From Pectinatus sottacetonis (GTDB lineage Bacteria > Bacillota > Negativicutes > Selenomonadales > Selenomonadaceae), in contig NZ_WIQK01000001.1 in the NCBI RefSeq assembly GCF_015732155.1, positions 2,366,001-2,430,000 of the forward strand: a stretch of DNA of 64,000 bases, written 5' to 3'. Of the stretch, positions 1 to 64,000 are shown one piece after another (position 1 is the stretch's first letter; each line of letters opens with the position of its first letter). Made by a program: the position numbers and the translations under genes. The notes under the pieces were generated by a model. It was not told the DNA's origin. It saw only the letters and a program-made list of their open reading frames with translations, and searched no databases.

Positions 1-235
1 GATATAAATCACTATATGAAAAAAAGAGTTGTTGTATCTATAATGTGCAATAAAAAGATAGATGGTTGGCTTTTTATTGAGCTGTTTGATAAGAGGAATC
101 TTTTGTAGTCAGATTGCTTATTATCGGTAGATATAATGGCTTTTTTTTATTTGCTTGATCAGTTTATAATTCTATATGGAGTTTGTTTTGTAATTAATGA
201 ATTTTTCAGAATATTAGAGGGGAAGTGTAATAAAT

Positions 236-2560
236 ATGCCGAAGGAAAAAGATATAAAGATCATGCCATTACTACCGCTTAGAGGAATAGTAGTTTTTCC
301 TTATGTGATAGTAAATCTTGATGTTGGACGTGAAAAATCTATTGCAGCATTGGAAGAAGCAATGGTTCGTGATCATAAAATATTGCTGAGCGCACAAAAA
401 GATCCAGCTGTTAATGATCCAGTGGAAGAAGATATTTATGATATAGGAACTGTATCCGAAATACGGCAACTGTTAAAATTGCCTGGTGGGACAGTGCGAG
501 TTTTGGTTGAAGGTATGTATCGTGCTAAAATTAATAAAATAAACTTTTTGGATAAATATTGTGAAGCTCAGGTAACAGAATATAGGGAAGATAAAAAAGA
601 TGTTTCCATAAATATGGAAGCGTTAATGCGTGCTGTAGTTAACCAATTTGAACAATGGGTAAAACTTAGTAAAAAAATCCCCCCCGAAACACTTGTTTCT
701 GTAGTAATGATTGAAGATGGCGGGCGTCTATGTGACTTGATAGCAAGTCATATGAATATGAAACTGGAAGATAAACAGGAATTGTTGTCACTTATTGATG
801 TAACTAAACGTTTGGAGAAATTATATGAAGTATTGTCACGTGAAATGGAGATACTTGGCATTGAGCAAAAAATAAGTGAACGGGTTCATAAGCAGATGAA
901 TAGAATTCAGAAAGAATATTATCTGCGTGAACAGTTAAAAGCCATTCATAAGGAACTAGGGGATAAGGATCAGGTAGGAACGGAAATTGACAGCTATAGG
1001 ATTAAAATGGCAAGGAAAAAACCACCCACAGCAGTTATTGAGTGTATAGAAAATGAAATAAAACACCTATTGAATACACCGCCAGGCTCATCTGAATCAG
1101 GCGTTATCCGTACTTATATTGATTGGCTGCTGGCTCTTCCGTGGAAACATGTAAGCAGGGATAAGCTAAATATAAAAACAGCAGAACAAGTTTTGGAAAA
1201 AGACCATTATGGCTTGAAAAAAGTAAAAGAACGCATCTTGGAATATTTAGCAGTACGTAAATTGTCAAAAGGTACAAAAGCTCCTATTATTTGTCTGGTG
1301 GGGCCTCCCGGTGTAGGTAAAACATCTCTGGCAGCATCTATTGCTAAGGCTATAGGAAGAAAATTTGTCAGAGCATCATTGGGTGGTATTCGTGATGAAG
1401 CTGAAATACGTGGGCACAGGCGTACTTATATAGGGGCATTTCCTGGAAAAATAATAAGCGGAATAAAAAATGCTGAAACTAAAAATCCGGTATTTTTGCT
1501 TGATGAGATTGATAAAATGGCTTCGGATTTTAGAGGAGATCCTTTATCTGCATTGTTAGAAGTTCTTGATCCTGAACAAAACAGCACTTTTTCAGATCAC
1601 TATATTGAACTTCCTTTTGACTTATCACAAGTTTTCTGGATTGTTACAGCAAATAATCTGAGCAGGATTCCGCGGCCACTTAGAGATAGAATGGAAATAA
1701 TAACACTGCCAAGTTACACGGAAGAAGAAAAGTATCAGATAGCTAAACAATATCTTGTAAGTAAACAGCTGGCAGCGGCCGGATTAAAAAAAGCTCAATT
1801 ACAGTTTATGGCGGGATCATTGCAAAAAATTATTTCTGACTATACACGTGAATCGGGAGTTCGTGAACTAGAAAGACAAATTGGTGCCGTATGCCGTAAA
1901 GCAGCAAAACGGATAGTGGAAGAAGAAAAAAGTAAAATACGTGTCACTAGTAAAAATTTACATGAATTTCTGGGTCGGGAAAAATATGAGCGTACACATA
2001 TTGATAGAATACCCCAGGTAGGAGTTTGTACTGGCATGGCGTGGACAGAAGTTGGCGGGGATATATTGCCTACAGAAGCGACGGTACTTAAAGGAAAAGG
2101 TCATTTAATACTTACTGGACAGCTGGGCGATGTAATGCAGGAATCTGCTAAAGCAGGACTTAGCTATATAAGAAGCCGGACCGACAAACTGGGGCTTGAT
2201 CCACAATTTTATGAAAAGAAAGATATTCATATTCATTTGCCGGAAGGTGCTATTCCTAAGGATGGTCCATCGGCTGGAATTACTATGGCTACAGCTATGA
2301 TATCAGCATTGACGGATAAAAAAGTCAGAGGTGATGTAGCCATGACAGGAGAAATAACTCTGCGTGGGAGAGTACTGCCTATAGGCGGGTTGAAAGAAAA
2401 AACATTGGCAGCTTATCGCGAAAAAATATATAATATTATTTTGCCTAAGGAAAATGAAAAAGATATTGATGATATTGAAAAACCGATTAGGGACAAAATA
2501 AAATTTATACCAGTTGCTAATATGGATGAAGTTTTGAAATATGCATTGGTGGAATCGTGA
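236..2560 (+). CDS. lon: ATP-dependent protease Lon (LonA)
   Basis: Cytoplasmic AAA+ serine protease that degrades misfolded and regulatory proteins. The 774-aa length is normal for LonA. Order: N-terminal substrate domain (about residues 10-205), coiled helical region, AAA+ module with Walker A GPPGVGKT (near 359) and Walker B LLDEIDK (near 422), then the C-terminal protease with the Ser-containing PKDGPSAG (near 680) and the Lys of GGLKEK (near 720), the Ser-Lys dyad. The ATG is preceded by a GAGGGGAAG ribosome site. The stop codon overlaps the engB start, so the two are co-transcribed. No CIRCE or other heat-shock operator is visible in bases 1-235, which hold no gene. Confidence 0.97.
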
Positions 2561-3192
2561 ATAATAGTATAGAAGAAATAATCAATATAATCCGTGCTGA
2601 GTACATTGCCTCAGCTGTAAAAAAAGAGCAATTTCCAGAAGAAAATTTACTAGAAATAGCTTTTATAGGCCGGTCCAATGTTGGTAAATCATCGTTGATA
2701 AATTCCTTGACGCGTGTGCGTAATTTGGCCAGGATAAGCGGCAATCCTGGGAAAACGCAAACGATAAATTTTTTTAAACTGCGGGCAAAATTTTATGAAG
2801 ATAGTTCGATAAAGGATTTTTATCTGGTGGATTTACCTGGATATGGTTATGCTAAGACTGGACAGGCGAACAGAAAGAAATGGGCAAAATTTATTGAAGA
2901 GTATTTCCTGTCTTCAAAAAATCTTTATTGTGTATGTCAGCTTGTTGATTCACGGCATAAACCAATGGATTCTGATATTGAAATGTTTAAATGGCTAATA
3001 AAAAATAATATTCCTGTTTTTGTAATAGCTACGAAGATTGATAAAGTAAGTAAAAATATTGTAAGTAAAAATATTGCAGCAATACGGAAAGCTTTTGGGA
3101 TAACAGAGCTTTCCGTACTGGCATATTCATCCGTAAAAAATGAGGGACGTTCATATTTACTTGACTTTATAGGAGATGCTTTGGTAAAATAG
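2557..3192 (+). CDS. engB: Ribosome biogenesis GTPase EngB (YsxC/YihA)
   Basis: Small GTPase needed for late large-subunit ribosome assembly. 211 aa, usual size. The G1 motif GRSNVGKSS lies near residue 38, G3 DLPGYG near 92, and G4 TKID near 159. The GTG start overlaps the lon TGA by four bases (GTGA), implying translational coupling; the lon-engB order is a common arrangement in Firmicutes. The family assignment is secure. Confidence 0.95.
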
Positions 3193-3248
3193 ATATAAAT
3201 TGTGAATCTGATTCAAGTATATAGATTATAAAATTTTGAGGTGTATAT

Positions 3249-3701
3249 ATGCTGGACTTATCAGATAAGAAAATTTTAAATGCTATACAAACCAATCTTC
3301 CACTATCTCCCCGGCCTTTTGCAGAACTTGGAAAAATGCTGAATATGTCTGAACAGGAAGTTATAAAGCGGCTTAATGATTTAAAGACAGCTGGCTATAT
3401 AAGGCGTATAGGGCCATTTTTTGATTCGGATAAATTGGGATACATAGGGACATTAGTGGCACTAAAAGTAAAAGATGGCTATATGGAACGTGTAGCCAGT
3501 GCCATAAATGATTATGCAGGTGCTACGCATAACTATGAAAGGAAGGGAAAGTATAATCTGTGGTTTACATTATTGACGCAGGATCAGACACAGCGTGATG
3601 ATATTCTTAATAATGTTCGCAATTTGCCTGGTGTAGAAGCTGCCATGAGTTTAATTTCCAAGAAAAAATATAAAGTCAATGTAAAATTTAATTTGAAGTA
3701 G
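3249..3701 (+). CDS. ahbA: Siroheme decarboxylase subunit AhbA (Lrp/AsnC-like)
   Basis: 150-aa AsnC/Lrp-fold protein. The N-terminal HTH-like segment (about residues 1-60) is followed by an RRIGPFFDSDKLGY stretch and a THNYERKGKYNLWFTL stretch, both typical of siroheme decarboxylases (AhbA/NirD type). The heterodimer with AhbB removes the acetate carboxyls of siroheme to give didecarboxysiroheme in the alternative heme or heme d1 route. The immediately following paralogue at 3705 supports the AhbA-AhbB pair. A plain AsnC transcription regulator is the alternative but is less likely given the pairing and motifs. RBS is GAGG before ATG. Confidence 0.82.
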   Translation: MLDLSDKKILNAIQTNLPLSPRPFAELGKMLNMSEQEVIKRLNDLKTAGYIRRIGPFFDSDKLGYIGTLVALKVKDGYMERVASAINDYAGATHNYERKGKYNLWFTLLTQDQTQRDDILNNVRNLPGVEAAMSLISKKKYKVNVKFNLK

Positions 3702-3704
3702 GTA

Positions 3705-4193
3705 ATGAAAATGGATGCATTGGATAAAAAAATTATTCGCGTTATGCAAAATGATTTTCCCTTAGTTCCTAAGCCTTATGAAGAGTTAGCACGGCAAGTG
3801 GGTATGAGTGAAGACGAGTTACTTTTACGTTTGAGGGCTTATAAGCAGAATGGACAGATTCGTAAAATGGGGGCTGTGCTAGGTCATTATACAGCCGGAT
3901 TTTTGGCTAATGTCCTCTGTGCGTGGGTAGTCCCAGTTGACCGTATGGATGAAGTGGCATGCGCTATGGCAGCTCATGCGGCAGTATCACATTGTTATGA
4001 TAGAACGACTACTCCAGACTGGCCTTATAATATATATACTATGATTCATGCTACAAGTCGTGATAAATGTGATGCCATTGCCGATCAATTGGCTGTAGAG
4101 AATGGTCTTAGCCAGCGGGTGATGCTTTATAGTATCAAGGAGTGGAAAAAAACCAGTATGCGTTATTTTGAAAATGATAAGCTGGCACAATAG
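3705..4193 (+). CDS. ahbB: Siroheme decarboxylase subunit AhbB (Lrp/AsnC-like)
   Basis: 162-aa paralogue of the preceding gene, three bases downstream of its stop. It carries the IRKMGAVLGHYTAGF and SHCYDRTTTPDWPYNIYTM segments characteristic of the AhbB/NirL-type subunit. The His-Cys-Tyr stretch before PDWPYN is where the substrate-binding His is expected. It forms the second half of the siroheme decarboxylase heterodimer. Start may be ATG 3705 or ATG 3711, both in frame. A terminator follows at 4249, closing the lon-engB-ahbAB run. Confidence 0.82.
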   Translation: MKMDALDKKIIRVMQNDFPLVPKPYEELARQVGMSEDELLLRLRAYKQNGQIRKMGAVLGHYTAGFLANVLCAWVVPVDRMDEVACAMAAHAAVSHCYDRTTTPDWPYNIYTMIHATSRDKCDAIADQLAVENGLSQRVMLYSIKEWKKTSMRYFENDKLAQ

Positions 4194-4248
4194 TTTATTG
4201 TTCAAATTTTGCTATACGGAGGATTTAATTACAAATAGAGCAATATTA

Positions 4249-4285
4249 AAAGCCCTGGAAGTTTATCCGGGGCTTTGATTTTATT
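4249..4285 (+). terminator. Rho-independent terminator after ahbB
   Basis: AAAGCCC (4249-4255) pairs with GGGCTTT (4270-4276), with an inner GGA/TCC pair, followed by a T-rich tail. It ends the lon-engB-ahbAB unit. Confidence 0.75.
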
Positions 4286-4396
4286 TATAATAAAAACCAA
4301 GCGTATATTTTAAGAAAAATATTTGTAAAAAATAAACCTTATAAAATTTATGGTTTTGCAATAGGGAGAACTTATTTATAAGTATGTTTTAAATTA

Positions 4397-4425
4397 TTGA
4401 ACAGTATATTTTAAAATGATACAAT
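4397..4425 (+). promoter_or_regulatory. Probable sigma-A promoter for the aminotransferase gene
   Basis: TTGAAC at 4397-4402, a 17-base spacer, and TACAAT at 4420-4425, about 40 bases before the downstream start. Good match to the housekeeping consensus. Confidence 0.6.
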
Positions 4426-4463
4426 AACAGAGATGTGTAAATTAGTAAATGAAAGGTGATAGA

Positions 4464-5657
4464 ATGTTTTCTGAAAATATGTATGAACTTGGTACTAAAA
4501 AATCTACAATACGGACAATTTTTGAATATGGGCGGAAACGAGCCGCTGAAGTAGGAGAGAATAATATTTATGATTATAGTTTGGGAAATCCTAATGTACC
4601 TGCACCGAATTTTATTAAGCAGGCAATTGTTGATATTTTAAATACAGAGGATCCCTGTGCAGTGCATGGTTATACTATTGCCCCGGGGTTGCCAATTGTA
4701 AGAGAAAAGCTGGCGAAGAGTGTTAACCATCGTTTTAATACAAAATTTTCTGCAGATAATTTTTTTATAACAGGCGGGGCGGCAGGAGCAATAACAATAG
4801 TTTTTAAAGCTCTGAGTGAGAAAAATGATGAATTTATTGCCTTTGCTCCATTTTTTCCGGAATATAAATGTTTTGTTGAGTCCACAGGGGCAAAATTAGT
4901 TATTGTACCGGCACAGCCGAAAGATTTTCAAATAAACTTTGCTGAATTTGAAAAAAGTTTATCTGCTAATACAAAAGCTGTAATTGTAAATTCACCGAAT
5001 AATCCCAGTGGAACGGTTTATTCGGAGGAAACAATAAAAAAATTAACACGGATTTTGGCAAAAAAATCAAAGGAATATGGACATCCAATATTCTTGATAT
5101 CCGATGAACCATATAGAGAAATAGTTTATAATGGAGTAAATGTACCATATTTAACACATTATTACAAGGATACAATTATTTGTTATTCTTACAGTAAATC
5201 ATTTTCTCTGGCGGGAGAACGGATAGGTTATATTATTATTCCCGACGAAGTTACTGTTTCCAGAAAAATTTATGGAGCTGTTGCAGGAGCCGCAAGAGTG
5301 CTGACACATGTAAATGCACCATCACTTTTCCAAAGAGTAATAGCACGCTGCTGTGATATGCCTTCTGATATAAGCGCTTACGAAGAAAATGGCCGGTTGC
5401 TTTATGACGGTTTGCTGGATGCTGGTTTTAAATGTGTTAAACCACAAGGTGCATTTTATTTATTTCCTGAATCATTGGAGGCTGATGATTACGCATTTTG
5501 CAAAAAAGCACAAGAATTTGACTTGCTGCTTGTTCCGGGAACTGATTTTGGTTGTGCAGGACATTTCCGGGCATCATATTGTATAAAAAAGGAGACTATC
5601 AAGAAGTCTCTGCCAATTTTTAAAAAACTGGCGGATAGTTATAAGTGTAAGGGTTGA
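4464..5657 (+). CDS. PLP-dependent aminotransferase, class I/II
   Basis: Fold-type I aminotransferase of about 397 aa. The PLP lysine is in SYSKSFSLAGERIGY; NNPSGTV and the ISDEPYRE aspartate region are also present. It transfers an amino group between an amino acid and a 2-oxo acid; the substrate cannot be read from sequence (family members are annotated as aspartate, aromatic or alanine aminotransferases). I place the start at ATG 4464 because GAAAGGTGAT sits just upstream and would overlap the earlier in-frame ATG at 4449. The next gene begins 15 bases downstream. Confidence 0.88.
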   Translation: MFSENMYELGTKKSTIRTIFEYGRKRAAEVGENNIYDYSLGNPNVPAPNFIKQAIVDILNTEDPCAVHGYTIAPGLPIVREKLAKSVNHRFNTKFSADNFFITGGAAGAITIVFKALSEKNDEFIAFAPFFPEYKCFVESTGAKLVIVPAQPKDFQINFAEFEKSLSANTKAVIVNSPNNPSGTVYSEETIKKLTRILAKKSKEYGHPIFLISDEPYREIVYNGVNVPYLTHYYKDTIICYSYSKSFSLAGERIGYIIIPDEVTVSRKIYGAVAGAARVLTHVNAPSLFQRVIARCCDMPSDISAYEENGRLLYDGLLDAGFKCVKPQGAFYLFPESLEADDYAFCKKAQEFDLLLVPGTDFGCAGHFRASYCIKKETIKKSLPIFKKLADSYKCKG

Positions 5658-5672
5658 TAGGAGGGAGCTGCT

Positions 5673-5987
5673 ATGTTTCATGTACCGGATCATGTGGATT
5701 ATAATGGGAACAATCCACATTTAAAGACGGAAAAATTAACATCTATAGTTTTTAGAAAACCTGAATTAAAGGAAGAATTTTCAAAATTGCAAAACCTTAT
5801 TGATTCAGGGGAATTTACTAAATATGTGGAGCCAATCCGTAATATAACACGTAATGAGAGCACACTGCTCATTACAGCTGGTAGCGAGCTACAGCGCATG
5901 CATATAGAAGATATAATTCCTGAAATAAAGGAAGCTTTTTCCATAGAAAGAGTAAAAGTTATTGGCATAATGAAAACAATGTTTTGA
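5673..5987 (+). CDS. Small hypothetical protein downstream of the aminotransferase
   Basis: 104 aa, soluble, no signal peptide or membrane segment. I do not recognise the family. The N-terminus is rich in Asn, His and Asp (VPDHVDYNGNN). The C-terminal half (STLLITAGSELQRMHIEDII onward) alternates strand-like and helix-like stretches. It has a GGAGGGAG ribosome site, lies 15 bases after the aminotransferase stop and is followed at once by a strong terminator, so the two form a two-gene unit. Confidence 0.7.
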   Translation: MFHVPDHVDYNGNNPHLKTEKLTSIVFRKPELKEEFSKLQNLIDSGEFTKYVEPIRNITRNESTLLITAGSELQRMHIEDIIPEIKEAFSIERVKVIGIMKTMF

Positions 5988-5993
5988 AAGAAA

Positions 5994-6024
5994 AATCAGC
6001 AGAATTGAAATCTGCTGATTTTTT
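5994..6024 (+). terminator. Rho-independent terminator
   Basis: AATCAGCAGA (5994-6003) and TCTGCTGATT (6011-6020) form a perfect 10-bp stem with a 7-base loop and a T tail. Confidence 0.9.
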
Positions 6025-6145
6025 GTGTGTGTTGTCAATAGTATTGTGATAAAATTAAGAAGTAGAGTAATATTTTTTGTTGGACAAGTAATAAATTATT
6101 GTTGCTAAAAATTCAGCTAAAGCTTATAATTTACGTTATATTGTT

Positions 6146-6174
6146 TTGACTTATGAATGATTGTTTGGTAGAAT
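6146..6174 (+). promoter_or_regulatory. Probable sigma-A promoter for secA
   Basis: TTGACT at 6146-6151, a 17-base spacer, and TAGAAT at 6169-6174. It leaves a 5' leader of about 115 bases before secA. Confidence 0.6.
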
Positions 6175-6298
6175 TCTATGTAGTTTATTTATAGTAATTA
6201 TAGTATGCAATTTTTATAATAATATTGAAAAAGCTGGTATTTGAATCTGTAATGGGCAAAGTATGCTTTGCTTTTAATATAAATAAGAGGTGACATAT

Positions 6299-8821
6299 TT
6301 GTTTGGATTTTTAAAGAGCCTGATTGGTGATAATAATGAAAAAGAAATAAAACGTATGCGCGGTATTGTGGAAAAAATAAATGCATTGGAACCTGAATAC
6401 AGAAAAATGAGTGATGGTACTTTATGCGGCAATACGAGTAAGTTTAAGGAACGCATTGCTAATGGAGAAACATTGGATTCTATTTTGCCGGAAACTTTTG
6501 CTGTTGTGCGTGAAGCATCACGTCGGACTTTGGGAATGAGACATTTTGATGTACAGCTTATAGGGGGCGTTTGCCTGCATGAAGGTAAAATTGCCGAAAT
6601 GAAAACAGGTGAAGGGAAAACATTAGTGGCAACGGCACCTGTTTATTTGAATGCCTTATCACAAAAGGGCGTTCATATGATTACTGTTAATGATTATCTG
6701 GCTAAGCGTGATAGTGAATGGATGGGAAAACTTTATCGTACATTGGGGTTATCTGTTGGTTTGATAACGCATGATATGGATTTTGCAGAACGTAAATTTG
6801 CCTACAATTGTGATGTTACATTTGGAACTAACAATGAATTTGGATTTGATTATTTGCGTGATAATATGGTTATTTACAAAGATCAGATGGTGCAAAGAGA
6901 TCTTAACTATGCAATTGTCGATGAAGTCGATAGTATTTTGATTGATGAAGCGCGTACACCATTGATTATTTCAGGACCAGGCAGTAAATCGACTAATATG
7001 TATTCGATAATGGCAAAAGCTGTAGCTCCTTTAAAAGAAGAAGAAGATTATACAATTAATGAAAAAGAAAAAACAGTTTCTCCATCAGAGGGCGCTGTAG
7101 CAAAAGTTGAAAAAGCTTTGAATATAAAAAATCTTTATGATACAGCTAATATTGAAATGTCACATTGCTTTACCCAGGCTTTGCGGGCTAAAGCTTTAAT
7201 GAAACGAGATAGAGATTATGTAGTACGTGATGGTGAGATCGTTATCGTTGATGAATTTACTGGGCGGCTCATGTTTGGACGAAGATATTCAGATGGATTG
7301 CATCAGGCAATTGAAGCAAAGGAAAATGTAAAAATTCAACGTGAATCACAGACACTTGCTACGATTACTTTTCAAAATTATTTTCGTATGTATGGTAAAT
7401 TGGCAGGAATGACTGGTACAGCAAAAACAGAGGAAGATGAATTTCTGAAGATTTATAAATTGCCGGTTATCGTTGTCCCTACAAATAAACCTATTCAGCG
7501 TATGGATTATCCAGATGTTATTTATAAGACTAAACGGGCTAAATTTAAAGCTGTAGTGAAGGCTATTAAGGAATATCACACGAAAGGGCAGCCGGTCCTG
7601 GTAGGGACAACTTCAATAGTACAGTCGGAAGAATTAAGTGCATTGTTGAAGAAAAACCATATTCCCCACAATGTTTTAAATGCTAAATACCATGAAAAAG
7701 AAGCACAGATAATTGCTGGAGCTGGACAGACCGGAGCAGTTACTATAGCTACAAATATGGCTGGTCGCGGTACAGATATCACGCTAGGTGACGGAGTCAA
7801 GGAAAATGGCGGATTGCATATCATGGGGACAGAGCGCCATGAATCAAGACGTATTGACAATCAGTTGCGTGGTCGTGCTGGAAGGCAGGGAGATCCAGGG
7901 TCTTCAAGATTTTATTTATCCTTGGAAGATGACCTAATGCGCTTATTCGGTTCAGATAATATAGCTAATATTATGGATAAACTAGGTATGGGTGAAGATG
8001 ATCCAATAGAGCACAAATTAGTTACTAGATCAATTGAACAAGCACAAAAGAAAGTAGAAGCACGTAATTTCGATATTCGTAAACATGTACTCGAATATGA
8101 TGATGTTATGAATCAGCAGCGTGAAGTCATCTATAGTCAACGGCGTAAAGTTTTAGTAGGCGATAATTTAAAAGATAATATTCTCGATATGATCTATGAA
8201 ATAATTAATCATCAGATGGATACATATGCAAATGAAAAAGTTTATCCGGAAGAATGGAATATTGAAGAACTTATTGAAGAAGCTGAAAGAGTATATGCAC
8301 CCCAGGGGAAATTAGTAAAAAGTGAACTGGAAAATATGAGCCGTGATGAACTTAAAGATGCACTTTATAAATTAGCAGATGATACATATGCTTCACGTGA
8401 ACAAATGTTTGGTAAAGAAAATATGCGTGAACTGGAAAAAATTGTCATGCTAAAAGTAGTCGATAATAAATGGATGGAACATTTAGATGAGATGGATATG
8501 CTGCGTGAAGGGATAGGTCTAAGGGCTTATGGGCAGAAAAATCCTCTTGTCGAATATAAAATTGAAGCTTATGATATGTTCCAGGCAATGATTAACAGCA
8601 TCCAGGAAGATATTGCCAAATTGATGTATAGAGTCAATATTGTTAGAGAAGAACAACCACCTCTGGAGGATCGTCTTAAGAATGCTACTACTTCACACGG
8701 TACAGATGAACCTGAAAAAAAACAAAAACCTATAGTTAAAGAAAAAACTGTGGGAAGAAATGATCCTTGTCCATGTGGTAGTGGTAAAAAATATAAGAAT
8801 TGTTGTGGTAGAAATAAATAG
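6299..8821 (+). CDS. secA: Preprotein translocase ATPase SecA
   Basis: Motor that drives unfolded preproteins through SecYEG. About 840 aa. Walker A MKTGEGKT is near residue 103 and the DEVDS Walker B near 208. The second helicase domain has [10 protein letters not shown] and [11 protein letters not shown]. The protein ends in the SEC-C zinc motif [13 protein letters not shown], which binds SecB or ribosomes. I choose TTG 6299 ([10 protein letters not shown], the usual SecA N-terminus) because AAGAGGTG lies seven bases upstream; the in-frame GTG at 6290 falls inside that ribosome site. Confidence 0.96.
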
Positions 8822-8851
8822 TATTTTAAATAATGTAAGGATGTGGAAGCA

Positions 8852-9959
8852 GTGCTGGAAGATTTGCGTGTATTGATAACAGATACTAAAAAAAAGATAG
8901 AAGAAATGGGGGCTTCACTTTGACGTAGCTCACAAGAAAGAAAAAATAGCTGAACTTGAATATAAAATGGGTGAACCGGCTTTTTGGGATGATACGGAAA
9001 ATGCACAAAAAGTATCTACAGAGTTGAATACATTAAAGGATAATGTTGAAAGATATCAAAAACTTATTGATAAGTATGATGACATGCAGATACTTTGGGA
9101 AATGGGTATGGAAGATAATGATGAAAGTGTTTGTGATGAAGTAGAAAAAGAAATAAAAGTGATAACAGCGGCACTGGATCAATTGGAATTGGAAATATTG
9201 TTATCAGGCCGATATGATAGCAATAATGCAATTTTGACGCTTCATGCTGGTGCCGGCGGAACGGAAGCACAAGATTGGACGCAGATGCTTTTACGTATGT
9301 ATGGGCGATGGGCGGAGAAAAATGGGTTTACTGTTGAAACCGTTGATTTGCTGCCAGGAGACGAAGCTGGAGTAAAATCAGTTACTTTGATGATAAAGGG
9401 TCGGAATGCTTATGGTTATTTGAAATCAGAAAAAGGTGTTCACCGTCTGGTAAGAATATCGCCTTTTGATGCCAATGCACGTCGTCATACTTCTTTTTCA
9501 GCTTGTGATGTGATGCCTGAAATTGATGATAATGTGGATTTGGACATTAATATGGCAGATGTAAGAGTTGATACCTACAGAGCCAGTGGCGCTGGTGGTC
9601 AGCATATAAATAAAACCGATTCCGCGGTCAGAATGACGCATATACCTACAGGCGTTGTAGCACAATGCCAAAATCAGCGTTCCCAATTGCAAAATAAGGA
9701 ACAGTGTTTAAAATTATTGAGAGCACGTTTGTTTGAATTAGAATTACAGAAAAAAGAAGAAGAACTGGCTAAGCTGGAAGGCGAACAGCAGAAAATAGAG
9801 TGGGGCAGTCAGATTCGGTCGTATGTTTTCCATCCGTATAATCTTGTAAAAGATCATCGGACTAATACTGAAACAAGCGATATACAGGCAGTAATGGATG
9901 GTAATATTAACCTGTTCATAGAAAGTTATTTGCGGGCTAAAGCTAATAAAAAGCTATAA
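8852..9959 (+). CDS. prfB: Peptide chain release factor 2, expressed by +1 frameshift
   Basis: RF2 terminates translation at UGA and UAA. It is encoded in two frames: GTG 8852 to CTT 8918-8920 (23 codons), then a TGA at 8921-8923; reading resumes in the +1 frame at GAC 8922 and runs to 9959, giving about 368 aa, the normal RF2 length. The second frame holds the RF2 SPF tripeptide (RISPFDANARRH) and the GGQ hydrolysis motif (SGAGGQHINKTDSAVRMTH). The N-terminal peptide joins seamlessly across the slip (MGASL then DVAHKKEKIAEL). Autoregulation is classic: low RF2 means slow UGA decoding and more frameshifting. It lies 30 bases after secA. Confidence 0.95.
8906..8924 (+). promoter_or_regulatory. 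prfB programmed +1 frameshift site
   Basis: The slip codon CTT (8918-8920) is followed by the in-frame stop TGA and then C (8921-8924), the conserved CTTTGAC heptamer. The Shine-Dalgarno-like stimulator is a GGGGG run at 8908-8912, separated from CTT by five bases instead of the three in the well-studied E. coli site. Confidence 0.9.
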
Positions 9960-10119
9960 GTGTGATATTTTGATATAGCATGCGAGTAAATGCAATTTAA
10001 GACCTGTAGAATTTGCCATACAGGGGAATCTACGGTGTAATATCTATTAGATTGAGATTATGCCTTAGTAGTTAGAAACTCAGAAATTTACTATATTATA
10101 TAGTCTGATAGTGTAGGTG

Positions 10120-10812
10120 ATGAATTTGCGTAAGGGGTTAATAATTGTTTCATTGCTAATAATAGTTATGACAATAGTAACAAATTTGTTTTTACCTAAT
10201 TTTATTTCTTTTACTTTGCATAGTTATTTAAAAAATACTATGCAGGCCCATAATATTAATGGAGAAATTGAGGTACATCCGTCTTTTATGATTGCCGCAG
10301 GAGATATTGATAAAATTGTTTATACAGCAGACACGGCAGTTATAGGTAATACAGAAGTTCATAATTTATCATTGGTTGGTGAAAACATACAGCTTGATAT
10401 GCCATCATTAGTAAAAAAGCAATTTAAAATTAATAGTGCAAAAAATATAAAGATTTCTTGCACTATTGATAATAAATCATTAGAAAAATTACTAGCTAGG
10501 CGAATAAGCAAAGTACAGGATGTCCATGTAAATATAATGCCTAAATTTGTGATGGTTAAAGCAGCAATACCATTATTGGGCAATAAAATTTCAGCAGAAA
10601 TGAGAGGTCATCTTTATACCAAGGGTGGCAACATATATTTTAAAATAGCTGAACTGGATGTTGAAAATGACTTTTTGGGGAAAATCAGTTTAAATAAAAT
10701 GGAAAATGTTCTACTTGTTGACAGAAATAAATTACCGTTTGATGCAAAAATTGATTCGGTAGTACAGAAAGAAAATGAAATAGCTATAGTAGCGAATGCT
10801 CACAAAGAATAA
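10120..10812 (+). CDS. DUF2993 (LmeA-like) membrane-anchored protein
   Basis: About 230 aa with one N-terminal hydrophobic segment (about residues 7-30), then an extracytoplasmic domain of alternating strands. The pattern fits the DUF2993/LmeA-like family, lipid-binding proteins of the envelope. Key-residue evidence is weak and the role is unknown. The start is ATG 10120; the neighbouring GTG 10117 is in frame. It lies directly upstream of the DUF5693-csaB pair and so may belong to the same envelope operon. Confidence 0.6.
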   Translation: MNLRKGLIIVSLLIIVMTIVTNLFLPNFISFTLHSYLKNTMQAHNINGEIEVHPSFMIAAGDIDKIVYTADTAVIGNTEVHNLSLVGENIQLDMPSLVKKQFKINSAKNIKISCTIDNKSLEKLLARRISKVQDVHVNIMPKFVMVKAAIPLLGNKISAEMRGHLYTKGGNIYFKIAELDVENDFLGKISLNKMENVLLVDRNKLPFDAKIDSVVQKENEIAIVANAHKE

Positions 10813-10829
10813 GCAAGGTGGGAAAAATT

Positions 10830-12890
10830 TTGAAGGTTTTCAATTATAACCGCTGGTTCATGATACTAATTGTAATAGGACTTATGGCTGGATTGTTTAT
10901 TAGTTTTCAGCGTTATCATGTAGAACAAAGTAACAAAACAATTGAACTGGCTCTTGACTATGAGGATTTACTAAAATTAGCCGAAGATGAAGGTTTACCA
11001 CCATCTGAAGTACTTGCTGAGGCAAGAAATGCAGGAATAACATCTTTAGCTGTTTATGAAACTACGTTTAAAAAATTAAATGCTAATGGCAAAGTTTCGG
11101 CAACAGCCGGTAGTGAAATATTGCAGCAATATCATAATGGCGCTCTTTCTGATCCAGCATGGAGAGAAATGGTCAAAGAAGGGAAAATTATTGGCACAGA
11201 TGTATATGTGACTGGTAATGATAAACAATCATTTAAAGAAGTTGAACAGGATTTGTATCTGCGGCTTGGTGATCAACGGATTAATCCTTTGATGGTTGGT
11301 GAAGAAAAAGTATTGGCTGTCAAAGCTAATTATGAAGATTTTTTAAAGATGAATTTAGGAATGCCTACTGATGAAATGAAAGCTGTAAATGCTGCTGGAT
11401 TTTATGTAATAGCCCGCCCAAGTAATTATAAAAATGTCAATAAAGAAAAAATAGATGAGGTATTTAACCGGTTAAATGGAATAAAAGTTTCTGATATTAT
11501 CTTTTCTGGACCACAAACACTTGGTGCACCTAAGCTGATCGATTATACTGTTGAGAAAATGAAAAAATACAATATAACACTTGGGATGATCGAAAATATA
11601 ACGCAATTGCAGTTTTATCCACAAAAAGGTCTTATTGATATTGCAAAAGGACTGAATTATAAAGCCGCACGGTTATATGCTATTCCTAAAGGTGAACAAC
11701 CAAAACTCAAGATGGCTGATGCAGTAGAGCGTTGGAGTAACACTGATGAAGAAAGAAATATTCGCATTGATTTATTAAGGCCTTATGATAAGTCAGCTCC
11801 AGGAATGTCATTAATGGAAACTAATATGAGATATTTTTCTGATGTGAGAAATAAATTGGAGGCAAAGGGCTTCAAGATTGGACCGGCAAGCAGCTTCACA
11901 GATTATACTGCTAGCTATTTACTGCGTATAATAATGATGTTGGGCGTGTGTGCAGCAGGAGTATTATATTTATCCTTGATTATTCCTGAATTTAAAATGA
12001 AATATCAATATTTATTATTTGCCGTAACAGCTATTATCTGCGTAATTCCTTTAGCAATAGGTCATGGTAATAAAATACGTTTATTGGGAGCATTGGTTTC
12101 AGCTAATATTTTTCCGGCATTGGCAATGATATGGATTCTAGAAAAATTAAAGACAAAAAACCGTAGTAGAGATATTAATTTTGGTAAAGTTATTCTTTTT
12201 TGCGCAGGAGGAATAATTATTGCCAGTATTATTTCGTTGACAGGGGCAGTATATATTTCAGGACTATTATCAGATGTCCGTTATTTTTTAGAAATAGATA
12301 TTTTCCGCGGGATAAAATTAACCTTTGTTTTACCTTTAATTCTTGTGGGCATTGCACTTTGCTTGAGATATAATATTTTTGATGATGAAAATCCATTATT
12401 GCCAATGGGACTTTGTGAACAGATAAGACATCTTTTAAATATGAAGATATTGGTAAAAACATTAATGGTATTTTTGTTTTTGCTGGCAGCTTTAGTTGTG
12501 TTTATTGAACGCTCTGGGCATACAGCAGGTTTTCCTGTTCCAGGATTTGAATTAAAAATAAGAGCATTTTTAGAAAAGGCCTTTTTTGCCAGACCACGTT
12601 CTAAGGAACTTTTCATTGGACATCCGGCTTTCTTTATGATGATTATGGCGTGGTTTAGAAAGTGGCCGGTATTTATTTTTGGTATATTAGTATTTGGAGC
12701 AACTATTGGACAAGGTTCAATGGTTGAGACATTTGCCCATATGAGAACGCCTGTGTATATGTCTGTTATGCGTGGATTTGATGGAATAATATGGGGATCT
12801 ATATTAGGTTTCGTTATATTATTATTTTTGGAATTATGGAGATATATATCTTCCTCGACAGAGAGGAGGAAAAATGCCGGGAATGAGTAG
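10830..12890 (+). CDS. DUF5693 multi-pass membrane protein
   Basis: About 686 aa. An N-terminal membrane segment (about residues 9-27) is followed by a large extracytoplasmic domain to about residue 370, then at least eight hydrophobic segments in the C-terminal half. This architecture, immediately upstream of csaB, matches the DUF5693 family, which I link to cell-wall polymer processing or export by context only. TTG 10830 is preferred because AAGGTGGG lies seven bases before it; GTG 10818 would sit inside that site. The last 17 bases overlap csaB. Confidence 0.75.
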   Translation: MKVFNYNRWFMILIVIGLMAGLFISFQRYHVEQSNKTIELALDYEDLLKLAEDEGLPPSEVLAEARNAGITSLAVYETTFKKLNANGKVSATAGSEILQQYHNGALSDPAWREMVKEGKIIGTDVYVTGNDKQSFKEVEQDLYLRLGDQRINPLMVGEEKVLAVKANYEDFLKMNLGMPTDEMKAVNAAGFYVIARPSNYKNVNKEKIDEVFNRLNGIKVSDIIFSGPQTLGAPKLIDYTVEKMKKYNITLGMIENITQLQFYPQKGLIDIAKGLNYKAARLYAIPKGEQPKLKMADAVERWSNTDEERNIRIDLLRPYDKSAPGMSLMETNMRYFSDVRNKLEAKGFKIGPASSFTDYTASYLLRIIMMLGVCAAGVLYLSLIIPEFKMKYQYLLFAVTAIICVIPLAIGHGNKIRLLGALVSANIFPALAMIWILEKLKTKNRSRDINFGKVILFCAGGIIIASIISLTGAVYISGLLSDVRYFLEIDIFRGIKLTFVLPLILVGIALCLRYNIFDDENPLLPMGLCEQIRHLLNMKILVKTLMVFLFLLAALVVFIERSGHTAGFPVPGFELKIRAFLEKAFFARPRSKELFIGHPAFFMMIMAWFRKWPVFIFGILVFGATIGQGSMVETFAHMRTPVYMSVMRGFDGIIWGSILGFVILLFLELWRYISSSTERRKNAGNE

Positions 12891-13986
12891 TATTGTAATT
12901 TCTGGGTATTATGGTTCTAAAAATGCTGGTGATGAAGCGATGCTTGCTGCTATGCTAGAAGTTTTTACAGAACTCGATCCTAAAATAAAAATAACTGTTA
13001 TATCGGCTAATCCTACTGATACAGCAAGAAAACACGGTGTAGAGACAATAAACTGGCTAGATGTTTTTTCTATAATACGGGCTTTGCGAAGAGCTGATTT
13101 GTTAATAAGCGGTGGTGGCAGTTTGCTGCAAAATGTTACTAGCGGGCGTAGTCTATATTATTATATGGGTATTTTATTTTTAGCGATCATGGTAAGAACT
13201 CCTGTTATGCTTTATGCTCAAGGAATAGGTCCGGTTTTTGGCTGGCTGCCTAAAAAACTTATGTGTTGGTTTGGCAATCATACAAAATTGATAACTATTC
13301 GTGATGAGGGTTCCCTGGGTGAGCTACAAAAAATGCATATATCCAAACCTGTGATTAAAGTAACAGCAGATCCGGTATTAGCTATACATCCTGTTTCGCG
13401 AGAAATGGGAAAAAAAATTTTTTTAGATAATAAACTTTCCCTAGCAAAACCTATTGTTGGGATATGCGTACGTGAATGGCGGGATTTAAAACATTATAAA
13501 AGAGTTTTAGCTGAGGTTGCTGATAAAATTAGCAGTGATTTTGGTGTTCAGATAGTTTTTGTACCTATGCAATTTCCAGAAGATGTAAAAGCAGCCAAGA
13601 AAATTACAGAATATATGAAAACTAAGGCAGTTCTATTAAATAGTGAATATACAACTGCTGAGCTTTTATCAATTACTGGAAATTTGGATATACTTATATC
13701 TATTCGTTTACATGCATTAATTTTTGCAGGGGTTATGGGAATACCTATGCTGGGGATATCTTATGATCCTAAAGTTGATAGATTTTTGCATTCTATAGGA
13801 GAGAATGCAGTAGCAGGATTAGATGATATTACTACTGATACTGTCCTGAAAGAATTTACAGTTAAATGGAAAGATAGATCTAAATTTAGGGACATAAATC
13901 AACAGCGATTGGTAGAATTGCGCCGCGCTGCATCAAGTAATGCAGAATTAGCATTGGATTTGATAAATAGATTTAGTAAAAAATAG
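12874..13986 (+). CDS. csaB: Polysaccharide pyruvyl transferase CsaB
   Basis: 370-aa GT-B-like enzyme that moves a pyruvyl group from phosphoenolpyruvate to secondary cell-wall polymer, creating the ligand for SLH-domain proteins. Visible marks are the N-terminal SGYYGSKNAGDEAML, the ISGGGSLLQN loop, and the C-terminal SIRLHALIFAGVMGIPMLGISYDPK typical of CsaB. A GAGAGGAGG ribosome site lies within the end of the upstream gene, so expression is coupled. SLH-anchored envelopes occur in Negativicutes, consistent with the host guess. Confidence 0.92.
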   Translation: MPGMSSIVISGYYGSKNAGDEAMLAAMLEVFTELDPKIKITVISANPTDTARKHGVETINWLDVFSIIRALRRADLLISGGGSLLQNVTSGRSLYYYMGILFLAIMVRTPVMLYAQGIGPVFGWLPKKLMCWFGNHTKLITIRDEGSLGELQKMHISKPVIKVTADPVLAIHPVSREMGKKIFLDNKLSLAKPIVGICVREWRDLKHYKRVLAEVADKISSDFGVQIVFVPMQFPEDVKAAKKITEYMKTKAVLLNSEYTTAELLSITGNLDILISIRLHALIFAGVMGIPMLGISYDPKVDRFLHSIGENAVAGLDDITTDTVLKEFTVKWKDRSKFRDINQQRLVELRRAASSNAELALDLINRFSKK

Positions 13987-14007
13987 AAATATTTATTGAT
14001 AAAGTAC

Positions 14008-14036
14008 TTGTATTTTTAAGAATTCTCATGTATAAT
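14008..14036 (+). promoter_or_regulatory. Promoter of the tRNA-Lys gene
   Basis: TTGTAT at 14008-14013, a 17-base spacer, and a perfect TATAAT at 14031-14036. The tRNA begins 21 bases after the -10 element. Confidence 0.65.
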
Positions 14037-14056
14037 GTATCAGGTACCTAAGGAAT

Positions 14057-14132
14057 GACTCACTAGCTCAATTGGCAGAGCATCTGACTCTTAATCAGCA
14101 GGTTCGGGGTTCGATTCCCCGGTGGGTCACCA
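14057..14132 (+). tRNA. tRNA-Lys (anticodon CTT)
   Basis: 76 nt. The acceptor stem GACTCAC (14057-14063) pairs with GTGGGTC (14122-14128), and an encoded CCA ends the gene. The anticodon loop CTCTTAA is closed by CTGA/TCAG, giving anticodon CTT (reads AAG). The T arm GGGGTTCGATTCCCC is canonical. The 3' end abuts the remnant recombinase gene, marking it as the probable integration site of the island. Confidence 0.95.
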
Positions 14133-14509
14133 TGTAAATTAATATGCGAACTCATATAAAGGCTGTCAATATCGGATTTGTCGATATCCTTGCCAGTGTC
14201 AATGAGGTTGTATATTATATATAGAGAATCATCATATACATATACCTTATGAATAAAGCCGTCAATGATTTTATCATAGAAATCTTCATCGGCACGATGT
14301 TTGTAAAAATGATTTAGCATGTATATGATGTGTTTTTCGGATAATTCCGGCAGGCTGTTTTGGGCTTGCCGGTTTTTTATTTCCATATCGACGTTTAGCC
14401 TGTCTTGCTCTAATTGTGTAAGACGTTCCTTAGTCGTTTCGGTAATAATGCCGGCTTCAATAGCGTAACCGCAAAATAAAACAGTGGCTATAAAACATAC
14501 CTCAAACAT
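14133..14509 (-). pseudogene. C-terminal remnant of a large serine recombinase
   Basis: The minus-strand frame carries the C-terminal end of phage/ICE-type large serine recombinases: a coiled stretch (ERLTQLEQDRLNVDMEIKN), then the LPELSEKHIIYMLNHFYKH helix and the DDSLYIIYNL strand that close these proteins. The catalytic N-terminal resolvase domain is absent; homology fades upstream near 14500, where the IS66 copy begins. The open frame reads through the tRNA-Lys 3' end, so the gene's end abuts the attachment region. It is a relic of the element that used tRNA-Lys. A frameshifted or misassembled gene is the alternative. Confidence 0.7.
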
Positions 14510-14577
14510 GAGATAATTTCTTTAGAGTTTTCAGAGCAGGTCGAAAAACTCGAAAAAGTCTAAAGGGGGATTTTCTC

Positions 14578-14934
14578 ATAAGTACTAAAGAATTAACCAG
14601 ACAATATCGTTTGCAGCAATGGCGGAAGTATTTGAAAGAGCGAGCCGACAGCAATCTTACAGTAAAATCTTTTTGCGAAAAGTATGGTTTGAATGTAAAA
14701 AGTTATTATTATTGGCAGAAATTAATCCGTAATGAAGCAGCTAAGTCTTTAACAGGTGCTATTGTTCCTGTTAATATTACGGATGCCGGCTCGTTAAAAT
14801 CAGCAGCTGTTCCAGCAAAAATCATCATTCGTTATGGTAATTTTTGCTTGGAAACACAGGATAATATAAATTCTCAATATCTAGAAGAAACGCTGGCGTT
14901 ATTTATAAAAATGGAACAGAAGTATGCTCGGTGA
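14578..14934 (+). pseudogene. IS66 tnpA (accessory protein), start codon lost
   Basis: IS66 Orf1-type small HTH protein. The family N-terminus (STKELTRQYRLQQW) is present in frame from 14581, and AAAGGGGG at 14562-14569 is ideally placed for a start at 14578, but the codon there is ATA, one G-to-A change from ATG. The next usable start is TTG 14611, which would remove the conserved N-terminus. The remainder (VKSFCEKYGLNVKSYYYWQK) is intact, and the gene overlaps tnpB by 11 bases. Confidence 0.75.
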
Positions 14935-15280
14935 CATATCTTCAGTAGAACATATTTATATAGCCTGTGGTCATACGGATATGAGAAAGTCAATAGATGG
15001 TCTTTGCTGTTTAGTACAGCAAAAATTCAAGATGGATCCGTTTGACAAGAGTTTGTTTTTATTCAGCGGCAGGAAACACGACCGGCTTAAAGCATTATTA
15101 TTTGAAGGTGACGGTTTTGTCCTTTTATATAAACGGCTGGAAAATGGCAAATTCCAGTGACCGGATACACCTGAAGAAGTACTGGATTTAAGCCGGCAGC
15201 AATTACGCTGGCTGCTGGAAGGTTTATGCATAAACCAGCCTAAAGCTGTAAAGAAAATAACCGCTAAAAATTGTATATGA
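14924..15280 (+). pseudogene. IS66 tnpB (Orf2), internal nonsense codon
   Basis: Small conserved IS66 protein of 118 codons. The N-terminal part (HIYIACGHTDMRKSIDGL to RLENGKFQ) ends at TGA 15158-15160, where the family has Trp; the frame then continues with PDTPEEVLDLSRQQLRWLLEG to the natural stop at 15280. One G-to-A change from TGG explains the break. Host genes here use TGA as stop and TGG for Trp, so reassignment is unlikely. Confidence 0.8.
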
Positions 15281-15316
15281 CCGGTAAATTCATAAATTGC
15301 TATGAATTTACCGGTC
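15279..15316 (+). repeat. Perfect 16-bp hairpin just before the intron insertion point
   Basis: GACCGGTAAATTCATA (15279-15294) and TATGAATTTACCGGTC (15301-15316) form a perfect stem with a 6-base loop, followed by TTTC. It begins on the tnpB stop codon. The intron starts about nine bases after it. Group IIC introns are known to insert behind terminator-like hairpins. Confidence 0.8.
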
Positions 15317-15325
15317 TTTCTGCTA

Positions 15326-17203
15326 GTGTGCCCGGCATGGGCGCAGTCTAACGGGTGAAAGTCCCGAGTGCAGGTTAATAGTGCCAAGCACATAGCTTAA
15401 GGCAAGGGTGTCCATCGCGAGGTGGAATCTAAAGGAAGCCAGCGGCAAATCTCTGGTCTGACGAACAGAAATCACATATAAGGCAGGAGTAACCGGGTAA
15501 GGTTGCTAGACAAACCAAAGCCCAAAACTATTCGAGGCCAATCCTGTAAATGTGGCAGATGGATGGAGAGAAAGACTGCGTTCTTACCCGGGGAGGTCTC
15601 GCGGACATGCAGAAATAAAATTGAAACATGGTTGAAATAAGATTTATCGTGAGAAGTCAGCTGAGGTCATAGTACTGGAAGAAATCCAGGAAGGACTGAA
15701 CAATAATAGCGTTCTTGGGCAGAGGGAGGAGAAGTCATGCAAAGAAAGCAGAAAACCAATAAAATGGACTGCCCTTGTAAGGGTATGTTGGAAACAGATA
15801 GTAGCAAGGGAGCGCAGAGCATGACATCGCTGGGAACTGCAACAAAGAACCGTGTGAACCTGTTAGAAATAATCCTAAGTCCGGCAAATCTCAATGAAGC
15901 CTATCTCAGGGTAAAGCGAAAGAAAGGCGCAGCCGGAGTAGATGGCATGAAAGTTGACGAAATGTACGGATGGTTAAAAGAACATAAGGAAGAATTCCTT
16001 GAATCGCTAAAGAACGGGAAATATAAACCACAGCCGGTACGGCGGGTAGAAATACCTAAGCTAGACGGAGGGAAAAGAAAGCTTGGCATACCAACAGTAC
16101 TGGACAGAGTAATACAACAAGCAATAATGCAGGTACTACAGCCAATTTTCGAACAGACATTCTCAGACAACAGTTATGGATTCAGACCGGGAAAGAGTGC
16201 GCACCTGGCCATAAAACAGGCGGAAGCCTATTATAAAGAAGGATACACTAAAATAGTGGACCTTGACCTTGCACAGTACTTTGACACGGTAAATCATGAC
16301 ATGCTCATAAACATGCTCCGAGAAGAAATACAGGATGAGCGCGCAATAGCACTCATCCGAAAATATTTAAAGAGCGGAGTAATGGAAGGCGGAATAATAA
16401 GCCCGACAATGGCAGGAACGCCGCAGGGAGGAAACCTGTCACCATTACTGTCTAACATCTATCTTACAAAATTTGACAAACTGCTAGAAAGCAGGGGACA
16501 TAAATTTGTAAGATACGCCGATGACTGTAACATCTATGTAAAAACGCCAAGAGCGGCAAAACGTGTAATGGAGAGCTGTATAAACTATCTTGAAGGAAAA
16601 CTGAAACTAAAAGTCAACCGGAAGAAAAGTAAAATAGGCAGCCCATTGCGGGAAAAGTTTTTAGGATTTTCTCTGCACAAAGTAGTAGGGAAAATAGGAA
16701 TCAGGCCACACCAAAATGTAATCTGGAAATTCAAGCAAAAGGTGAAAGAAATAACCGGCCGCAGTCGCGGCCGGTCAATAGAAAGCATCTTGCTTGAATT
16801 AAAAAATTATACAATAGGCTGGCTTAATTACTTTTCCATAAGCGATATGCGCAGCAGAATACAAGATTTAAACCAGTGGATTAGGCGTAGATTGAGAATG
16901 TATCTGTGGAAACAGTGGAAGAAAATTTCCGCGAGATTTAAAAATCTGAATCGATTAGGATTGTACAAAGGCAAGGCGTGGGAGTATGCCAATACAAGAC
17001 TGGGGTACTGGCGCATCGCAAACAGTCCAATATTAGGCAAAACACTAACAGATAAATATCTTGAGTCGCTTGGTTATATGAATATAGCCAAGAAATATGA
17101 GATGTTTCATTCACGTTAAATTATTGAACCGCCGTATACTGAACAGTAAGTACGGTGGTGTGAGAGGTCGGTCATTCAATTAATGAGTGACCTCCTACTC
17201 GAT
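15326..17203 (+). mobile_element. Group II intron with maturase gene
   Basis: The 5' end GTGTGCCCGGC fits the GUGYG intron consensus, and the conserved domain I segment GGGTGAAAGTCCC follows. An RT/maturase gene occupies the centre. A domain V-like hairpin (about 17126-17161, CCGCCGTA pairing with TACGGTGG) and a domain VI-like hairpin ending CTACTCGAT close the element near 17203. The hairpin at the target and the lack of an endonuclease domain in the protein suggest class IIC, but class was not established. Exact ends are inferred from consensus. Confidence 0.85.
15737..17119 (+). CDS. ltrA: Group II intron reverse transcriptase/maturase
   Basis: 460-aa intron-encoded protein that helps splicing and copies the intron into DNA. 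The RT fingers-palm region spans about residues 70-330 (PKLDGGKRKLGIPTVLDRV, YGFRPGKSAHLAI, TPQGGNLSPLLSNIYL) with the catalytic YADD in FVRYADDCNIYV. The maturase X domain follows (TIGWLNYF to YWRIANSPIL). There is no C-terminal HNH endonuclease. A GGGAGGAGAAG ribosome site precedes ATG. The frame is intact, so this may be the only still-active part of the IS66/intron composite. Confidence 0.93.
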   Translation: MQRKQKTNKMDCPCKGMLETDSSKGAQSMTSLGTATKNRVNLLEIILSPANLNEAYLRVKRKKGAAGVDGMKVDEMYGWLKEHKEEFLESLKNGKYKPQPVRRVEIPKLDGGKRKLGIPTVLDRVIQQAIMQVLQPIFEQTFSDNSYGFRPGKSAHLAIKQAEAYYKEGYTKIVDLDLAQYFDTVNHDMLINMLREEIQDERAIALIRKYLKSGVMEGGIISPTMAGTPQGGNLSPLLSNIYLTKFDKLLESRGHKFVRYADDCNIYVKTPRAAKRVMESCINYLEGKLKLKVNRKKSKIGSPLREKFLGFSLHKVVGKIGIRPHQNVIWKFKQKVKEITGRSRGRSIESILLELKNYTIGWLNYFSISDMRSRIQDLNQWIRRRLRMYLWKQWKKISARFKNLNRLGLYKGKAWEYANTRLGYWRIANSPILGKTLTDKYLESLGYMNIAKKYEMFHSR

Positions 17204-17239
17204 TACTGTAAACATCTTTTTATTAAAGGACGGTTATTT

Positions 17240-18774
17240 ATGACACAGCTGGAAGCTTCAATGAAAAAACGCATAACAACATTAGAAGAAGAAAACCTGC
17301 GACTTAAAGAACAGGTTGCTTATCTATGCAAACATGTATTTGGCCGTAAAACAGAAAAAACAGCTGTTATTTGTGAAGAGCAATTAAGCCTGTTTGACGA
17401 AGCAGAACAGCAAACAAAGAAAACTGCCCCCGAACCAGAAATACAGATAATAAAAGAACATAAACGCAAAAAATATTCCGGGCAGAAAAAAGAACTGCTG
17501 GAAAACCTGCCACATGAAAAGAAAATTATAACACTACCTGAAGATAAACGGATTTGTAACCGCTGCCAAAGTAACCTTGTCTCCATGGGTGAAGAATTTA
17601 TCCGCAGCGAATTAGAATATATCCCAGCTAAAGTAAAAGTAATAGACCTTTACCGGGAGACATTTGAATGCCGCACTTGCCGAAAAAATGAACACTTCAG
17701 TATAGAAAAACCACAAATACCAGCATCCGTAATACCACATAGTATAGCCACACCGTCAGCAATAGCTCATACCATGCAGCAAAAATATGAATATGCAGTA
17801 CCACTTTACCGTCAGGAAAAACAATGGCAGCAATTAGGCATAAAACTAAACAGAGCAACGCTTGCCAATTGATAGTTTTAGCAGCACAAGAGTGGCTGCT
17901 GCCCATAATAAAAAAAATGCATGAATATCTTTTACAAGAAAAAGTTATTCATGCAGACGAAACACCAGTACAGGTAATGGGCGAAAAAAACCGTAAAAAC
18001 ACAGCAAAATCCTATATGTGGCTGTATAGCAGCGGTAAATATGACCCAATACATAACATCCGGATATTCGAATACCAGCCAGGAAGAAAAGGCGATTATG
18101 CCCAAAACTTTCTCCAAGGATATAACGGGTATTTGCACACCGATGCCTATATTGGCTATGAAAAAGTAGAAAACATAAAACATTGTCTGTGCTGGGCCCA
18201 TGCCAGAAGATACTTCGTTGAAGCAATACCTTCTGACACTGATGAACTTTCCGGGACAATAGCACAAGAAAGCATAAAACAAATAAATAAACTGTTTGCC
18301 ATAGAAAAACTATTAATAAAAGAACCCATACAAAACAGGCAAAAAGAACGTCTCCAGCAAGAAAAACCGCTACTGGAGGCCTATTGGTCATACCTTAAAA
18401 TAAATAAAAATAAAATATTGCCAAAATCCAAACTAGGCAAAGCAATAAACTATACCCTAAACAACCAGCAAAAATTGCAGACCTACTTAGAAAATGGTCA
18501 TTGTGACATATCCAATAACCTAGCAGAAAACAGCATCCGTCCATTTACCATAGGCCGGAAAAACTGGCTGTTTTCCGGTTCGCCCAAAGGAGCCAAAGCA
18601 AGCGCCGCAGTATACAGCATAATAGAAACCTGCAAAGCAAATAAAATAGATGCTTATAAATATCTTGAATACATATTTAAAAAGCTGCCTAACCAGCCAA
18701 TTATTCATAATCCTGCGCTGATAGAAAATTATCTGCCATGGAGTGACGAAATAAAAAATAACTGTAGTCAATAA
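17240..18774 (+). pseudogene. IS66 transposase tnpC, frameshifted
   Basis: Full IS66 DDE transposase spread over two frames: residues up to LGIKLNRATLAN stop at TGA 17870-17872, and the continuation IVLAAQEWLLPIIKK lies one frame over, consistent with loss of one G from a TGG Trp codon. N-terminal leucine-zipper region, CXXC zinc finger (RICNRCQSN and ECRTCRKN), then the catalytic triad region (VIHADETPVQV, LHTDAYIGY, NNLAENSIRPF). Start ATG 17240 follows AAAGGACGG. Confidence 0.9.
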
Positions 18775-18786
18775 TTATAAAGTTAT

Positions 18787-18837
18787 AAAAATGCCGCTAG
18801 TCCTTGTATGTAGAATACAGGATTAGCGGCATTTTTT
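18787..18837 (+). terminator. Strong hairpin/terminator at the right side of the IS66 copy
   Basis: AAAATGCCGCTA and TAGCGGCATTTT arms with inner near-complementary TCCTTGTAT/ATACAGGA, then a T run. Almost symmetrical, so it could terminate both strands. Confidence 0.8.
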
Positions 18838-19026
18838 CTATACACTATTTGATTGATCGCTTACGTAAAACAAAAATTTCAAACTTCGCCTAAAGCTGCC
18901 AAAAAAGCTTTTAAATTTGGTGAAGCAGACAACGATTAAGCATTTAACGAATATAATTATCGCATTTCGCTACAATAATTGTAGCAGTGTTCATCAGTTT
19001 TGATATTAACCTTTAATTTGTAAATC

Positions 19027-19061
19027 AAAAAATCCGTCAGGTCAATCTGACGGATTTTTTT
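19027..19061 (+). terminator. Rho-independent terminator
   Basis: AAAAAATCCGTCAG (19027-19040) and CTGACGGATTTTTT (19047-19060) form a perfect 14-bp stem with a 6-base loop. It follows an orphan 3' gene tail, evidence that a longer gene once ended here. Confidence 0.9.
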
Positions 19062-19122
19062 GATCTAGTGCTGCAGTATTAATTACAGCTGAAAATATTT
19101 AGGGGAAAAAAGATGATCTATC

Positions 19123-19295
19123 TTATTTTTTTATTTTTGTAACACTTTCTATTAATAGGTTATACTGATTTTCTAATGCATGATATTTTTTTTGAGTTGC
19201 TCAATAGTATCTTGGTAACTTTTGTTGATTTCCTGTAATCCTTTAATTCTGGCAAGCAATTGATCATGTTCAGCCCGTTCTCTTTTGTTTAGCAT
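19123..19295 (-). pseudogene. Possible small coiled-coil gene, frameshifted at an A8 run
   Basis: From ATG 19295 the minus strand encodes a charged, heptad-like helix (MLNKRERAEHDQLLARIKGL, then QEINKSYQDTIEQLKK) that stops after 40 codons. Moving one base at the A8 run (19186-19193) continues as YHALENQYNLLIESVTKIKK to a stop at 19123. No strong ribosome site is visible. The continuity of the coiled coil across the shift is the only support. Confidence 0.3.
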
Positions 19296-19379
19296 TTTAT
19301 ACTTGTATGATAATTACAGAAGCAAAATTACATACTTTCCTTTCTTTTAATTATACGTGTATGTGACTATAATACATTC

Positions 19380-19577
19380 AGATGGTGTGGACTTTTAATT
19401 TTTTTCTTGTAGTTCAACTACTTTAAGGAGTGTATTGCCGTTTCATTATCTGAATTGTTTATAGTTGGATGTACCATAAGCTAAAATCAGCTTTGGAGTA
19501 CTAATTTCAATCAAGTCTACGATGATAATCGTTAACGGATATCACATCATCATAAAATAAGGAAAGGGGAGTTTCCC
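19380..19577 (+). ncRNA. Candidate IS110 bridge-RNA region (5' noncoding end)
   Basis: IS110-family recombinases use an RNA encoded in the element's noncoding end, commonly upstream of the gene in the IS110 group. This 198-bp segment is directly upstream of the recombinase and contains a GTAGTT-C-AACTAC hairpin (19409-19421). No covariance test was possible; identification is by position only. Confidence 0.3.
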
Positions 19578-20687
19578 ATGATCTATGTCGGCATTGATAT
19601 TGCCAAGCTCAATCACTTTGCTTCCATTTTATCTTCTGATGGTAAAGTCCTAATTGAACCATTTAAATTCACAAATGACAATGATGGCTTCTGTAGGCTG
19701 CTCGATGTCCTGGAACATTTTGACAAAGACTGCCTCATCATTGGTCTTGAATCTACGGCTCATTATGGCAACAATCTTGTCGAATTCCTTGTTTTCAGGC
19801 ATTTTCATGTGAGTATTCTTAATCCTCTTCAGACTTCTTCTATGCGAAAGAACAGAATTCGCAAAACCAAGACTGACAAGGTTGATACTTTCATTATTGC
19901 CCAAACTCTTATGACTCAGCCTTACAGACTTTTCACTCAGTACGATATTAATTTACTGTATCTGAAAAATTTAGGGCGTTTCCGTCAAAAACTGATGAAG
20001 CAGCGTACACGTAATAAAATTATGCTTACTTCTTATTTGGATCAGGCTTTTCCTGAACTTCAGTATTTTTTTAACGGAATACATCATAAGGCTGTATACG
20101 CCACACTAAAGGCGGCTCCCTCACCGGATAAAATAGCTTCCATGCATATGACTCATCTGGCTCATCTTCTTAAAAATGCTTCCAATGGTCATTTTAAAAA
20201 AGATAAAGCTCAAGAATTAAGAGTTCTAGCACAGAAGTCTATCGGTTCCAGCGATAGTTCTATATCTATTCAGATAACCCAGACCATTGAGCAGATCGAG
20301 TTGCTAAATAGCCAAATTGAGGATGTGGTATCCAATATAAAAAACATTCTGCTTTCCTTGGATACTGTCATCATGACCATTCCCGGCATTAGCTATCTTG
20401 AAGCCGGAATTATTCTAGGTGAAATAGGTAATATTCAGCGTTTTTCAACACCACATAAACTACTTGCTTTTGCTGGACTTGATCCTTCCGTTCATCAATC
20501 TGGAAATTTCAATGCCAATCACACTAGAATGTCTAAAAGAGGCTCAAGATACCTCAGATTCGCCTTAATATATGCGGCTTACAATGTGGTAAGAAACACT
20601 GATATATTTAAGCAGCTTTACAATAAAAAACGTGATGCTGGATTAAATCACTATGGTGCATTAGGTCACTGCGCTGGCAAACTATAA
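19578..20687 (+). CDS. IS110-family recombinase (DEDD/serine type), C-terminally truncated
   Basis: 369 codons. The N-terminal RuvC-like DEDD domain has [18 protein letters not shown] and the [11 protein letters not shown] aspartates. The C-terminal Transposase_20 domain has [18 protein letters not shown] and [22 protein letters not shown], with the serine expected as nucleophile. The protein stops at GHCAGKL, where relatives continue for some 20-30 residues; the stop lies at the left end of an IS3-type insertion, and the missing tail does not reappear beyond that insertion. Confidence 0.88.
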
Positions 20688-21979
20688 TGGTCTCATAAAT
20701 TAAGACATTTTCTGAACACGTTTATAATGAACCTGATATACTGTAGATAACACTCGAAAGAAGGTTCATTTATGTCTCGGAAAAGAAGAAATTTCACAGC
20801 AAAATTCAAATCGGATCTTGTTCTTGAACTGCTCAAGGGTGAGAAAGATCTCAACTCGGTAGCTACCGAAAATAGCATACAGCCAAATCTTTTGCGAAAC
20901 TGGAAAAAGGAATTTCTTGATAAAGCCTCTGTTGTATTCGATGATTCCCGTGAGGAGAATATCAGAGAAAAGCTTGATGAGGAACGCAAAGAGAAAGAAG
21001 AATATGCGAAAAAGGTTGGCCAGCTCACCATGCAGGTGGACTGATTGAAAAAAAATCTACAGAACTCCTTGGACCTGACTACGAAAGTAAATTTAGTCCG
21101 AAACCTTTTGACGACTAAGGAACTTCCAGCTCAAAAAGGCGCTGAATTACTTGAAGTAAATCGTACTAGCATTTATTACAAAGGAACGCCAGTTTCAGAA
21201 GAAGAGCTTGCATGTAAGGCCATTATAGACAGTATTCATACGGATAATCCCGCTTGGGGCGCACGTCAAATATCATTTCAACTTAAAAACCTCGGTTATT
21301 TAGTAGGGCGCAGGAAAGCACGCCGATATATGACGGAAATGGGAATTGACGCGATATATCCGAAGATGAATCTTTCAAAGCGCATGCAGCAGGCAAAGGT
21401 ATGTCCTTACTTAATGCGTAATGCCGTAATATCTCGGCCAAATCAAGCCTGGTCAATAGACATCACCTATATTCCCATCAAGCGAGGATTCCTTTATTTG
21501 ACTGCTGTCATCGATTGGTATAGCCGATGTATTGTTGGCTGGGAAGTAGATGATACATTGGATACAAGAATGGTCATTCATGCACTTGGAAAAGCTTTTA
21601 GAGTTGCCAAGCCACTAATTTTAAATTCAGATCAGAGGTGTCAATTCACCAGCAATGAATATATTGAATTTCTCAAGGGGAATAATATCCGTCAAAGCAT
21701 GGATGGGAAGAGACGATGGGCTGACAATATTATGATTGAACGTTGGTTTCGAAGTTTCAAGTATGAAGAAGCTTATCTGACCCAATATGCCAACCTAAAA
21801 GAGGCGCGTCAAGCAATTAAGAAGTATATCTATACCTACAATTTTAAACGGCATCATTCAGCAATTGATTATCAGGTGCCAGCTACGCTGTACTATCCAG
21901 CAATGCTGATAGACTATGCCACGGCTTAAGGTTCATTATAAAATCGTTAGATTTCTGTCTTGACAAGTGAGCCATTATA
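20683..21979 (+). mobile_element. IS3-family element 1, degenerate
   Basis: Imperfect terminal inverted repeats: left TATAATGGTCTCATAAATTA followed by AGACA; right end reads inward CTATAATGGCTCACTTGTC followed by AAGACAG. It encloses orfA and orfB. It separates a truncated IS110 gene from a truncated minus-strand gene whose sequences are unrelated, so the locus rearranged after or during insertion. No target duplication is evident. Confidence 0.75.
20772..21929 (+). pseudogene. IS3-family transposase orfA/orfB, split by an in-frame TGA
   Basis: OrfA (HTH_Tnp_1: SRKRRNFTAKFKSDLVLELL, then NWKKEFL and a leucine zipper) ends QLTMQVD-stop at 21042-21044, where relatives read VDWLKK; orfB resumes in the same frame from TTG 21045. 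OrfB has an rve integrase core with DITYIPIK (D1), LNSDQRCQFTS (D2; relatives usually have Gly where Arg stands) and the E in NIMIERWFRSFKYE. A TGG-to-TGA change plus an A8 run at the expected frameshift site suggests a dead copy. Confidence 0.8.
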
Positions 21980-22359
21980 GGGACATAGGCAATATATTTT
22001 CCAAATTGCGCCATTTTATTTATGAAGTCTTCTTTAAATTTGTACATATTATTTTCGATATTTAAAATATCATAGTCAACACTAGATGCACAACATATAG
22101 GTATTTTGTCATCACCATTAAATCCAAATGTCATATTAAGCAATTTATCATTTGGAATCACTACTTTATTATCTTTCATTATAGATATTTTTGATAATTT
22201 TATATCTATGGGTTTTTGACCATCATATTTATCTCCACGATATGTATCTTCTAGTTCCCTAAAATATCCACTAGCTTTGAAATAAATTTTCCCATTTAAA
22301 AAATCTTTTCTCCATTCTTCTTGTGCAAAAAATTTTATGATTCCAATTGGATATCTCAT
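21980..22359 (-). pseudogene. Unknown protein, C-terminus cut by IS3 element 1
   Basis: The minus-strand gene starts at ATG 22359 after GAAGGTG. About 126 native residues remain; after KYIAYV the frame runs into the IS end. The N-terminal pattern (FLNGKIYFKASGYFRELEDT, then YRGDKYDG) belongs to a family of unknown function that I recognise from accessory regions but cannot name. It is divergent from the 687-aa gene, sharing a 172-bp AT-rich intergenic region, so the two may have been a unit. Confidence 0.6.
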
Positions 22360-22531
22360 TTTGTGAACACCTTCAAATATAATAATTATTTATAATTATT
22401 ATACGCTTATACTATTAGAAAAAGTATTATGTTTTATAAATTTTCAATGTAAATATGTTTTAATTTAGTGTAATATAATTTTTGTAGATAAATTAATATA
22501 CTATAGTTCGTTTTGGAAAGGAAATTAATAA

Positions 22532-24595
22532 ATGAAATATTATAATGCTCATATTTGGGAAGTTTTTTTAAATGCTATTGAGAAAATAAGTCAAATTGAA
22601 TCACTTAATATAACTAATATTGATACGTTAAAAGGGAAATGCGTTTCACTTGCATATTATGATGCTTTAAATGATCATTCAAAGTATCAAACTACACTTT
22701 ACAAAGAAGAACAAGATGGAGATATTTTCAACTCATATTTTTTTATTATAGCCGCCAAACATTTATTATTAATAGAATTAATAGATAATGATGAGTCAAA
22801 AAAGTCTATTCGTATTATATTAGAAAAGCTACATAATTATTTAGGCAATAATTATTATTTTTATAATAAACCTGAAATTATTAAAAAGCTTATTTTATAT
22901 GGCAACATGTTTAAGATGAACAATATTTATCTTGAACAAGATAAATACATTATAAGAATTGCGGAGTCAGCAAGATATTTAAGGGAAAAAGGAATAGAAC
23001 TTTCTATAAAAAAAGGATGTATAGATTTTTGTGAACAAAAAGTATTTGAATTATTAGATAAGAAAGTTGCTGGTGTTGGTGGTATAAATAGTTATGTATA
23101 TTTATTTGAAAAATTTATTCGCCAATTATATATACCAAAAATTGATAGATATTTAATTTCTAGAACCGTTAATAAAGAAAGGAACGAGCCTATTAATTTA
23201 TTAATGCAATTATCTGGGAGACATTTACAGGATAGTCCTAAGTGTAAATTATTGGATACTTTAATAAATGAAGAAATTGTTTCTATTGCGAGAGCTTTAT
23301 TGGATATAAAAGATGTATCCGGAGAATCGTCATTTGAATATGCTTGCATGGATATAAGGGATTTTACGTATTATTTAAATAGTGAATTACATTTCGATAA
23401 AATTTGTATTCCTATGCAATATTCAAAGAAATTTATATTAAAATCGTTAGACTATTTAATTGAACCGTGGTTTAGTCATGCATATCGTAAATATTGTTAT
23501 AGAGATTATAAAATAGTTGCTGAATATGTGTTATCATTAAAATTATTTAATGGATTTATCAATGAAAGTGACATGAAAAAGCAAACACATATTGCAAAAT
23601 ATAAAATAAATCAAATTTTAGAAGATATATCAATACCTGTGTACAGTGTAAATAAAAACTATACTTCAGTAGATGCTCCTACTAATTTATTTTCCAAACC
23701 TTTAATATATTTTCCAAAACGTGGATATTATATGATTGACCAACATTTTTCAGGAATAGGATTTTATTTTTCAATATATAATTTAATAAAATCTCATTAT
23801 GCTAGTCTTGATAAAGAACAAGGTGATAATGTTGAAAAAATATTAAAAGACGAAATGACTTCAAAGGGGTATGCATATGGATGTGGTGAATATCCAAGTA
23901 TGAATAATATTCCTGCGGGGCAATGTGATTTAGTTATTAATGAAAATGAATTATATTTTTTTGAAATAAAAAAGCGCTCTATAATGAATGAATTCAACAA
24001 TGTAGATGATGTAGCATTGCTTGCTTCATTGGGTATGGGAATGATACGTGCGCAAAAGCAAGCATTTGCACATGAATTGTATTTGAAGGAAAACCAACAG
24101 CTTAGTTTGAATAATGGTAATTATATTATAAATTTTGATCATAATAAATTTCCTGCCAGAAAGATAAGTGTTTGTTTTAGTGAATATTCTTATTTGACAA
24201 GTAAAACATTCTCAAAAAATTTATTAGAAATATTACTTATTGGAGAATTTAAAACAGCGGATGCAAATAAACAAAGCGAATTATATCGTTTGAATTGCTA
24301 TGGTAATGAATTAAAAAATATTGTAAATGACATATATGATGGAATAAGACATAGAGCAAATGAAGTAACATTTGGTTCTTTATTTTGTAGTTTACAGCAA
24401 ATATTAACGGCATTATGGTGTACTAATACTGAAACTGAATTTATGAAAATAATAGATAGATGGACCTATTTTCAGGATAAAACACTTGATCCATATGTAA
24501 GTATAGTTGAACACTTATACACAGGCTCAAATTTAAGTAATGATCTATTACAAACATTAAAAAGGAATCACCAGAAAAGTATATTAATAAGATAA
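22532..24595 (+). CDS. 687-aa protein with a putative PD-(D/E)XK nuclease domain
   Basis: I do not recognise the full-length family. Residues 1 to about 420 look alpha-helical with no membrane segment. Residues about 430-540 fit a PD-(D/E)XK core: E in NVEKILKDEM, D in AGQCDLVI, then strand LYFFEIKKR supplying the E-x-K, and a later QKQAF helix. The very low GC and many Asn/Ile/Lys codons look foreign. AAAGGA precedes ATG. Lying in an IS-rich island beside remnants of defence genes, it is a candidate anti-phage nuclease; a non-defence role is not excluded. Confidence 0.65.
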   Translation: MKYYNAHIWEVFLNAIEKISQIESLNITNIDTLKGKCVSLAYYDALNDHSKYQTTLYKEEQDGDIFNSYFFIIAAKHLLLIELIDNDESKKSIRIILEKLHNYLGNNYYFYNKPEIIKKLILYGNMFKMNNIYLEQDKYIIRIAESARYLREKGIELSIKKGCIDFCEQKVFELLDKKVAGVGGINSYVYLFEKFIRQLYIPKIDRYLISRTVNKERNEPINLLMQLSGRHLQDSPKCKLLDTLINEEIVSIARALLDIKDVSGESSFEYACMDIRDFTYYLNSELHFDKICIPMQYSKKFILKSLDYLIEPWFSHAYRKYCYRDYKIVAEYVLSLKLFNGFINESDMKKQTHIAKYKINQILEDISIPVYSVNKNYTSVDAPTNLFSKPLIYFPKRGYYMIDQHFSGIGFYFSIYNLIKSHYASLDKEQGDNVEKILKDEMTSKGYAYGCGEYPSMNNIPAGQCDLVINENELYFFEIKKRSIMNEFNNVDDVALLASLGMGMIRAQKQAFAHELYLKENQQLSLNNGNYIINFDHNKFPARKISVCFSEYSYLTSKTFSKNLLEILLIGEFKTADANKQSELYRLNCYGNELKNIVNDIYDGIRHRANEVTFGSLFCSLQQILTALWCTNTETEFMKIIDRWTYFQDKTLDPYVSIVEHLYTGSNLSNDLLQTLKRNHQKSILIR

Positions 24596-24913
24596 TTAAT
24601 TTACAATTATAAAAATCGGGACTTCTTCATAGATTGTGTAAACCTTCAAGCTGATGTAATATAAAATCAGTTTGGAGGTTTTATTATGAGATAGTAAACT
24701 AAACAACTTTTTTAAGGGTATGACTTTATCCACTGTTTTATTTGAGCGCTCAATTTTACACTGTTGCATATATTTTAGCTGCTTCTTTTAGAAATACTTT
24801 TACAGCAAGCCGTAGATAATGCTGTTTTGGATAATGGAAAAAAACCATTCTGTAAGTAATTTTAGAATCAATTTGAAAGTATTTTAAAGGCCTGATGGAT
24901 GGAGAATTCCTTA
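24596..24913. other. 318-bp remnant region, no intact gene
   Basis: Contains a segment reading outward as GGTTTACACAATCTATGAAG (reverse of about 24628-24647), resembling IS256/mutator-type ends, followed by GGAGG and ATG-AGA-TAG near 24686, which looks like a transposase start cut after two codons. The rest is gene debris leading into the truncated LysR gene. Assignment is tentative. Confidence 0.3.
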
Positions 24914-25711
24914 TTAATGTGTCACTACCAATGTAGCACTGAGCTCGTTACTACAGATATTATAGGCTGTTGATAGTTGATCTACTTCTAGAATTATTGG
25001 TGGTTGAATATTAAAATCCATACATAATTGATCATATCTAATTCGGGTGTCATTTCCTTTCCTAAGAATTATAAAAGGAATATTATGAAAAATTGAAAAT
25101 GGAACAGATTTGTTAGATTTTTTGTCTGTAGTTTTAGATAAAACCTGTCTGCTTGTCATACTTCTTGATAAATATTGATCTTCAATTTTTTTACAAAGAG
25201 GTTGAGATATAACAACATATAAGCTTTCATAAAAAAGTGGAACTGTAAAATATACCGATTCATCTATAGGATAATTATCAAGAATTACATCAAGAGTTCC
25301 CTTATGTAATTTTTCATTTAACGAATCAATATTGCCTTCGTACAAGTTTACTTTAATAAGTGGATGTATTTTTGAAAACTGAGTCACTATTTTAGGAAGA
25401 ATAAAGGATGAAATAATATTACAAGCACCAATAGAAATTTCACCGCTTTTAAGTCCACGTATATCAGTTAAATATGTTTCAAATTCATGTTCGTACTGCA
25501 TGATTTTTTCAATATAATTAATATATGCACTTCCTACTTTAGTTAATTGTACAGGTGAAGTATTACGATTGAATATAGGAACACCGATTTTAGTTTCAAC
25601 TTTCTTTACCATAGCACTTAGACAAGGTTGAGAAACGTATAGTCTTTTTGCTGCTTTGGAAAAACTTTGTTCTATATATACTGCGTATATATATTCTTTA
25701 TTCTTAAACAT
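24914..25711 (-). CDS. LysR-family transcriptional regulator, probably C-terminally truncated
   Basis: 265 aa from ATG 25711, chosen for the GATGGGGG ribosome site. N-terminal winged HTH (FSKAAKRLYVSQPCLSAMVKKVE), then the LysR substrate domain from about residue 90 (GEISIGACNIISSF). Family proteins are near 290-300 aa; this one ends shortly after STAYNICSNELSATL, so roughly 30 residues appear lost at the debris region. It is divergent from the racemase gene, which it probably regulated. Confidence 0.8.
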   Translation of the reverse strand: MFKNKEYIYAVYIEQSFSKAAKRLYVSQPCLSAMVKKVETKIGVPIFNRNTSPVQLTKVGSAYINYIEKIMQYEHEFETYLTDIRGLKSGEISIGACNIISSFILPKIVTQFSKIHPLIKVNLYEGNIDSLNEKLHKGTLDVILDNYPIDESVYFTVPLFYESLYVVISQPLCKKIEDQYLSRSMTSRQVLSKTTDKKSNKSVPFSIFHNIPFIILRKGNDTRIRYDQLCMDFNIQPPIILEVDQLSTAYNICSNELSATLVVTH

Positions 25712-26102
25712 ATTGCCCCCATCTATTATAGTTAATATTATCTTCGTATAATATAAATGAATATTTATGATAAATATAAATGAATAAGTATTTGTAATAA
25801 CGATAGCAAAGATATACAATTATGTCAACAAAGGAGATGACTATTACAAGAGGATAAATGTAGGCTTACAGTAGATATATTATAAGTTATGTATATTACA
25901 AAAATAAAAAGAGAAAAAACATTTTACATTATTTCATAAGATATCCCTTATATATAGAAGGTATTCTAATGAAGCTCTTAACTTTTTTGTTAATTCTTAA
26001 CATTATATTTGGAAGCCTGGGGGAAATGAATATTACAGATGAATAAGTATATATTTGTAATAATGATAACATTAATATATACTTTTTAACAAAGGAGGAA
26101 AA
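25712..26102. promoter_or_regulatory. LysR-racemase divergent control region with a duplicated promoter/RBS module
   Basis: Two related segments, about 25780-25840 and 26038-26100, each contain ATGAATAAGTAT, then TTTGTAATAAYGATARC, an ATATAC stretch and AACAAAGGAG. The second delivers the racemase ribosome site; the first leads only into a short non-genic stretch. The repeated half-sites are plausible regulator targets. Confidence 0.5.
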
Positions 26103-26714
26103 ATGGCGGGTAAATCAATAGGTATACTTGGTGGTATGGGACCAGCAGCAACTTGTGATTTAATGCAAAAGATTATTTCTATGACAGATGCAACTAAAGA
26201 CCAGCAGCATATACATATTTATGTTGATTGTAATACTAACATTCCAGATAGAACAGATGCCATTTTGCACAATGGGAAGAACCCCATTCCCGAAATGGTA
26301 AAAAGCGGAATTAAACTTCAGTCTAATGGTGCAGATGTTTTAATAATGCCTTGTAATACAGCACATTTCTTTTATGATGAAATTGTAAAATATTTTGATA
26401 TTCCGGTTCTTCATATGCCAAGGGAAACTGTTAAAATTCTAAATAAAAGAAAAATTAAAAAAGTTGGCCTATTGGCTACCGATGGCACAATACAAAGTGG
26501 CGTATATAAAAATGTTTTAGATGAAGGCAATATACAATGTATATATCCAAATAAAGAAGAACAAAATATAATTATGAATTTGATTTATTCTTATATAAAA
26601 AAGGGAATAATAGCTTATAATTTATTACCTATAGAAAAAGTAGTAAATGTTATAGATAATTTAAATATGCGGGGAGCCGAAAATATTATACTGGGTTGTA
26701 CAGAATTACTATAA
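26103..26714 (+). CDS. Aspartate/glutamate racemase family protein, C-terminally truncated
   Basis: 203 codons against about 230 in the family. N-terminal IGILGGMGPAATCDLM, the first catalytic Cys in IMPCNTAHFF and the second in ILGCTEL are all present. The frame then ends within two codons, exactly where an IS3-type end (TATAATGAACCCATAAATTA) begins, so the C-terminal helix is missing and activity is doubtful. Cofactor-independent racemases of this type interconvert D- and L-aspartate or glutamate. Confidence 0.8.
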   Translation: MAGKSIGILGGMGPAATCDLMQKIISMTDATKDQQHIHIYVDCNTNIPDRTDAILHNGKNPIPEMVKSGIKLQSNGADVLIMPCNTAHFFYDEIVKYFDIPVLHMPRETVKILNKRKIKKVGLLATDGTIQSGVYKNVLDEGNIQCIYPNKEEQNIIMNLIYSYIKKGIIAYNLLPIEKVVNVIDNLNMRGAENIILGCTELL

Positions 26715-26830
26715 TGAACCCATAAATTAAGACAAAAAATCAGTTGTTTTTAAGTTAGGTATTGACTAATATTTTAGATGAAGGAGACATTCTTATGAAA
26801 CGTAATCCGCACTATAATGGCTCACTTGTC
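26710..26830. mobile_element. Remnant of IS3-type ends between two truncated genes
   Basis: The left part (26710-26735) matches the left end of IS3 element 1 in pattern (TATAATGNNCNCATAAATTA, then AGACA) and includes an orfA-like ribosome site and start (GAAGGAG, ATG 26794, six or seven codons). It is then joined to CTATAATGGCTCACTTGTC (26812-26830), identical for 19 bases to the right end of IS3 element 1 but in an orientation that leaves no IS body. Deletion or recombination between copies is the likely cause. Confidence 0.6.
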
Positions 26831-26997
26831 TTTATTGCGGTTCCACGTCCATATGAACCAGTATACATACTGTGCTCCATCTCACTTTCGCTATCCCAAA
26901 AGGCACGGTTTACAGCTTTTGTTATTCTTTGGTATCTCGTTGAAATGGTTTTTCTGATACTTTGATCAATTGAATGTTTCTGTACACTTGAACTCAT
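26820..26997 (-). pseudogene. N-terminal stub of a CBASS-type nucleotidyltransferase (CD-NTase/SMODS)
   Basis: Minus strand from ATG 26997 (AAGGGAG upstream). About 57 residues remain: YQRITKAVNRAFWDSESE, then HSMYTGSYGRGTAIKTS, the GSYGRGTA motif being the Gly-Ser signature of nucleotidyltransferases. The first catalytic Asp pair, expected right after KTS, is lost at the IS junction. The spacing fits the SMODS/CD-NTase class that makes cyclic oligonucleotides in CBASS defence; other polymerase-beta-like enzymes are possible. Confidence 0.6.
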
Positions 26998-27068
26998 AAA
27001 AGGTTCTCCCTTCATAGCTAAGTGATTGAGCTACGATGTCTGTAAAATCGTCAACCACTTATTTCACT

Positions 27069-27106
27069 AAAAACCTGCCTATAGTATAACATATAGGCAG
27101 GTTTTT
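27069..27106. terminator. Bidirectional terminator hairpin
   Basis: AAAACCTGCCTATA pairs with TATAGGCAGGTTTT around a short loop, with T and A runs on the two sides. It lies between the nucleotidyltransferase stub and the helicase 3' end. Confidence 0.8.
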
Positions 27107-27209
27107 TAACCAATTATTTGGCATGCCTGCATTCATTGATTACCAATTTCTTTAGCCAATTTGATTATAGTATGAATCAATGAAATATCAAACCACAATT
27201 CAAATTTAG

Positions 27210-29306
27210 TTATTTTAATACAAATTTTCTTTTTGAAAATGATTTTACATCATTTAAATTTCTAACTACTTGCTTTATAGGAGATACTTCTAAAACACTT
27301 TCTTGATATTTTTTCATTCTGCTATCAAGAATAGATAATATGCCTGTATCTTCATTAGATCGAATTAGTCTGCCTATGCCTTGGCGTAGTTTTCTTAACA
27401 TTTCTGGTATTGTGACTTCGTTCCGATTATTACTATAAGTTGAAACTTTATAATCGATAATTGGATCAGGAACAGGGAATGGTAATCTTACTATAATAAC
27501 TGAAGATATATCTGGTCCTTTTATATTAAAACCTTCCCATAAACCAGTAGATAATAATATTCCCTTATCTTTTTTATACATTCTTATGATTTCCTTTTGT
27601 GATGTCTCTGAAGATTGTATAAGTATTTTCCATTTAAGATGTAATTCGTTTAAATTCTCATATACGCAATTCATATCTTTCTTTGATGTAAATAGGCATA
27701 ATGTCCTTCCTGTTGTGATATCGGCAAGTTCTTTTATCCGTTTGGAAATTTCATCTAGATATTTTTCGTGGTCATCAGTTGGAGAAACTATATCATTTGG
27801 GATATACATAATTGAATTATCATCATAATTGAAGGGAGATTTTTTTGATTCACCTAAATTACCCTCATAGCCAATTGTGCTTCTTTGATAATCATATGCA
27901 TGTTCATTTGAAAGATTATTTTGACATAATGTAGCAGAAGTAAGAATTTTGGGTGTTAAATTATCATTGAAAAGCATTTCCTTCAGGTAATTGTCTATGT
28001 TTTTAGGTGCTGAGCATATTGCCAATTTATTATCTGTATCTTCATCTTCCTGAAACCAAAGAATATTATCCGATTCAGGTAAAAAAGCATTTATTAGTTC
28101 TATAAAATCTTCTAAATCCGCTATTATTTTTCCATCTTTATCAATAGGCAAATCAGATACATCTATTTCTTTATGAACATTACGCAAAAACTTTAGCCAG
28201 CCATCAATGCCATTTTTATCTGTATTTTTACCTTTAAAATAATAGAATTTTGTAGCATCTTCATGCTGTTCATCCTCTTTCCTATATTTTGTAATATATT
28301 TAACTTCATTAGTAAAAATTTTGTTTATACTATTTTTCATAATGGTAATATTTTTTTCCGTTTTCCCTTGTAAAATACCATGTTGTTTTTTTTGTAATGC
28401 TGTTTGAATTTTATCCATTAAAGATAAAAGATTATCCTTATTTTTTGATATAGTTAATTTTAAACGAGTCTTTTCTTCTAGATTATGTGCTTCATCTATT
28501 ATGTAAAGAATTGCATTTTCATTTAATAAACCTCTGCCTTTTTGCCTTAATAATTTTAAATGAACAATAAACATATCCATATTTATAATTATAATTTTTG
28601 CCTTACCACCATTATTGATGTTTTTTCTCATTTTGTTATAGTAGCATTTATCTTTATATATACATTGCCTTTTTTCATTAGCACATGAATCACCACAAAT
28701 CTGTTGCCATTGGCTAGGGGTAATCTTTTTTTTAAAATCATCTCGTTCAATTGCATTCTTAATATTTAGAATCCAGTCAGGATAATTTTTTATCTTCTTA
28801 TCTTGCCAAGTTAACTTTTTTTTATTACACTCTTTTCCCTTTATAATTTTCTTTTTTTCCATTAAATCCGCTATCTTTTTTGGACATATATAATTTCTTG
28901 CACCTTTTGCCAATGTTGGAATAATTTCAAATGGTTCATGAACATATTCAGATATTATTTTGCAAGTATATCCTACATCTTTCATTAATTGATCTGATAA
29001 TGCTATTGAGGCTGTTACTAATACAATTGGACGAGATAAACGACGTTGTACTAACAAAGCTGGAATTAAATAAGCAAATGATTTGCCAATCCCTACACCA
29101 GCTTCTACCATTATATTTTCTCTTGCATATATACTTTGAGCAATTTCATAAGACATAGATACTTGCCCAATCCTTTTTTCCATGCCTTTTTTATCCTGTA
29201 GTTGCATTAGTATTTTTTCAGTTATTTCAGGTATATTATGTAATTTTTCATGCCATTCATTATCAGTTAAATATGATTCATCATACAAGTAATCTGTCAT
29301 ACTCAT
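27210..29306 (-). CDS. DinG/XPD-like ATP-dependent helicase
   Basis: 698-aa superfamily 2 helicase. Walker A EAGVGIGKS near residue 70, DEAH box in YIIDEAHNLEE near 270, and motif VI RQGIGRLIRS near 645. Four cysteines between motifs I and II (NYICPKK, ICGDSC, CIYKDKCYY) match the Fe-S cluster domain of DinG/XPD. There is no exonuclease domain. It unwinds DNA or R-loops 5' to 3' in the family. AAAGAGG precedes the ATG. Its place in the island among defence remnants suggests an accessory rather than housekeeping role. Confidence 0.85.
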   Translation of the reverse strand: MSMTDYLYDESYLTDNEWHEKLHNIPEITEKILMQLQDKKGMEKRIGQVSMSYEIAQSIYARENIMVEAGVGIGKSFAYLIPALLVQRRLSRPIVLVTASIALSDQLMKDVGYTCKIISEYVHEPFEIIPTLAKGARNYICPKKIADLMEKKKIIKGKECNKKKLTWQDKKIKNYPDWILNIKNAIERDDFKKKITPSQWQQICGDSCANEKRQCIYKDKCYYNKMRKNINNGGKAKIIIINMDMFIVHLKLLRQKGRGLLNENAILYIIDEAHNLEEKTRLKLTISKNKDNLLSLMDKIQTALQKKQHGILQGKTEKNITIMKNSINKIFTNEVKYITKYRKEDEQHEDATKFYYFKGKNTDKNGIDGWLKFLRNVHKEIDVSDLPIDKDGKIIADLEDFIELINAFLPESDNILWFQEDEDTDNKLAICSAPKNIDNYLKEMLFNDNLTPKILTSATLCQNNLSNEHAYDYQRSTIGYEGNLGESKKSPFNYDDNSIMYIPNDIVSPTDDHEKYLDEISKRIKELADITTGRTLCLFTSKKDMNCVYENLNELHLKWKILIQSSETSQKEIIRMYKKDKGILLSTGLWEGFNIKGPDISSVIIVRLPFPVPDPIIDYKVSTYSNNRNEVTIPEMLRKLRQGIGRLIRSNEDTGILSILDSRMKKYQESVLEVSPIKQVVRNLNDVKSFSKRKFVLK

Positions 29307-29355
29307 ATAGGCCTCTTTCTATATATTGGATTGTCAACACTTTGTCGGACACTTT

Positions 29356-30177
29356 TTATAAGGTCGCTTTTCTAAATTCCACCGGAGTCATATAATTTAA
29401 TGATCCATGAATTCTATTATTGTTAAACCATTTCACATAACTCTTTAATTCGTACCGCAACTGGCTTAAACTGTCAAAAGTGCGTCCATAAACAAATTCC
29501 GTTTTAAATATTTTGAATGTCGCCTCGGCAACAGCATTGTCATACGGACACCCCTTCATACTCAAAGATCGTTTGATTTCAAATGTAGTGATTACTTTTT
29601 CAAGCAGTTCATTTTTAAATTCACTGCCTCTGTCTGAGTGAAACATTTGGATTTTTCGCAAATCTGTTTTTACTGTTGCAAAGGCATCATATACCAATTG
29701 AGCGTTTTTATGCACGCCAGCACTATAACCAATAATTTCACGGTTAAATAAATCTACCAGCACACACACGTAATTCCATTTGTAATTTACTCTAACATAT
29801 GTCAAATTACTTACAACTACAGCATAAGGCTTCTGACCGTTAAATTCTCGGTTCAATTCATTCTTTACAGGATCTTCATTGCATTTTTGTTTATGCACCT
29901 TAAATTGTGCAACTGTATATTTTGATATGAGTCCCAGTTTTTTCATGATCCGTCCAATACGGCGCCGTGATACCTGGAAATTTGATTTGTGTAATTCTTT
30001 TTTGATTTTTCTGGTTCCATATACATGGTAATTTTCTTGAAATATTTTTTTGATTTCATTTTCAATTTCAGACTCATCATTTTTCACGGCTGATTCATAG
30101 TAATACGTACTTCTAGCTATATTCAAGCATTTACACATCGCTGATACTGAGTATTTGTGAGCATTTTGCCGGATCAC
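29356..30177 (-). CDS. IS3 element 2 transposase orfB, first catalytic Asp changed to Asn
   Basis: 273 codons, integrase (rve) core. The HTH_21 region (FQENYHVYGTRKIKKEL) leads to the catalytic domain. D2 is in FHSDRGSEF and E in NAVAEATFKIFKTE. D1 should be in the conserved DLTYV; here it reads SNLTYV (codon AAT for GAT), so this copy is probably catalytically dead although the frame is open. Expressed by -1 frameshifting from orfA. Confidence 0.88.
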   Translation of the reverse strand: MIRQNAHKYSVSAMCKCLNIARSTYYYESAVKNDESEIENEIKKIFQENYHVYGTRKIKKELHKSNFQVSRRRIGRIMKKLGLISKYTVAQFKVHKQKCNEDPVKNELNREFNGQKPYAVVVSNLTYVRVNYKWNYVCVLVDLFNREIIGYSAGVHKNAQLVYDAFATVKTDLRKIQMFHSDRGSEFKNELLEKVITTFEIKRSLSMKGCPYDNAVAEATFKIFKTEFVYGRTFDSLSQLRYELKSYVKWFNNNRIHGSLNYMTPVEFRKATL

Positions 30178-30179
30178 AA

Positions 30180-30467
30180 TTACTTTTGTCCGAGTATCAG
30201 CGCTGCTTGCTTTAAAATATCATTTTCCATTTTCAATTTTTGATTTTCTTTTCGAAGACGCAATAATTCTGTCGCTTCCGGCGTACGATTATCACATTCT
30301 TTTGCCGAACCGGTAGCATTAATTCTGCGAATCCAATTATTAAGCGCTGATGGTGTTAAATCGTATTCCCTGGCAATTTCTGAACGTGGTTTCCCGCTGT
30401 TGAATAATTTTACCATCTGTTCTTTAAAATCATTTGTAAATTCTCTTTTTTCGCGTCTGTTTGTCAT
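30180..30467 (-). CDS. IS3 element 2 orfA (HTH protein)
   Basis: 95 aa from ATG 30467, chosen for the AAGGAAG ribosome site. HTH_Tnp_1 domain (FTNDFKEQMVKLFNSGKPRS, then ALNNWIRR) and a C-terminal leucine zipper (LLRLRKENQKLKMENDILKQ). It ends CTCGGACAAAAGTAA; the AAAAG just before the stop is a typical slippery site for the -1 shift into orfB. Confidence 0.88.
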   Translation of the reverse strand: MTNRREKREFTNDFKEQMVKLFNSGKPRSEIAREYDLTPSALNNWIRRINATGSAKECDNRTPEATELLRLRKENQKLKMENDILKQAALILGQK

Positions 30468-30501
30468 GTAAATCTTCCTTCCAATTCCTTTTATTCTATT
30501 T

Positions 30502-30567
30502 TTACATGACCTTATAAAACCTGTCCAGTTTATTGTAGCCGATCCATAAAGCTTCAAATGTAGTCAT
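30502..30567 (-). pseudogene. Stub of a holin-like small toxin gene
   Basis: ATG 30567 has a strong GGGAGGTGATG ribosome site and begins MTTFEAL, the N-terminus of putative holin-like (Hol_Tox) small membrane toxins. After about eight codons the frame passes into the IS3 end, where the hydrophobic segment is lost. Identification rests on only seven residues plus the ribosome site. Confidence 0.35.
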
Positions 30568-30673
30568 AGCAACATCACCTCCCTCCGAAGAGGAAAAACC
30601 GAACCATCAGTTACCCATGGGAATTATTATAATTCAGGGTATTGTTTAATGTCAATTGAATAGCATTATATAT

Positions 30674-31921
30674 CACGTTCGTTTCATAAACCGGAAAATA
30701 AATATTAACAAAAAAAGGAAATAAATGATATAATCCAAAGTAAAAAAGTATAGGTGAAAAAATGGATTATATCAAAGAAAAATTTGCAATAGCAATAATA
30801 GAAGATAACAGACATTCAAGCTATGTAGAACATAGTTTAACAGATATACTTATTATAATAATGTGTGCCGTATTGTGTGGATTAGATGAACTGGCAGATA
30901 TAACAACTTATGCACAAAGCAATGCAAAATTTTTAAAAAAGAAATTTAATATAACTAAAATCCCTTCTAAAGCTACTTTCAGCCGTATATTAAATATGAT
31001 GGACGCAGATAAAGTAGCCAGTGTAATTATTGAAATAATGCATGATGCAGCATACTGTGACTTGGGCGATGTTATTGCTGTAGACGGGAAGGCAATCCGT
31101 AGTACCTCTAAAAAAGGTACACCGCATTCAGCACTGCAAATATTAACTGTATATTTAACACAAAGCGGCATCGTTTTAGGGCAAAAATCTATACATGAAA
31201 AGACGAACGAGATTCCTGTATTCCAGCAGCTATTGGATAATCTAAACATTAAGGACAAGACAGTAACGGCTGATGCGATGCATTGTCAAAAAGAAACCTG
31301 CAAGAAAATTATAGCCAAGCATGGCAATTACGTTTTTGGGCTTAAGGAAAACCAAAAGACATTGCACGATAATATTAAATTTTTCTTTGATGAAGAATTC
31401 GATAGCAAAACATTAGATTCTTATACGACAGTTGAAAAAAATGGAGGAAGAATTGATAAACGCATCTGCAAAAAATGTTCAGATATTAAATGGCTGAATG
31501 GATATAAAGAATGGGCAGGACTGAGTTCAATATTTGCAGTTAAGCGTATTACAACAACGAACCGTGGAACCAGTGATGAAACTGGTTATTATATAACAAG
31601 TAAGGATACAGATGCCAAAGAGCTTTTACATATTTGCCGTGAACATTGGAAAATTGAAAGCATGCATTGGCTGTTAGATGTAACCTTTTCGGAAGATGAG
31701 TGCTCTATTATATCTGAAAATGGGCAAAAAACTTTAAACAGCCTTAGAAAATTGGCATTACTGCTACATAAAAGATATTTAGCTAAGCAGCTTAAAAAAT
31801 GTAGCATTAAAGCTAATCTGTTAAAATGTCTCATGAATAGCCAACTGTTATGTGAGGTAGCTGACTTATAAACTAACATTTCTTATTTAAGAACAATTAT
31901 CTTGTTTATGAAACGAACGTG
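30674..31921 (+). mobile_element. Complete ISAs1-family element with target duplication
   Basis: Terminal inverted repeats CACGTTCGTTTCATAAAC (30674-30691) and its complement ending at 31921. ATTATATAT flanks both sides (30665-30673 and 31922-31930), a 9-base direct repeat consistent with a recent, clean insertion. 1,248 bp with one intact transposase gene. Confidence 0.9.
30762..31871 (+). CDS. ISAs1-family transposase
   Basis: 369 aa, full length. N-terminal DDE_Tnp_1-associated region (HSLTDILIIIMCAVLCGLDE), then the DDE domain with the first Asp in IAVDGKAIRST, the second in VTADAMHCQ and a C-terminal acidic region (HWLLDVTFSEDEC). No disabling change seen, unlike most mobile genes of the island. 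The frame is closed by a stop 50 bases from the right repeat. Confidence 0.93.
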   Translation: MDYIKEKFAIAIIEDNRHSSYVEHSLTDILIIIMCAVLCGLDELADITTYAQSNAKFLKKKFNITKIPSKATFSRILNMMDADKVASVIIEIMHDAAYCDLGDVIAVDGKAIRSTSKKGTPHSALQILTVYLTQSGIVLGQKSIHEKTNEIPVFQQLLDNLNIKDKTVTADAMHCQKETCKKIIAKHGNYVFGLKENQKTLHDNIKFFFDEEFDSKTLDSYTTVEKNGGRIDKRICKKCSDIKWLNGYKEWAGLSSIFAVKRITTTNRGTSDETGYYITSKDTDAKELLHICREHWKIESMHWLLDVTFSEDECSIISENGQKTLNSLRKLALLLHKRYLAKQLKKCSIKANLLKCLMNSQLLCEVADL

Positions 31922-32165
31922 ATTATATATAGTATAAAAAGTTATTCGCACTTAATAACCTAGAATGTTTTATAATATAAACCTTCAAATAAGGTGCTGC
32001 GTACTTACGCGCGAGCGTAGGGATTAAATAAGATTAACCAAAGATCTGTAGAGATTACAAACTATTACCTATTTTTGCAGGGATAAAAAGCATAAGTGTC
32101 AAAATAAGTCAAAGATATTTTCTGTACTTCAAATTTATAAAAAATATATTTAAAAGGAGTATAAA

Positions 32166-33302
32166 ATGAAAATTATACTTATGGATAAAGAAATTCCTGT
32201 AATAGAAGTAAATATAAATAGTTTATCTGGCCGTGTAAGGGAAATAACAAAAATATATAATGAAGAATATTTACCCTTACCAGTTAAATATCAAACTGAT
32301 AAAGAATACGCATTAGAATCATGGATAAAGTCTCGAAGTATTTCAACCTCTCGACAAGATTTATCAATTTTATTAGAAGCTGCAAAGGTAGAAACTGCTA
32401 GTGCACTATCTCTTAAAAACTTAGGATTAAATTTATCTGATCAATATTGGTATAAACCTAAAGAAGCTGATATAACTTGGAAACAAGTTAATTTATTTGA
32501 TAATAAATTTGATACCCAAAGTTTCTCATCTTCAGATGATATGATATCATCATATTCTCCTGATATGAGTTCTAATGGAGAACTTAGGAAATTTTGGACC
32601 ATAAAAAATAATAAGCGCTATCTATATAAAGAAAGTACAGCTCCTTATTATCAGCAAGCCTATAATGAAGTTTTTGCATCGAAATTGCTAGCTGAGTTAA
32701 ATATTCCTCATGTTACGTATAAATTAGATATTTTGAAAGATAAAGCATATAGTGTTTGCGAAACATTTATAGATCACGACACAGAATATGTTCCGGCGTT
32801 GTATATTCGGAATGCTTGTAAAAAAAACAACAATGAAAATGATTATAAACATTTTCTTCGTTGTATGAAAGTATTAAAAATACCCTGTAAAAGGGAATCT
32901 ATTGACACAATGTTAGCATTCGATTATTTAATTAATAATAATGATAGACATTATGGTAATTTTGGTTTTATAAGAAATGCAGAAACATTAAAATTCATAG
33001 GCTTTGCACCTCTATTTGATCATGGTAATAGCCTATGGTATAAAGATATAACTAAAAACATGAAACTTAAAAGCCAGGAGGCAAAACCATTTAGAAGTTT
33101 ACACGAAAATCAAATTAAGTTAATAGAAGAATCTACCATATCTGTAGAAGATATTACTGAAAAAGATATTACTGAAATTGCCCATGATGTTTTTGAAAAA
33201 AATTCACTTATTGATAATGAACGTATTAGGCGTATAATATATAATATTGATTTTCGAGCACAGCAGTTAAGGAAAATAATGACAAATTCATTTAGGCGGT
33301 AA
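32166..33302 (+). CDS. HipA-like protein kinase
   Basis: 378 aa. The C-terminal half carries the HipA kinase signature: NNNDRHYGNFGFI (catalytic Asp in the NDRH loop) and PLFDHGNSLW (metal-binding D-x-G). A lysine-bearing strand (KRYLYKEST) lies upstream. The N-terminal about 120 residues are not a normal HipA N-domain. HipA kinases phosphorylate glutamyl-tRNA synthetase or other targets. No HipB-like antitoxin is adjacent; a Fic-fold gene follows 44 bases downstream. AAAGGAG precedes ATG. Confidence 0.85.
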   Translation: MKIILMDKEIPVIEVNINSLSGRVREITKIYNEEYLPLPVKYQTDKEYALESWIKSRSISTSRQDLSILLEAAKVETASALSLKNLGLNLSDQYWYKPKEADITWKQVNLFDNKFDTQSFSSSDDMISSYSPDMSSNGELRKFWTIKNNKRYLYKESTAPYYQQAYNEVFASKLLAELNIPHVTYKLDILKDKAYSVCETFIDHDTEYVPALYIRNACKKNNNENDYKHFLRCMKVLKIPCKRESIDTMLAFDYLINNNDRHYGNFGFIRNAETLKFIGFAPLFDHGNSLWYKDITKNMKLKSQEAKPFRSLHENQIKLIEESTISVEDITEKDITEIAHDVFEKNSLIDNERIRRIIYNIDFRAQQLRKIMTNSFRR

Positions 33303-33346
33303 TATATTACTTTTTTAAAAAATTTTCGTTAAAAGAAGGTATAAAC

Positions 33347-34207
33347 GTGAAGCAGATATATAATTTGGATTTAGCTAAGTATAAAATAAAAAAAGAACAA
33401 AATATTATACTCGCAAAAAAATACTTAGTTTCTTCTATATATAATACCGCAAAAATAGAAGGTTGTAATGTCACTTATCCAGACACGCAGACCATTCTTG
33501 CCGGAGCGGTAATAAATAATGTTTCCGTGGATGATATCCAAACGGTCTTAAATTTACGCGATGCTTACAGGTTCATGATTACCAGCATAAATACCCCTTT
33601 CTCACTAGAATATGTTTGCAAAATTAATAAATATGTTTCCCGCAACGAAAGTTTGCAATGGGGCATACTAAGAAGTGGTCATGTCGGTGTCGGTGGTACA
33701 GATTGGAAACCAGAAATTCCTGATAAAAAAAGCACGGAAGAAAATATTAAACGAATACTGGCATTAAATAATCCGATAGACAGAGCTTTAGAATATTTTT
33801 CGTATGCCGTGAAAAGCCAATTGTTTTGGGATGGGAATAAACGTACTTCCATAATAGCAGCAAATAAAATTTTAGTAAGCAATCAATGCGGTATACTGAA
33901 TATCATGCAGGAAAACATAGCGGAATTTAATAAAACTTTGCTATATTATTATAATACCAACGATAACCATCCACTGCGAAGATGTCTTAAGCGTTCAATA
34001 TATTCGGTAGATAAAGGATTTAACATGATTAATTATTATGCTGCGGAAACCGAATTATTTATAGAAACAGCAAATAAATTGATACGTGAGGGGGAAAATC
34101 CCCGTGATATAAAAGAAGTTTTCAAGAAGTTTGTCTTAGATGATAGACAAAATGAAGAAAAAAATAAGCTGCTGGAATCGCTTAAGGCATTTAGCAATGG
34201 CAGATAA
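33347..34207 (+). CDS. Fic-fold protein with degenerate catalytic motif
   Basis: 286 aa. The Fic core is recognisable: an SSIYNTAKIEG inhibitory-type helix (S/T-x-x-x-E/N-like) near residue 30, a flap region, and the motif QLFWDGNKRT near residue 163. Canonical Fic is HxFxDGNxR; the catalytic His is Gln here, while F, D, G, N and R are kept. AMP transfer is therefore unlikely by the standard mechanism; other chemistry or a binding role is possible. GTG start after AGAAGG. It pairs with the upstream HipA-like kinase. Confidence 0.8.
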   Translation: MKQIYNLDLAKYKIKKEQNIILAKKYLVSSIYNTAKIEGCNVTYPDTQTILAGAVINNVSVDDIQTVLNLRDAYRFMITSINTPFSLEYVCKINKYVSRNESLQWGILRSGHVGVGGTDWKPEIPDKKSTEENIKRILALNNPIDRALEYFSYAVKSQLFWDGNKRTSIIAANKILVSNQCGILNIMQENIAEFNKTLLYYYNTNDNHPLRRCLKRSIYSVDKGFNMINYYAAETELFIETANKLIREGENPRDIKEVFKKFVLDDRQNEEKNKLLESLKAFSNGR

Positions 34208-34278
34208 AGCAGCAATAGTCAAGTTAACTAATATATTGGGTGAATTGTCAATATTTAGTCTTCAATATTTACATAATA

Positions 34279-34320
34279 AAAAAGACATCTACCTAAAATG
34301 ATAGACGTCTTTCTATTTTT
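34279..34320. terminator. Terminator after the HipA-Fic pair
   Basis: AAAGACATCTA (34281-34291) pairs with TAGACGTCTTT (34302-34312) with one mismatch, followed by a T-rich tail. An A run on the left side makes it plausible for both directions. Confidence 0.75.
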
Positions 34321-34341
34321 TCAGAAATGAAAAAGAAAGTG

Positions 34342-34485
34342 TCAATGTTTAAGATAATTCCTGCGTTTTAAATCTGTAATTGATTCTTCCATTGTTTGCA
34401 TACCATTTCTATTTGACATATAATCTTGTAATTCAAACGCTCTACCTGTTCTGATAAGATGCAATAAAATCTCAAAAGCTGCATT
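34342..34485 (-). pseudogene. C-terminal fragment resembling a PilT-type ATPase
   Basis: A minus-strand frame with no start of its own reads AFEILLHLIRTGRAFELQDY, then NGMQTMEESITDLKRRNYL and stop at 34342. This resembles the extreme C-terminus of twitching-motility/type IV pilus ATPases. No upstream part of such a gene is found, so it is a scrap left at the island's right side. Confidence 0.35.
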
Positions 34486-34527
34486 GTATAGCTGCCTATT
34501 ATATAGAAGAACCAGCAAGACAAGCTG

Positions 34528-37404
34528 TTAATAGGTATTTTTTATGGTGTTTATAAAAATGGTTTGATTTTTAGCAGCTATTAACTCACTAACCTTATCT
34601 TTTTGTTTTATAAGCTTGAACAGCTGAGTTACAGCGTTTATATCTTCACTTTTTACTGCAGGCAGACAGATGAGTTTGGCCATGTTTCCCTGTTTGTCCC
34701 ATTTTACAGGCTGTTTTAGTCTGGCAAAGATAATAGCTGATTTATTTACGAAAGTTGGCAGTCCATGGGGGATAGCTACTTTGTTTCTAAAAAAAGTAGT
34801 ATTCATATCTTCTCGTGCTAATACAGAATCTATATATTCAAATTTTACTAATTCATCATTAAAAAGAATTTTCCCCATAGTTTCAATAATTTCTTTTTTA
34901 GAAGAACACTCCATGTCAAGAAGAACAAATTCTCTTCTAACTAATGAATGAACTAATTTTTGGGGAAGTTCTTTTAGTAAATAATTTAAAAAGACTTTTT
35001 TGTCTTTAATAAAATTTTTATCATAAGGAATAAAGTTCATTCCTTCAATCTTAGGGTTTATGGTGCCGACAAGAGCCAGTATATTATACTGTTGGTTTAG
35101 GTTAGTTATTTTAAGTTTTACATTGTCATCCATAATGCCAATTGAAATTACTTTTACCCCAGCATAGCAGTCTGCCAATATGGTTTTTATTTTTAAAGCT
35201 ACTCCTTGGCCTGTCAGGCACATTGTTATAAATGCCGGTGGTTTATTTGATTCTTTTACAGTAACTAGTGAATAGGTATGCTTGGAATTAATAATATCAT
35301 AATAAATATCATTCAGTGATTCTTCTGAAGCATCAGCTTTGCGGACAGCTTCCAGTACAGATACTAAATCTACGCGGTCAATAGTTCTTGTTTCGATACC
35401 TATTCTGGTATGGATAATTTCTCCTATATTTACAAGTGAGCCCATATCGACAAAAAATAATATTCCTTTTTCCGCTGGCAAAGATTTTGCTAATTCGATC
35501 ACTTGTTCAAAAATTTTTATAGGATTTACATCTAAAGGCATATCTATTGCTATAGGAAAATCGACATTTAACATTTGTTTTACTACATTTATGAGTTCAG
35601 ATGCCACTTTTCCATGGGATATAGTAATAATTGCTATGCGGTCTTTTTTATCTTGAACTTTCAGTAATTCATGAATATATATGGCAATAAAACCTATTTC
35701 ATCTTCAGGAATTTCAAGGGACTTTTTTTGTGCCAGCACCTGCGCTAACTTATTTCCTAATTGAAATTCTTCGGGAAAATTTTCTTTTATATATAGCAAG
35801 TTAGGGTTTATTATTTTTTGTTTAAACTGAATTCTCTTTACTGCTTCGCCTAAGTGTATGGCAAGATAAATTAATACTTTTTCGTTTATTTGCCAGTCAG
35901 GATGGCTGTTTTTTATAAAATTAATGAATTCTTTAATCAGCTCAATAATATTTTCATCCAGAAGATATTTTAACTCGTCAAGAGATGATTGCCTGCTCTT
36001 GGAATCAAGACGTATTTTATTGAAATAACTCAACAGAAAATTCCAAATAATTTTTTCTGTTTTATCTGTGGGAATATGTGACTTTTTTAATTCGTAATAC
36101 TTATTTTCTATTGTTTCATAAATATCCTCTGGTAATGAATATTGGCTTTTGGCGATGACTAGCGAGTTTTGTGGTTTATCATTACTTGGCAGAAATAATA
36201 TATCTTTGAAACGTATATTGTTTTGAGGAATATTTATGTCATAGAAAAATTTTTGATATAATACTTCATTGAACCCAATATAAATTTCTTCTCGTTTATT
36301 ATTGATTTTATCTACATATGCGTTGGCACAAGTAACTTGTATTTCACTTTTTAACTGCCCAATATTTCCTGCGTACCTTTTAAAGACAAATGCCTGCATT
36401 ATCTTTGCTTTGACTAAAATTTTAGAATTTATACGATTAGCTTCTTCTTGAAAAAAACTGTGAATCAAATCTGTTTTTTCATGTAAGGATCTTTCTTCCA
36501 GGGCGGGTAATTCTATAATCATAGGAATTCTTCTTCTAAATGTAAGCAAAAGAGAAGATTCTATGTTTTCGGTAGTAGCTCCGATAAAATATATATGGGC
36601 CTCTCTTTCTATGTTTACTTCGCCCATACGCCGAAATTTTCCCTTGTCTAAAATAGAAAAAAGCATTTCTTGTCCTTTAGGTGGAAGCCGATGTATTTCG
36701 TCAAGAAATAGCATACCGTTATTGGCGCGTTCGATCAATCCTTCAGTATCTTTATCCGCACCGGTAAAAGTTCCCTTTTTATAGCCATATAGTATTGATA
36801 CCAGTAATTGTGGGTTATCGCTGTAATCGGCACAGTTCAATAATATGAACGGAGCTTCTTCCCTGAGCACTTTTTGCTTTATAGCATATTTATACATATA
36901 TTCAGCAAACAATGTTTTTCCCGTACCGCTTTCACCTACGATCAGGGTAGGAAGCCCGAAAGGTGGATACAAAATAGCTGCCTGTCCCTGCTTTATATTT
37001 TTTAACAGACTGCCATTATGTCCGATAAGTTTAGAAAAAATATTATCATTATTATTGGTACTGTTAACAGTTTCAGAAATAGGAATTTCTTTTTTTTCGT
37101 TGCGTTCATGTTTCATAAGAGCAGCAATATATGTCCGTGAGGTAGTTATACCATCCTTGGCTAATAAGTTTATAATGGTGTTTATAGTTATATCAGGTTT
37201 TTTAGTTTTTATTTTTTTTACAGTAGCTTTGATTATTTCCTTTTTTCTTGTGCGTGAATTAGGAATATTTAAATTTTTTCTTATTCCGGTAACAGTTTCG
37301 CGTAAAATAGATAATTCTTTTGCTATTTGTTCATCGGTAAGCGGATTTTTTTTATTTTCATCATATATGAGTTTAGCTATTTTGTCTTTTGTGTTTTCTA
37401 GCAT
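34528..37404 (-). CDS. LevR-type sigma-54 PTS-responsive transcriptional activator
   Basis: About 958 aa. N-terminal HTH (LTDEQIAKELSILRETV), AAA+ sigma-54 activator domain about residues 120-370 (GESGTGKT; GTFTGA, the loop contacting sigma-54; MLFLDEIHRLP), a PRD about 460-560, an EIIA-Man-like domain (ITISHGKVA), an EIIB-like region, and a C-terminal EIIA-Fru-like domain with VAIPHGLP. Phosphorylation by the PTS tunes activity. ATG 37404 is preferred because GAGGAGG lies six bases upstream. It should drive the -24/-12 promoter at 42061-42078. Confidence 0.92.
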   Translation of the reverse strand: MLENTKDKIAKLIYDENKKNPLTDEQIAKELSILRETVTGIRKNLNIPNSRTRKKEIIKATVKKIKTKKPDITINTIINLLAKDGITTSRTYIAALMKHERNEKKEIPISETVNSTNNNDNIFSKLIGHNGSLLKNIKQGQAAILYPPFGLPTLIVGESGTGKTLFAEYMYKYAIKQKVLREEAPFILLNCADYSDNPQLLVSILYGYKKGTFTGADKDTEGLIERANNGMLFLDEIHRLPPKGQEMLFSILDKGKFRRMGEVNIEREAHIYFIGATTENIESSLLLTFRRRIPMIIELPALEERSLHEKTDLIHSFFQEEANRINSKILVKAKIMQAFVFKRYAGNIGQLKSEIQVTCANAYVDKINNKREEIYIGFNEVLYQKFFYDINIPQNNIRFKDILFLPSNDKPQNSLVIAKSQYSLPEDIYETIENKYYELKKSHIPTDKTEKIIWNFLLSYFNKIRLDSKSRQSSLDELKYLLDENIIELIKEFINFIKNSHPDWQINEKVLIYLAIHLGEAVKRIQFKQKIINPNLLYIKENFPEEFQLGNKLAQVLAQKKSLEIPEDEIGFIAIYIHELLKVQDKKDRIAIITISHGKVASELINVVKQMLNVDFPIAIDMPLDVNPIKIFEQVIELAKSLPAEKGILFFVDMGSLVNIGEIIHTRIGIETRTIDRVDLVSVLEAVRKADASEESLNDIYYDIINSKHTYSLVTVKESNKPPAFITMCLTGQGVALKIKTILADCYAGVKVISIGIMDDNVKLKITNLNQQYNILALVGTINPKIEGMNFIPYDKNFIKDKKVFLNYLLKELPQKLVHSLVRREFVLLDMECSSKKEIIETMGKILFNDELVKFEYIDSVLAREDMNTTFFRNKVAIPHGLPTFVNKSAIIFARLKQPVKWDKQGNMAKLICLPAVKSEDINAVTQLFKLIKQKDKVSELIAAKNQTIFINTIKNTY

Positions 37405-37554
37405 CATGCGCCTCCTCATCTATAATAATGTGAATTTTCTAATTATATAACATATCTGCTATTATTATTTTTAATAGTCGTTTAAATATGAAAATACTTT
37501 AAGAGAATATAAATCTATATTTTTCAAGGAATTTAGTTAATTTGTATTTATTAC

Positions 37555-37589
37555 TACTATAGCTTAAAATTACATTTTAAGCTATAGTA
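37555..37589. repeat. Perfect 16-bp inverted repeat upstream of the sigma-54 activator
   Basis: TACTATAGCTTAAAAT (37555-37570), a 3-base spacer, and ATTTTAAGCTATAGTA (37574-37589). It lies about 150 bases upstream of the activator start; there is no T run, so an operator or structured leader fits better than a terminator. Confidence 0.8.
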
Positions 37590-37638
37590 AATATAAATAT
37601 TTTATTAAAGTTTTTATAATAGACTGTTTATCCTGTAA

Positions 37639-37685
37639 GAAAAGACAAGGCAGTATAATTGGAAAATACTCCTTGTCTTTTAAGT
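37639..37685 (-). terminator. Terminator of the PTS operon
   Basis: AAAAGACAAGG and CCTTGTCTTTT arms flank a partly paired interior (AGTAT/ATACT); on the minus strand a TTTTCTT tail follows, about 150 bases after the dehydrogenase stop. Confidence 0.75.
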
Positions 37686-37833
37686 AGGACAATTTTATTA
37701 GACTCAGCATACTAATGAGTGGACTATTATTAGTTTTGTGACTGTGTTTATCGTGGCAGTTAATATTTAATTCATAAATTAAATATTTCGGGAACTGTGG
37801 TTTTCAGCAATAATAGTCTTATGTTGATTTTAA

Positions 37834-38874
37834 TTAATTGCGTAAGTTAAGCATGGGTTTATTTGCCAAATAACGTTTTAAATCTTCTATTCCTATTTCT
37901 ACAGAGTTTCTCATCGTATCACATGAAGTTCCGGCTAAATGGGAAGTGAGTGTGATGTTATCAAGCTGTAAATAAGGATGGTCTTTTGGCAGTGGTTCAG
38001 CATCATATACATCAACGGCAGCACCACCAATATCCTTGCCTTTTAATGCGGCTACGAGTGCATCTGTATCAACTAGACCAGAACGGGCAGTGTTTATCAG
38101 GTAAGCTGTTTTTTTCATTTTTGCCAATTCATTTTTACTGATGAAATGATGTGTTTTTTCTGAAAGACGCAGATGAACACTTACAAAATCAGCTAACTGA
38201 AGCAGTTCGTCCAAATCAACAAAGGTTATATTTTTATCCTGGAATTTACTCTTATCAATAAATGGATCATATACAAGCACTTTACTGCCAAAGCCATTTA
38301 ATCTTTCAGCAACTCTTTGTCCGATATAGCCAAAACCTATCAAACCAACAGTCATCATACGCATATCATGAATATATTCCTGATTTACATATTTTTTACA
38401 CCATTTTCCGTCAAAAATAAGTTTATGGCTGCGGGCAATATTTTTATTTTCAGCAATCATCATGCCTACAGTAAAATCAGCTACGGCATTAGCACTGCGC
38501 CAGGGAGCATTTATTAATTTTATATTATGGTCAGTTAGAGCAGTAATATCAGCATTTTCATAGCCACCACGTAGTACAGCAGCTACTTTTAAATTATGGC
38601 AAGCGTCGATTATCTCCTTGTTAACAGAAGCAACATGAACAACTAATATATCTTTGTCAGCACAATTTTTGAGTAATTCCGGACAGGTAGGAGCAGCATC
38701 AATGCCATTATGTTCTATTAAAAGCATACGGTCAGTTATGGGACCCATAGCATACATTTCTTTGTCTTCGATAATAGTTACTTCTGCATTATATTTTTCT
38801 AATTCACGCATTTTTTCCATTAGCTCTCTGGTAATACCACCATCTGCTACACAAAGTATTTTTGTTTTAGACAT
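37834..38874 (-). CDS. D-isomer-specific 2-hydroxyacid dehydrogenase
   Basis: 346 aa, last gene of the PTS operon. NAD-binding motif GLIGFGYIGQRVAERL near residue 156. Catalytic Arg in NTARSGLVD, Glu in VYDAEPLPKDHP and His in LTSHLAG are all present, so it should be active. The family oxidises or reduces D-2-hydroxy acids (SerA, glyoxylate or lactate dehydrogenases); the substrate here is unknown and probably linked to the sugar imported by the PTS. AGGAGAG precedes ATG. Confidence 0.9.
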   Translation of the reverse strand: MSKTKILCVADGGITRELMEKMRELEKYNAEVTIIEDKEMYAMGPITDRMLLIEHNGIDAAPTCPELLKNCADKDILVVHVASVNKEIIDACHNLKVAAVLRGGYENADITALTDHNIKLINAPWRSANAVADFTVGMMIAENKNIARSHKLIFDGKWCKKYVNQEYIHDMRMMTVGLIGFGYIGQRVAERLNGFGSKVLVYDPFIDKSKFQDKNITFVDLDELLQLADFVSVHLRLSEKTHHFISKNELAKMKKTAYLINTARSGLVDTDALVAALKGKDIGGAAVDVYDAEPLPKDHPYLQLDNITLTSHLAGTSCDTMRNSVEIGIEDLKRYLANKPMLNLRN

Positions 38875-38924
38875 TCTTATCTCTCCTAAGTATATAAATT
38901 TATCTTTTTTATCCAGAGAATATT

Positions 38925-39809
38925 TTAAGCTTTTTGTGAGGAACCAACTAAATCTATTTTTGCTCTGACGATATCCTTAAGCGCTGCAAGGGGCTTTTCA
39001 TTAGCATTATAAGGCCATATTGCCAGATGCTCTGCTGTATTAAGTTCATCTTTCATTGTTCCATAGAAGGCGGTAAGCATTTCTGAAAAAATATTCAACT
39101 TGCATATGCCATTTTGTACAGATTTTTTTATCAATTCATCTGGTGTTCCTGAACCACCATGCATGACCATAGGAACAGTAGATATTTCATTTAATTCTTT
39201 TAAGCGGTCAAAATGTATTTTAGGTTTAGAAACGTATATTCCGTGTGCTGTGCCTACTGCTACTGCAATGCAGTCTACCTGCGTAGAATCTATAAAATAT
39301 TTTAATTCATCAGGACGTGTCAAAGTATCTTCTGGATTGTCAAAAGTATCTTTTTGGGGCGCACCTATTTCACTGTTACCGACTATTCCATCACCAACAT
39401 GGCCTAGTTCTGCTTCGACACTTACATTAAATTTATGGGCATAGTCAACAATATATTTAGTTTTCATAATGTTTTCTTCTAAAGAAAGCATTGAACCGTC
39501 AAACATGACTGAAGAGAATCCCGCATCTATACATTTCTTTATAAATTCGATATCAGTAGCATGATCAAGATGAATACAGACGGGAATAGACGATTTTTCG
39601 GCGATACCTTTTAAACTGTAAAGCAGATAATCAAATTTATCACCCTGGAGATCAAGACATAGACCCATTAAAATTACCGGAGAATTTTTTTCTTGGGCAA
39701 CTTCTACTACGGCCAGCGCCATTTCAAGATTGCTTACATCGAATGCTCCAACAGCGTACTTGTCTTTACGGGCATTATTGAGCATTTCTGTTAAATTTAC
39801 TAGTGACAT
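38925..39809 (-). CDS. Class II ketose-bisphosphate aldolase
   Basis: 294 aa. Zinc ligands and catalytic acid are visible: IHLDHATD, the Glu of EAELGHVGDG, the His of VGTAHGIY, and VMHGGSGTP. This is the fructose/tagatose-bisphosphate aldolase family (FbaA, GatY, KbaY). Placed directly after the PTS IIA gene, it probably splits the phosphorylated product of the imported substrate into two trioses, as GatY does in galactitol use. GGAGG precedes ATG. Confidence 0.92.
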   Translation of the reverse strand: MSLVNLTEMLNNARKDKYAVGAFDVSNLEMALAVVEVAQEKNSPVILMGLCLDLQGDKFDYLLYSLKGIAEKSSIPVCIHLDHATDIEFIKKCIDAGFSSVMFDGSMLSLEENIMKTKYIVDYAHKFNVSVEAELGHVGDGIVGNSEIGAPQKDTFDNPEDTLTRPDELKYFIDSTQVDCIAVAVGTAHGIYVSKPKIHFDRLKELNEISTVPMVMHGGSGTPDELIKKSVQNGICKLNIFSEMLTAFYGTMKDELNTAEHLAIWPYNANEKPLAALKDIVRAKIDLVGSSQKA

Positions 39810-39899
39810 ATGTGTTCCTCCATTATTTATTTGCAGTAGTTTTGCATTCAGGCAGTAAATTATAAAATATACTGTTATACTTAAATTACTGCCTGTAAA

Positions 39900-40379
39900 T
39901 TATTGTATTTGTAAGACATCTTTTAGGAAAATATTTTTTATCTGTTTTTCTGGCCTTAATTTGTAAAAAAAATTTACATTATTTGACTGTTTGAAATAAT
40001 TGATAATGTTTTTTAAATAATTTAGATGATTATTTTCTCCTTTTAAAGCCAGCAAAAAAATGATTCCTACGTCTACTAATGATGTGTTGTTTCCCATTTC
40101 GTTAAATTTTACTAAATTTTCGCTTACTGCCACTATAACCGCTTCTGTCAGTACATTGTCCGGGTTAGAATGCGGCACGGCGATGCCTATTGGCTTGGTT
40201 GAAAGACCAGTTGGATAATTGTCTTCGCGGTCTAAAGTGGCAGCACAATAGTCTTTGTTAACATAGCCTTTTTTTAACAAATGATTAGATAGTTCAGTTA
40301 TTACGTCTTCCTTAGTTTTTGCTTCTTTTAATATTACGGCATCATAAAGTATATCTTGGGATGTATTTTTATCGCCCAT
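39900..40379 (-). CDS. PTS EIIA component (fructose/galactitol type)
   Basis: About 159 aa. The phosphohistidine is in AVPHSNPDNVL, as in PTS_EIIA type-2 domains. It accepts phosphate from HPr and passes it to the EIIB cysteine. ATG 40379 is preferred over ATG 40388 because the latter falls within the AAAGGATGGGG ribosome site. Cytoplasmic; it sits between the IIC and aldolase genes. Confidence 0.9.
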   Translation of the reverse strand: MGDKNTSQDILYDAVILKEAKTKEDVITELSNHLLKKGYVNKDYCAATLDREDNYPTGLSTKPIGIAVPHSNPDNVLTEAVIVAVSENLVKFNEMGNNTSLVDVGIIFLLALKGENNHLNYLKNIINYFKQSNNVNFFYKLRPEKQIKNIFLKDVLQIQ

Positions 40380-40400
40380 ATTCCCCATCCTTTCATTTGT

Positions 40401-41675
40401 TTAAAATCCAAATATCCATGAAAATGCTTTATAGACTATTACTAATGCTGGAGTGCCAGTAGCATCCCAGGCCGATAATGCTCCTTTTGAAACATCGTAC
40501 CCCAGAGAACCTGCAAGCTGTGTCATTGGACCAGCCATTAATGTAGCACCCCAGCAGAACAGGCAGATAATAATTGATAATATAATGATATTATGGAGAA
40601 TATTGCCTTCGGTAATAGCGTTAACAGCGGCACTTTCCCACAAAACAATTATCAAACTTACTGATGCTATCATTTGATTACCAGGAAGCAGCACTGAAAT
40701 AATCAATGCCAGCGGATACATAATCAAAGTAGTAGGGACAACAGCAGAATGACCAATGACTGTTGAACAGTCGAGAGCTATTCTAACATCATCGCGATGC
40801 ATTTTACTGACCAGTATTTTTCGTGAGGCTTTAATGATAGGAAACCATCCTTCAACTAATATAGAAGCCATTCGGGGAAGTAAGAGAAACGCTGCCGACA
40901 TTTTTACGCCTAATAAAAGTGATGCCATAATACCAACTTGGCTGAATAAGCCAATTAATATACCTAATACAGCTCCCATGACAGTGGTTTCACCCAGTAC
41001 ACCAAATTTTTCCTGTATGGTTTCAGCGTTAAAAGAAGCATCTTTAATAAGAGGTATTCGCTTTAGCAACCATTCAATAGGGATAGCAATACAAGCTTGG
41101 AAAGAAAAGTGTGTACCGTGCGGCCACGAGCCACCAGGAGGGAAATTATTGATTTTTTCGATATATGGGGCTGCTATATCAGCCGCTTTTACATCAATTA
41201 TCAAAAATATTATTACTGCTAAAGTGGCTATCCAGAAGCTGCCGCTGGCTACACCGACAATACCGCCAAGAAGCATTGCCCTCCATGTATTGAATACATC
41301 AACATATAAAGTTTGTGTAAAACGAATTGAAACCAGTACAACATTTAATATTAGAAAAACTAGTACACCAAAGTATCCATAAGTATTACCAAATGCATAG
41401 CCAAGACAGCCCCAACCGATGTCGACAACACTTTTATTTATGCCATAAATTGAAACAATGTTAAGGATAGGTTTGACCATTGCCGTTTGAATTAGATTTA
41501 CGATAAGGAATAATCCTGTTAATCCAATAGAAACTTTCAAAGCACCCAGAATCGCTTTTTTAAATTCTACACGTACAAGTAATGAAACAATAAGAATTAT
41601 TCCGACTATTGTCACTGTTGAATCAAATCCGAAAAAAACAGATAAACCTTTTGTAATGGTACTTATAAAATCCAT
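40401..41675 (-). CDS. PTS EIIC permease, galactitol (GatC) type
   Basis: 424 aa, about ten or more hydrophobic segments. The N-terminus (STITKGLSVFFGFDSTVTIV) and the SWPHGTHFSF loop are typical of the EIIC-Gat family. It moves and phosphorylates a polyol or related sugar together with EIIA and EIIB. It need not be galactitol; SgcC-like pentose or unknown-substrate members share these features. AGAGGTG precedes ATG. Confidence 0.92.
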   Translation of the reverse strand: MDFISTITKGLSVFFGFDSTVTIVGIILIVSLLVRVEFKKAILGALKVSIGLTGLFLIVNLIQTAMVKPILNIVSIYGINKSVVDIGWGCLGYAFGNTYGYFGVLVFLILNVVLVSIRFTQTLYVDVFNTWRAMLLGGIVGVASGSFWIATLAVIIFLIIDVKAADIAAPYIEKINNFPPGGSWPHGTHFSFQACIAIPIEWLLKRIPLIKDASFNAETIQEKFGVLGETTVMGAVLGILIGLFSQVGIMASLLLGVKMSAAFLLLPRMASILVEGWFPIIKASRKILVSKMHRDDVRIALDCSTVIGHSAVVPTTLIMYPLALIISVLLPGNQMIASVSLIIVLWESAAVNAITEGNILHNIIILSIIICLFCWGATLMAGPMTQLAGSLGYDVSKGALSAWDATGTPALVIVYKAFSWIFGF

Positions 41676-41697
41676 ACTATCACCTCTTTTATACTAG

Positions 41698-42012
41698 TTA
41701 ATTCTCCATAACTTTTCGTACATTAGCTATTATTTCATCCAGTGCTTTTTTAGCAGCATTTTCATCTAGCATTATGCCTAATGCTCTGATCATCGGTATA
41801 GGATAATCATTTTTCATTTCAACAGTTGTAACCAGTAGATCAATGTTACCTGTCGCCAAAGTTTCATCAACATCTGTTACCCGGCATAAATTGACAGAAA
41901 CATTTTTGTTGAGACCCTCTTCTTTTACCCGATCTTCAATCTCCTCTCTTAAATAGTTTGATGTGCATATACCTGCGCCGCAACAACAAAGAATTTTTAC
42001 TTTTTTCCCCAT
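41698..42012 (-). CDS. PTS EIIB component, galactitol type
   Basis: 104 aa, first gene of the operon. The phosphocysteine lies in the loop KILCCCGAGICTS, the CGxGxxTS pattern of EIIB-Gat. It relays phosphate from EIIA to the sugar in EIIC. AAAGGATG lies upstream of the ATG, and a near-consensus sigma-54 promoter is 50-65 bases upstream. Confidence 0.93.
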   Translation of the reverse strand: MGKKVKILCCCGAGICTSNYLREEIEDRVKEEGLNKNVSVNLCRVTDVDETLATGNIDLLVTTVEMKNDYPIPMIRALGIMLDENAAKKALDEIIANVRKVMEN

Positions 42013-42060
42013 AATTAATTCATCCTTTCAAAATAAATTTATCTTTCTGTCTTTATATAA

Positions 42061-42078
42061 AGCAAGCTGCGTGCCAAT
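42061..42078 (-). promoter_or_regulatory. Sigma-54 (-24/-12) promoter of the PTS operon
   Basis: Read on the minus strand: TTGGCACGCAGCTTGCT. This matches the TTGGCAC-N5-TTGC consensus with the invariant GG and GC ten bases apart. It lies just upstream of the EIIB gene and fits the LevR-type activator encoded downstream of the operon. Confidence 0.88.
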
Positions 42079-42301
42079 TACAAAAAAAATGCTGCAATGC
42101 TTTGTTTTATAAATGTTTTATAAATATTTGACAATCTATGATGGTTTTTGTAATTACGTTTTGGGTATTTTTATTTTACAAAATATTCATTATTTGTTTT
42201 CCATTAAACAAATAGCAAAACAATAAAAAGATAATACTGCTTTATTATAACGATTATTCTATTAATAATGTTGTAATTTAATGTAATTTTGTTTATACTA
42301 A

Positions 42302-42377
42302 AAATAGTTCAGTATATATTTGGAAGCATTTACTTTATCTATATATTGTTGAACTATTTAAGTGGAATAAGTAAAAT
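42302..42377 (+). promoter_or_regulatory. Probable capA promoter overlapped by a 10-bp inverted repeat
   Basis: TTGAAC 42349-42354, a 17-base spacer, TAAAAT 42372-42377. The repeat AAATAGTTCA (42302-42311) is mirrored by TGAACTATTT (42350-42359), the right arm covering the -35 element, as a repressor operator might. The rest of 42013-42409 is AT-rich, with TTTTATAAAT direct repeats near 42108-42127 that could be activator sites for the divergent sigma-54 promoter. Confidence 0.45.
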
Positions 42378-42409
42378 TTATTCAATAAAAATATGGAGGA
42401 AGATAAGAC

Positions 42410-43702
42410 TTGTCACAAATAAAAATTCTAGCCGTAGGCGATTCATTTATTACACAACATATACCTGATGATGAAAAAATGACTGATCTAAGAAAATATT
42501 TTATGCAGCATGATGTCAGATTTACTAATTTTGAAGTTTTACTGCATAATTTTGAAGTGTATCCGGCACCGATTAGCGGTGGTACATGGGCATGTGCCAG
42601 ACCTAATGTTTTAGAAGATTTAAAAAAAATGGGAATTAATGTTGTGGCCTGGGCTAATAATCATAATATTGATTGGAATATTGAGGGCATTTTAACTACC
42701 AAGAGACATTTAGATGCTAATTTAATAAATGCTGGAGTAGGAAAAAATTTAGCTGAAGCATCACAGCCCCGTTATATTGATACACAACAGGGTCGTTTGG
42801 CACTTATTGGTGTAACATCCACTATATCTGAATGGGGGATGGCCAGTGCACAAAGGCCTGATGTTCTTGGTCGTCCAGGTGCTAATGTTCTTAGGTATAA
42901 AGCTATACATAAAGTTTTACCGGAGGAGTTAAAACAATTAAAGACAATTATTGAGCAAACAGAGATTAATGCTAACAGAAGATTAAATGAAATGGAAGGA
43001 TTTGCTAAGTCGGCAGAAAATGGATATTTTATTAATAATATTTGCATTGAAGCTGATTCAGTGCCAGGAACTATTACTAAAATGAACGAAAAAGATGCAG
43101 AAAGAATAGTACGGATGATAAATGAAGCTAAACGTCAAGCTGATAATGTAATAGTGAGCCATCATACACATGAACGAAAAGGTTTAAATAAACAATTACC
43201 AGCCGATTTTGCCTGTGATTTTGCCCATTTGTGTATTGACAATGGAGTTGATGCTTACTTAGGTCATGGACCACATATCTGGCGGGGAATTGAGATATAT
43301 AATAAAAAGCCGATTTTTTATAGCTTGGGAAATTTTATATTTCAGAACGATTTAGTGGAAAAACAACCCACAGAGTTTTATGATTTATATGATCTTGGGG
43401 CAGAAAACACCGTTGCTGATGGTCTTGATATAAGGAGCGCTAAAGATACGAGAGGTCTTGCTGCTGATCGAAGGGTTTTCGAATCAGCTGCAGTGTCTTT
43501 TTCTATAGAAGATGGAAAGATTTCACAAATAGAACTAAAACCTTTATCATTGGGATTTAAAAATGGACGTGCCAGACGTGGACGTCCGGAATTTGCCAAT
43601 GTTGTAGACGGTACTCGTATATTAGAGGAAATAGCAAAGCTATCAGCAGAATATGGAACGCAGATAAAAATAGATAATAATAAAGGGATTATTAACATAT
43701 AG
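42410..43702 (+). CDS. CapA-family (poly-gamma-glutamate synthesis type) metallophosphatase
   Basis: 430 aa, no signal peptide, starting at TTG 42410 after GGAGGAAG. PGA_cap features: VGDSFI near the start, TNFEVLL, AWANNHNIDW, the VSHHTHE metal loop and YLGHGPHIWRGIEIY then IFYSLGNF near residue 300. Family members act in capsule or polyglutamate metabolism; many lone copies are of unknown function. It is divergent from the PTS operon and may belong to the same regulon, but that is inference. Confidence 0.85.
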   Translation: MSQIKILAVGDSFITQHIPDDEKMTDLRKYFMQHDVRFTNFEVLLHNFEVYPAPISGGTWACARPNVLEDLKKMGINVVAWANNHNIDWNIEGILTTKRHLDANLINAGVGKNLAEASQPRYIDTQQGRLALIGVTSTISEWGMASAQRPDVLGRPGANVLRYKAIHKVLPEELKQLKTIIEQTEINANRRLNEMEGFAKSAENGYFINNICIEADSVPGTITKMNEKDAERIVRMINEAKRQADNVIVSHHTHERKGLNKQLPADFACDFAHLCIDNGVDAYLGHGPHIWRGIEIYNKKPIFYSLGNFIFQNDLVEKQPTEFYDLYDLGAENTVADGLDIRSAKDTRGLAADRRVFESAAVSFSIEDGKISQIELKPLSLGFKNGRARRGRPEFANVVDGTRILEEIAKLSAEYGTQIKIDNNKGIINI

Positions 43703-43736
43703 ATGTGTGATATGCCCTAAGAATCAGAAAAATAAA

Positions 43737-43854
43737 AAAGCTATCATGTCTAGTTTTTTATAAATATATATTATGGGTAAAAGCTTTATTTGCTATGGGC
43801 AAGGCTATTACAGATAAATAATATATTTATTTAATAAACGATCATGACAGCTTT
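43737..43854. repeat. Imperfect 118-bp palindrome between convergent genes
   Basis: The left arm begins AAAGCTATCATG and the right arm ends CATGACAGCTTT; similarity between arms continues inward for about 40 AT-rich bases. It occupies nearly the whole gap between capA and the DUF805 gene. It may be a bidirectional terminator or a small inverted-repeat element. Confidence 0.6.
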
Positions 43855-43863
43855 AACGTGTAA

Positions 43864-44790
43864 TTATTTAGATTTATCTACTATAAACTTTTTGCCATAT
43901 TTGTTATCATCATCAGATGGTTTTATATACCATAAGGTCAGGACAATATCTAATGCGGTACAGCAGATAATAATAAAATAATATAGTTTAGAAAATGATA
44001 GAAAAAAATTTATTTGCCAAAAGAGCACATATATAATGGTAGCAACTATATTTAAAACACCAGGTAAAACTATAAAAAGCAGTATCCACCAGCCACTTTT
44101 CCCAATGTCATGCAGCCGGCGTACAATAAGCGAGATAGACAAAATTATCAAGCCGATTATAAGTATTAAAATTATACCTACACCTACAACTGCTCCAATC
44201 AAATCAAAGTAAGATGGTAAATATTTCTGGTTAATAGCAATAATAATAGTAAGAAATATACCAGTAAAATATAAACTTAATATACTTAATGAAACACATA
44301 TGCTTATCCAAATCTTACCAAGCCAGAATTCTGCTCTTGTAGCACGTCCAGAAAAAGTAAATTTCTTCTGCCACCATAACCTGCGAGCTTCACTAAATTT
44401 TAATTGATAATCATCATCTTTTTTTTCGCCATATTTATTGTCACTATCAGAAACTTTAATATAAAGAAAAAAGAGAATTAACCAGCCTACTATGGGAACA
44501 AGATAAAGCAGTTGGTACCAGCCTCTTCTATTAATATCATGTAGCCGCCGTGTTGTAATTGGAATCATTATTATAAGACAAAGTAATATTATTAATAACA
44601 TAATTTGGATACCAGTAACTGATAGATTATTGATCTGAAAGCTGCAAACCATGCCTGCTATTTCAATTATAATGCCTATAAATGCTGCCGTGAGCCAAAA
44701 TTCAGCTCTTGTTGCCCGGCCTGAGAACGTAAAAATTTTTGTAGAAAATAATGTTAGCGCTTCTGACAATGTAAGTTGATCCTTATTCAT
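43864..44790 (-). CDS. Tandem DUF805 membrane protein
   Basis: 308 aa made of two copies of the DUF805 unit: each opens with a FTFSGRATRAEFWL segment (near residues 18 and 143), has several hydrophobic helices, an RRLHDI motif (near 82 and 219) and a D-N-KYGEK/KYGKK end. Function unknown; single-copy DUF805 proteins of about 120-150 aa are usual. AAGGAGAAC precedes ATG. Confidence 0.88.
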   Translation of the reverse strand: MNKDQLTLSEALTLFSTKIFTFSGRATRAEFWLTAAFIGIIIEIAGMVCSFQINNLSVTGIQIMLLIILLCLIIMIPITTRRLHDINRRGWYQLLYLVPIVGWLILFFLYIKVSDSDNKYGEKKDDDYQLKFSEARRLWWQKKFTFSGRATRAEFWLGKIWISICVSLSILSLYFTGIFLTIIIAINQKYLPSYFDLIGAVVGVGIILILIIGLIILSISLIVRRLHDIGKSGWWILLFIVLPGVLNIVATIIYVLFWQINFFLSFSKLYYFIIICCTALDIVLTLWYIKPSDDDNKYGKKFIVDKSK

Positions 44791-44974
44791 ATACCGTTCT
44801 CCTTAACTAGTGATTAAATTTATATAGTTCATTCGATATCTGTTTTAATTATCCTGCAATTGTATACAAAATAAATTAAAATGTTGAAAGAGAAATAAAA
44901 AAAGATTGTATTTTCAATTTATTATGGATTTCTATTATATTAGTTATTTCTATAAGTACCTTAAAAAAATTATT

Positions 44975-45340
44975 TTATGTTTTTTTGGCAGAAAAACCTT
45001 CTATTAAGCTGATATCTTCTCCCTGGGTTTTTCTGAGTTGAATATTTTCTTTTCCCCATGTACACATTACATCAATAATTTTATTAGCAGTTTTTCCATA
45101 TTCAGTTATAAAGTATTCAACTTTAGGAGGCATTTGCTGATAGTTTATTCGTCTTACTAGCCCATCTCTTTCTAATTCGCGCAGCTGTTGTATAAGAACT
45201 TTTTGTGATATGTCAGGAATAAGACGCTCCAAACTGCTAGTTCTCTTAGGACCAGTTATAAGCAGGCACACTATTAGGGCTTTCCATTTTCCTCCCAGAA
45301 TTTCAAGAGTTGCCTCAATTCCTAGATGATATTGTTTCAT
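44975..45340 (-). CDS. HxlR-family transcriptional regulator
   Basis: 121-aa winged HTH. The ILGGKWKALIVCLLITGPKR helix, ISQKVLIQQLRELERDGLV recognition region and the PPKVEYFITEYGK wing are diagnostic. Many members sense aldehydes, quinones or disulfide stress through Cys residues; a single Cys lies in the helix LIVCLL and another in VMCTWG. It is divergent from a quinone-reductase-like gene, which it probably controls. Confidence 0.9.
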   Translation of the reverse strand: MKQYHLGIEATLEILGGKWKALIVCLLITGPKRTSSLERLIPDISQKVLIQQLRELERDGLVRRINYQQMPPKVEYFITEYGKTANKIIDVMCTWGKENIQLRKTQGEDISLIEGFSAKKT

Positions 45341-45392
45341 AAAATTCCCCTTTCACTTATTATTATAATAGATTATTGCATTTATAGTAATA

Positions 45393-45409
45393 CATACTTT
45401 CAAGTAAGC
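45393..45409. promoter_or_regulatory. Candidate HxlR operator
   Basis: TACTT-TC-AAGTA (45395-45406) is a palindrome of the type bound by YodB/HxlR-like regulators, placed in the divergent promoter region. Confidence 0.45.
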
Positions 45410-45527
45410 ATGTACTGACTTTATTGTGTGTATTTACAACAAATGTTTTTGGGACAATAATATGGGGGTAGCTACTTCACAATATAAATTAGATACTTTG
45501 ATGATATGGAAAGGATTAGTAAATTTT

Positions 45528-46061
45528 ATGAAACCACTTATTATTTTGGCACATCCGGATATTAATAATTCAAATGTGAATAACAGATGGAAACAGGAAT
45601 TAGAAAAATATTCTGATGAGATTATAACTCACGAACTTTATAAGGAATACCCCGATTGGAATATAAACGTAAGAAAGGAACAATATTTACTAGAACACAG
45701 TAATTGCATCATTTTGCAGTTCCCCATCTATTGGTATAGTTGTCCGCCATTATTGAAAAAATGGTTGGATGATGTTTTTACTCATGGTTGGGCCTATGGT
45801 TCAAAAGGAAATAAATTAAAAGGAAAGAAAATAGGTTTGGCTATTTCTATCGGTGATAAAGAAAAAAATTATATGCATACCGGTCATGTGGGATTTTCTA
45901 TAGATGAAATCATTACACCATTTAAAGCTACTGTAAATCATATTGGTGCTACTATGTTACCTATTTTTTCTATTTTTAATGCATCTTTTCAAATCAGTCC
46001 CGAAGTTATTGAGCAAAGTGCCAGTAAATATATTGAGCATATTAGTACAGTAAGCCTTTAG
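45528..46061 (+). CDS. Flavodoxin-fold NAD(P)H oxidoreductase (MdaB/YwrO/KefF type)
   Basis: 177 aa from ATG 45528, where the conserved N-terminus PLIILAHPDINNS begins; longer in-frame upstream codons look non-coding. Flavodoxin_2 features: ILQFPIYWYSCPPLLKKWLDDVF (flavin-binding and dimer loop), HGWAYG and the ISIGDKEKNY segment. Reduces quinones or nitro compounds with FMN/FAD in the family. The ribosome site is weak (AAAGG, 13 bases upstream). Likely induced through the divergent HxlR. Confidence 0.87.
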   Translation: MKPLIILAHPDINNSNVNNRWKQELEKYSDEIITHELYKEYPDWNINVRKEQYLLEHSNCIILQFPIYWYSCPPLLKKWLDDVFTHGWAYGSKGNKLKGKKIGLAISIGDKEKNYMHTGHVGFSIDEIITPFKATVNHIGATMLPIFSIFNASFQISPEVIEQSASKYIEHISTVSL

Positions 46062-46068
46062 TAGATTT

Positions 46069-46110
46069 ATAGATAGTTTTATTGCTTAACCGCAAACTAT
46101 CTATTTCCTT
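46069..46110 (+). terminator. Terminator after the oxidoreductase gene
   Basis: ATAGATAGTTT (46069-46079) and AAACTATCTAT (46094-46104), perfect 11-bp stem with a 14-base loop and a pyrimidine tail, eight bases after the stop codon. Confidence 0.8.
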
Positions 46111-46250
46111 AAATAAACTTTATGGATAAATAAAGTTTTGAGGTTTGGACTTTCAAGCTATAATGATTTTTTCTAACAAATTTTATTTATATAGATACAT
46201 TTTTTCTATATTACCTAATAATTTTTCTTTTACTTTTGTAACAATTATAA

Positions 46251-46297
46251 AAAAACTGCTTTGTATAAGGCGTTAAAGCCCGATACAAAGCAGTTTT
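46251..46297 (-). terminator. Terminator of groESL
   Basis: AAAACTGCTTTGTAT and ATACAAAGCAGTTTT, perfect 15-bp stem with a 16-base loop. The minus-strand reading has a T run, about 55 bases after the groEL stop. Confidence 0.85.
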
Positions 46298-46352
46298 CAA
46301 ATTTGTACATGAAAATATTATCTTGTATTTACTTATTGTAAACAGGAAAGTT

Positions 46353-48011
<1,659 letters not shown>

Positions 48012-48032
48012 TTATATTGAAACAGCCGTTAG

Positions 48033-48314
48033 TTAAGCTATTGCAAGAATGTCGCTTTCGCGAACGATTAAGTAATTCATACCATCGACTTTTATTTCAG
48101 TTCCAGCGTATTTTGAGAAAATAATTTTATCTCCTACTTTTACTTCTGGAGCAACTTTTTGTCCGTTATCGAAAACTTTACCGCTGCCAACAGCTACCAC
48201 TTCACCTTCTTGTGGTTTTTCCTTAGCTGTATCTGGCAGTACGATACCGCTAGCGGTTTTTGCGTCTCCTTCAGAAACTTTAATTACAATTCTGTCGCCT
48301 AAGGGCTTAATCAT
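48033..48314 (-). CDS. groES: Co-chaperonin GroES
   Basis: 93 aa. [11 protein letters not shown] at the N-terminus, the mobile loop near [15 protein letters not shown], and the closing [24 protein letters not shown] are characteristic. It caps the GroEL ring. GGGAGG precedes ATG; groEL follows after about 40 bases. Confidence 0.98.
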
Positions 48315-48357
48315 TGTACGTTCCTCCCTATAAAATTAAATTGCGTTATTATTTTTG

Positions 48358-48384
48358 TTAGCACTCACATTGACTGAGTGCTAA
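48358..48384 (-). promoter_or_regulatory. CIRCE operator of groESL
   Basis: TTAGCACTC (48358-48366), nine-base spacer, GAGTGCTAA (48376-48384): a perfect CIRCE, the HrcA repressor site, 44 bases before the groES start. The rest of 48385-48786 holds a plus-strand promoter and leader for the next gene. Confidence 0.97.
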
Positions 48385-48497
48385 CTACATTTCTTATAAT
48401 AAATAACTTTGAGAAAAAAATCAAGTAGTTTTAGAAAAAAAGTAAAAATTATTTTACAAAATGAATTGCCTGATAATCTTTTTATGGTGTGCTATGG

Positions 48498-48526
48498 TTG
48501 AAATTTAAAAAGCTGTTTGTTATAAT
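48498..48526 (+). promoter_or_regulatory. Sigma-A-like promoter upstream of the HAD gene
   Basis: TTGAAA 48498-48503, 17-base spacer, TATAAT 48521-48526. If used, it gives a leader of about 255 bases before the HAD phosphatase gene; the leader contains tandem ACTATGCAT repeats near 48675-48690. Confidence 0.55.
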
Positions 48527-48786
48527 TTCTACATAACAAACGATTGGATGAAAAATTATTTTATTATTTTTATCTTAATGGAAGATGACAAATATTATAT
48601 GAACATACCTTTTAATTTTTCCATCAAGACTAAATACATAATTAGTATTTATTAGCTGAATGGTAATTACTATGCATACTATGCATAATAGTTCTGTTAG
48701 TGTTAACTATAAAATATAGGTATTCATATTGAAGTTTTGACAGGGGGTGTTTTGGCACGCCCTATATTTGTTATGAAGGAGTAATT

Positions 48787-49614
48787 ATGGGAATAAAATT
48801 GTTTGCTACTGATTTGGATGGGACTTTATTAAATAGTGATGATAAAATTTCTAAACGAAATGCTGATGCGGTGCATGCTGCTATTGCTGCGGGAATAATT
48901 GTTACTTTTGCTACTGGCAGAATGTATTGTTCTGCCGTTAAATATGCTGAGAAAATCAATATGGATGTGCCGCTTGTGACTTATAATGGTGCGCTTATTA
49001 AATCTACGGCGGGAAAAGTGTATAATGAAGAATATATTTCCGAGGATGTTGTCAAAGCATTTGTTGATTACTGCGCACATAAACAATGGTATCTGCAGGT
49101 AAATAGTAATGATAAACTTTATTTTCCCACATATTTACAAAGATCAGCTGATTACGAAAAAAGTACGGGCATAAAGGGGGAAACAGTTGGCTGGCATGGA
49201 TTAAGTGAAAAAACAGCAAATGTTGCTAAAATGTTGTTTGTTACAGATGCTTATGCACAGAAGGATATGAGGGAAAAATTAGAAGCCGAAAATGGTATGA
49301 TTTGTGAGATGACACACAGATTTGCAGGAAAGGTGACACTTGTCAGATCGAAAAAAGGACTTATAGAAGTCACTAGCCCGATGGTTAGCAAAGCTAACGC
49401 TCTGCGCTTTTTAGCAAAACATTTTGGTTTTGGTATGGACGAAGTGATGGCTATAGGTGATGGTAATAATGATTTGCCTATGCTTGAGACAGCAGGAAAA
49501 AGCGCAGCAATGGGAAATGCTGCGGCCAATATTAAAGCAGCATGTGATTATGTTGTGGATACAAATGATAATGATGGTGTAGCTGAGGCTTTATATAAAT
49601 ATGTACTATTATAA
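48787..49614 (+). CDS. Cof-type HAD phosphatase
   Basis: 275 aa. HAD motif I ATDLDGTLL near residue 8, motif II ATGR near 39, a C2 cap domain about 80-190, Lys of motif III in the KANALRFL region, and motif IV GDGNNDLPML near 223. The family dephosphorylates sugar phosphates, FMN or PLP; substrate unknown. GAAGGAG precedes ATG. It lies just upstream of the rapZ cluster, but 50 bases separate them. Confidence 0.92.
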   Translation: MGIKLFATDLDGTLLNSDDKISKRNADAVHAAIAAGIIVTFATGRMYCSAVKYAEKINMDVPLVTYNGALIKSTAGKVYNEEYISEDVVKAFVDYCAHKQWYLQVNSNDKLYFPTYLQRSADYEKSTGIKGETVGWHGLSEKTANVAKMLFVTDAYAQKDMREKLEAENGMICEMTHRFAGKVTLVRSKKGLIEVTSPMVSKANALRFLAKHFGFGMDEVMAIGDGNNDLPMLETAGKSAAMGNAAANIKAACDYVVDTNDNDGVAEALYKYVLL

Positions 49615-49664
49615 TGATGTGAGGTTTTATTAAAATTATTTTAATATGAAATGGATGTGGGAAA

Positions 49665-50558
49665 ATGAAGGAAAAAGATAAATTTCGTCTTGTTATTGTC
49701 ACCGGCATGTCCGGCAGTGGAAAAACTCAGGCTTGTCGTAATTTGGAGGACCTAGGATATTTTTGTGTAGATAATCTTCCACCTGTGTTTATTCCTAAAT
49801 TTGCTGAGCTTTGCATTCATTCGGCAGGACATGTGAGCAAAGTCGTGCTTGTTGTAGATACAAGAAGCCGTGAGTTTTTTGATACATTTGTCCATATACT
49901 GAAACAAATGGATGAGGAAAATAAACCATTTGAACTGTTATTTATGGAGGCTGCAGATGAAGTTATCATAAGAAGGTATAAAGAAACAAGACGCCGTCAT
50001 CCTATGGCCCCAAATTCACGTATAAGTGAGGGAATCAGTAAAGAACGAGAACGGTTAGCCAGGGTACGCAATAAAGCTACTTATATAATAGATACATCGG
50101 CTTTGCAAAAAAGTGAACTAAAACAAAAAATAGTTCGTTTATTCGGTGAAATCTGTGGCGATCAAATGAATATAAATATTCTTTCCTTCGGTTTTAAGTT
50201 TGGAATGCCGCTGGATGCAGATATGGTACTTGATGTGAGATTTTTGCCTAATCCCTTTTATATAGAAAAAATGCGGCATAAAAGTGGTGCGGTACCGGAA
50301 GTAGCAGAATATATTGCCAAATGGCCTGTCACACAACAGTTTATAGAAAAACTGGATGAACTTATTAATTTTTTAATTCCACAATACATAAAAGAAGGAA
50401 AGAGTCAGCTGGTTATTGCTATTGGCTGTACTGGCGGGATGCATAGATCCGTTTTTATTGCCAGACACTTATTTAATTTATTAAAAAATCGCGGATATCT
50501 GGCAAATTTAGAACATCGTGATTTAATGAAAAATGATGTTCATGAACATCTTCAATAG
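49665..50558 (+). CDS. rapZ: RapZ/YvcJ nucleotide-binding RNase adapter
   Basis: 297 aa. Walker A VTGMSGSGKTQA near residue 12, the DNLPP motif, and the C-terminal SFGFKFGMPLDADMVLDVRFLPNP and AIGCTGGMHRSV segments that define the family. In E. coli RapZ steers RNase E to GlmZ; in Firmicutes YvcJ has GTPase activity and affects competence. First gene of the conserved rapZ-yvcK-whiA cluster. Confidence 0.96.
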   Translation: MKEKDKFRLVIVTGMSGSGKTQACRNLEDLGYFCVDNLPPVFIPKFAELCIHSAGHVSKVVLVVDTRSREFFDTFVHILKQMDEENKPFELLFMEAADEVIIRRYKETRRRHPMAPNSRISEGISKERERLARVRNKATYIIDTSALQKSELKQKIVRLFGEICGDQMNINILSFGFKFGMPLDADMVLDVRFLPNPFYIEKMRHKSGAVPEVAEYIAKWPVTQQFIEKLDELINFLIPQYIKEGKSQLVIAIGCTGGMHRSVFIARHLFNLLKNRGYLANLEHRDLMKNDVHEHLQ

Positions 50559-50581
50559 TATTATTTGGGGGAAATGCATAT

Positions 50582-51907
50582 ATGCATCTTTTAAAATGGT
50601 TATATCCAGGCATGCGATTTAAGCGCTGGCTTTTTTTGTTTGCGATCGGTGTGCTTTTGATAAGCATAGGTTTAACTATTGTTTTTAATTATAAATATAT
50701 TGACGGGATAGAAGAATTTATTTTTCGTATTGCGTATACGACTACAGGAACATATAATTATACGATAACAAATGTTGTTGGTATTTTGATTTCACTTGTT
50801 GGTTTAGTTATAATGCTGATAGCTATGCGAATGACTATAAGGTCAATTATTACTGTATTGCTACCGGATAATTCCGATAAGCTTGTCGATTTAATATATG
50901 AAAAGCGTAAGCTTGATAAAGGTCCGGCTATTACAGTTATCGGCGGAGGAACTGGTTTATCTGTATTGCTACGTGGGCTGAAAGAAGTAACTAATAATGT
51001 AACGGCTGTGGTCACCGTAGCAGATGATGGCGGATCCTCCGGCAGACTACGCAATGAATTTGGCATAATTCCTCCGGGTGACTTACGTAATTGTCTTGTA
51101 GCTCTAGCAGATACAGAACCGCTTATGGAAAAATTATTTCAATATCGGTTTGAAGGGGATAGTGAACTAGCCGGTCACAGCTTTGGCAATTTATTTATAG
51201 CAGCAATGACACAGGTAACTGGAGATGTTGAAAAAGCCTTAATGGAATCAAGTAAAGTTTTGGCAGTCAGGGGGAAAGTTTTTCCGGCAAGCACTGCTAA
51301 GATAAGATTGGGAGCCACAATGACCGATGGAACTGTTGTTGAAGGAGAATCCCAGATACCATTGGTACATAAAAGAATAAAGCGGGTTCATATTTCACCA
51401 AGCAAGGTGGAACCAGTACCTTCAGCAATAAATGCAATAAAAAAAGCAGATGCGATAATTTTAGGACCAGGCAGTTTATATACCAGTATCATGCCTAATT
51501 TTCTAGTTGATAAAGTAGCTGAAACTGTAAAAAAAAGTAAAGCTATAAAAATATATATATGCAATGTGATGACACAGCCGGGAGAAACTGATAAATATAC
51601 AGTTTCTATGCATGTCAGAGCAATCATGGAACATGCGGGTATAGGCAGTGTTGATTATGTGCTGGTAAATGATAAACCCATATCCGCTTCTTTGCAAGAT
51701 TTTTATGCGCAAAAAGGACAATATCCTGTTGTGATAGATGAAGAAGCTATCCATGATTTGGGAGTTGGCTTTGTCAAAGCAGATCTTGTGAACGAAACTA
51801 ATGTTATTCATCATGACCCAGAAAAACTTGCCCATAATATTATGCAAATGGTATATGGATTAAAGACAGACAATAAATGGCAGCGGAAAAATGACATTAG
51901 GAGGTGA
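50582..51907 (+). CDS. yvcK: YvcK/GlmR-type gluconeogenesis factor with membrane anchor
   Basis: 441 aa. The C-terminal CofD-like domain begins near residue 118 with VIGGGTGLSVLLRGLKEV, then TVADDGGSSGRLR and LGPGSLYTSI. YvcK/GlmR binds UDP-GlcNAc and channels carbon to the cell wall. The N-terminal about 85 residues hold two hydrophobic segments (about 15-35 and 60-80), absent from the roughly 320-aa B. subtilis protein, so this copy is predicted membrane-tethered. Confidence 0.93.
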   Translation: MHLLKWLYPGMRFKRWLFLFAIGVLLISIGLTIVFNYKYIDGIEEFIFRIAYTTTGTYNYTITNVVGILISLVGLVIMLIAMRMTIRSIITVLLPDNSDKLVDLIYEKRKLDKGPAITVIGGGTGLSVLLRGLKEVTNNVTAVVTVADDGGSSGRLRNEFGIIPPGDLRNCLVALADTEPLMEKLFQYRFEGDSELAGHSFGNLFIAAMTQVTGDVEKALMESSKVLAVRGKVFPASTAKIRLGATMTDGTVVEGESQIPLVHKRIKRVHISPSKVEPVPSAINAIKKADAIILGPGSLYTSIMPNFLVDKVAETVKKSKAIKIYICNVMTQPGETDKYTVSMHVRAIMEHAGIGSVDYVLVNDKPISASLQDFYAQKGQYPVVIDEEAIHDLGVGFVKADLVNETNVIHHDPEKLAHNIMQMVYGLKTDNKWQRKNDIRR

Positions 51908-51912
51908 AAATA

Positions 51913-52866
51913 ATGCCTTCTTTTTCTGCAGAAGTTAAAAATGAATTAGCACATTTTAATGAAACAAATATTTGCTGTATACGTGCGGAATTATCTGCTC
52001 TGCTGCGTATGGGAGCATCATTTGTTTTGAATACTAAACATCACATGGGAGTAAATTTTACAACAGAAAATGCTGCTGTAGGAAGACGTGTCCTGGCTTT
52101 TATAAAGGGACTTTGTATTGGAGAGATAAGAACAGAGCTTGTAGTTATGCGGTCACGACGTTTACAAAAAAATAACCATTATACTATAAGAGTGATGCCT
52201 TCAAAGGTAACAAATAAATTACTTGAAGAATTAGGATTTATTAATGGTGATGGATCAGGTTTTAATATGGGTAAAGATAGTGCCCTGCTAAGCAAATACT
52301 GTTGCAAAGAGGCTTATTTGCGCGGAGCTTTTTTAGGAGGAGGATCTGTTAACCGGCCTGATGCTGGGTATCATTTAGAATTTTCGACTAGTAATTATGA
52401 ATTTTCCCGACAGATGCTGAATTTGCTTAATCAGTTTGGTTTTCCTATAGGAACAACAACGCGTAAAGATAACTATGTACTTTATTTAAAGGAAAGTGAA
52501 GCTATTATAAGTTTTTTACGAATGATCGGTGCAGAACAAGTATTGGAAGAATTTGAAAGCACTCGCAATCTGAAAGAAGTACGAAATCAGGTCAATCGTT
52601 TGGTTAATTGTGAAACAGCTAATTTGCAAAAAACAGTAAATGCAGCACTGCGTCAGGTCAAAAATATGACACTGCTGCTAAAAAATATTAATATTAGTGA
52701 TTTACCAGTTGTATTACAGGAAACGGCCAAAGCAAGAATAGATTACCCTGATGCTTCTCTTAGTGAACTAGCACAAATTCTAGGGGTAGGAAAATCAGGT
52801 GTAAATCATAGACTGCGAAAGTTAGAGATGATGGCACTTCAATTGAAAGAGTGTGAAAAAAAGTGA
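51913..52866 (+). CDS. whiA: WhiA, LAGLIDADG-like/HTH regulator
   Basis: 317 aa. N-terminal homing-endonuclease-like domains without the catalytic acids (YLRGAFLGGGSVNRPD near residue 140) and a C-terminal HTH (SLSELAQILGVGKSGVNHRL). Controls cell division or sporulation genes in Gram-positives. Start ATG 51913 has GGAGGTGA six bases upstream, itself overlapping the yvcK stop; GTG 51904 lies inside that site. Confidence 0.95.
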   Translation: MPSFSAEVKNELAHFNETNICCIRAELSALLRMGASFVLNTKHHMGVNFTTENAAVGRRVLAFIKGLCIGEIRTELVVMRSRRLQKNNHYTIRVMPSKVTNKLLEELGFINGDGSGFNMGKDSALLSKYCCKEAYLRGAFLGGGSVNRPDAGYHLEFSTSNYEFSRQMLNLLNQFGFPIGTTTRKDNYVLYLKESEAIISFLRMIGAEQVLEEFESTRNLKEVRNQVNRLVNCETANLQKTVNAALRQVKNMTLLLKNINISDLPVVLQETAKARIDYPDASLSELAQILGVGKSGVNHRLRKLEMMALQLKECEKK

Positions 52867-53645
52867 AATATGTAAAGCTTATTATCTTAACTGTTATTGT
52901 TTTGGTTCTGGTTTTATGTGGTATATATTTTTATCAAAAAAATACTAATGGAGTTTTAATATTGGAATATCATAAGGTCAATGATATTGACAATGATGAA
53001 TATACTATATCGACGAAAATGTTTGATAAACAACTGGATTATTTATCAGCTCATGGGTATAAAACTATCTCATTGATGGATTTTGTGCGAGCCAAAAAAT
53101 ATGGCGAAAAATTACCGTCAAAAGCTGTTATTCTGACATTTGATGATGGATATGAAGATAATTACACAAATGTAATGCCAATCTTAAAAAAACATCATAT
53201 GAAAGAGACAGTATTTATTATTGCCAATTATGTAGGAAAAAAAGGATACCTAACATGGAATCAGCTAAAAGAAATGCAAAATACCAATTTTGAACTGGGT
53301 AGTCATACAGCAAATCATATACCATTAACCACTTTGTCACCAAGTAAAATTAATAGTGAAATAAATTTATCAAAATTATTGATGGAGTGGAGGGGATTAA
53401 AAACAATATATTTCTTTTCCTATCCTAATGGAGCTTATAACAGCACCGCGTTAAAAGATCTTAAAAAATATGGCTATCTGGCAGCTGTGACAGGAAATTT
53501 TGGGCTTAATACGTTTTCAACAAATCCATATCTTTTGCAGAGAACTTATATTCCAAGATCACGCTGGGGAATCTTTGATTTTAAGCTGCGTATTTTAAAA
53601 AGCAGGTTATGCAGCAGTTTCAATATAAATCAGCATAGACAATAA
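52863..53645 (+). CDS. Polysaccharide deacetylase (NodB domain), membrane-anchored
   Basis: 260 aa. N-terminal signal anchor about residues 4-24. NodB motifs: TFDDGYEDN near residue 95 (catalytic and metal Asp) and GSHTANH near 142 (metal His pair). Acts outside the membrane on N-acetylated polysaccharide such as peptidoglycan. The GTG start overlaps the whiA stop (GTGA), so it is translationally coupled to the whiA cluster. Confidence 0.9.
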   Translation: MKYVKLIILTVIVLVLVLCGIYFYQKNTNGVLILEYHKVNDIDNDEYTISTKMFDKQLDYLSAHGYKTISLMDFVRAKKYGEKLPSKAVILTFDDGYEDNYTNVMPILKKHHMKETVFIIANYVGKKGYLTWNQLKEMQNTNFELGSHTANHIPLTTLSPSKINSEINLSKLLMEWRGLKTIYFFSYPNGAYNSTALKDLKKYGYLAAVTGNFGLNTFSTNPYLLQRTYIPRSRWGIFDFKLRILKSRLCSSFNINQHRQ

Positions 53646-53701
53646 ATTATTATAAGATACTGCTGACTAAAAAAGATAAAATACAAAATTTGTGAGGTAA
53701 A

Positions 53702-54880
53702 ATGGAATTTTTGAAACGAATAATATTATTTGTTTTTCTACTTTTGACGTTATTTAGTTTTGATGGTTACGAAATACATGTTTATGCGCGGCACAATGAA
53801 GTTGCCAAAAGTACTATTAATAAAACTTTGATTGATGCTCAGCAGCAAATAAAAAAAGAAAATAATAATGAGGAACAGTTTTTAGAAAATAGATTCAAAA
53901 AAAAAGTAGCTGAAATGAAAAGTTGGCCGATAAAAAGGATCGATAAAGAAGGTACCCTTTTATTTTCGGATAGTCCTGAAACTGTTTATAATGATGGAAT
54001 TTTATACGAAGATACGGTTAAAGGAAGAGGACGGCTTTATTATTATCATGTTAATGGAACACAGCAAGGGAAAAAAGTTGTAGTTGTATTGAAAAACATG
54101 AGTAATGATAAAGTACATTTTAATATATCGCGTTCTTCACAAACAGGACCAAGTGCTGACTACTTATATGTGGGGAAGATGTCACAAATAGAATATTTTG
54201 GCTATCAAATTCCCCAAAATATAGTAATTCCCCAAAATGGTGAACAGATTTTGGACAGCAAAACTAATCGAATGGTGATAAAGTATAATGAATTAGTATG
54301 TGGAATATATGATTTTGAAACAGACGGACCAGTGAAAATAGCAGTAGTGATGATGCCTATAGATGCAGATCCGTATAAATTCTTGCAAACAGCAAATATT
54401 CTGCCAGCTGACAATAACAGATTGCGCGGAACTTTTAATCATATGGACAGGCTGTTACAAGGAGAAAAAGAATATAATCCGCAAAAAGATGGTACTGTTT
54501 ATTTTACACTAGGTGATGATAAAATAGATAAATATCTCACAGGCGTTGATGCTACAGATGGCAGTGAAGTAAAAAATTATGGCAATTACGGTGTTTTATA
54601 TTATTTAGATTTACCCCTAGCTGGCATGGGTAAAGTGCACTATTATTTACAGCCTTTAGGTGGTGTGTATGCTGGAGCTGTAGCGGTAAGAGAAAATGAT
54701 GGGAACATCATGGAAATTTTACCAACACCATCAGAAAGAGCTTTTTTTGGTGAAAATATAGGTCAGGAATATTACGCTGACTTGGGTATCTACAGCACAA
54801 GAAGTAAGCTTCTGTTTGAATACTCACCTCCAGGGGCATCTAATTTGCCTGTGAATATTATTATGATGCCGACAAAGTAA
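53702..54880 (+). CDS. Secreted protein of unknown function
   Basis: 392 aa. Hydrophobic N-terminus (about residues 5-23) followed by YARHNEVAKS, consistent with a signal peptide or anchor; the rest is soluble and strand-rich. I do not recognise a domain. Repeated GVLYYLDLPLAG, VHYYLQPLGG-type strands suggest a beta-sandwich. GAGGT precedes ATG. It follows the deacetylase by 56 bases, so an envelope role is plausible from context only. Confidence 0.75.
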   Translation: MEFLKRIILFVFLLLTLFSFDGYEIHVYARHNEVAKSTINKTLIDAQQQIKKENNNEEQFLENRFKKKVAEMKSWPIKRIDKEGTLLFSDSPETVYNDGILYEDTVKGRGRLYYYHVNGTQQGKKVVVVLKNMSNDKVHFNISRSSQTGPSADYLYVGKMSQIEYFGYQIPQNIVIPQNGEQILDSKTNRMVIKYNELVCGIYDFETDGPVKIAVVMMPIDADPYKFLQTANILPADNNRLRGTFNHMDRLLQGEKEYNPQKDGTVYFTLGDDKIDKYLTGVDATDGSEVKNYGNYGVLYYLDLPLAGMGKVHYYLQPLGGVYAGAVAVRENDGNIMEILPTPSERAFFGENIGQEYYADLGIYSTRSKLLFEYSPPGASNLPVNIIMMPTK

Positions 54881-54964
54881 TATTTGATATAGTGTTGCCT
54901 GTAAAGCAAAAAAATTATACAATATATATTGTAGTCAATATTAGTATATTAAGGAGATTATTTA

Positions 54965-55108
54965 ATGAAACATATCAAAACTATTAACAAGCCTTATTTA
55001 CAAAGCACTTTAAAAACCGGTGGCTGTGGCGAATGTCAAGCTTCCTGCCAATCAGCATGCAAAACATCTTGCACTGTAGGAAACCAGGTTTGTGAAAAAA
55101 GAAAATAA
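54965..55108 (+). CDS. scfA: SCIFF ranthipeptide precursor
   Basis: 47-aa peptide with six cysteines in its C-terminal half (TGGCGECQASCQSACKTSC, then QVC), the six-cysteines-in-forty-five-residues (SCIFF) pattern. The leader MKHIKTINKPYLQSTLKTGG is also typical. The adjacent radical SAM enzyme should install Cys-to-alpha/gamma-carbon thioether links. Conserved in Clostridia and relatives; its role is unknown, perhaps signalling. AAGGAG precedes ATG. Confidence 0.95.
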   Translation: MKHIKTINKPYLQSTLKTGGCGECQASCQSACKTSCTVGNQVCEKRK

Positions 55109-55120
55109 TTTATTAAGGCT

Positions 55121-55149
55121 AAAGAGGCTGTATTAGCAGCCTCTTTTTT
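55121..55149 (+). terminator. Terminator/attenuator between SCIFF peptide and maturase
   Basis: AAAGAGGCTG (55121-55130), six-base loop, CAGCCTCTTT (55137-55146), T run. Placed so that the peptide is made in excess over the enzyme. Confidence 0.85.
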
Positions 55150-55176
55150 ATGCAGAAGAAAGGGTTTTTTTATAAA

Positions 55177-56538
55177 ATGAATGCAAATATTCATAAGTTC
55201 CAATATAAAGATATATATTTTTTATTAGATGTAAACAGTGGAACAGTACATGTTATAGATAAAATGGTTAATGATATCATGGATATATTTGATGGAAAAA
55301 ATGATACTACTGTTGAAAACAGCTTGAAAGACATATATAAGAAAAGTGATTTAACAGAAGCTTTAGGAGAACTTCATAAGCTTATAAATGCAGGTGAACT
55401 ATTCGCACCAGATATTGATGTGCCACCAGTTTTTGCAGAAAAAGGGGTTGTTAAGTCAATGTGTCTATTGGTAGCACATGACTGTAATTTTCGCTGTAAA
55501 TACTGCTTTGCTGATTCAGGAGAATATGGCGGAGTTGATAGAAGTTTAATGAGCAACGAAGTCGGTGAAGCAGCCGTGGAGTATATAATAAAACATAGTG
55601 GAAGTAGAAAACACTGTGAAATGGACTTTTTTGGTGGAGAACCTTTAATTAACATGCCTGTTGTCAAGCATGTAACAGCATATGTAAGAAAAAGAGAAAA
55701 GGAAACAGGCAAGTTGTTCAATTTAACATTAACAACAAATGGCATGCTTTTAAATGATGAAAATATAGCATTTTTAAATGATAATAATATAAGTGTAGTT
55801 ATAAGTTTGGATGGCAGAAAAGAAGTACATGACCGTATGCGTCCTGATGTTGGTGGTAATGGCACCTATGACAAGGTAGTAGCTAATTTTAAGAAATTTG
55901 TTAAGTCGCGAAATGATGAAAATTATTATATGCGTGGCACATATACCAAATATAATCTCGATTTTACGAGAGATGTTCTTTCGATGGCAGATGAAGGATT
56001 TGATATTTTGTCGGTTGAACCAGTAATTGCCAAGGAAGCTGACTATGCTATTCTTGAAAGTGATTTGCCGCGTATATTTGAGGAATATGACCATCTAGTA
56101 GAGGCCTATTTGGATTATCGTCATAAGGGAAAAGGGTTTTTCTTCTTCCATTTTAATATTGATTTGAATAAAGGGCCATGTGTTGTGAAAAAGCTCAGTG
56201 GCTGCGGGGCAGGACATGAATATTACGCTGTTGCCGCCAATGGAGATATGTACCCTTGCCATCAGTTTGTCGGCAGAAAAAAATATCTGTTGGGAAATGT
56301 CTTTGAAGGAGTAAAAAACACAAAACTGCCTGCATACTTTAGAAATTGTCATGTACTAAATAAGGAAAAATGCCGCGAATGCTGGGCAAGATTCTTCTGC
56401 AGCGGCGGCTGCCATGCAAATGCAGATCTATTCAATAATGATATATATAAACCATATGAAATAGGCTGTGAGCTACAAAAAAAGAGATTGGAATCTGCTA
56501 TAGTAGTTCAGTCTATCATGGCGTTAGAAGATAAATGA
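55177..56538 (+). CDS. scfB: SCIFF radical SAM maturase
   Basis: About 453 aa. N-terminal peptide-recognition (RRE-like) region with HKFQYKDIYFLLDVNSGTVH, the radical SAM CxxxCxxC in DCNFRCKYCFAD near residue 105, FFGGEPL, and a C-terminal SPASM/twitch region binding auxiliary Fe-S clusters (GCGAGHEYYAVAANGDMYPC, then CRECWARFFCSGGCHANA). It forms thioethers in the upstream peptide. ATG 55177 is preferred; the ATG at 55150 lies in the terminator tail. Confidence 0.95.
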   Translation: MNANIHKFQYKDIYFLLDVNSGTVHVIDKMVNDIMDIFDGKNDTTVENSLKDIYKKSDLTEALGELHKLINAGELFAPDIDVPPVFAEKGVVKSMCLLVAHDCNFRCKYCFADSGEYGGVDRSLMSNEVGEAAVEYIIKHSGSRKHCEMDFFGGEPLINMPVVKHVTAYVRKREKETGKLFNLTLTTNGMLLNDENIAFLNDNNISVVISLDGRKEVHDRMRPDVGGNGTYDKVVANFKKFVKSRNDENYYMRGTYTKYNLDFTRDVLSMADEGFDILSVEPVIAKEADYAILESDLPRIFEEYDHLVEAYLDYRHKGKGFFFFHFNIDLNKGPCVVKKLSGCGAGHEYYAVAANGDMYPCHQFVGRKKYLLGNVFEGVKNTKLPAYFRNCHVLNKEKCRECWARFFCSGGCHANADLFNNDIYKPYEIGCELQKKRLESAIVVQSIMALEDK

Positions 56539-56752
56539 TAACCCGCCAAATATAAATTTTCAGTAAATATTTGTATTTTTTAGTTTATAAAAATCGTAGA
56601 ATAGTTTTATTTAAAGGGTGTCTTTATTTAGAGAAAATTATTTTTTCATCTGAATAAGGACTCCTTTTTGAAATAAAATACAAATTGTAATTATCAAAAA
56701 GTTATAATATTTTCACTATAGGGAGATAATGCTCTATTTGTAAGCAAAACCG

Positions 56753-56782
56753 TTGACAAATAATGTGTTTTTATTGTATCAT
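56753..56782 (+). promoter_or_regulatory. Promoter of the glycolytic cluster
   Basis: TTGACA 56753-56758, 18-base spacer, TATCAT 56777-56782, with a leader of about 150 bases before gap. The remaining bases of 56539-56936 are AT-rich with no gene; no CggR-type regulator gene is present. Confidence 0.6.
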
Positions 56783-56936
56783 AATCACTGTAAGGTTATT
56801 TAATAGGTTCAATAATAAATATTAGTCGTTTGCCTGGGTAAAGCTGCTGATCGCCTTTTAGCAGTAGGGTTATTCAGTCAACATATTCTGGAAATTTCCA
56901 GAAAACTTTTTAATTTTTTTAGGGGGTATTTTTACA

Positions 56937-57950
56937 ATGGCAGTTAAAGTTGCTATTAATGGTTTTGGTCGTATTGGTCGTCTTGCTTTCAGACAGATGT
57001 TTGATGCAGAAGGATATGATGTTGTTGCTATCAACGATTTGACAAGTCCTAAAATGCTTGCTCATCTTTTAAAGTATGATTCCACACAGGGAAGATACAA
57101 ATATGCTGATTCTGTAAAAGCAGGCGAAGATTCCATTACAGTAAATAGTAAAAAAATCACAATTTATGCTAAACCAAATCCTGAAGAATTACCTTGGGGT
57201 AAACTCGATGTAGACGTAGTTCTTGAATGCACAGGTTTCTTTGCATCCAAGGAAAAAGCTTCTGCTCATATCAAAGCAGGTGCTAAGAAAGTTGTTATTT
57301 CTGCTCCGGCAGGTGATGATCTTCCTACTATCGTCTATAATGTAAACCACAAAACTTTAAAATCGAGTGATACTGTTATTTCTGCAGCTTCTTGTACAAC
57401 AAACTGCTTAGCTCCTATGGCTGATGCATTAAACAAATTAGCTCCTGTTCAGAGTGGTATTATGACAACAGTTCATGCATATACTGGCGATCAGATGACT
57501 CTTGATGGTCCTCAGCGCAAGGGTAACCTTCGTCGTTCCCGTGCAGCTGCTGTTAACATTGTTCCTGCAAGTTCAGGTGCAGCAAAAGCTATTGGCCTTG
57601 TAATTCCAGAATTGAACGGTAAATTAATCGGTTCCGCACAACGTGTTCCTACACCTACAGGTTCTACTACTATTTTAGTAGCGGTAGTAAAAGGCAAAGT
57701 AACTGTTGACGAAATCAATAAAGCTATGAAGGCTGCTGAAACTGAATCCTTCGGTTATAATGAAGAAGAAATCGTATCCAGCGATGTTATCGGCATGAGA
57801 TATGGTTCATTATTTGATGCAACACAAACAATGGTTGTTGCTATGGAAAATGGCAATACTCAAGTTCAGATTGTTTCATGGTATGACAATGAAAATAGTT
57901 ATACCAGTCAAATGGTTCGTACAATAAAATACTTTGCTGAACTGAAGTAA
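56937..57950 (+). CDS. gap: Glyceraldehyde-3-phosphate dehydrogenase
   Basis: 337 aa. NAD fold start [15 protein letters not shown], catalytic Cys in [12 protein letters not shown] near residue 153, and the general base His in TVHAYTGDQ. Converts glyceraldehyde 3-phosphate to 1,3-bisphosphoglycerate. AGGGGG precedes ATG. First gene of the lower-glycolysis cluster. Confidence 0.98.
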
Positions 57951-57974
57951 TATTGTTCGGCCTTATGCCTAATA

Positions 57975-58008
57975 AGGTCCGGCCTTAATAGGCCGGGCCT
58001 ATTTTATA
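57975..58008 (+). terminator. Hairpin between gap and pgk
   Basis: AGGTCCGGCCT (57975-57985) pairs with AGGCCGGGCCT (57990-58000) including one G-T pair, then ATTTTAT. GC-rich against the AT-rich surroundings; may be an mRNA stabiliser or partial terminator that sets gap above pgk. Confidence 0.7.
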
Positions 58009-58025
58009 ATTAGCGGAGGATTACT

Positions 58026-59210
58026 ATGAACAAAAAAACAATAAGAGATATTGATGTAAATGGTAAAAAAGTATTTATTCGTGTGGACTTTAATGTTCCC
58101 ATGGATGAAAACCAAAACATTACTAATGACAAAAGAATCAGAGCAACTCTGCCTACATTGAATTATCTTTTGGACCATAATGCAGCACTTATTCTGGCCT
58201 GTCATGTAGGGCGTCCAAAAGGTGAAAGAGTGCCTGAGTTATCCGTTAAACCTATTGTAAAAAGGCTTTCTGAACTTTTAGGCAAAGATGTAAAATATGC
58301 TGAAGACTGCATAGGAGAACCAGCAAAAAAAGCAGCAGCAGCTTTAAAACCTGGGGAAGTGCTTTTACTAGAAAATCTTCGTTATCACAATGAAGAAACT
58401 AAAAATGATCCTAAATTCGCTAAAGAATTGGCTTCATTGGCTGATATAGCGGTAGATGATGCTTTCGGTGTATCTCATAGAGCACATGCTTCTAACGTTG
58501 GTATTGCAAAATATATTGAAGTTGTAAGTGGTTTTCTCGTTGAAAAAGAAATTAAATTTATCGGGCAGGCTCTTGCTGCTCCTAAACATCCATTTGTAGC
58601 TATAATTGGTGGGGCAAAAGTATCTGATAAAATTGGTGTTATTTCTAATATGATTGAAAAAGTTGATACTATCATAATTGGTGGTGGCATGGCATATACT
58701 TTTCTAAAATCTGAAGGCTATAATATTGGCACTTCTCTTTGTGAAGATGATAAACTCGATTTAGCAAAAGAATTGTTGGCGAAAGCTAAGGCTAAAAGTG
58801 TAAAAGTAATATTACCAGTAGATATAATGATTGCTGATAAATTCGCAGCAGATGCTAATCATAAAGTAGTTGCAGCAGATAAAATCGAAGATGGCTGGAT
58901 GGGACTCGACTGCGGTCCAGAAACAGCAAAAATCAATGCGGAAGCATTAAAAAATGCTAAGACTATTGTATGGAATGGACCTATGGGGGTATTCGAATTT
59001 GATGCTTTTGCCAAAGGAACTGAAGCAGTTGCAAAGGCAGTAGCAGATTCTGATGCCATCAGTATCGTCGGTGGTGGTGATTCTATAGCTGCTTTGAAGA
59101 AAACCGGTCTTTCTGATAAAATAAGCCATATTTCTACTGGCGGCGGTGCTACATTAGAATTTCTGGAAGGAAAAACCATGCCTGGCATTGAAGCCATCGC
59201 AAATCGTTAA
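58026..59210 (+). CDS. pgk: Phosphoglycerate kinase
   Basis: 394 aa. FIRVDFNVPMDENQ near the N-terminus, the substrate-site Arg in ACHVGRPKG, GGAKVSDKI, and the ATP-site WNGPMGVFE and GGGDSIAALKK motifs. Makes ATP from 1,3-bisphosphoglycerate. GGAGG precedes ATG. Confidence 0.98.
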   Translation: MNKKTIRDIDVNGKKVFIRVDFNVPMDENQNITNDKRIRATLPTLNYLLDHNAALILACHVGRPKGERVPELSVKPIVKRLSELLGKDVKYAEDCIGEPAKKAAAALKPGEVLLLENLRYHNEETKNDPKFAKELASLADIAVDDAFGVSHRAHASNVGIAKYIEVVSGFLVEKEIKFIGQALAAPKHPFVAIIGGAKVSDKIGVISNMIEKVDTIIIGGGMAYTFLKSEGYNIGTSLCEDDKLDLAKELLAKAKAKSVKVILPVDIMIADKFAADANHKVVAADKIEDGWMGLDCGPETAKINAEALKNAKTIVWNGPMGVFEFDAFAKGTEAVAKAVADSDAISIVGGGDSIAALKKTGLSDKISHISTGGGATLEFLEGKTMPGIEAIANR

Positions 59211-59401
59211 TTCAGCATGAAATAAACTTATATTCTTGTTATTTTCTGGGATAAAAGATTGGCTGACTTATATTTGGCGTTGTTTTAATTATCATTTAAT
59301 TTTATTAAAGAAGGTTTGGGCTTACTTTTTATCACGTAGTTAATAATATTCCGTCAATATATACAATAAGTATACAAAATAAGAAAAGGTGGTTTTTTAT
59401 T

Positions 59402-60154
59402 ATGCGTAAACCTGTTATTGCGGGCAATTGGAAAATGAACAATACTATTGCTGCTGGAACGAAATTAGTAAAAGATTTAGTTCCATTAGTAAAAGACAAT
59501 AATAAAGTTGAAATAGTGGTATGTCCCACTTTCACAGCTTTATCTGCTGTAGCTGAGGCTACTAAGGGGACTAATATTCATGTTGGAGCTCAAAATGTAC
59601 ATTGGGAAAAAAGCGGTGCTTTTACCGGAGAAATTTCTACTGACATGCTTAAAGAAATTGGTGTAGAATATGTTGTTCTCGGTCATTCTGAACGCCGAGA
59701 ATATTTTGGTGAAACTAATGAAGGTGTAAATAAACGTGCTAAAGCTGCTCTCGCCGCAGGACTTATTCCTATTATCTGTTGTGGAGAAACTTTGGAAATT
59801 CGTGAAGCTGGGACAACCAACACTTTTGTCAAAGGACAAATTGAAGCAGCTCTTGACGGAATGTGTACTGCCGATGTAGAAAAAGTTATTATTGCCTATG
59901 AACCTATATGGGCAATTGGAACAGGTAAAACGGCTACATTTGAACAAGCTGAAGAAGTTTGTTCAGTTATTCGTGAAGCAGTTGCAGCTAAGTTTAACCA
60001 GGCTACTGCAGATAAAGTTCGTATTCAGTATGGTGGCAGTGTAAAACCTAATACTATTGATGGATTAATGAAAAAACCAAATGTTGATGGAGCATTGGTG
60101 GGCGGTGCATCATTAAAAGCACCTGACTTTGCACGTATTGCAAATTTTAATTAA
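59402..60154 (+). CDS. tpiA: Triosephosphate isomerase
   Basis: 250 aa. Catalytic Lys in GNWKMN, His in VVLGHSERR, Glu in [12 protein letters not shown], and the phosphate loop [19 protein letters not shown] precedes ATG. A 191-bp gap after pgk may contain its own promoter but none is convincing. Confidence 0.98.
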
Positions 60155-60172
60155 TTAAGAGGTTATTTATAC

Positions 60173-61696
60173 ATGTCAAAACTCAAAAATCCGGTTGCTC
60201 TTATTATAATGGACGGATGGGGAATCGGTGATACCGATGACCAGAATAATGCCGTAATGAAAGGTAAAACTCCTGTAATTAACGGGCTTTTAAAAAAGTA
60301 TCCGTATACTAAACTACAGTGTTCCGGTGAAGCTGTGGGACTTCCTGACGGGCAAATGGGAAATTCAGAAGTCGGGCATACAAATATAGGTGCAGGCCGT
60401 ATTGTTTACCAGGAACTTACCCGTATAACAAAAGCTATTCGAGAAAAAACTTTTTTCGAAAATCCTGCGTTTTTATCTGTTATCAACCAGGTAAAACAAG
60501 CTAATGGAGCACTGCATTTAATGGGGCTTTTATCTGATGGTGGTGTACACAGCCATCAAGAACATTTGTATGCATTGCTGCAATTAGCAGCTAAAAACGG
60601 TATTAAAAAAGTATATGTACATGCTTTTTTAGATGGACGTGACGTTCCTCCTTCCAGTGCAGTAGACTATCTAGACCAATTAGAAAATAAATTAAAAGAA
60701 ATTGGTGTTGGACAGATTGCAACTATATCAGGGCGTTATTATGCCATGGATCGTGATAAGAGATGGGATCGTGTTGAAAAAGCTTATATGGCTATCGCTG
60801 CTGGAAAAGGCAATGATGCAAAAAGTGCTGCTCAGGCAATAAAAGTTTCTTATGATGCTGATAAAACTGATGAATTTGTTGTTCCTACTGTTATTGGTGA
60901 TTACAAAGGAATGACCAACTCAGATGGGGCAATTTTCTTTAATTTCCGACCTGACAGAGCACGTGAACTTACGCATGCATTTACTGATGCTTTTTTCAGC
61001 GGATTTACACGTGAAGAAGACTTGAAACTGGCATTTACAACAATGACACAGTACGAACAGGGAATAAATGCCAATATTGCGTATGCGCCAGAAAAAATAG
61101 TTAATACATTGGGCGAAGTTATTTGTAAAAATGGACTTACCCAACTGCGTATTGCAGAAACAGAAAAATATGCGCATGTTACATTCTTCTTTAATGGTGG
61201 AGTTGAACAGCCTTTAGAAGGTGAAGATCGTATACTGGTACCATCTCCTAAGGTTGCAACTTATGATTTACAGCCGGAAATGAGTGCTGTTGAAGTTACT
61301 GATAAAGTCGTTGCTGCTATTAACTCAAAAAAATATGATTTTATTATTTTGAATTATGCAAATGGAGATATGGTAGGACATACAGGAATATTACCAGCTG
61401 CTGTAAAGGCAGTTGAAACAGTTGATACATGTGTAGGACGATTTGTTGATGCAATAAAATCTGTTGGTGGCAGTGTATGTATTACTGCTGATCATGGCAA
61501 TGCAGAAAAAATGTTCGACAAAAAAACCAATGAACCATTTACAGCACATACTACCAATCCAGTGCCATTTATTGTAGTTTCCAATAAGGTTAAGTCCGTA
61601 CATGAAGGTGCATTATGTGATATAGCACCTACATTACTTAAAATGGCGGATATTCCTATTCCTAAAGAAATGACAGGAAAAGTACTTATCGACTAA
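60173..61696 (+). CDS. gpmI: 2,3-bisphosphoglycerate-independent phosphoglycerate mutase
   Basis: 507 aa. Metal-binding MDGWG at the start, phosphoserine in GQMGNSEVGHTNIG near residue 62, HAFLDGRDVPP, and the C-terminal metal site TADHGNAEKM. Manganese-dependent alkaline-phosphatase-fold enzyme converting 3- to 2-phosphoglycerate. 18 bases after tpiA. Confidence 0.97.
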   Translation: MSKLKNPVALIIMDGWGIGDTDDQNNAVMKGKTPVINGLLKKYPYTKLQCSGEAVGLPDGQMGNSEVGHTNIGAGRIVYQELTRITKAIREKTFFENPAFLSVINQVKQANGALHLMGLLSDGGVHSHQEHLYALLQLAAKNGIKKVYVHAFLDGRDVPPSSAVDYLDQLENKLKEIGVGQIATISGRYYAMDRDKRWDRVEKAYMAIAAGKGNDAKSAAQAIKVSYDADKTDEFVVPTVIGDYKGMTNSDGAIFFNFRPDRARELTHAFTDAFFSGFTREEDLKLAFTTMTQYEQGINANIAYAPEKIVNTLGEVICKNGLTQLRIAETEKYAHVTFFFNGGVEQPLEGEDRILVPSPKVATYDLQPEMSAVEVTDKVVAAINSKKYDFIILNYANGDMVGHTGILPAAVKAVETVDTCVGRFVDAIKSVGGSVCITADHGNAEKMFDKKTNEPFTAHTTNPVPFIVVSNKVKSVHEGALCDIAPTLLKMADIPIPKEMTGKVLID

Positions 61697-61719
61697 TCAA
61701 GAGGTAAAGTAGCGTTGAT

Positions 61720-61818
61720 ACTACTAATAATGTCTGCAGCTTTGATTTAAAAAGATAGCATTGTTGCAGACATTGTTCTTCTTGACAGATAACGCAGATA
61801 CCATATATTATTAGTAGT
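61720..61818 (+). promoter_or_regulatory. Structured leader with nested inverted repeats
   Basis: Outer arms ACTACTAATAAT (61720-61731) and ATTATTAGTAGT (61807-61818) are perfect complements; inner arms AATGTCTGCA (61729-61738) and TGCAGACATT (61765-61774) are also perfect. It occupies the gap between gpmI and the next gene, ending 16 bases before that gene's ribosome site. Confidence 0.6.
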
Positions 61819-61849
61819 GGATTATTTTAGTAAAGAGAGGAATACAGAT

Positions 61850-62545
61850 ATGATTTATTCAGAAGAAGTCAACAACATGACATGTGTTGCTAAAGGTATT
61901 GAACATCATGGTCCGGCCCCAATTCCTGAAGAAGGTAAATGGGTACAAGCTAAAGAAATAAAAGATATCAGCGGACTTACACATGGCGTTGGTTGGTGTG
62001 CTCCACAGCAAGGTGCCTGCAAATTAACTTTAAATGTTAAGGATGGTATTATTCAGGAAGCATTAGTAGAAACTATCGGTTGTTCCGGTATGACTCATTC
62101 AGCTGCTATGGCTTCAGAAATTTTACCGGGTAAAACAATATTAGAAGCATTAAATACTGACCTTGTGTGTGATGCAATAAATACTGCTATGCGTGAACTG
62201 TTCCTGCAAATTGTTTACGGCAGATCTCAAACAGCTTTTTCTGAAGGTGGACTTCCTGTTGGTGCTGGTCTGGAAGATTTAGGCAAAGGTCTCAGAAGCC
62301 AGATTGGTACAATGTATGGAACACTGAAAAAGGGTTCCCGTTATTTGGAAATGACTGAAGGCTATGTCACAAGAATCGCATTAGATAAGAAAGATGCTAT
62401 TATCGGTTATGAATTTGTTAATCTTGGGAAAATGATGGAAATGATCCGCAAAGGAACACCAGCCCAAGAAGCCATGGATAAGGCAAAAGGTTCTTATGGC
62501 AGATTTGATGAAGCTGTAAAATATGTTGATCCACGTAAAGAATAA
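61850..62545 (+). CDS. Iron-sulfur scaffold-like protein paired with GGGtGRT
   Basis: 231 aa from ATG 61850 (GAGAGGAA upstream; longer in-frame TTG-type starts lack a ribosome site). Cysteines in GWCAPQQGACKL and ETIGCSGMTHSAAMASEI recall the NifU/IscU-like scaffold fold annotated beside GGGtGRT proteins. Exact function is not established. It precedes the GGGtGRT gene by 29 bases, and both sit inside the glycolytic cluster. Confidence 0.8.
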   Translation: MIYSEEVNNMTCVAKGIEHHGPAPIPEEGKWVQAKEIKDISGLTHGVGWCAPQQGACKLTLNVKDGIIQEALVETIGCSGMTHSAAMASEILPGKTILEALNTDLVCDAINTAMRELFLQIVYGRSQTAFSEGGLPVGAGLEDLGKGLRSQIGTMYGTLKKGSRYLEMTEGYVTRIALDKKDAIIGYEFVNLGKMMEMIRKGTPAQEAMDKAKGSYGRFDEAVKYVDPRKE

Positions 62546-62574
62546 TACAAGAGAACAGGAAGGAATGAAAGAGT

Positions 62575-63573
62575 ATGGCATTATTTGAAAGTTACGAACG
62601 TCGTATTGATAAAATAAATAAAGTCTTAAATGGATACAACATTTCCTCTATTGAAGAAGCTAAAAAAATCTGTGATGAAAAAGGTATAGATGTTGCCAAG
62701 ATAGTAAAGGAAATACAGCCTATTTGTTTTGACAATGCCTGCTGGGCATATACAGTGGGTGCTGCTATTGCAATCAAAAAAGGCTGTACTAAGGCGGCTG
62801 ATGCGGCTAAGGCTATTGGTGAAGGATTACAATCATTTTGTATTCCCGGTTCTGTTGCCGATCATCGAAAAGTAGGTTTAGGCCACGGTAATCTTGCATC
62901 AATGCTTTTATCAGAAGATGCAAAGTGTTTTGCTTTTCTTGCTGGACATGAATCATTTGCAGCAGCAGAAGGTGCTATCGGTATCGCCGGTAAGGCAAAT
63001 CGAGTAAGGAAACAGCCGCTGCGTGTTATCTTGAATGGCCTTGGTAAAGATGCAGCACAGATAATTTCCCGTATTAATGGATTTACTTATGTACAAACAC
63101 AATATGACTATGCATCAGGTAAATTGAAGGTTGTTCAAGAAATTGCTTATTCTGACGGTGTACGCAGTGAAATAAAATGTTACGGTGCAGATAGTGTTCA
63201 AGAAGGTGTTGCTATTATGCATAAAGAAGATGTTGATATATCAATCACAGGTAATTCAACAAATCCTACTAGATTTCAGCATCCAGTTGCCGGCTGCTAC
63301 AAAAAAGAATGTGTGGAAAACGGGAAGAAATACTTCTCCGTAGCTTCTGGCGGTGGTACAGGACGTACCCTGCATCCTGATAACATGGCTGCAGGTCCTG
63401 CTTCATATGGTATGACCGATACTATGGGACGTATGCATTCTGATGCTCAATTTGCGGGTTCCTCATCTGTTCCAGCTCATGTTGAAATGATGGGCTTGAT
63501 CGGAATGGGAAATAACCCAATGGTTGGTGCTAGTGTTGCAGTTGCTGTCGCTGTAGAAGAACATATGAAATGA
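62575..63573 (+). CDS. GGGtGRT protein
   Basis: 332 aa. The name-giving motif SGGGTGRTLHPDNMA lies near residue 260, followed by MGRMHSDAQFAGSSSVPAHV. The N-terminal part has FDNACWAYTVGAAIAIKKG. The family is conserved in anaerobes and has no proven function; it always travels with the scaffold-like gene upstream. GAAGGAATG precedes ATG. Confidence 0.9.
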   Translation: MALFESYERRIDKINKVLNGYNISSIEEAKKICDEKGIDVAKIVKEIQPICFDNACWAYTVGAAIAIKKGCTKAADAAKAIGEGLQSFCIPGSVADHRKVGLGHGNLASMLLSEDAKCFAFLAGHESFAAAEGAIGIAGKANRVRKQPLRVILNGLGKDAAQIISRINGFTYVQTQYDYASGKLKVVQEIAYSDGVRSEIKCYGADSVQEGVAIMHKEDVDISITGNSTNPTRFQHPVAGCYKKECVENGKKYFSVASGGGTGRTLHPDNMAAGPASYGMTDTMGRMHSDAQFAGSSSVPAHVEMMGLIGMGNNPMVGASVAVAVAVEEHMK

Positions 63574-63794
63574 TTCAGATGAGGTGTATGGGAATTCCTA
63601 TGCATCTCTTTTAAATTTATTTTGCTGTATATGCGTTGAGTCTGCTCTATTTGTTATTTTGGTAAACAGGATTAGCTGATAAATCTTAATTATGTATATT
63701 ACTTATGTACTTTATATGTATTTTGATTTATGCTACAATATAAATGCAACATTATAAAAATGGGAAGAAATATTTTAATTTAGGTGGGGTTTTT

Positions 63795-64000
63795 ATGTTG
63801 AAAAAAACAAAAATCGTTTGTACTATGGGTCCTAATGTTGATAAGGATCCACAAATTCTTGAAGATATGATAAAAAATGGGATGAATGTAGCCCGTTTTA
63901 ATTTTTCACATGGTGATTATGCAGAACATGAAAAACGTATTAATCTTGTAAAACAGACTGCTAAAAAAATGGATAAAACAATTTCTTTTGTCCTTGATAC
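63795..64000 (+). CDS. pyk: Pyruvate kinase, N-terminal part (runs off the window)
   Basis: The first 68 codons are present. KKTKIVCTMGPN and GMNVARFNFSHGDYAEH are the standard pyruvate kinase N-terminus, including the substrate-site Arg. TAGGTGGGG precedes ATG. It completes the lower-glycolysis gene set together with gap, pgk, tpiA and gpmI (enolase is not in the window). Confidence 0.95.
   Translation, partial: MLKKTKIVCTMGPNVDKDPQILEDMIKNGMNVARFNFSHGDYAEHEKRINLVKQTAKKMDKTISFVLD

Follow-up and report, generated by a model that had tools for sequence, protein, structure and literature searches.

A 687-aa gene in the 64,000-nucleotide stretch of Pectinatus sottacetonis DNA analysed in the present study (hereafter the window) belongs to a protein family that is well supported, based on sequence, as PD-(D/E)XK nucleases. 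The family is rare and patchily distributed, residing on plasmids in distantly related bacteria that range from Xanthomonas to Rhizobium. Our best explanation, to which we assign a probability of roughly one half, is that its members are stand-alone, N-terminally gated PD-(D/E)XK nucleases, most likely directed against phage or other mobile DNA and carried as one-gene cargo; we infer that the proteins are catalytically active, that they act on DNA, that the N-terminal region gates them and that they serve in defence. Under this explanation the N-terminal ~410 residues would detect either a foreign DNA structure or a cue of infection, and would keep the C-terminal YraN-like nuclease in check. 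Upon recognition, the metal-dependent nuclease would cut DNA, which would most likely belong to an invading phage or plasmid, and the gene would travel as one-gene cargo on plasmids and IS-rich islands. A more specific version, namely a new single-gene anti-phage system in which a YraN-type nuclease is fused to a long uncatalogued N-terminal sensor and borne on mostly conjugative plasmids, is put forward tentatively. No model in the libraries covers the family, yet full-length members with the nuclease motif intact recur in bacteria that are very distantly related; should the gene prove to act in defence, it would represent an additional one-gene system whose sensor is uncatalogued.

The open reading frame noted in a preliminary description of this DNA is intact, begins with ATG and is clearly coding (Table 1). 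In 500 base-shuffled copies read in six frames the longest open stretch reached 146 codons (mean 72), as against the 687 codons of the gene, and the five remaining frames of the same interval contain 31-96 stops each. GC by codon position (0.344/0.265/0.160) follows the pattern of a coding AT-rich gene, and the AT-richness remarked on earlier is real, with a GC content of 25.6% vs 34.1% for the whole window. The protein was previously called unrecognised, and scans of Pfam, PADLOC, NCBIfam, PHROGs and PDB sequences returned nothing significant for it; a match to Tad6 was rejected (E 0.16, under the cut-off). Its single match in its own genome is itself and, since it lies on a 2.6-Mb contig, the copy studied here is chromosomal.

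Table 1 Features of the nuclease gene and its immediate surroundings. A6 is the alignment of nine full-length family members; residue counts over 11 loci refer to the window and ten plasmid loci
Feature	Position in window	Strand	Basis
687-aa gene (P0001): N-terminal region, PD-(D/E)XK core and C-terminal tail	22532-24595	+	ORF; tblastn; alignment
Shine-Dalgarno-like AAAGGA 5' of the nuclease ATG	22517-22522	+	read from sequence
N-terminal region, residues 1-411, matching no library	22532-23764	+	alignment, library scans
PD-(D/E)XK core, residues 425-560, best conserved part	23804-24211	+	alignment, library scans, profile alignment
E435, glutamate in presumed helix ahead of the core strands (GDxxE)	23834-23836	+	9/9 in A6; 11/11 loci
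D466, D of the PD motif (QCD)	23927-23929	+	9/9 in A6; 11/11 loci
E478-I-K480, (D/E)XK half motif	23963-23971	+	9/9 in A6; 10/10 copies uncut there
Q510, invariant Q past the ExK strand	24059-24061	+	9/9 in A6; 11/11 loci
C-terminal tail, residues 566-687; Q623 invariant in A6	24227-24592	+	alignment
IS3-family element (ORFs of 90 aa and 294 aa); right end cuts the divergent gene	20772-21929	+	ORFs; similarity
Divergent gene fragment comprising the initial ~126 codons of a 248-aa gene (phage-associated family phrog_26561)	21980-22359	-	PHROGs, comparison with relative
Short repeat (74 bp) bounding the nuclease gene on the right	24617-24690	.	near-identical matches in sister genomes

Conservation across the family is concentrated in the nuclease core. 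Alignment A6 has 16 invariant columns, eight of which fall within residues 431-518 (G431, E435, Y454, D466, E478, K480, Q510 and L518), and the mean column share is 0.46 for residues 425-560 vs 0.34 elsewhere. The conserved D...(D/E)XK motif together with a preceding acidic residue, the pattern by which membership of this superfamily is recognised from sequence, is present throughout the alignment. The C-terminal PD-(D/E)XK assignment in the preliminary description is thus right by sequence, all five core residues being invariant and the profile aligning with YraN, and the motif string on which it was built (E...QCDLVI...FFEIKKR) is present and kept in distant homologues. In PMC1189080, YraN is regarded as one of the nuclease families of the PD-(D/E)XK superfamily, with ID-EVK as its typical motif. 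A profile search of the core, proposed at that earlier stage, matched YraN as well as weakly matching library nuclease models. With hhalign, residues 412-565 aligned to an alignment of 20 YraN-like ORFs at 97.3% probability (E 2e-11), a comparison that is partly circular because those ORFs had been picked by an earlier profile plus motif; the N-terminal part aligned to the same ORFs at a probability of 2.5%. The YraN-like set derives from searching the phylum with an early profile of four rows (A1), which matched 32 of 398 genomes. Most of these matches were rejected as family members because 28 of the 32 places lie in YraN-sized open frames of 111-181 aa. Among the 28 loci examined for the alignment, L009-L036, an ORF carrying the required motif was obtained for 20 and the other eight were dropped.

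Scans of the nine members against fixed libraries are independent of the family profile and hence non-circular. All of their matches are weak, and they fall over the nuclease core wherever the stretch of a nuclease model was displayed. Each of the YraN models of NCBIfam matches at most five of the nine members (lowest E 0.00029), with GapS1 and HpyAIV weakly matching one member each. In Pfam, DpnII, NERD, UPF0102 and Card1 endonuclease each weakly match one member, while in PADLOC the candidate PDC-M29B matches three of nine, and CARF-PDDEXK models and Csx1 one each. The top nuclease among matches to solved structures is the UPF0102 protein 3fov, at an E-value of only 0.17. Matches of members to DUF7656, DUF234, Tad6, Csa3, HEC-02B, several unnamed PRK models, PqqC and NirJ2 were set aside as chance or unusable. 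AlphaFold2 models, run on single sequences without an alignment, were of very low confidence, with a pLDDT of 33 over the full-length protein and of 35 over residues 408-562.

The large N-terminal region was previously said to fit no family, and the library scans bear this out; the helical character ascribed to it at the same time is not confirmed by the very low-confidence model of the whole protein. It is conserved at a low level across the family, with G154, G183, P220, Q296 and N374 invariant in all nine rows, and presumably serves as a sensor, clamp or gate.

Family members were found mainly on plasmids. A tblastn search with the 687-aa protein matched five of 72,556 plasmid records, from Xanthomonas (E 3e-24), Methylobacter and Acinetobacter, and searches starting from relatives (8-16 of 72,556 records per query) added Alteromonas, Bradyrhizobium, Rhizobium, Shewanella and Phaeobacter. 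Thirteen of 16 plasmid records with family matches are typed as conjugative, and one Rhizobium phaseoli member is annotated as 'YraN family protein'. The nine full-length members are 646-700 aa in length, the other eight being 13-22% identical to the 687-aa protein, which sits on the longest branch of the family tree (2.61 changes per column), a tree in which one of six inner branches is starred (weak support). For locus-level counts we used ten distinct plasmid loci, omitting near-identical copies (the second Xanthomonas 85-10 record, pLMG930.2, three Alteromonas and the second Bradyrhizobium) and R. phaseoli NZ_CP013523, the hits of which run close to those of Rhizobium C104. Two copies are broken: the member on Xanthomonas pLMG930.2 (L004:6784-8885) is split into two frames, and that on Shewanella pS18501 (L042:5299-8627) is split by an IS3 element. 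Such breakage fits a gene that is gained and lost like defence genes, and would also fit any other dispensable gene. The accession and locus tag of the Xanthomonas member are absent from the literature retrieved for them, which we do not take to mean that the family is unpublished.

Closer to the window, the nuclease gene has no match as a protein in any of four same-genus genomes, nor at the DNA level in the four (40 candidates scored per genome), and a C-terminal scrap of it (L006, E 9e-7) is present in one genome of another genus of the same taxonomic family. Searching 380 genomes of the window's class with the A6 profile recovered, besides the window, a single distant relative in genome G759 (E 2e-14). 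This 787-aa protein has no pairwise match to the 687-aa protein; it is flanked by a TIR-like 102-aa ORF upstream and, downstream, by an MBL-type hydrolase (both domains named by eye), and the locus (L069:3068-7295, contig C107) may encode a multi-gene defence system. The same profile at 1e-10 gave no match in 97 + 10 genomes of two other classes, a search run without a positive control, and in a class of 46 genomes the sole match was a weak one in G342 (E 4e-10). A 521-aa ORF (L008/L044) is counted as a possible distant relative only. No relative was found in phages by tblastn with the 687-aa protein and the Alteromonas member as queries, or in the viral contigs scanned for the family; two pattern scans of genome contigs likewise returned none, the patterns being perhaps poor for so diverged a family.

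The genes surrounding family members are suggestive of an association with defence. Named defence genes lie within ~9 kb of five of ten distinct plasmid loci vs one of eight control stretches, a count that favours the family loci because some of their neighbours were scanned with PADLOC, whereas the controls were judged by annotation alone. For the eight plasmids with both kinds of stretch the figures are 5/8 vs 1/8 (Fisher two-sided ~0.12, worked by hand). Controls were stretches of equal length elsewhere on eight of the plasmids; the Acinetobacter record was too small to provide one and that of R. phaseoli S3 is unannotated, and helicases and an IscB gene were not scored as defence. The sole named defence gene in the controls is Hachiman HamA. 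Neighbours of the family include BilD (Xanthomonas), AbiEii (Alteromonas), HmaB and HmaC together with a CHAT gene (Bradyrhizobium), and caspase, TIR and RelBE genes (Shewanella). In R. jaguaris (L041:3266-9266) a 1272-aa Dsr1-like SIR2 gene lies 97 bp upstream of the nuclease on the same strand; it carries the Dsr1 N-terminal portion, with an NCBIfam match at E 1e-100 that stays below the cut-off. The Methylobacter, Acinetobacter, Phaeobacter, Rhizobium C104 and R. phaseoli S3 loci were negative or too weak, the last two being counted as negative despite a NucS-domain gene with a weak PDC-S11 match (C104) and a 1438-aa gene with a weak, below-cut-off NACHT match 209 bp upstream of the nuclease on the same strand (S3; L040:3085-9635). 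As the nuclease directly follows large sensor-type genes in these two rhizobia (R. jaguaris and R. phaseoli S3), it may also act as an exchangeable effector module. Overall, a defence role for the family is consistent with these neighbourhoods, although unproven.

The window copy itself resides in a mobile, IS-rich setting, as had been proposed. In same-genus genomes the left flank is kept to ~13.8-14.1 kb (4/4) and the right flank from ~34.6 kb (3/4), on different contigs, and the stretch between them is rich in mobile elements (group II intron RT, IS66, IS110, IS3 and DDE transposases). This stretch also carries genes for HipA, Fic and a DinG/YoaA-like helicase of 698 aa, the last scoring below NCBIfam cut-offs, so that of the island contents listed in the preliminary description HipA and the helicase are present; none of the 14 window ORFs scanned with PADLOC (10 + 4) was recognised as CBASS. 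The HipA-like gene is followed by a Fic-domain gene (32166-34207); both genes resemble PADLOC candidate families (PDC-M03A, PDC-S04), and a 95% identical counterpart of the pair lies on a different contig of genome G046. The 294-aa ORF of the IS3-family element is similar to annotated IS3 transposases at loci L037 and L042. The repeat to the right of the nuclease gene has three matches of 97-99% identity in G046 and less similar ones at other places; it is probably a remnant IS end, which we take to be perhaps of IS256 type.

The nuclease had been suggested to be one half of a two-gene defence system, the partner of which, divergently transcribed to its left, was cut by an IS. The cut is real: an intact 248-aa relative in the same-genus genome G044 (66% identity over 125 residues) aligns with the remnant over its first 134 residues only, ending at window position 21982 beside the IS3-family element, and no trace of the rest of the gene was found in the window. 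The divergent arrangement with a 172-bp shared upstream region, and the location of both genes in one AT-rich block, would suit such a system. Folding of the 172-bp region shows nothing notable (z 0.12). However, the remnant matches the phage-associated family phrog_26561 (E 2.6e-10), and its relative in G044, a genome with no match to the 687-aa nuclease, occurs in a phage-like region. The upstream region shared with the nuclease was not carried along, because DNA similarity to the G044 copy ends near the gene start. No relative of the divergent gene was found at any of 11 plasmid loci (10 distinct; best E 0.59), and close relatives of the 687-aa protein with an intact partner were not found. 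Among 60 related genomes the remnant's family has three matches, namely itself, the G044 copy (E 6.9e-21) and a weak one in G125; searches of phages (tblastn) and viral contigs for this family found nothing. The G044 copy lies between IS3-type elements, and the region (L049:1644-14883, G044:C14) is IS-loaded, with genes read by eye as encoding a phage portal protein, recombinases and a DNA polymerase of phage type. An all-vs-all comparison of ORFs of at least 80 aa from the window stretch and ten plasmid loci revealed no neighbour common to the family. Neighbours common to pairs of loci were IS transposases, an integrase, a ParA-type and a LysR-type gene, a short antisense frame and, at the Rhizobium C104 and R. 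phaseoli S3 loci, a NucS-type domain. Given the lack of a common neighbour and the absence of the partner from the plasmid loci, the nuclease looks like a one-gene unit. The two-gene system is consequently highly improbable; the divergent gene looks like a stray phage-associated gene unrelated to the nuclease, and a misleading lead is thereby removed.

Other functions for a stand-alone nuclease also need to be weighed. A role in repair or recombination of plasmid and island DNA, as a YraN-like nuclease of Holliday-junction or flap type serving the mobile element, would agree with the closest nuclease core being that of YraN and with the term 'YraN-like HJRs' used in PMC1189080. It would also agree with an S24 peptidase and a Y-family polymerase near the Alteromonas locus, a uracil-DNA glycosylase near that of Methylobacter, and replication, partition or transfer genes by Rhizobium C104 (repBC, trb) and Shewanella (ParA). 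We nevertheless regard it as unlikely, as the family occurs sparsely and patchily, each query matching 5-16 of 72,556 plasmid records, the gene is broken in two plasmids, most loci share no repair or transfer gene, and family loci are, weakly, nearer to defence genes than are the controls. The plasmid-borne distribution could instead reflect competition between plasmids or an addiction-like toxin, possibly acting on RNA. Some CARF-PDDEXK, Csx1 and Card1 proteins cut RNA, and the weak matches to their models point the same way; with no antitoxin-like neighbour common between loci and a chromosomal copy in the window, we consider this quite unlikely. A separate question is whether the window copy is still functional. 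Past ExK it reads SIMNEFNNV and thus lacks both the L/I-T and the slightly later G that are present in all nine of the remaining uncut members. The window copy may therefore be altered, and its predicted activity is less certain than that of the family. These missing residues, the longest branch in the tree and the C-terminal scrap that is all one genome of a related genus keeps could mark a decaying, non-functional member in a junk-laden IS island, but the full 687-codon frame, the strong codon-position bias and the retention of all five core residues make this very unlikely. The stand-alone, N-terminally gated nuclease directed against phage or mobile DNA thus remains our preferred explanation.

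Among known systems, the family resembles YraN/UPF0102 in its E - D - ExK core pattern, and YraN models are its commonest weak NCBIfam matches. The YraN-like ORFs analysed are ~110-180 aa long, whereas family members reach ~680 aa because the N-terminus adds ~410 aa and the tail ~120 aa, and are rare and mobile; no member reaches the YraN cut-off (best 20.8 vs 69.05 bits). The Methylobacter member aligns weakly over the core with GapS1 (NF047931; E 0.0081, positions 251-356 of 455), at 15.1 bits against a cut-off of 320 bits, and is the only one of the nine to do so. Three of nine members weakly match the PADLOC candidate PDC-M29B over the core (best E 0.00034), covering 35-45 positions of a 164-position model; the 687-aa protein itself has no match. 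A PD-(D/E)XK-like protein with a SEC-C-type tail (L025:484-2916; G245) was detected with the four-row profile A1 at E 1.4e-4 and is absent with A6 at the stricter 1e-10. By eye, its core (DGLVLFDGNLFIIEAKAGSLS) and the stretch after it resemble the family, while its length of 810 aa and SEC-C-like C-terminus do not. Shedu (DUF4263) was not listed at E up to 1 for any of the nine members in Pfam or PADLOC. The family is therefore not filed as Shedu, YraN or GapS1, matches to the defining models having been sought and not obtained. In organisation, Shedu is nonetheless similar, as it combines recognition at the N-terminus with a PD-(D/E)XK domain in a single protein, although N-terminal recognition is presumed in the present family. 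According to a review (PMC12904381), the N-terminal region of Shedu (SduA) clamps DNA ends, autoinhibition is relieved and the PD-(D/E)XK domain nicks DNA. By analogy, Shedu offers the best model for how the nuclease family might work.
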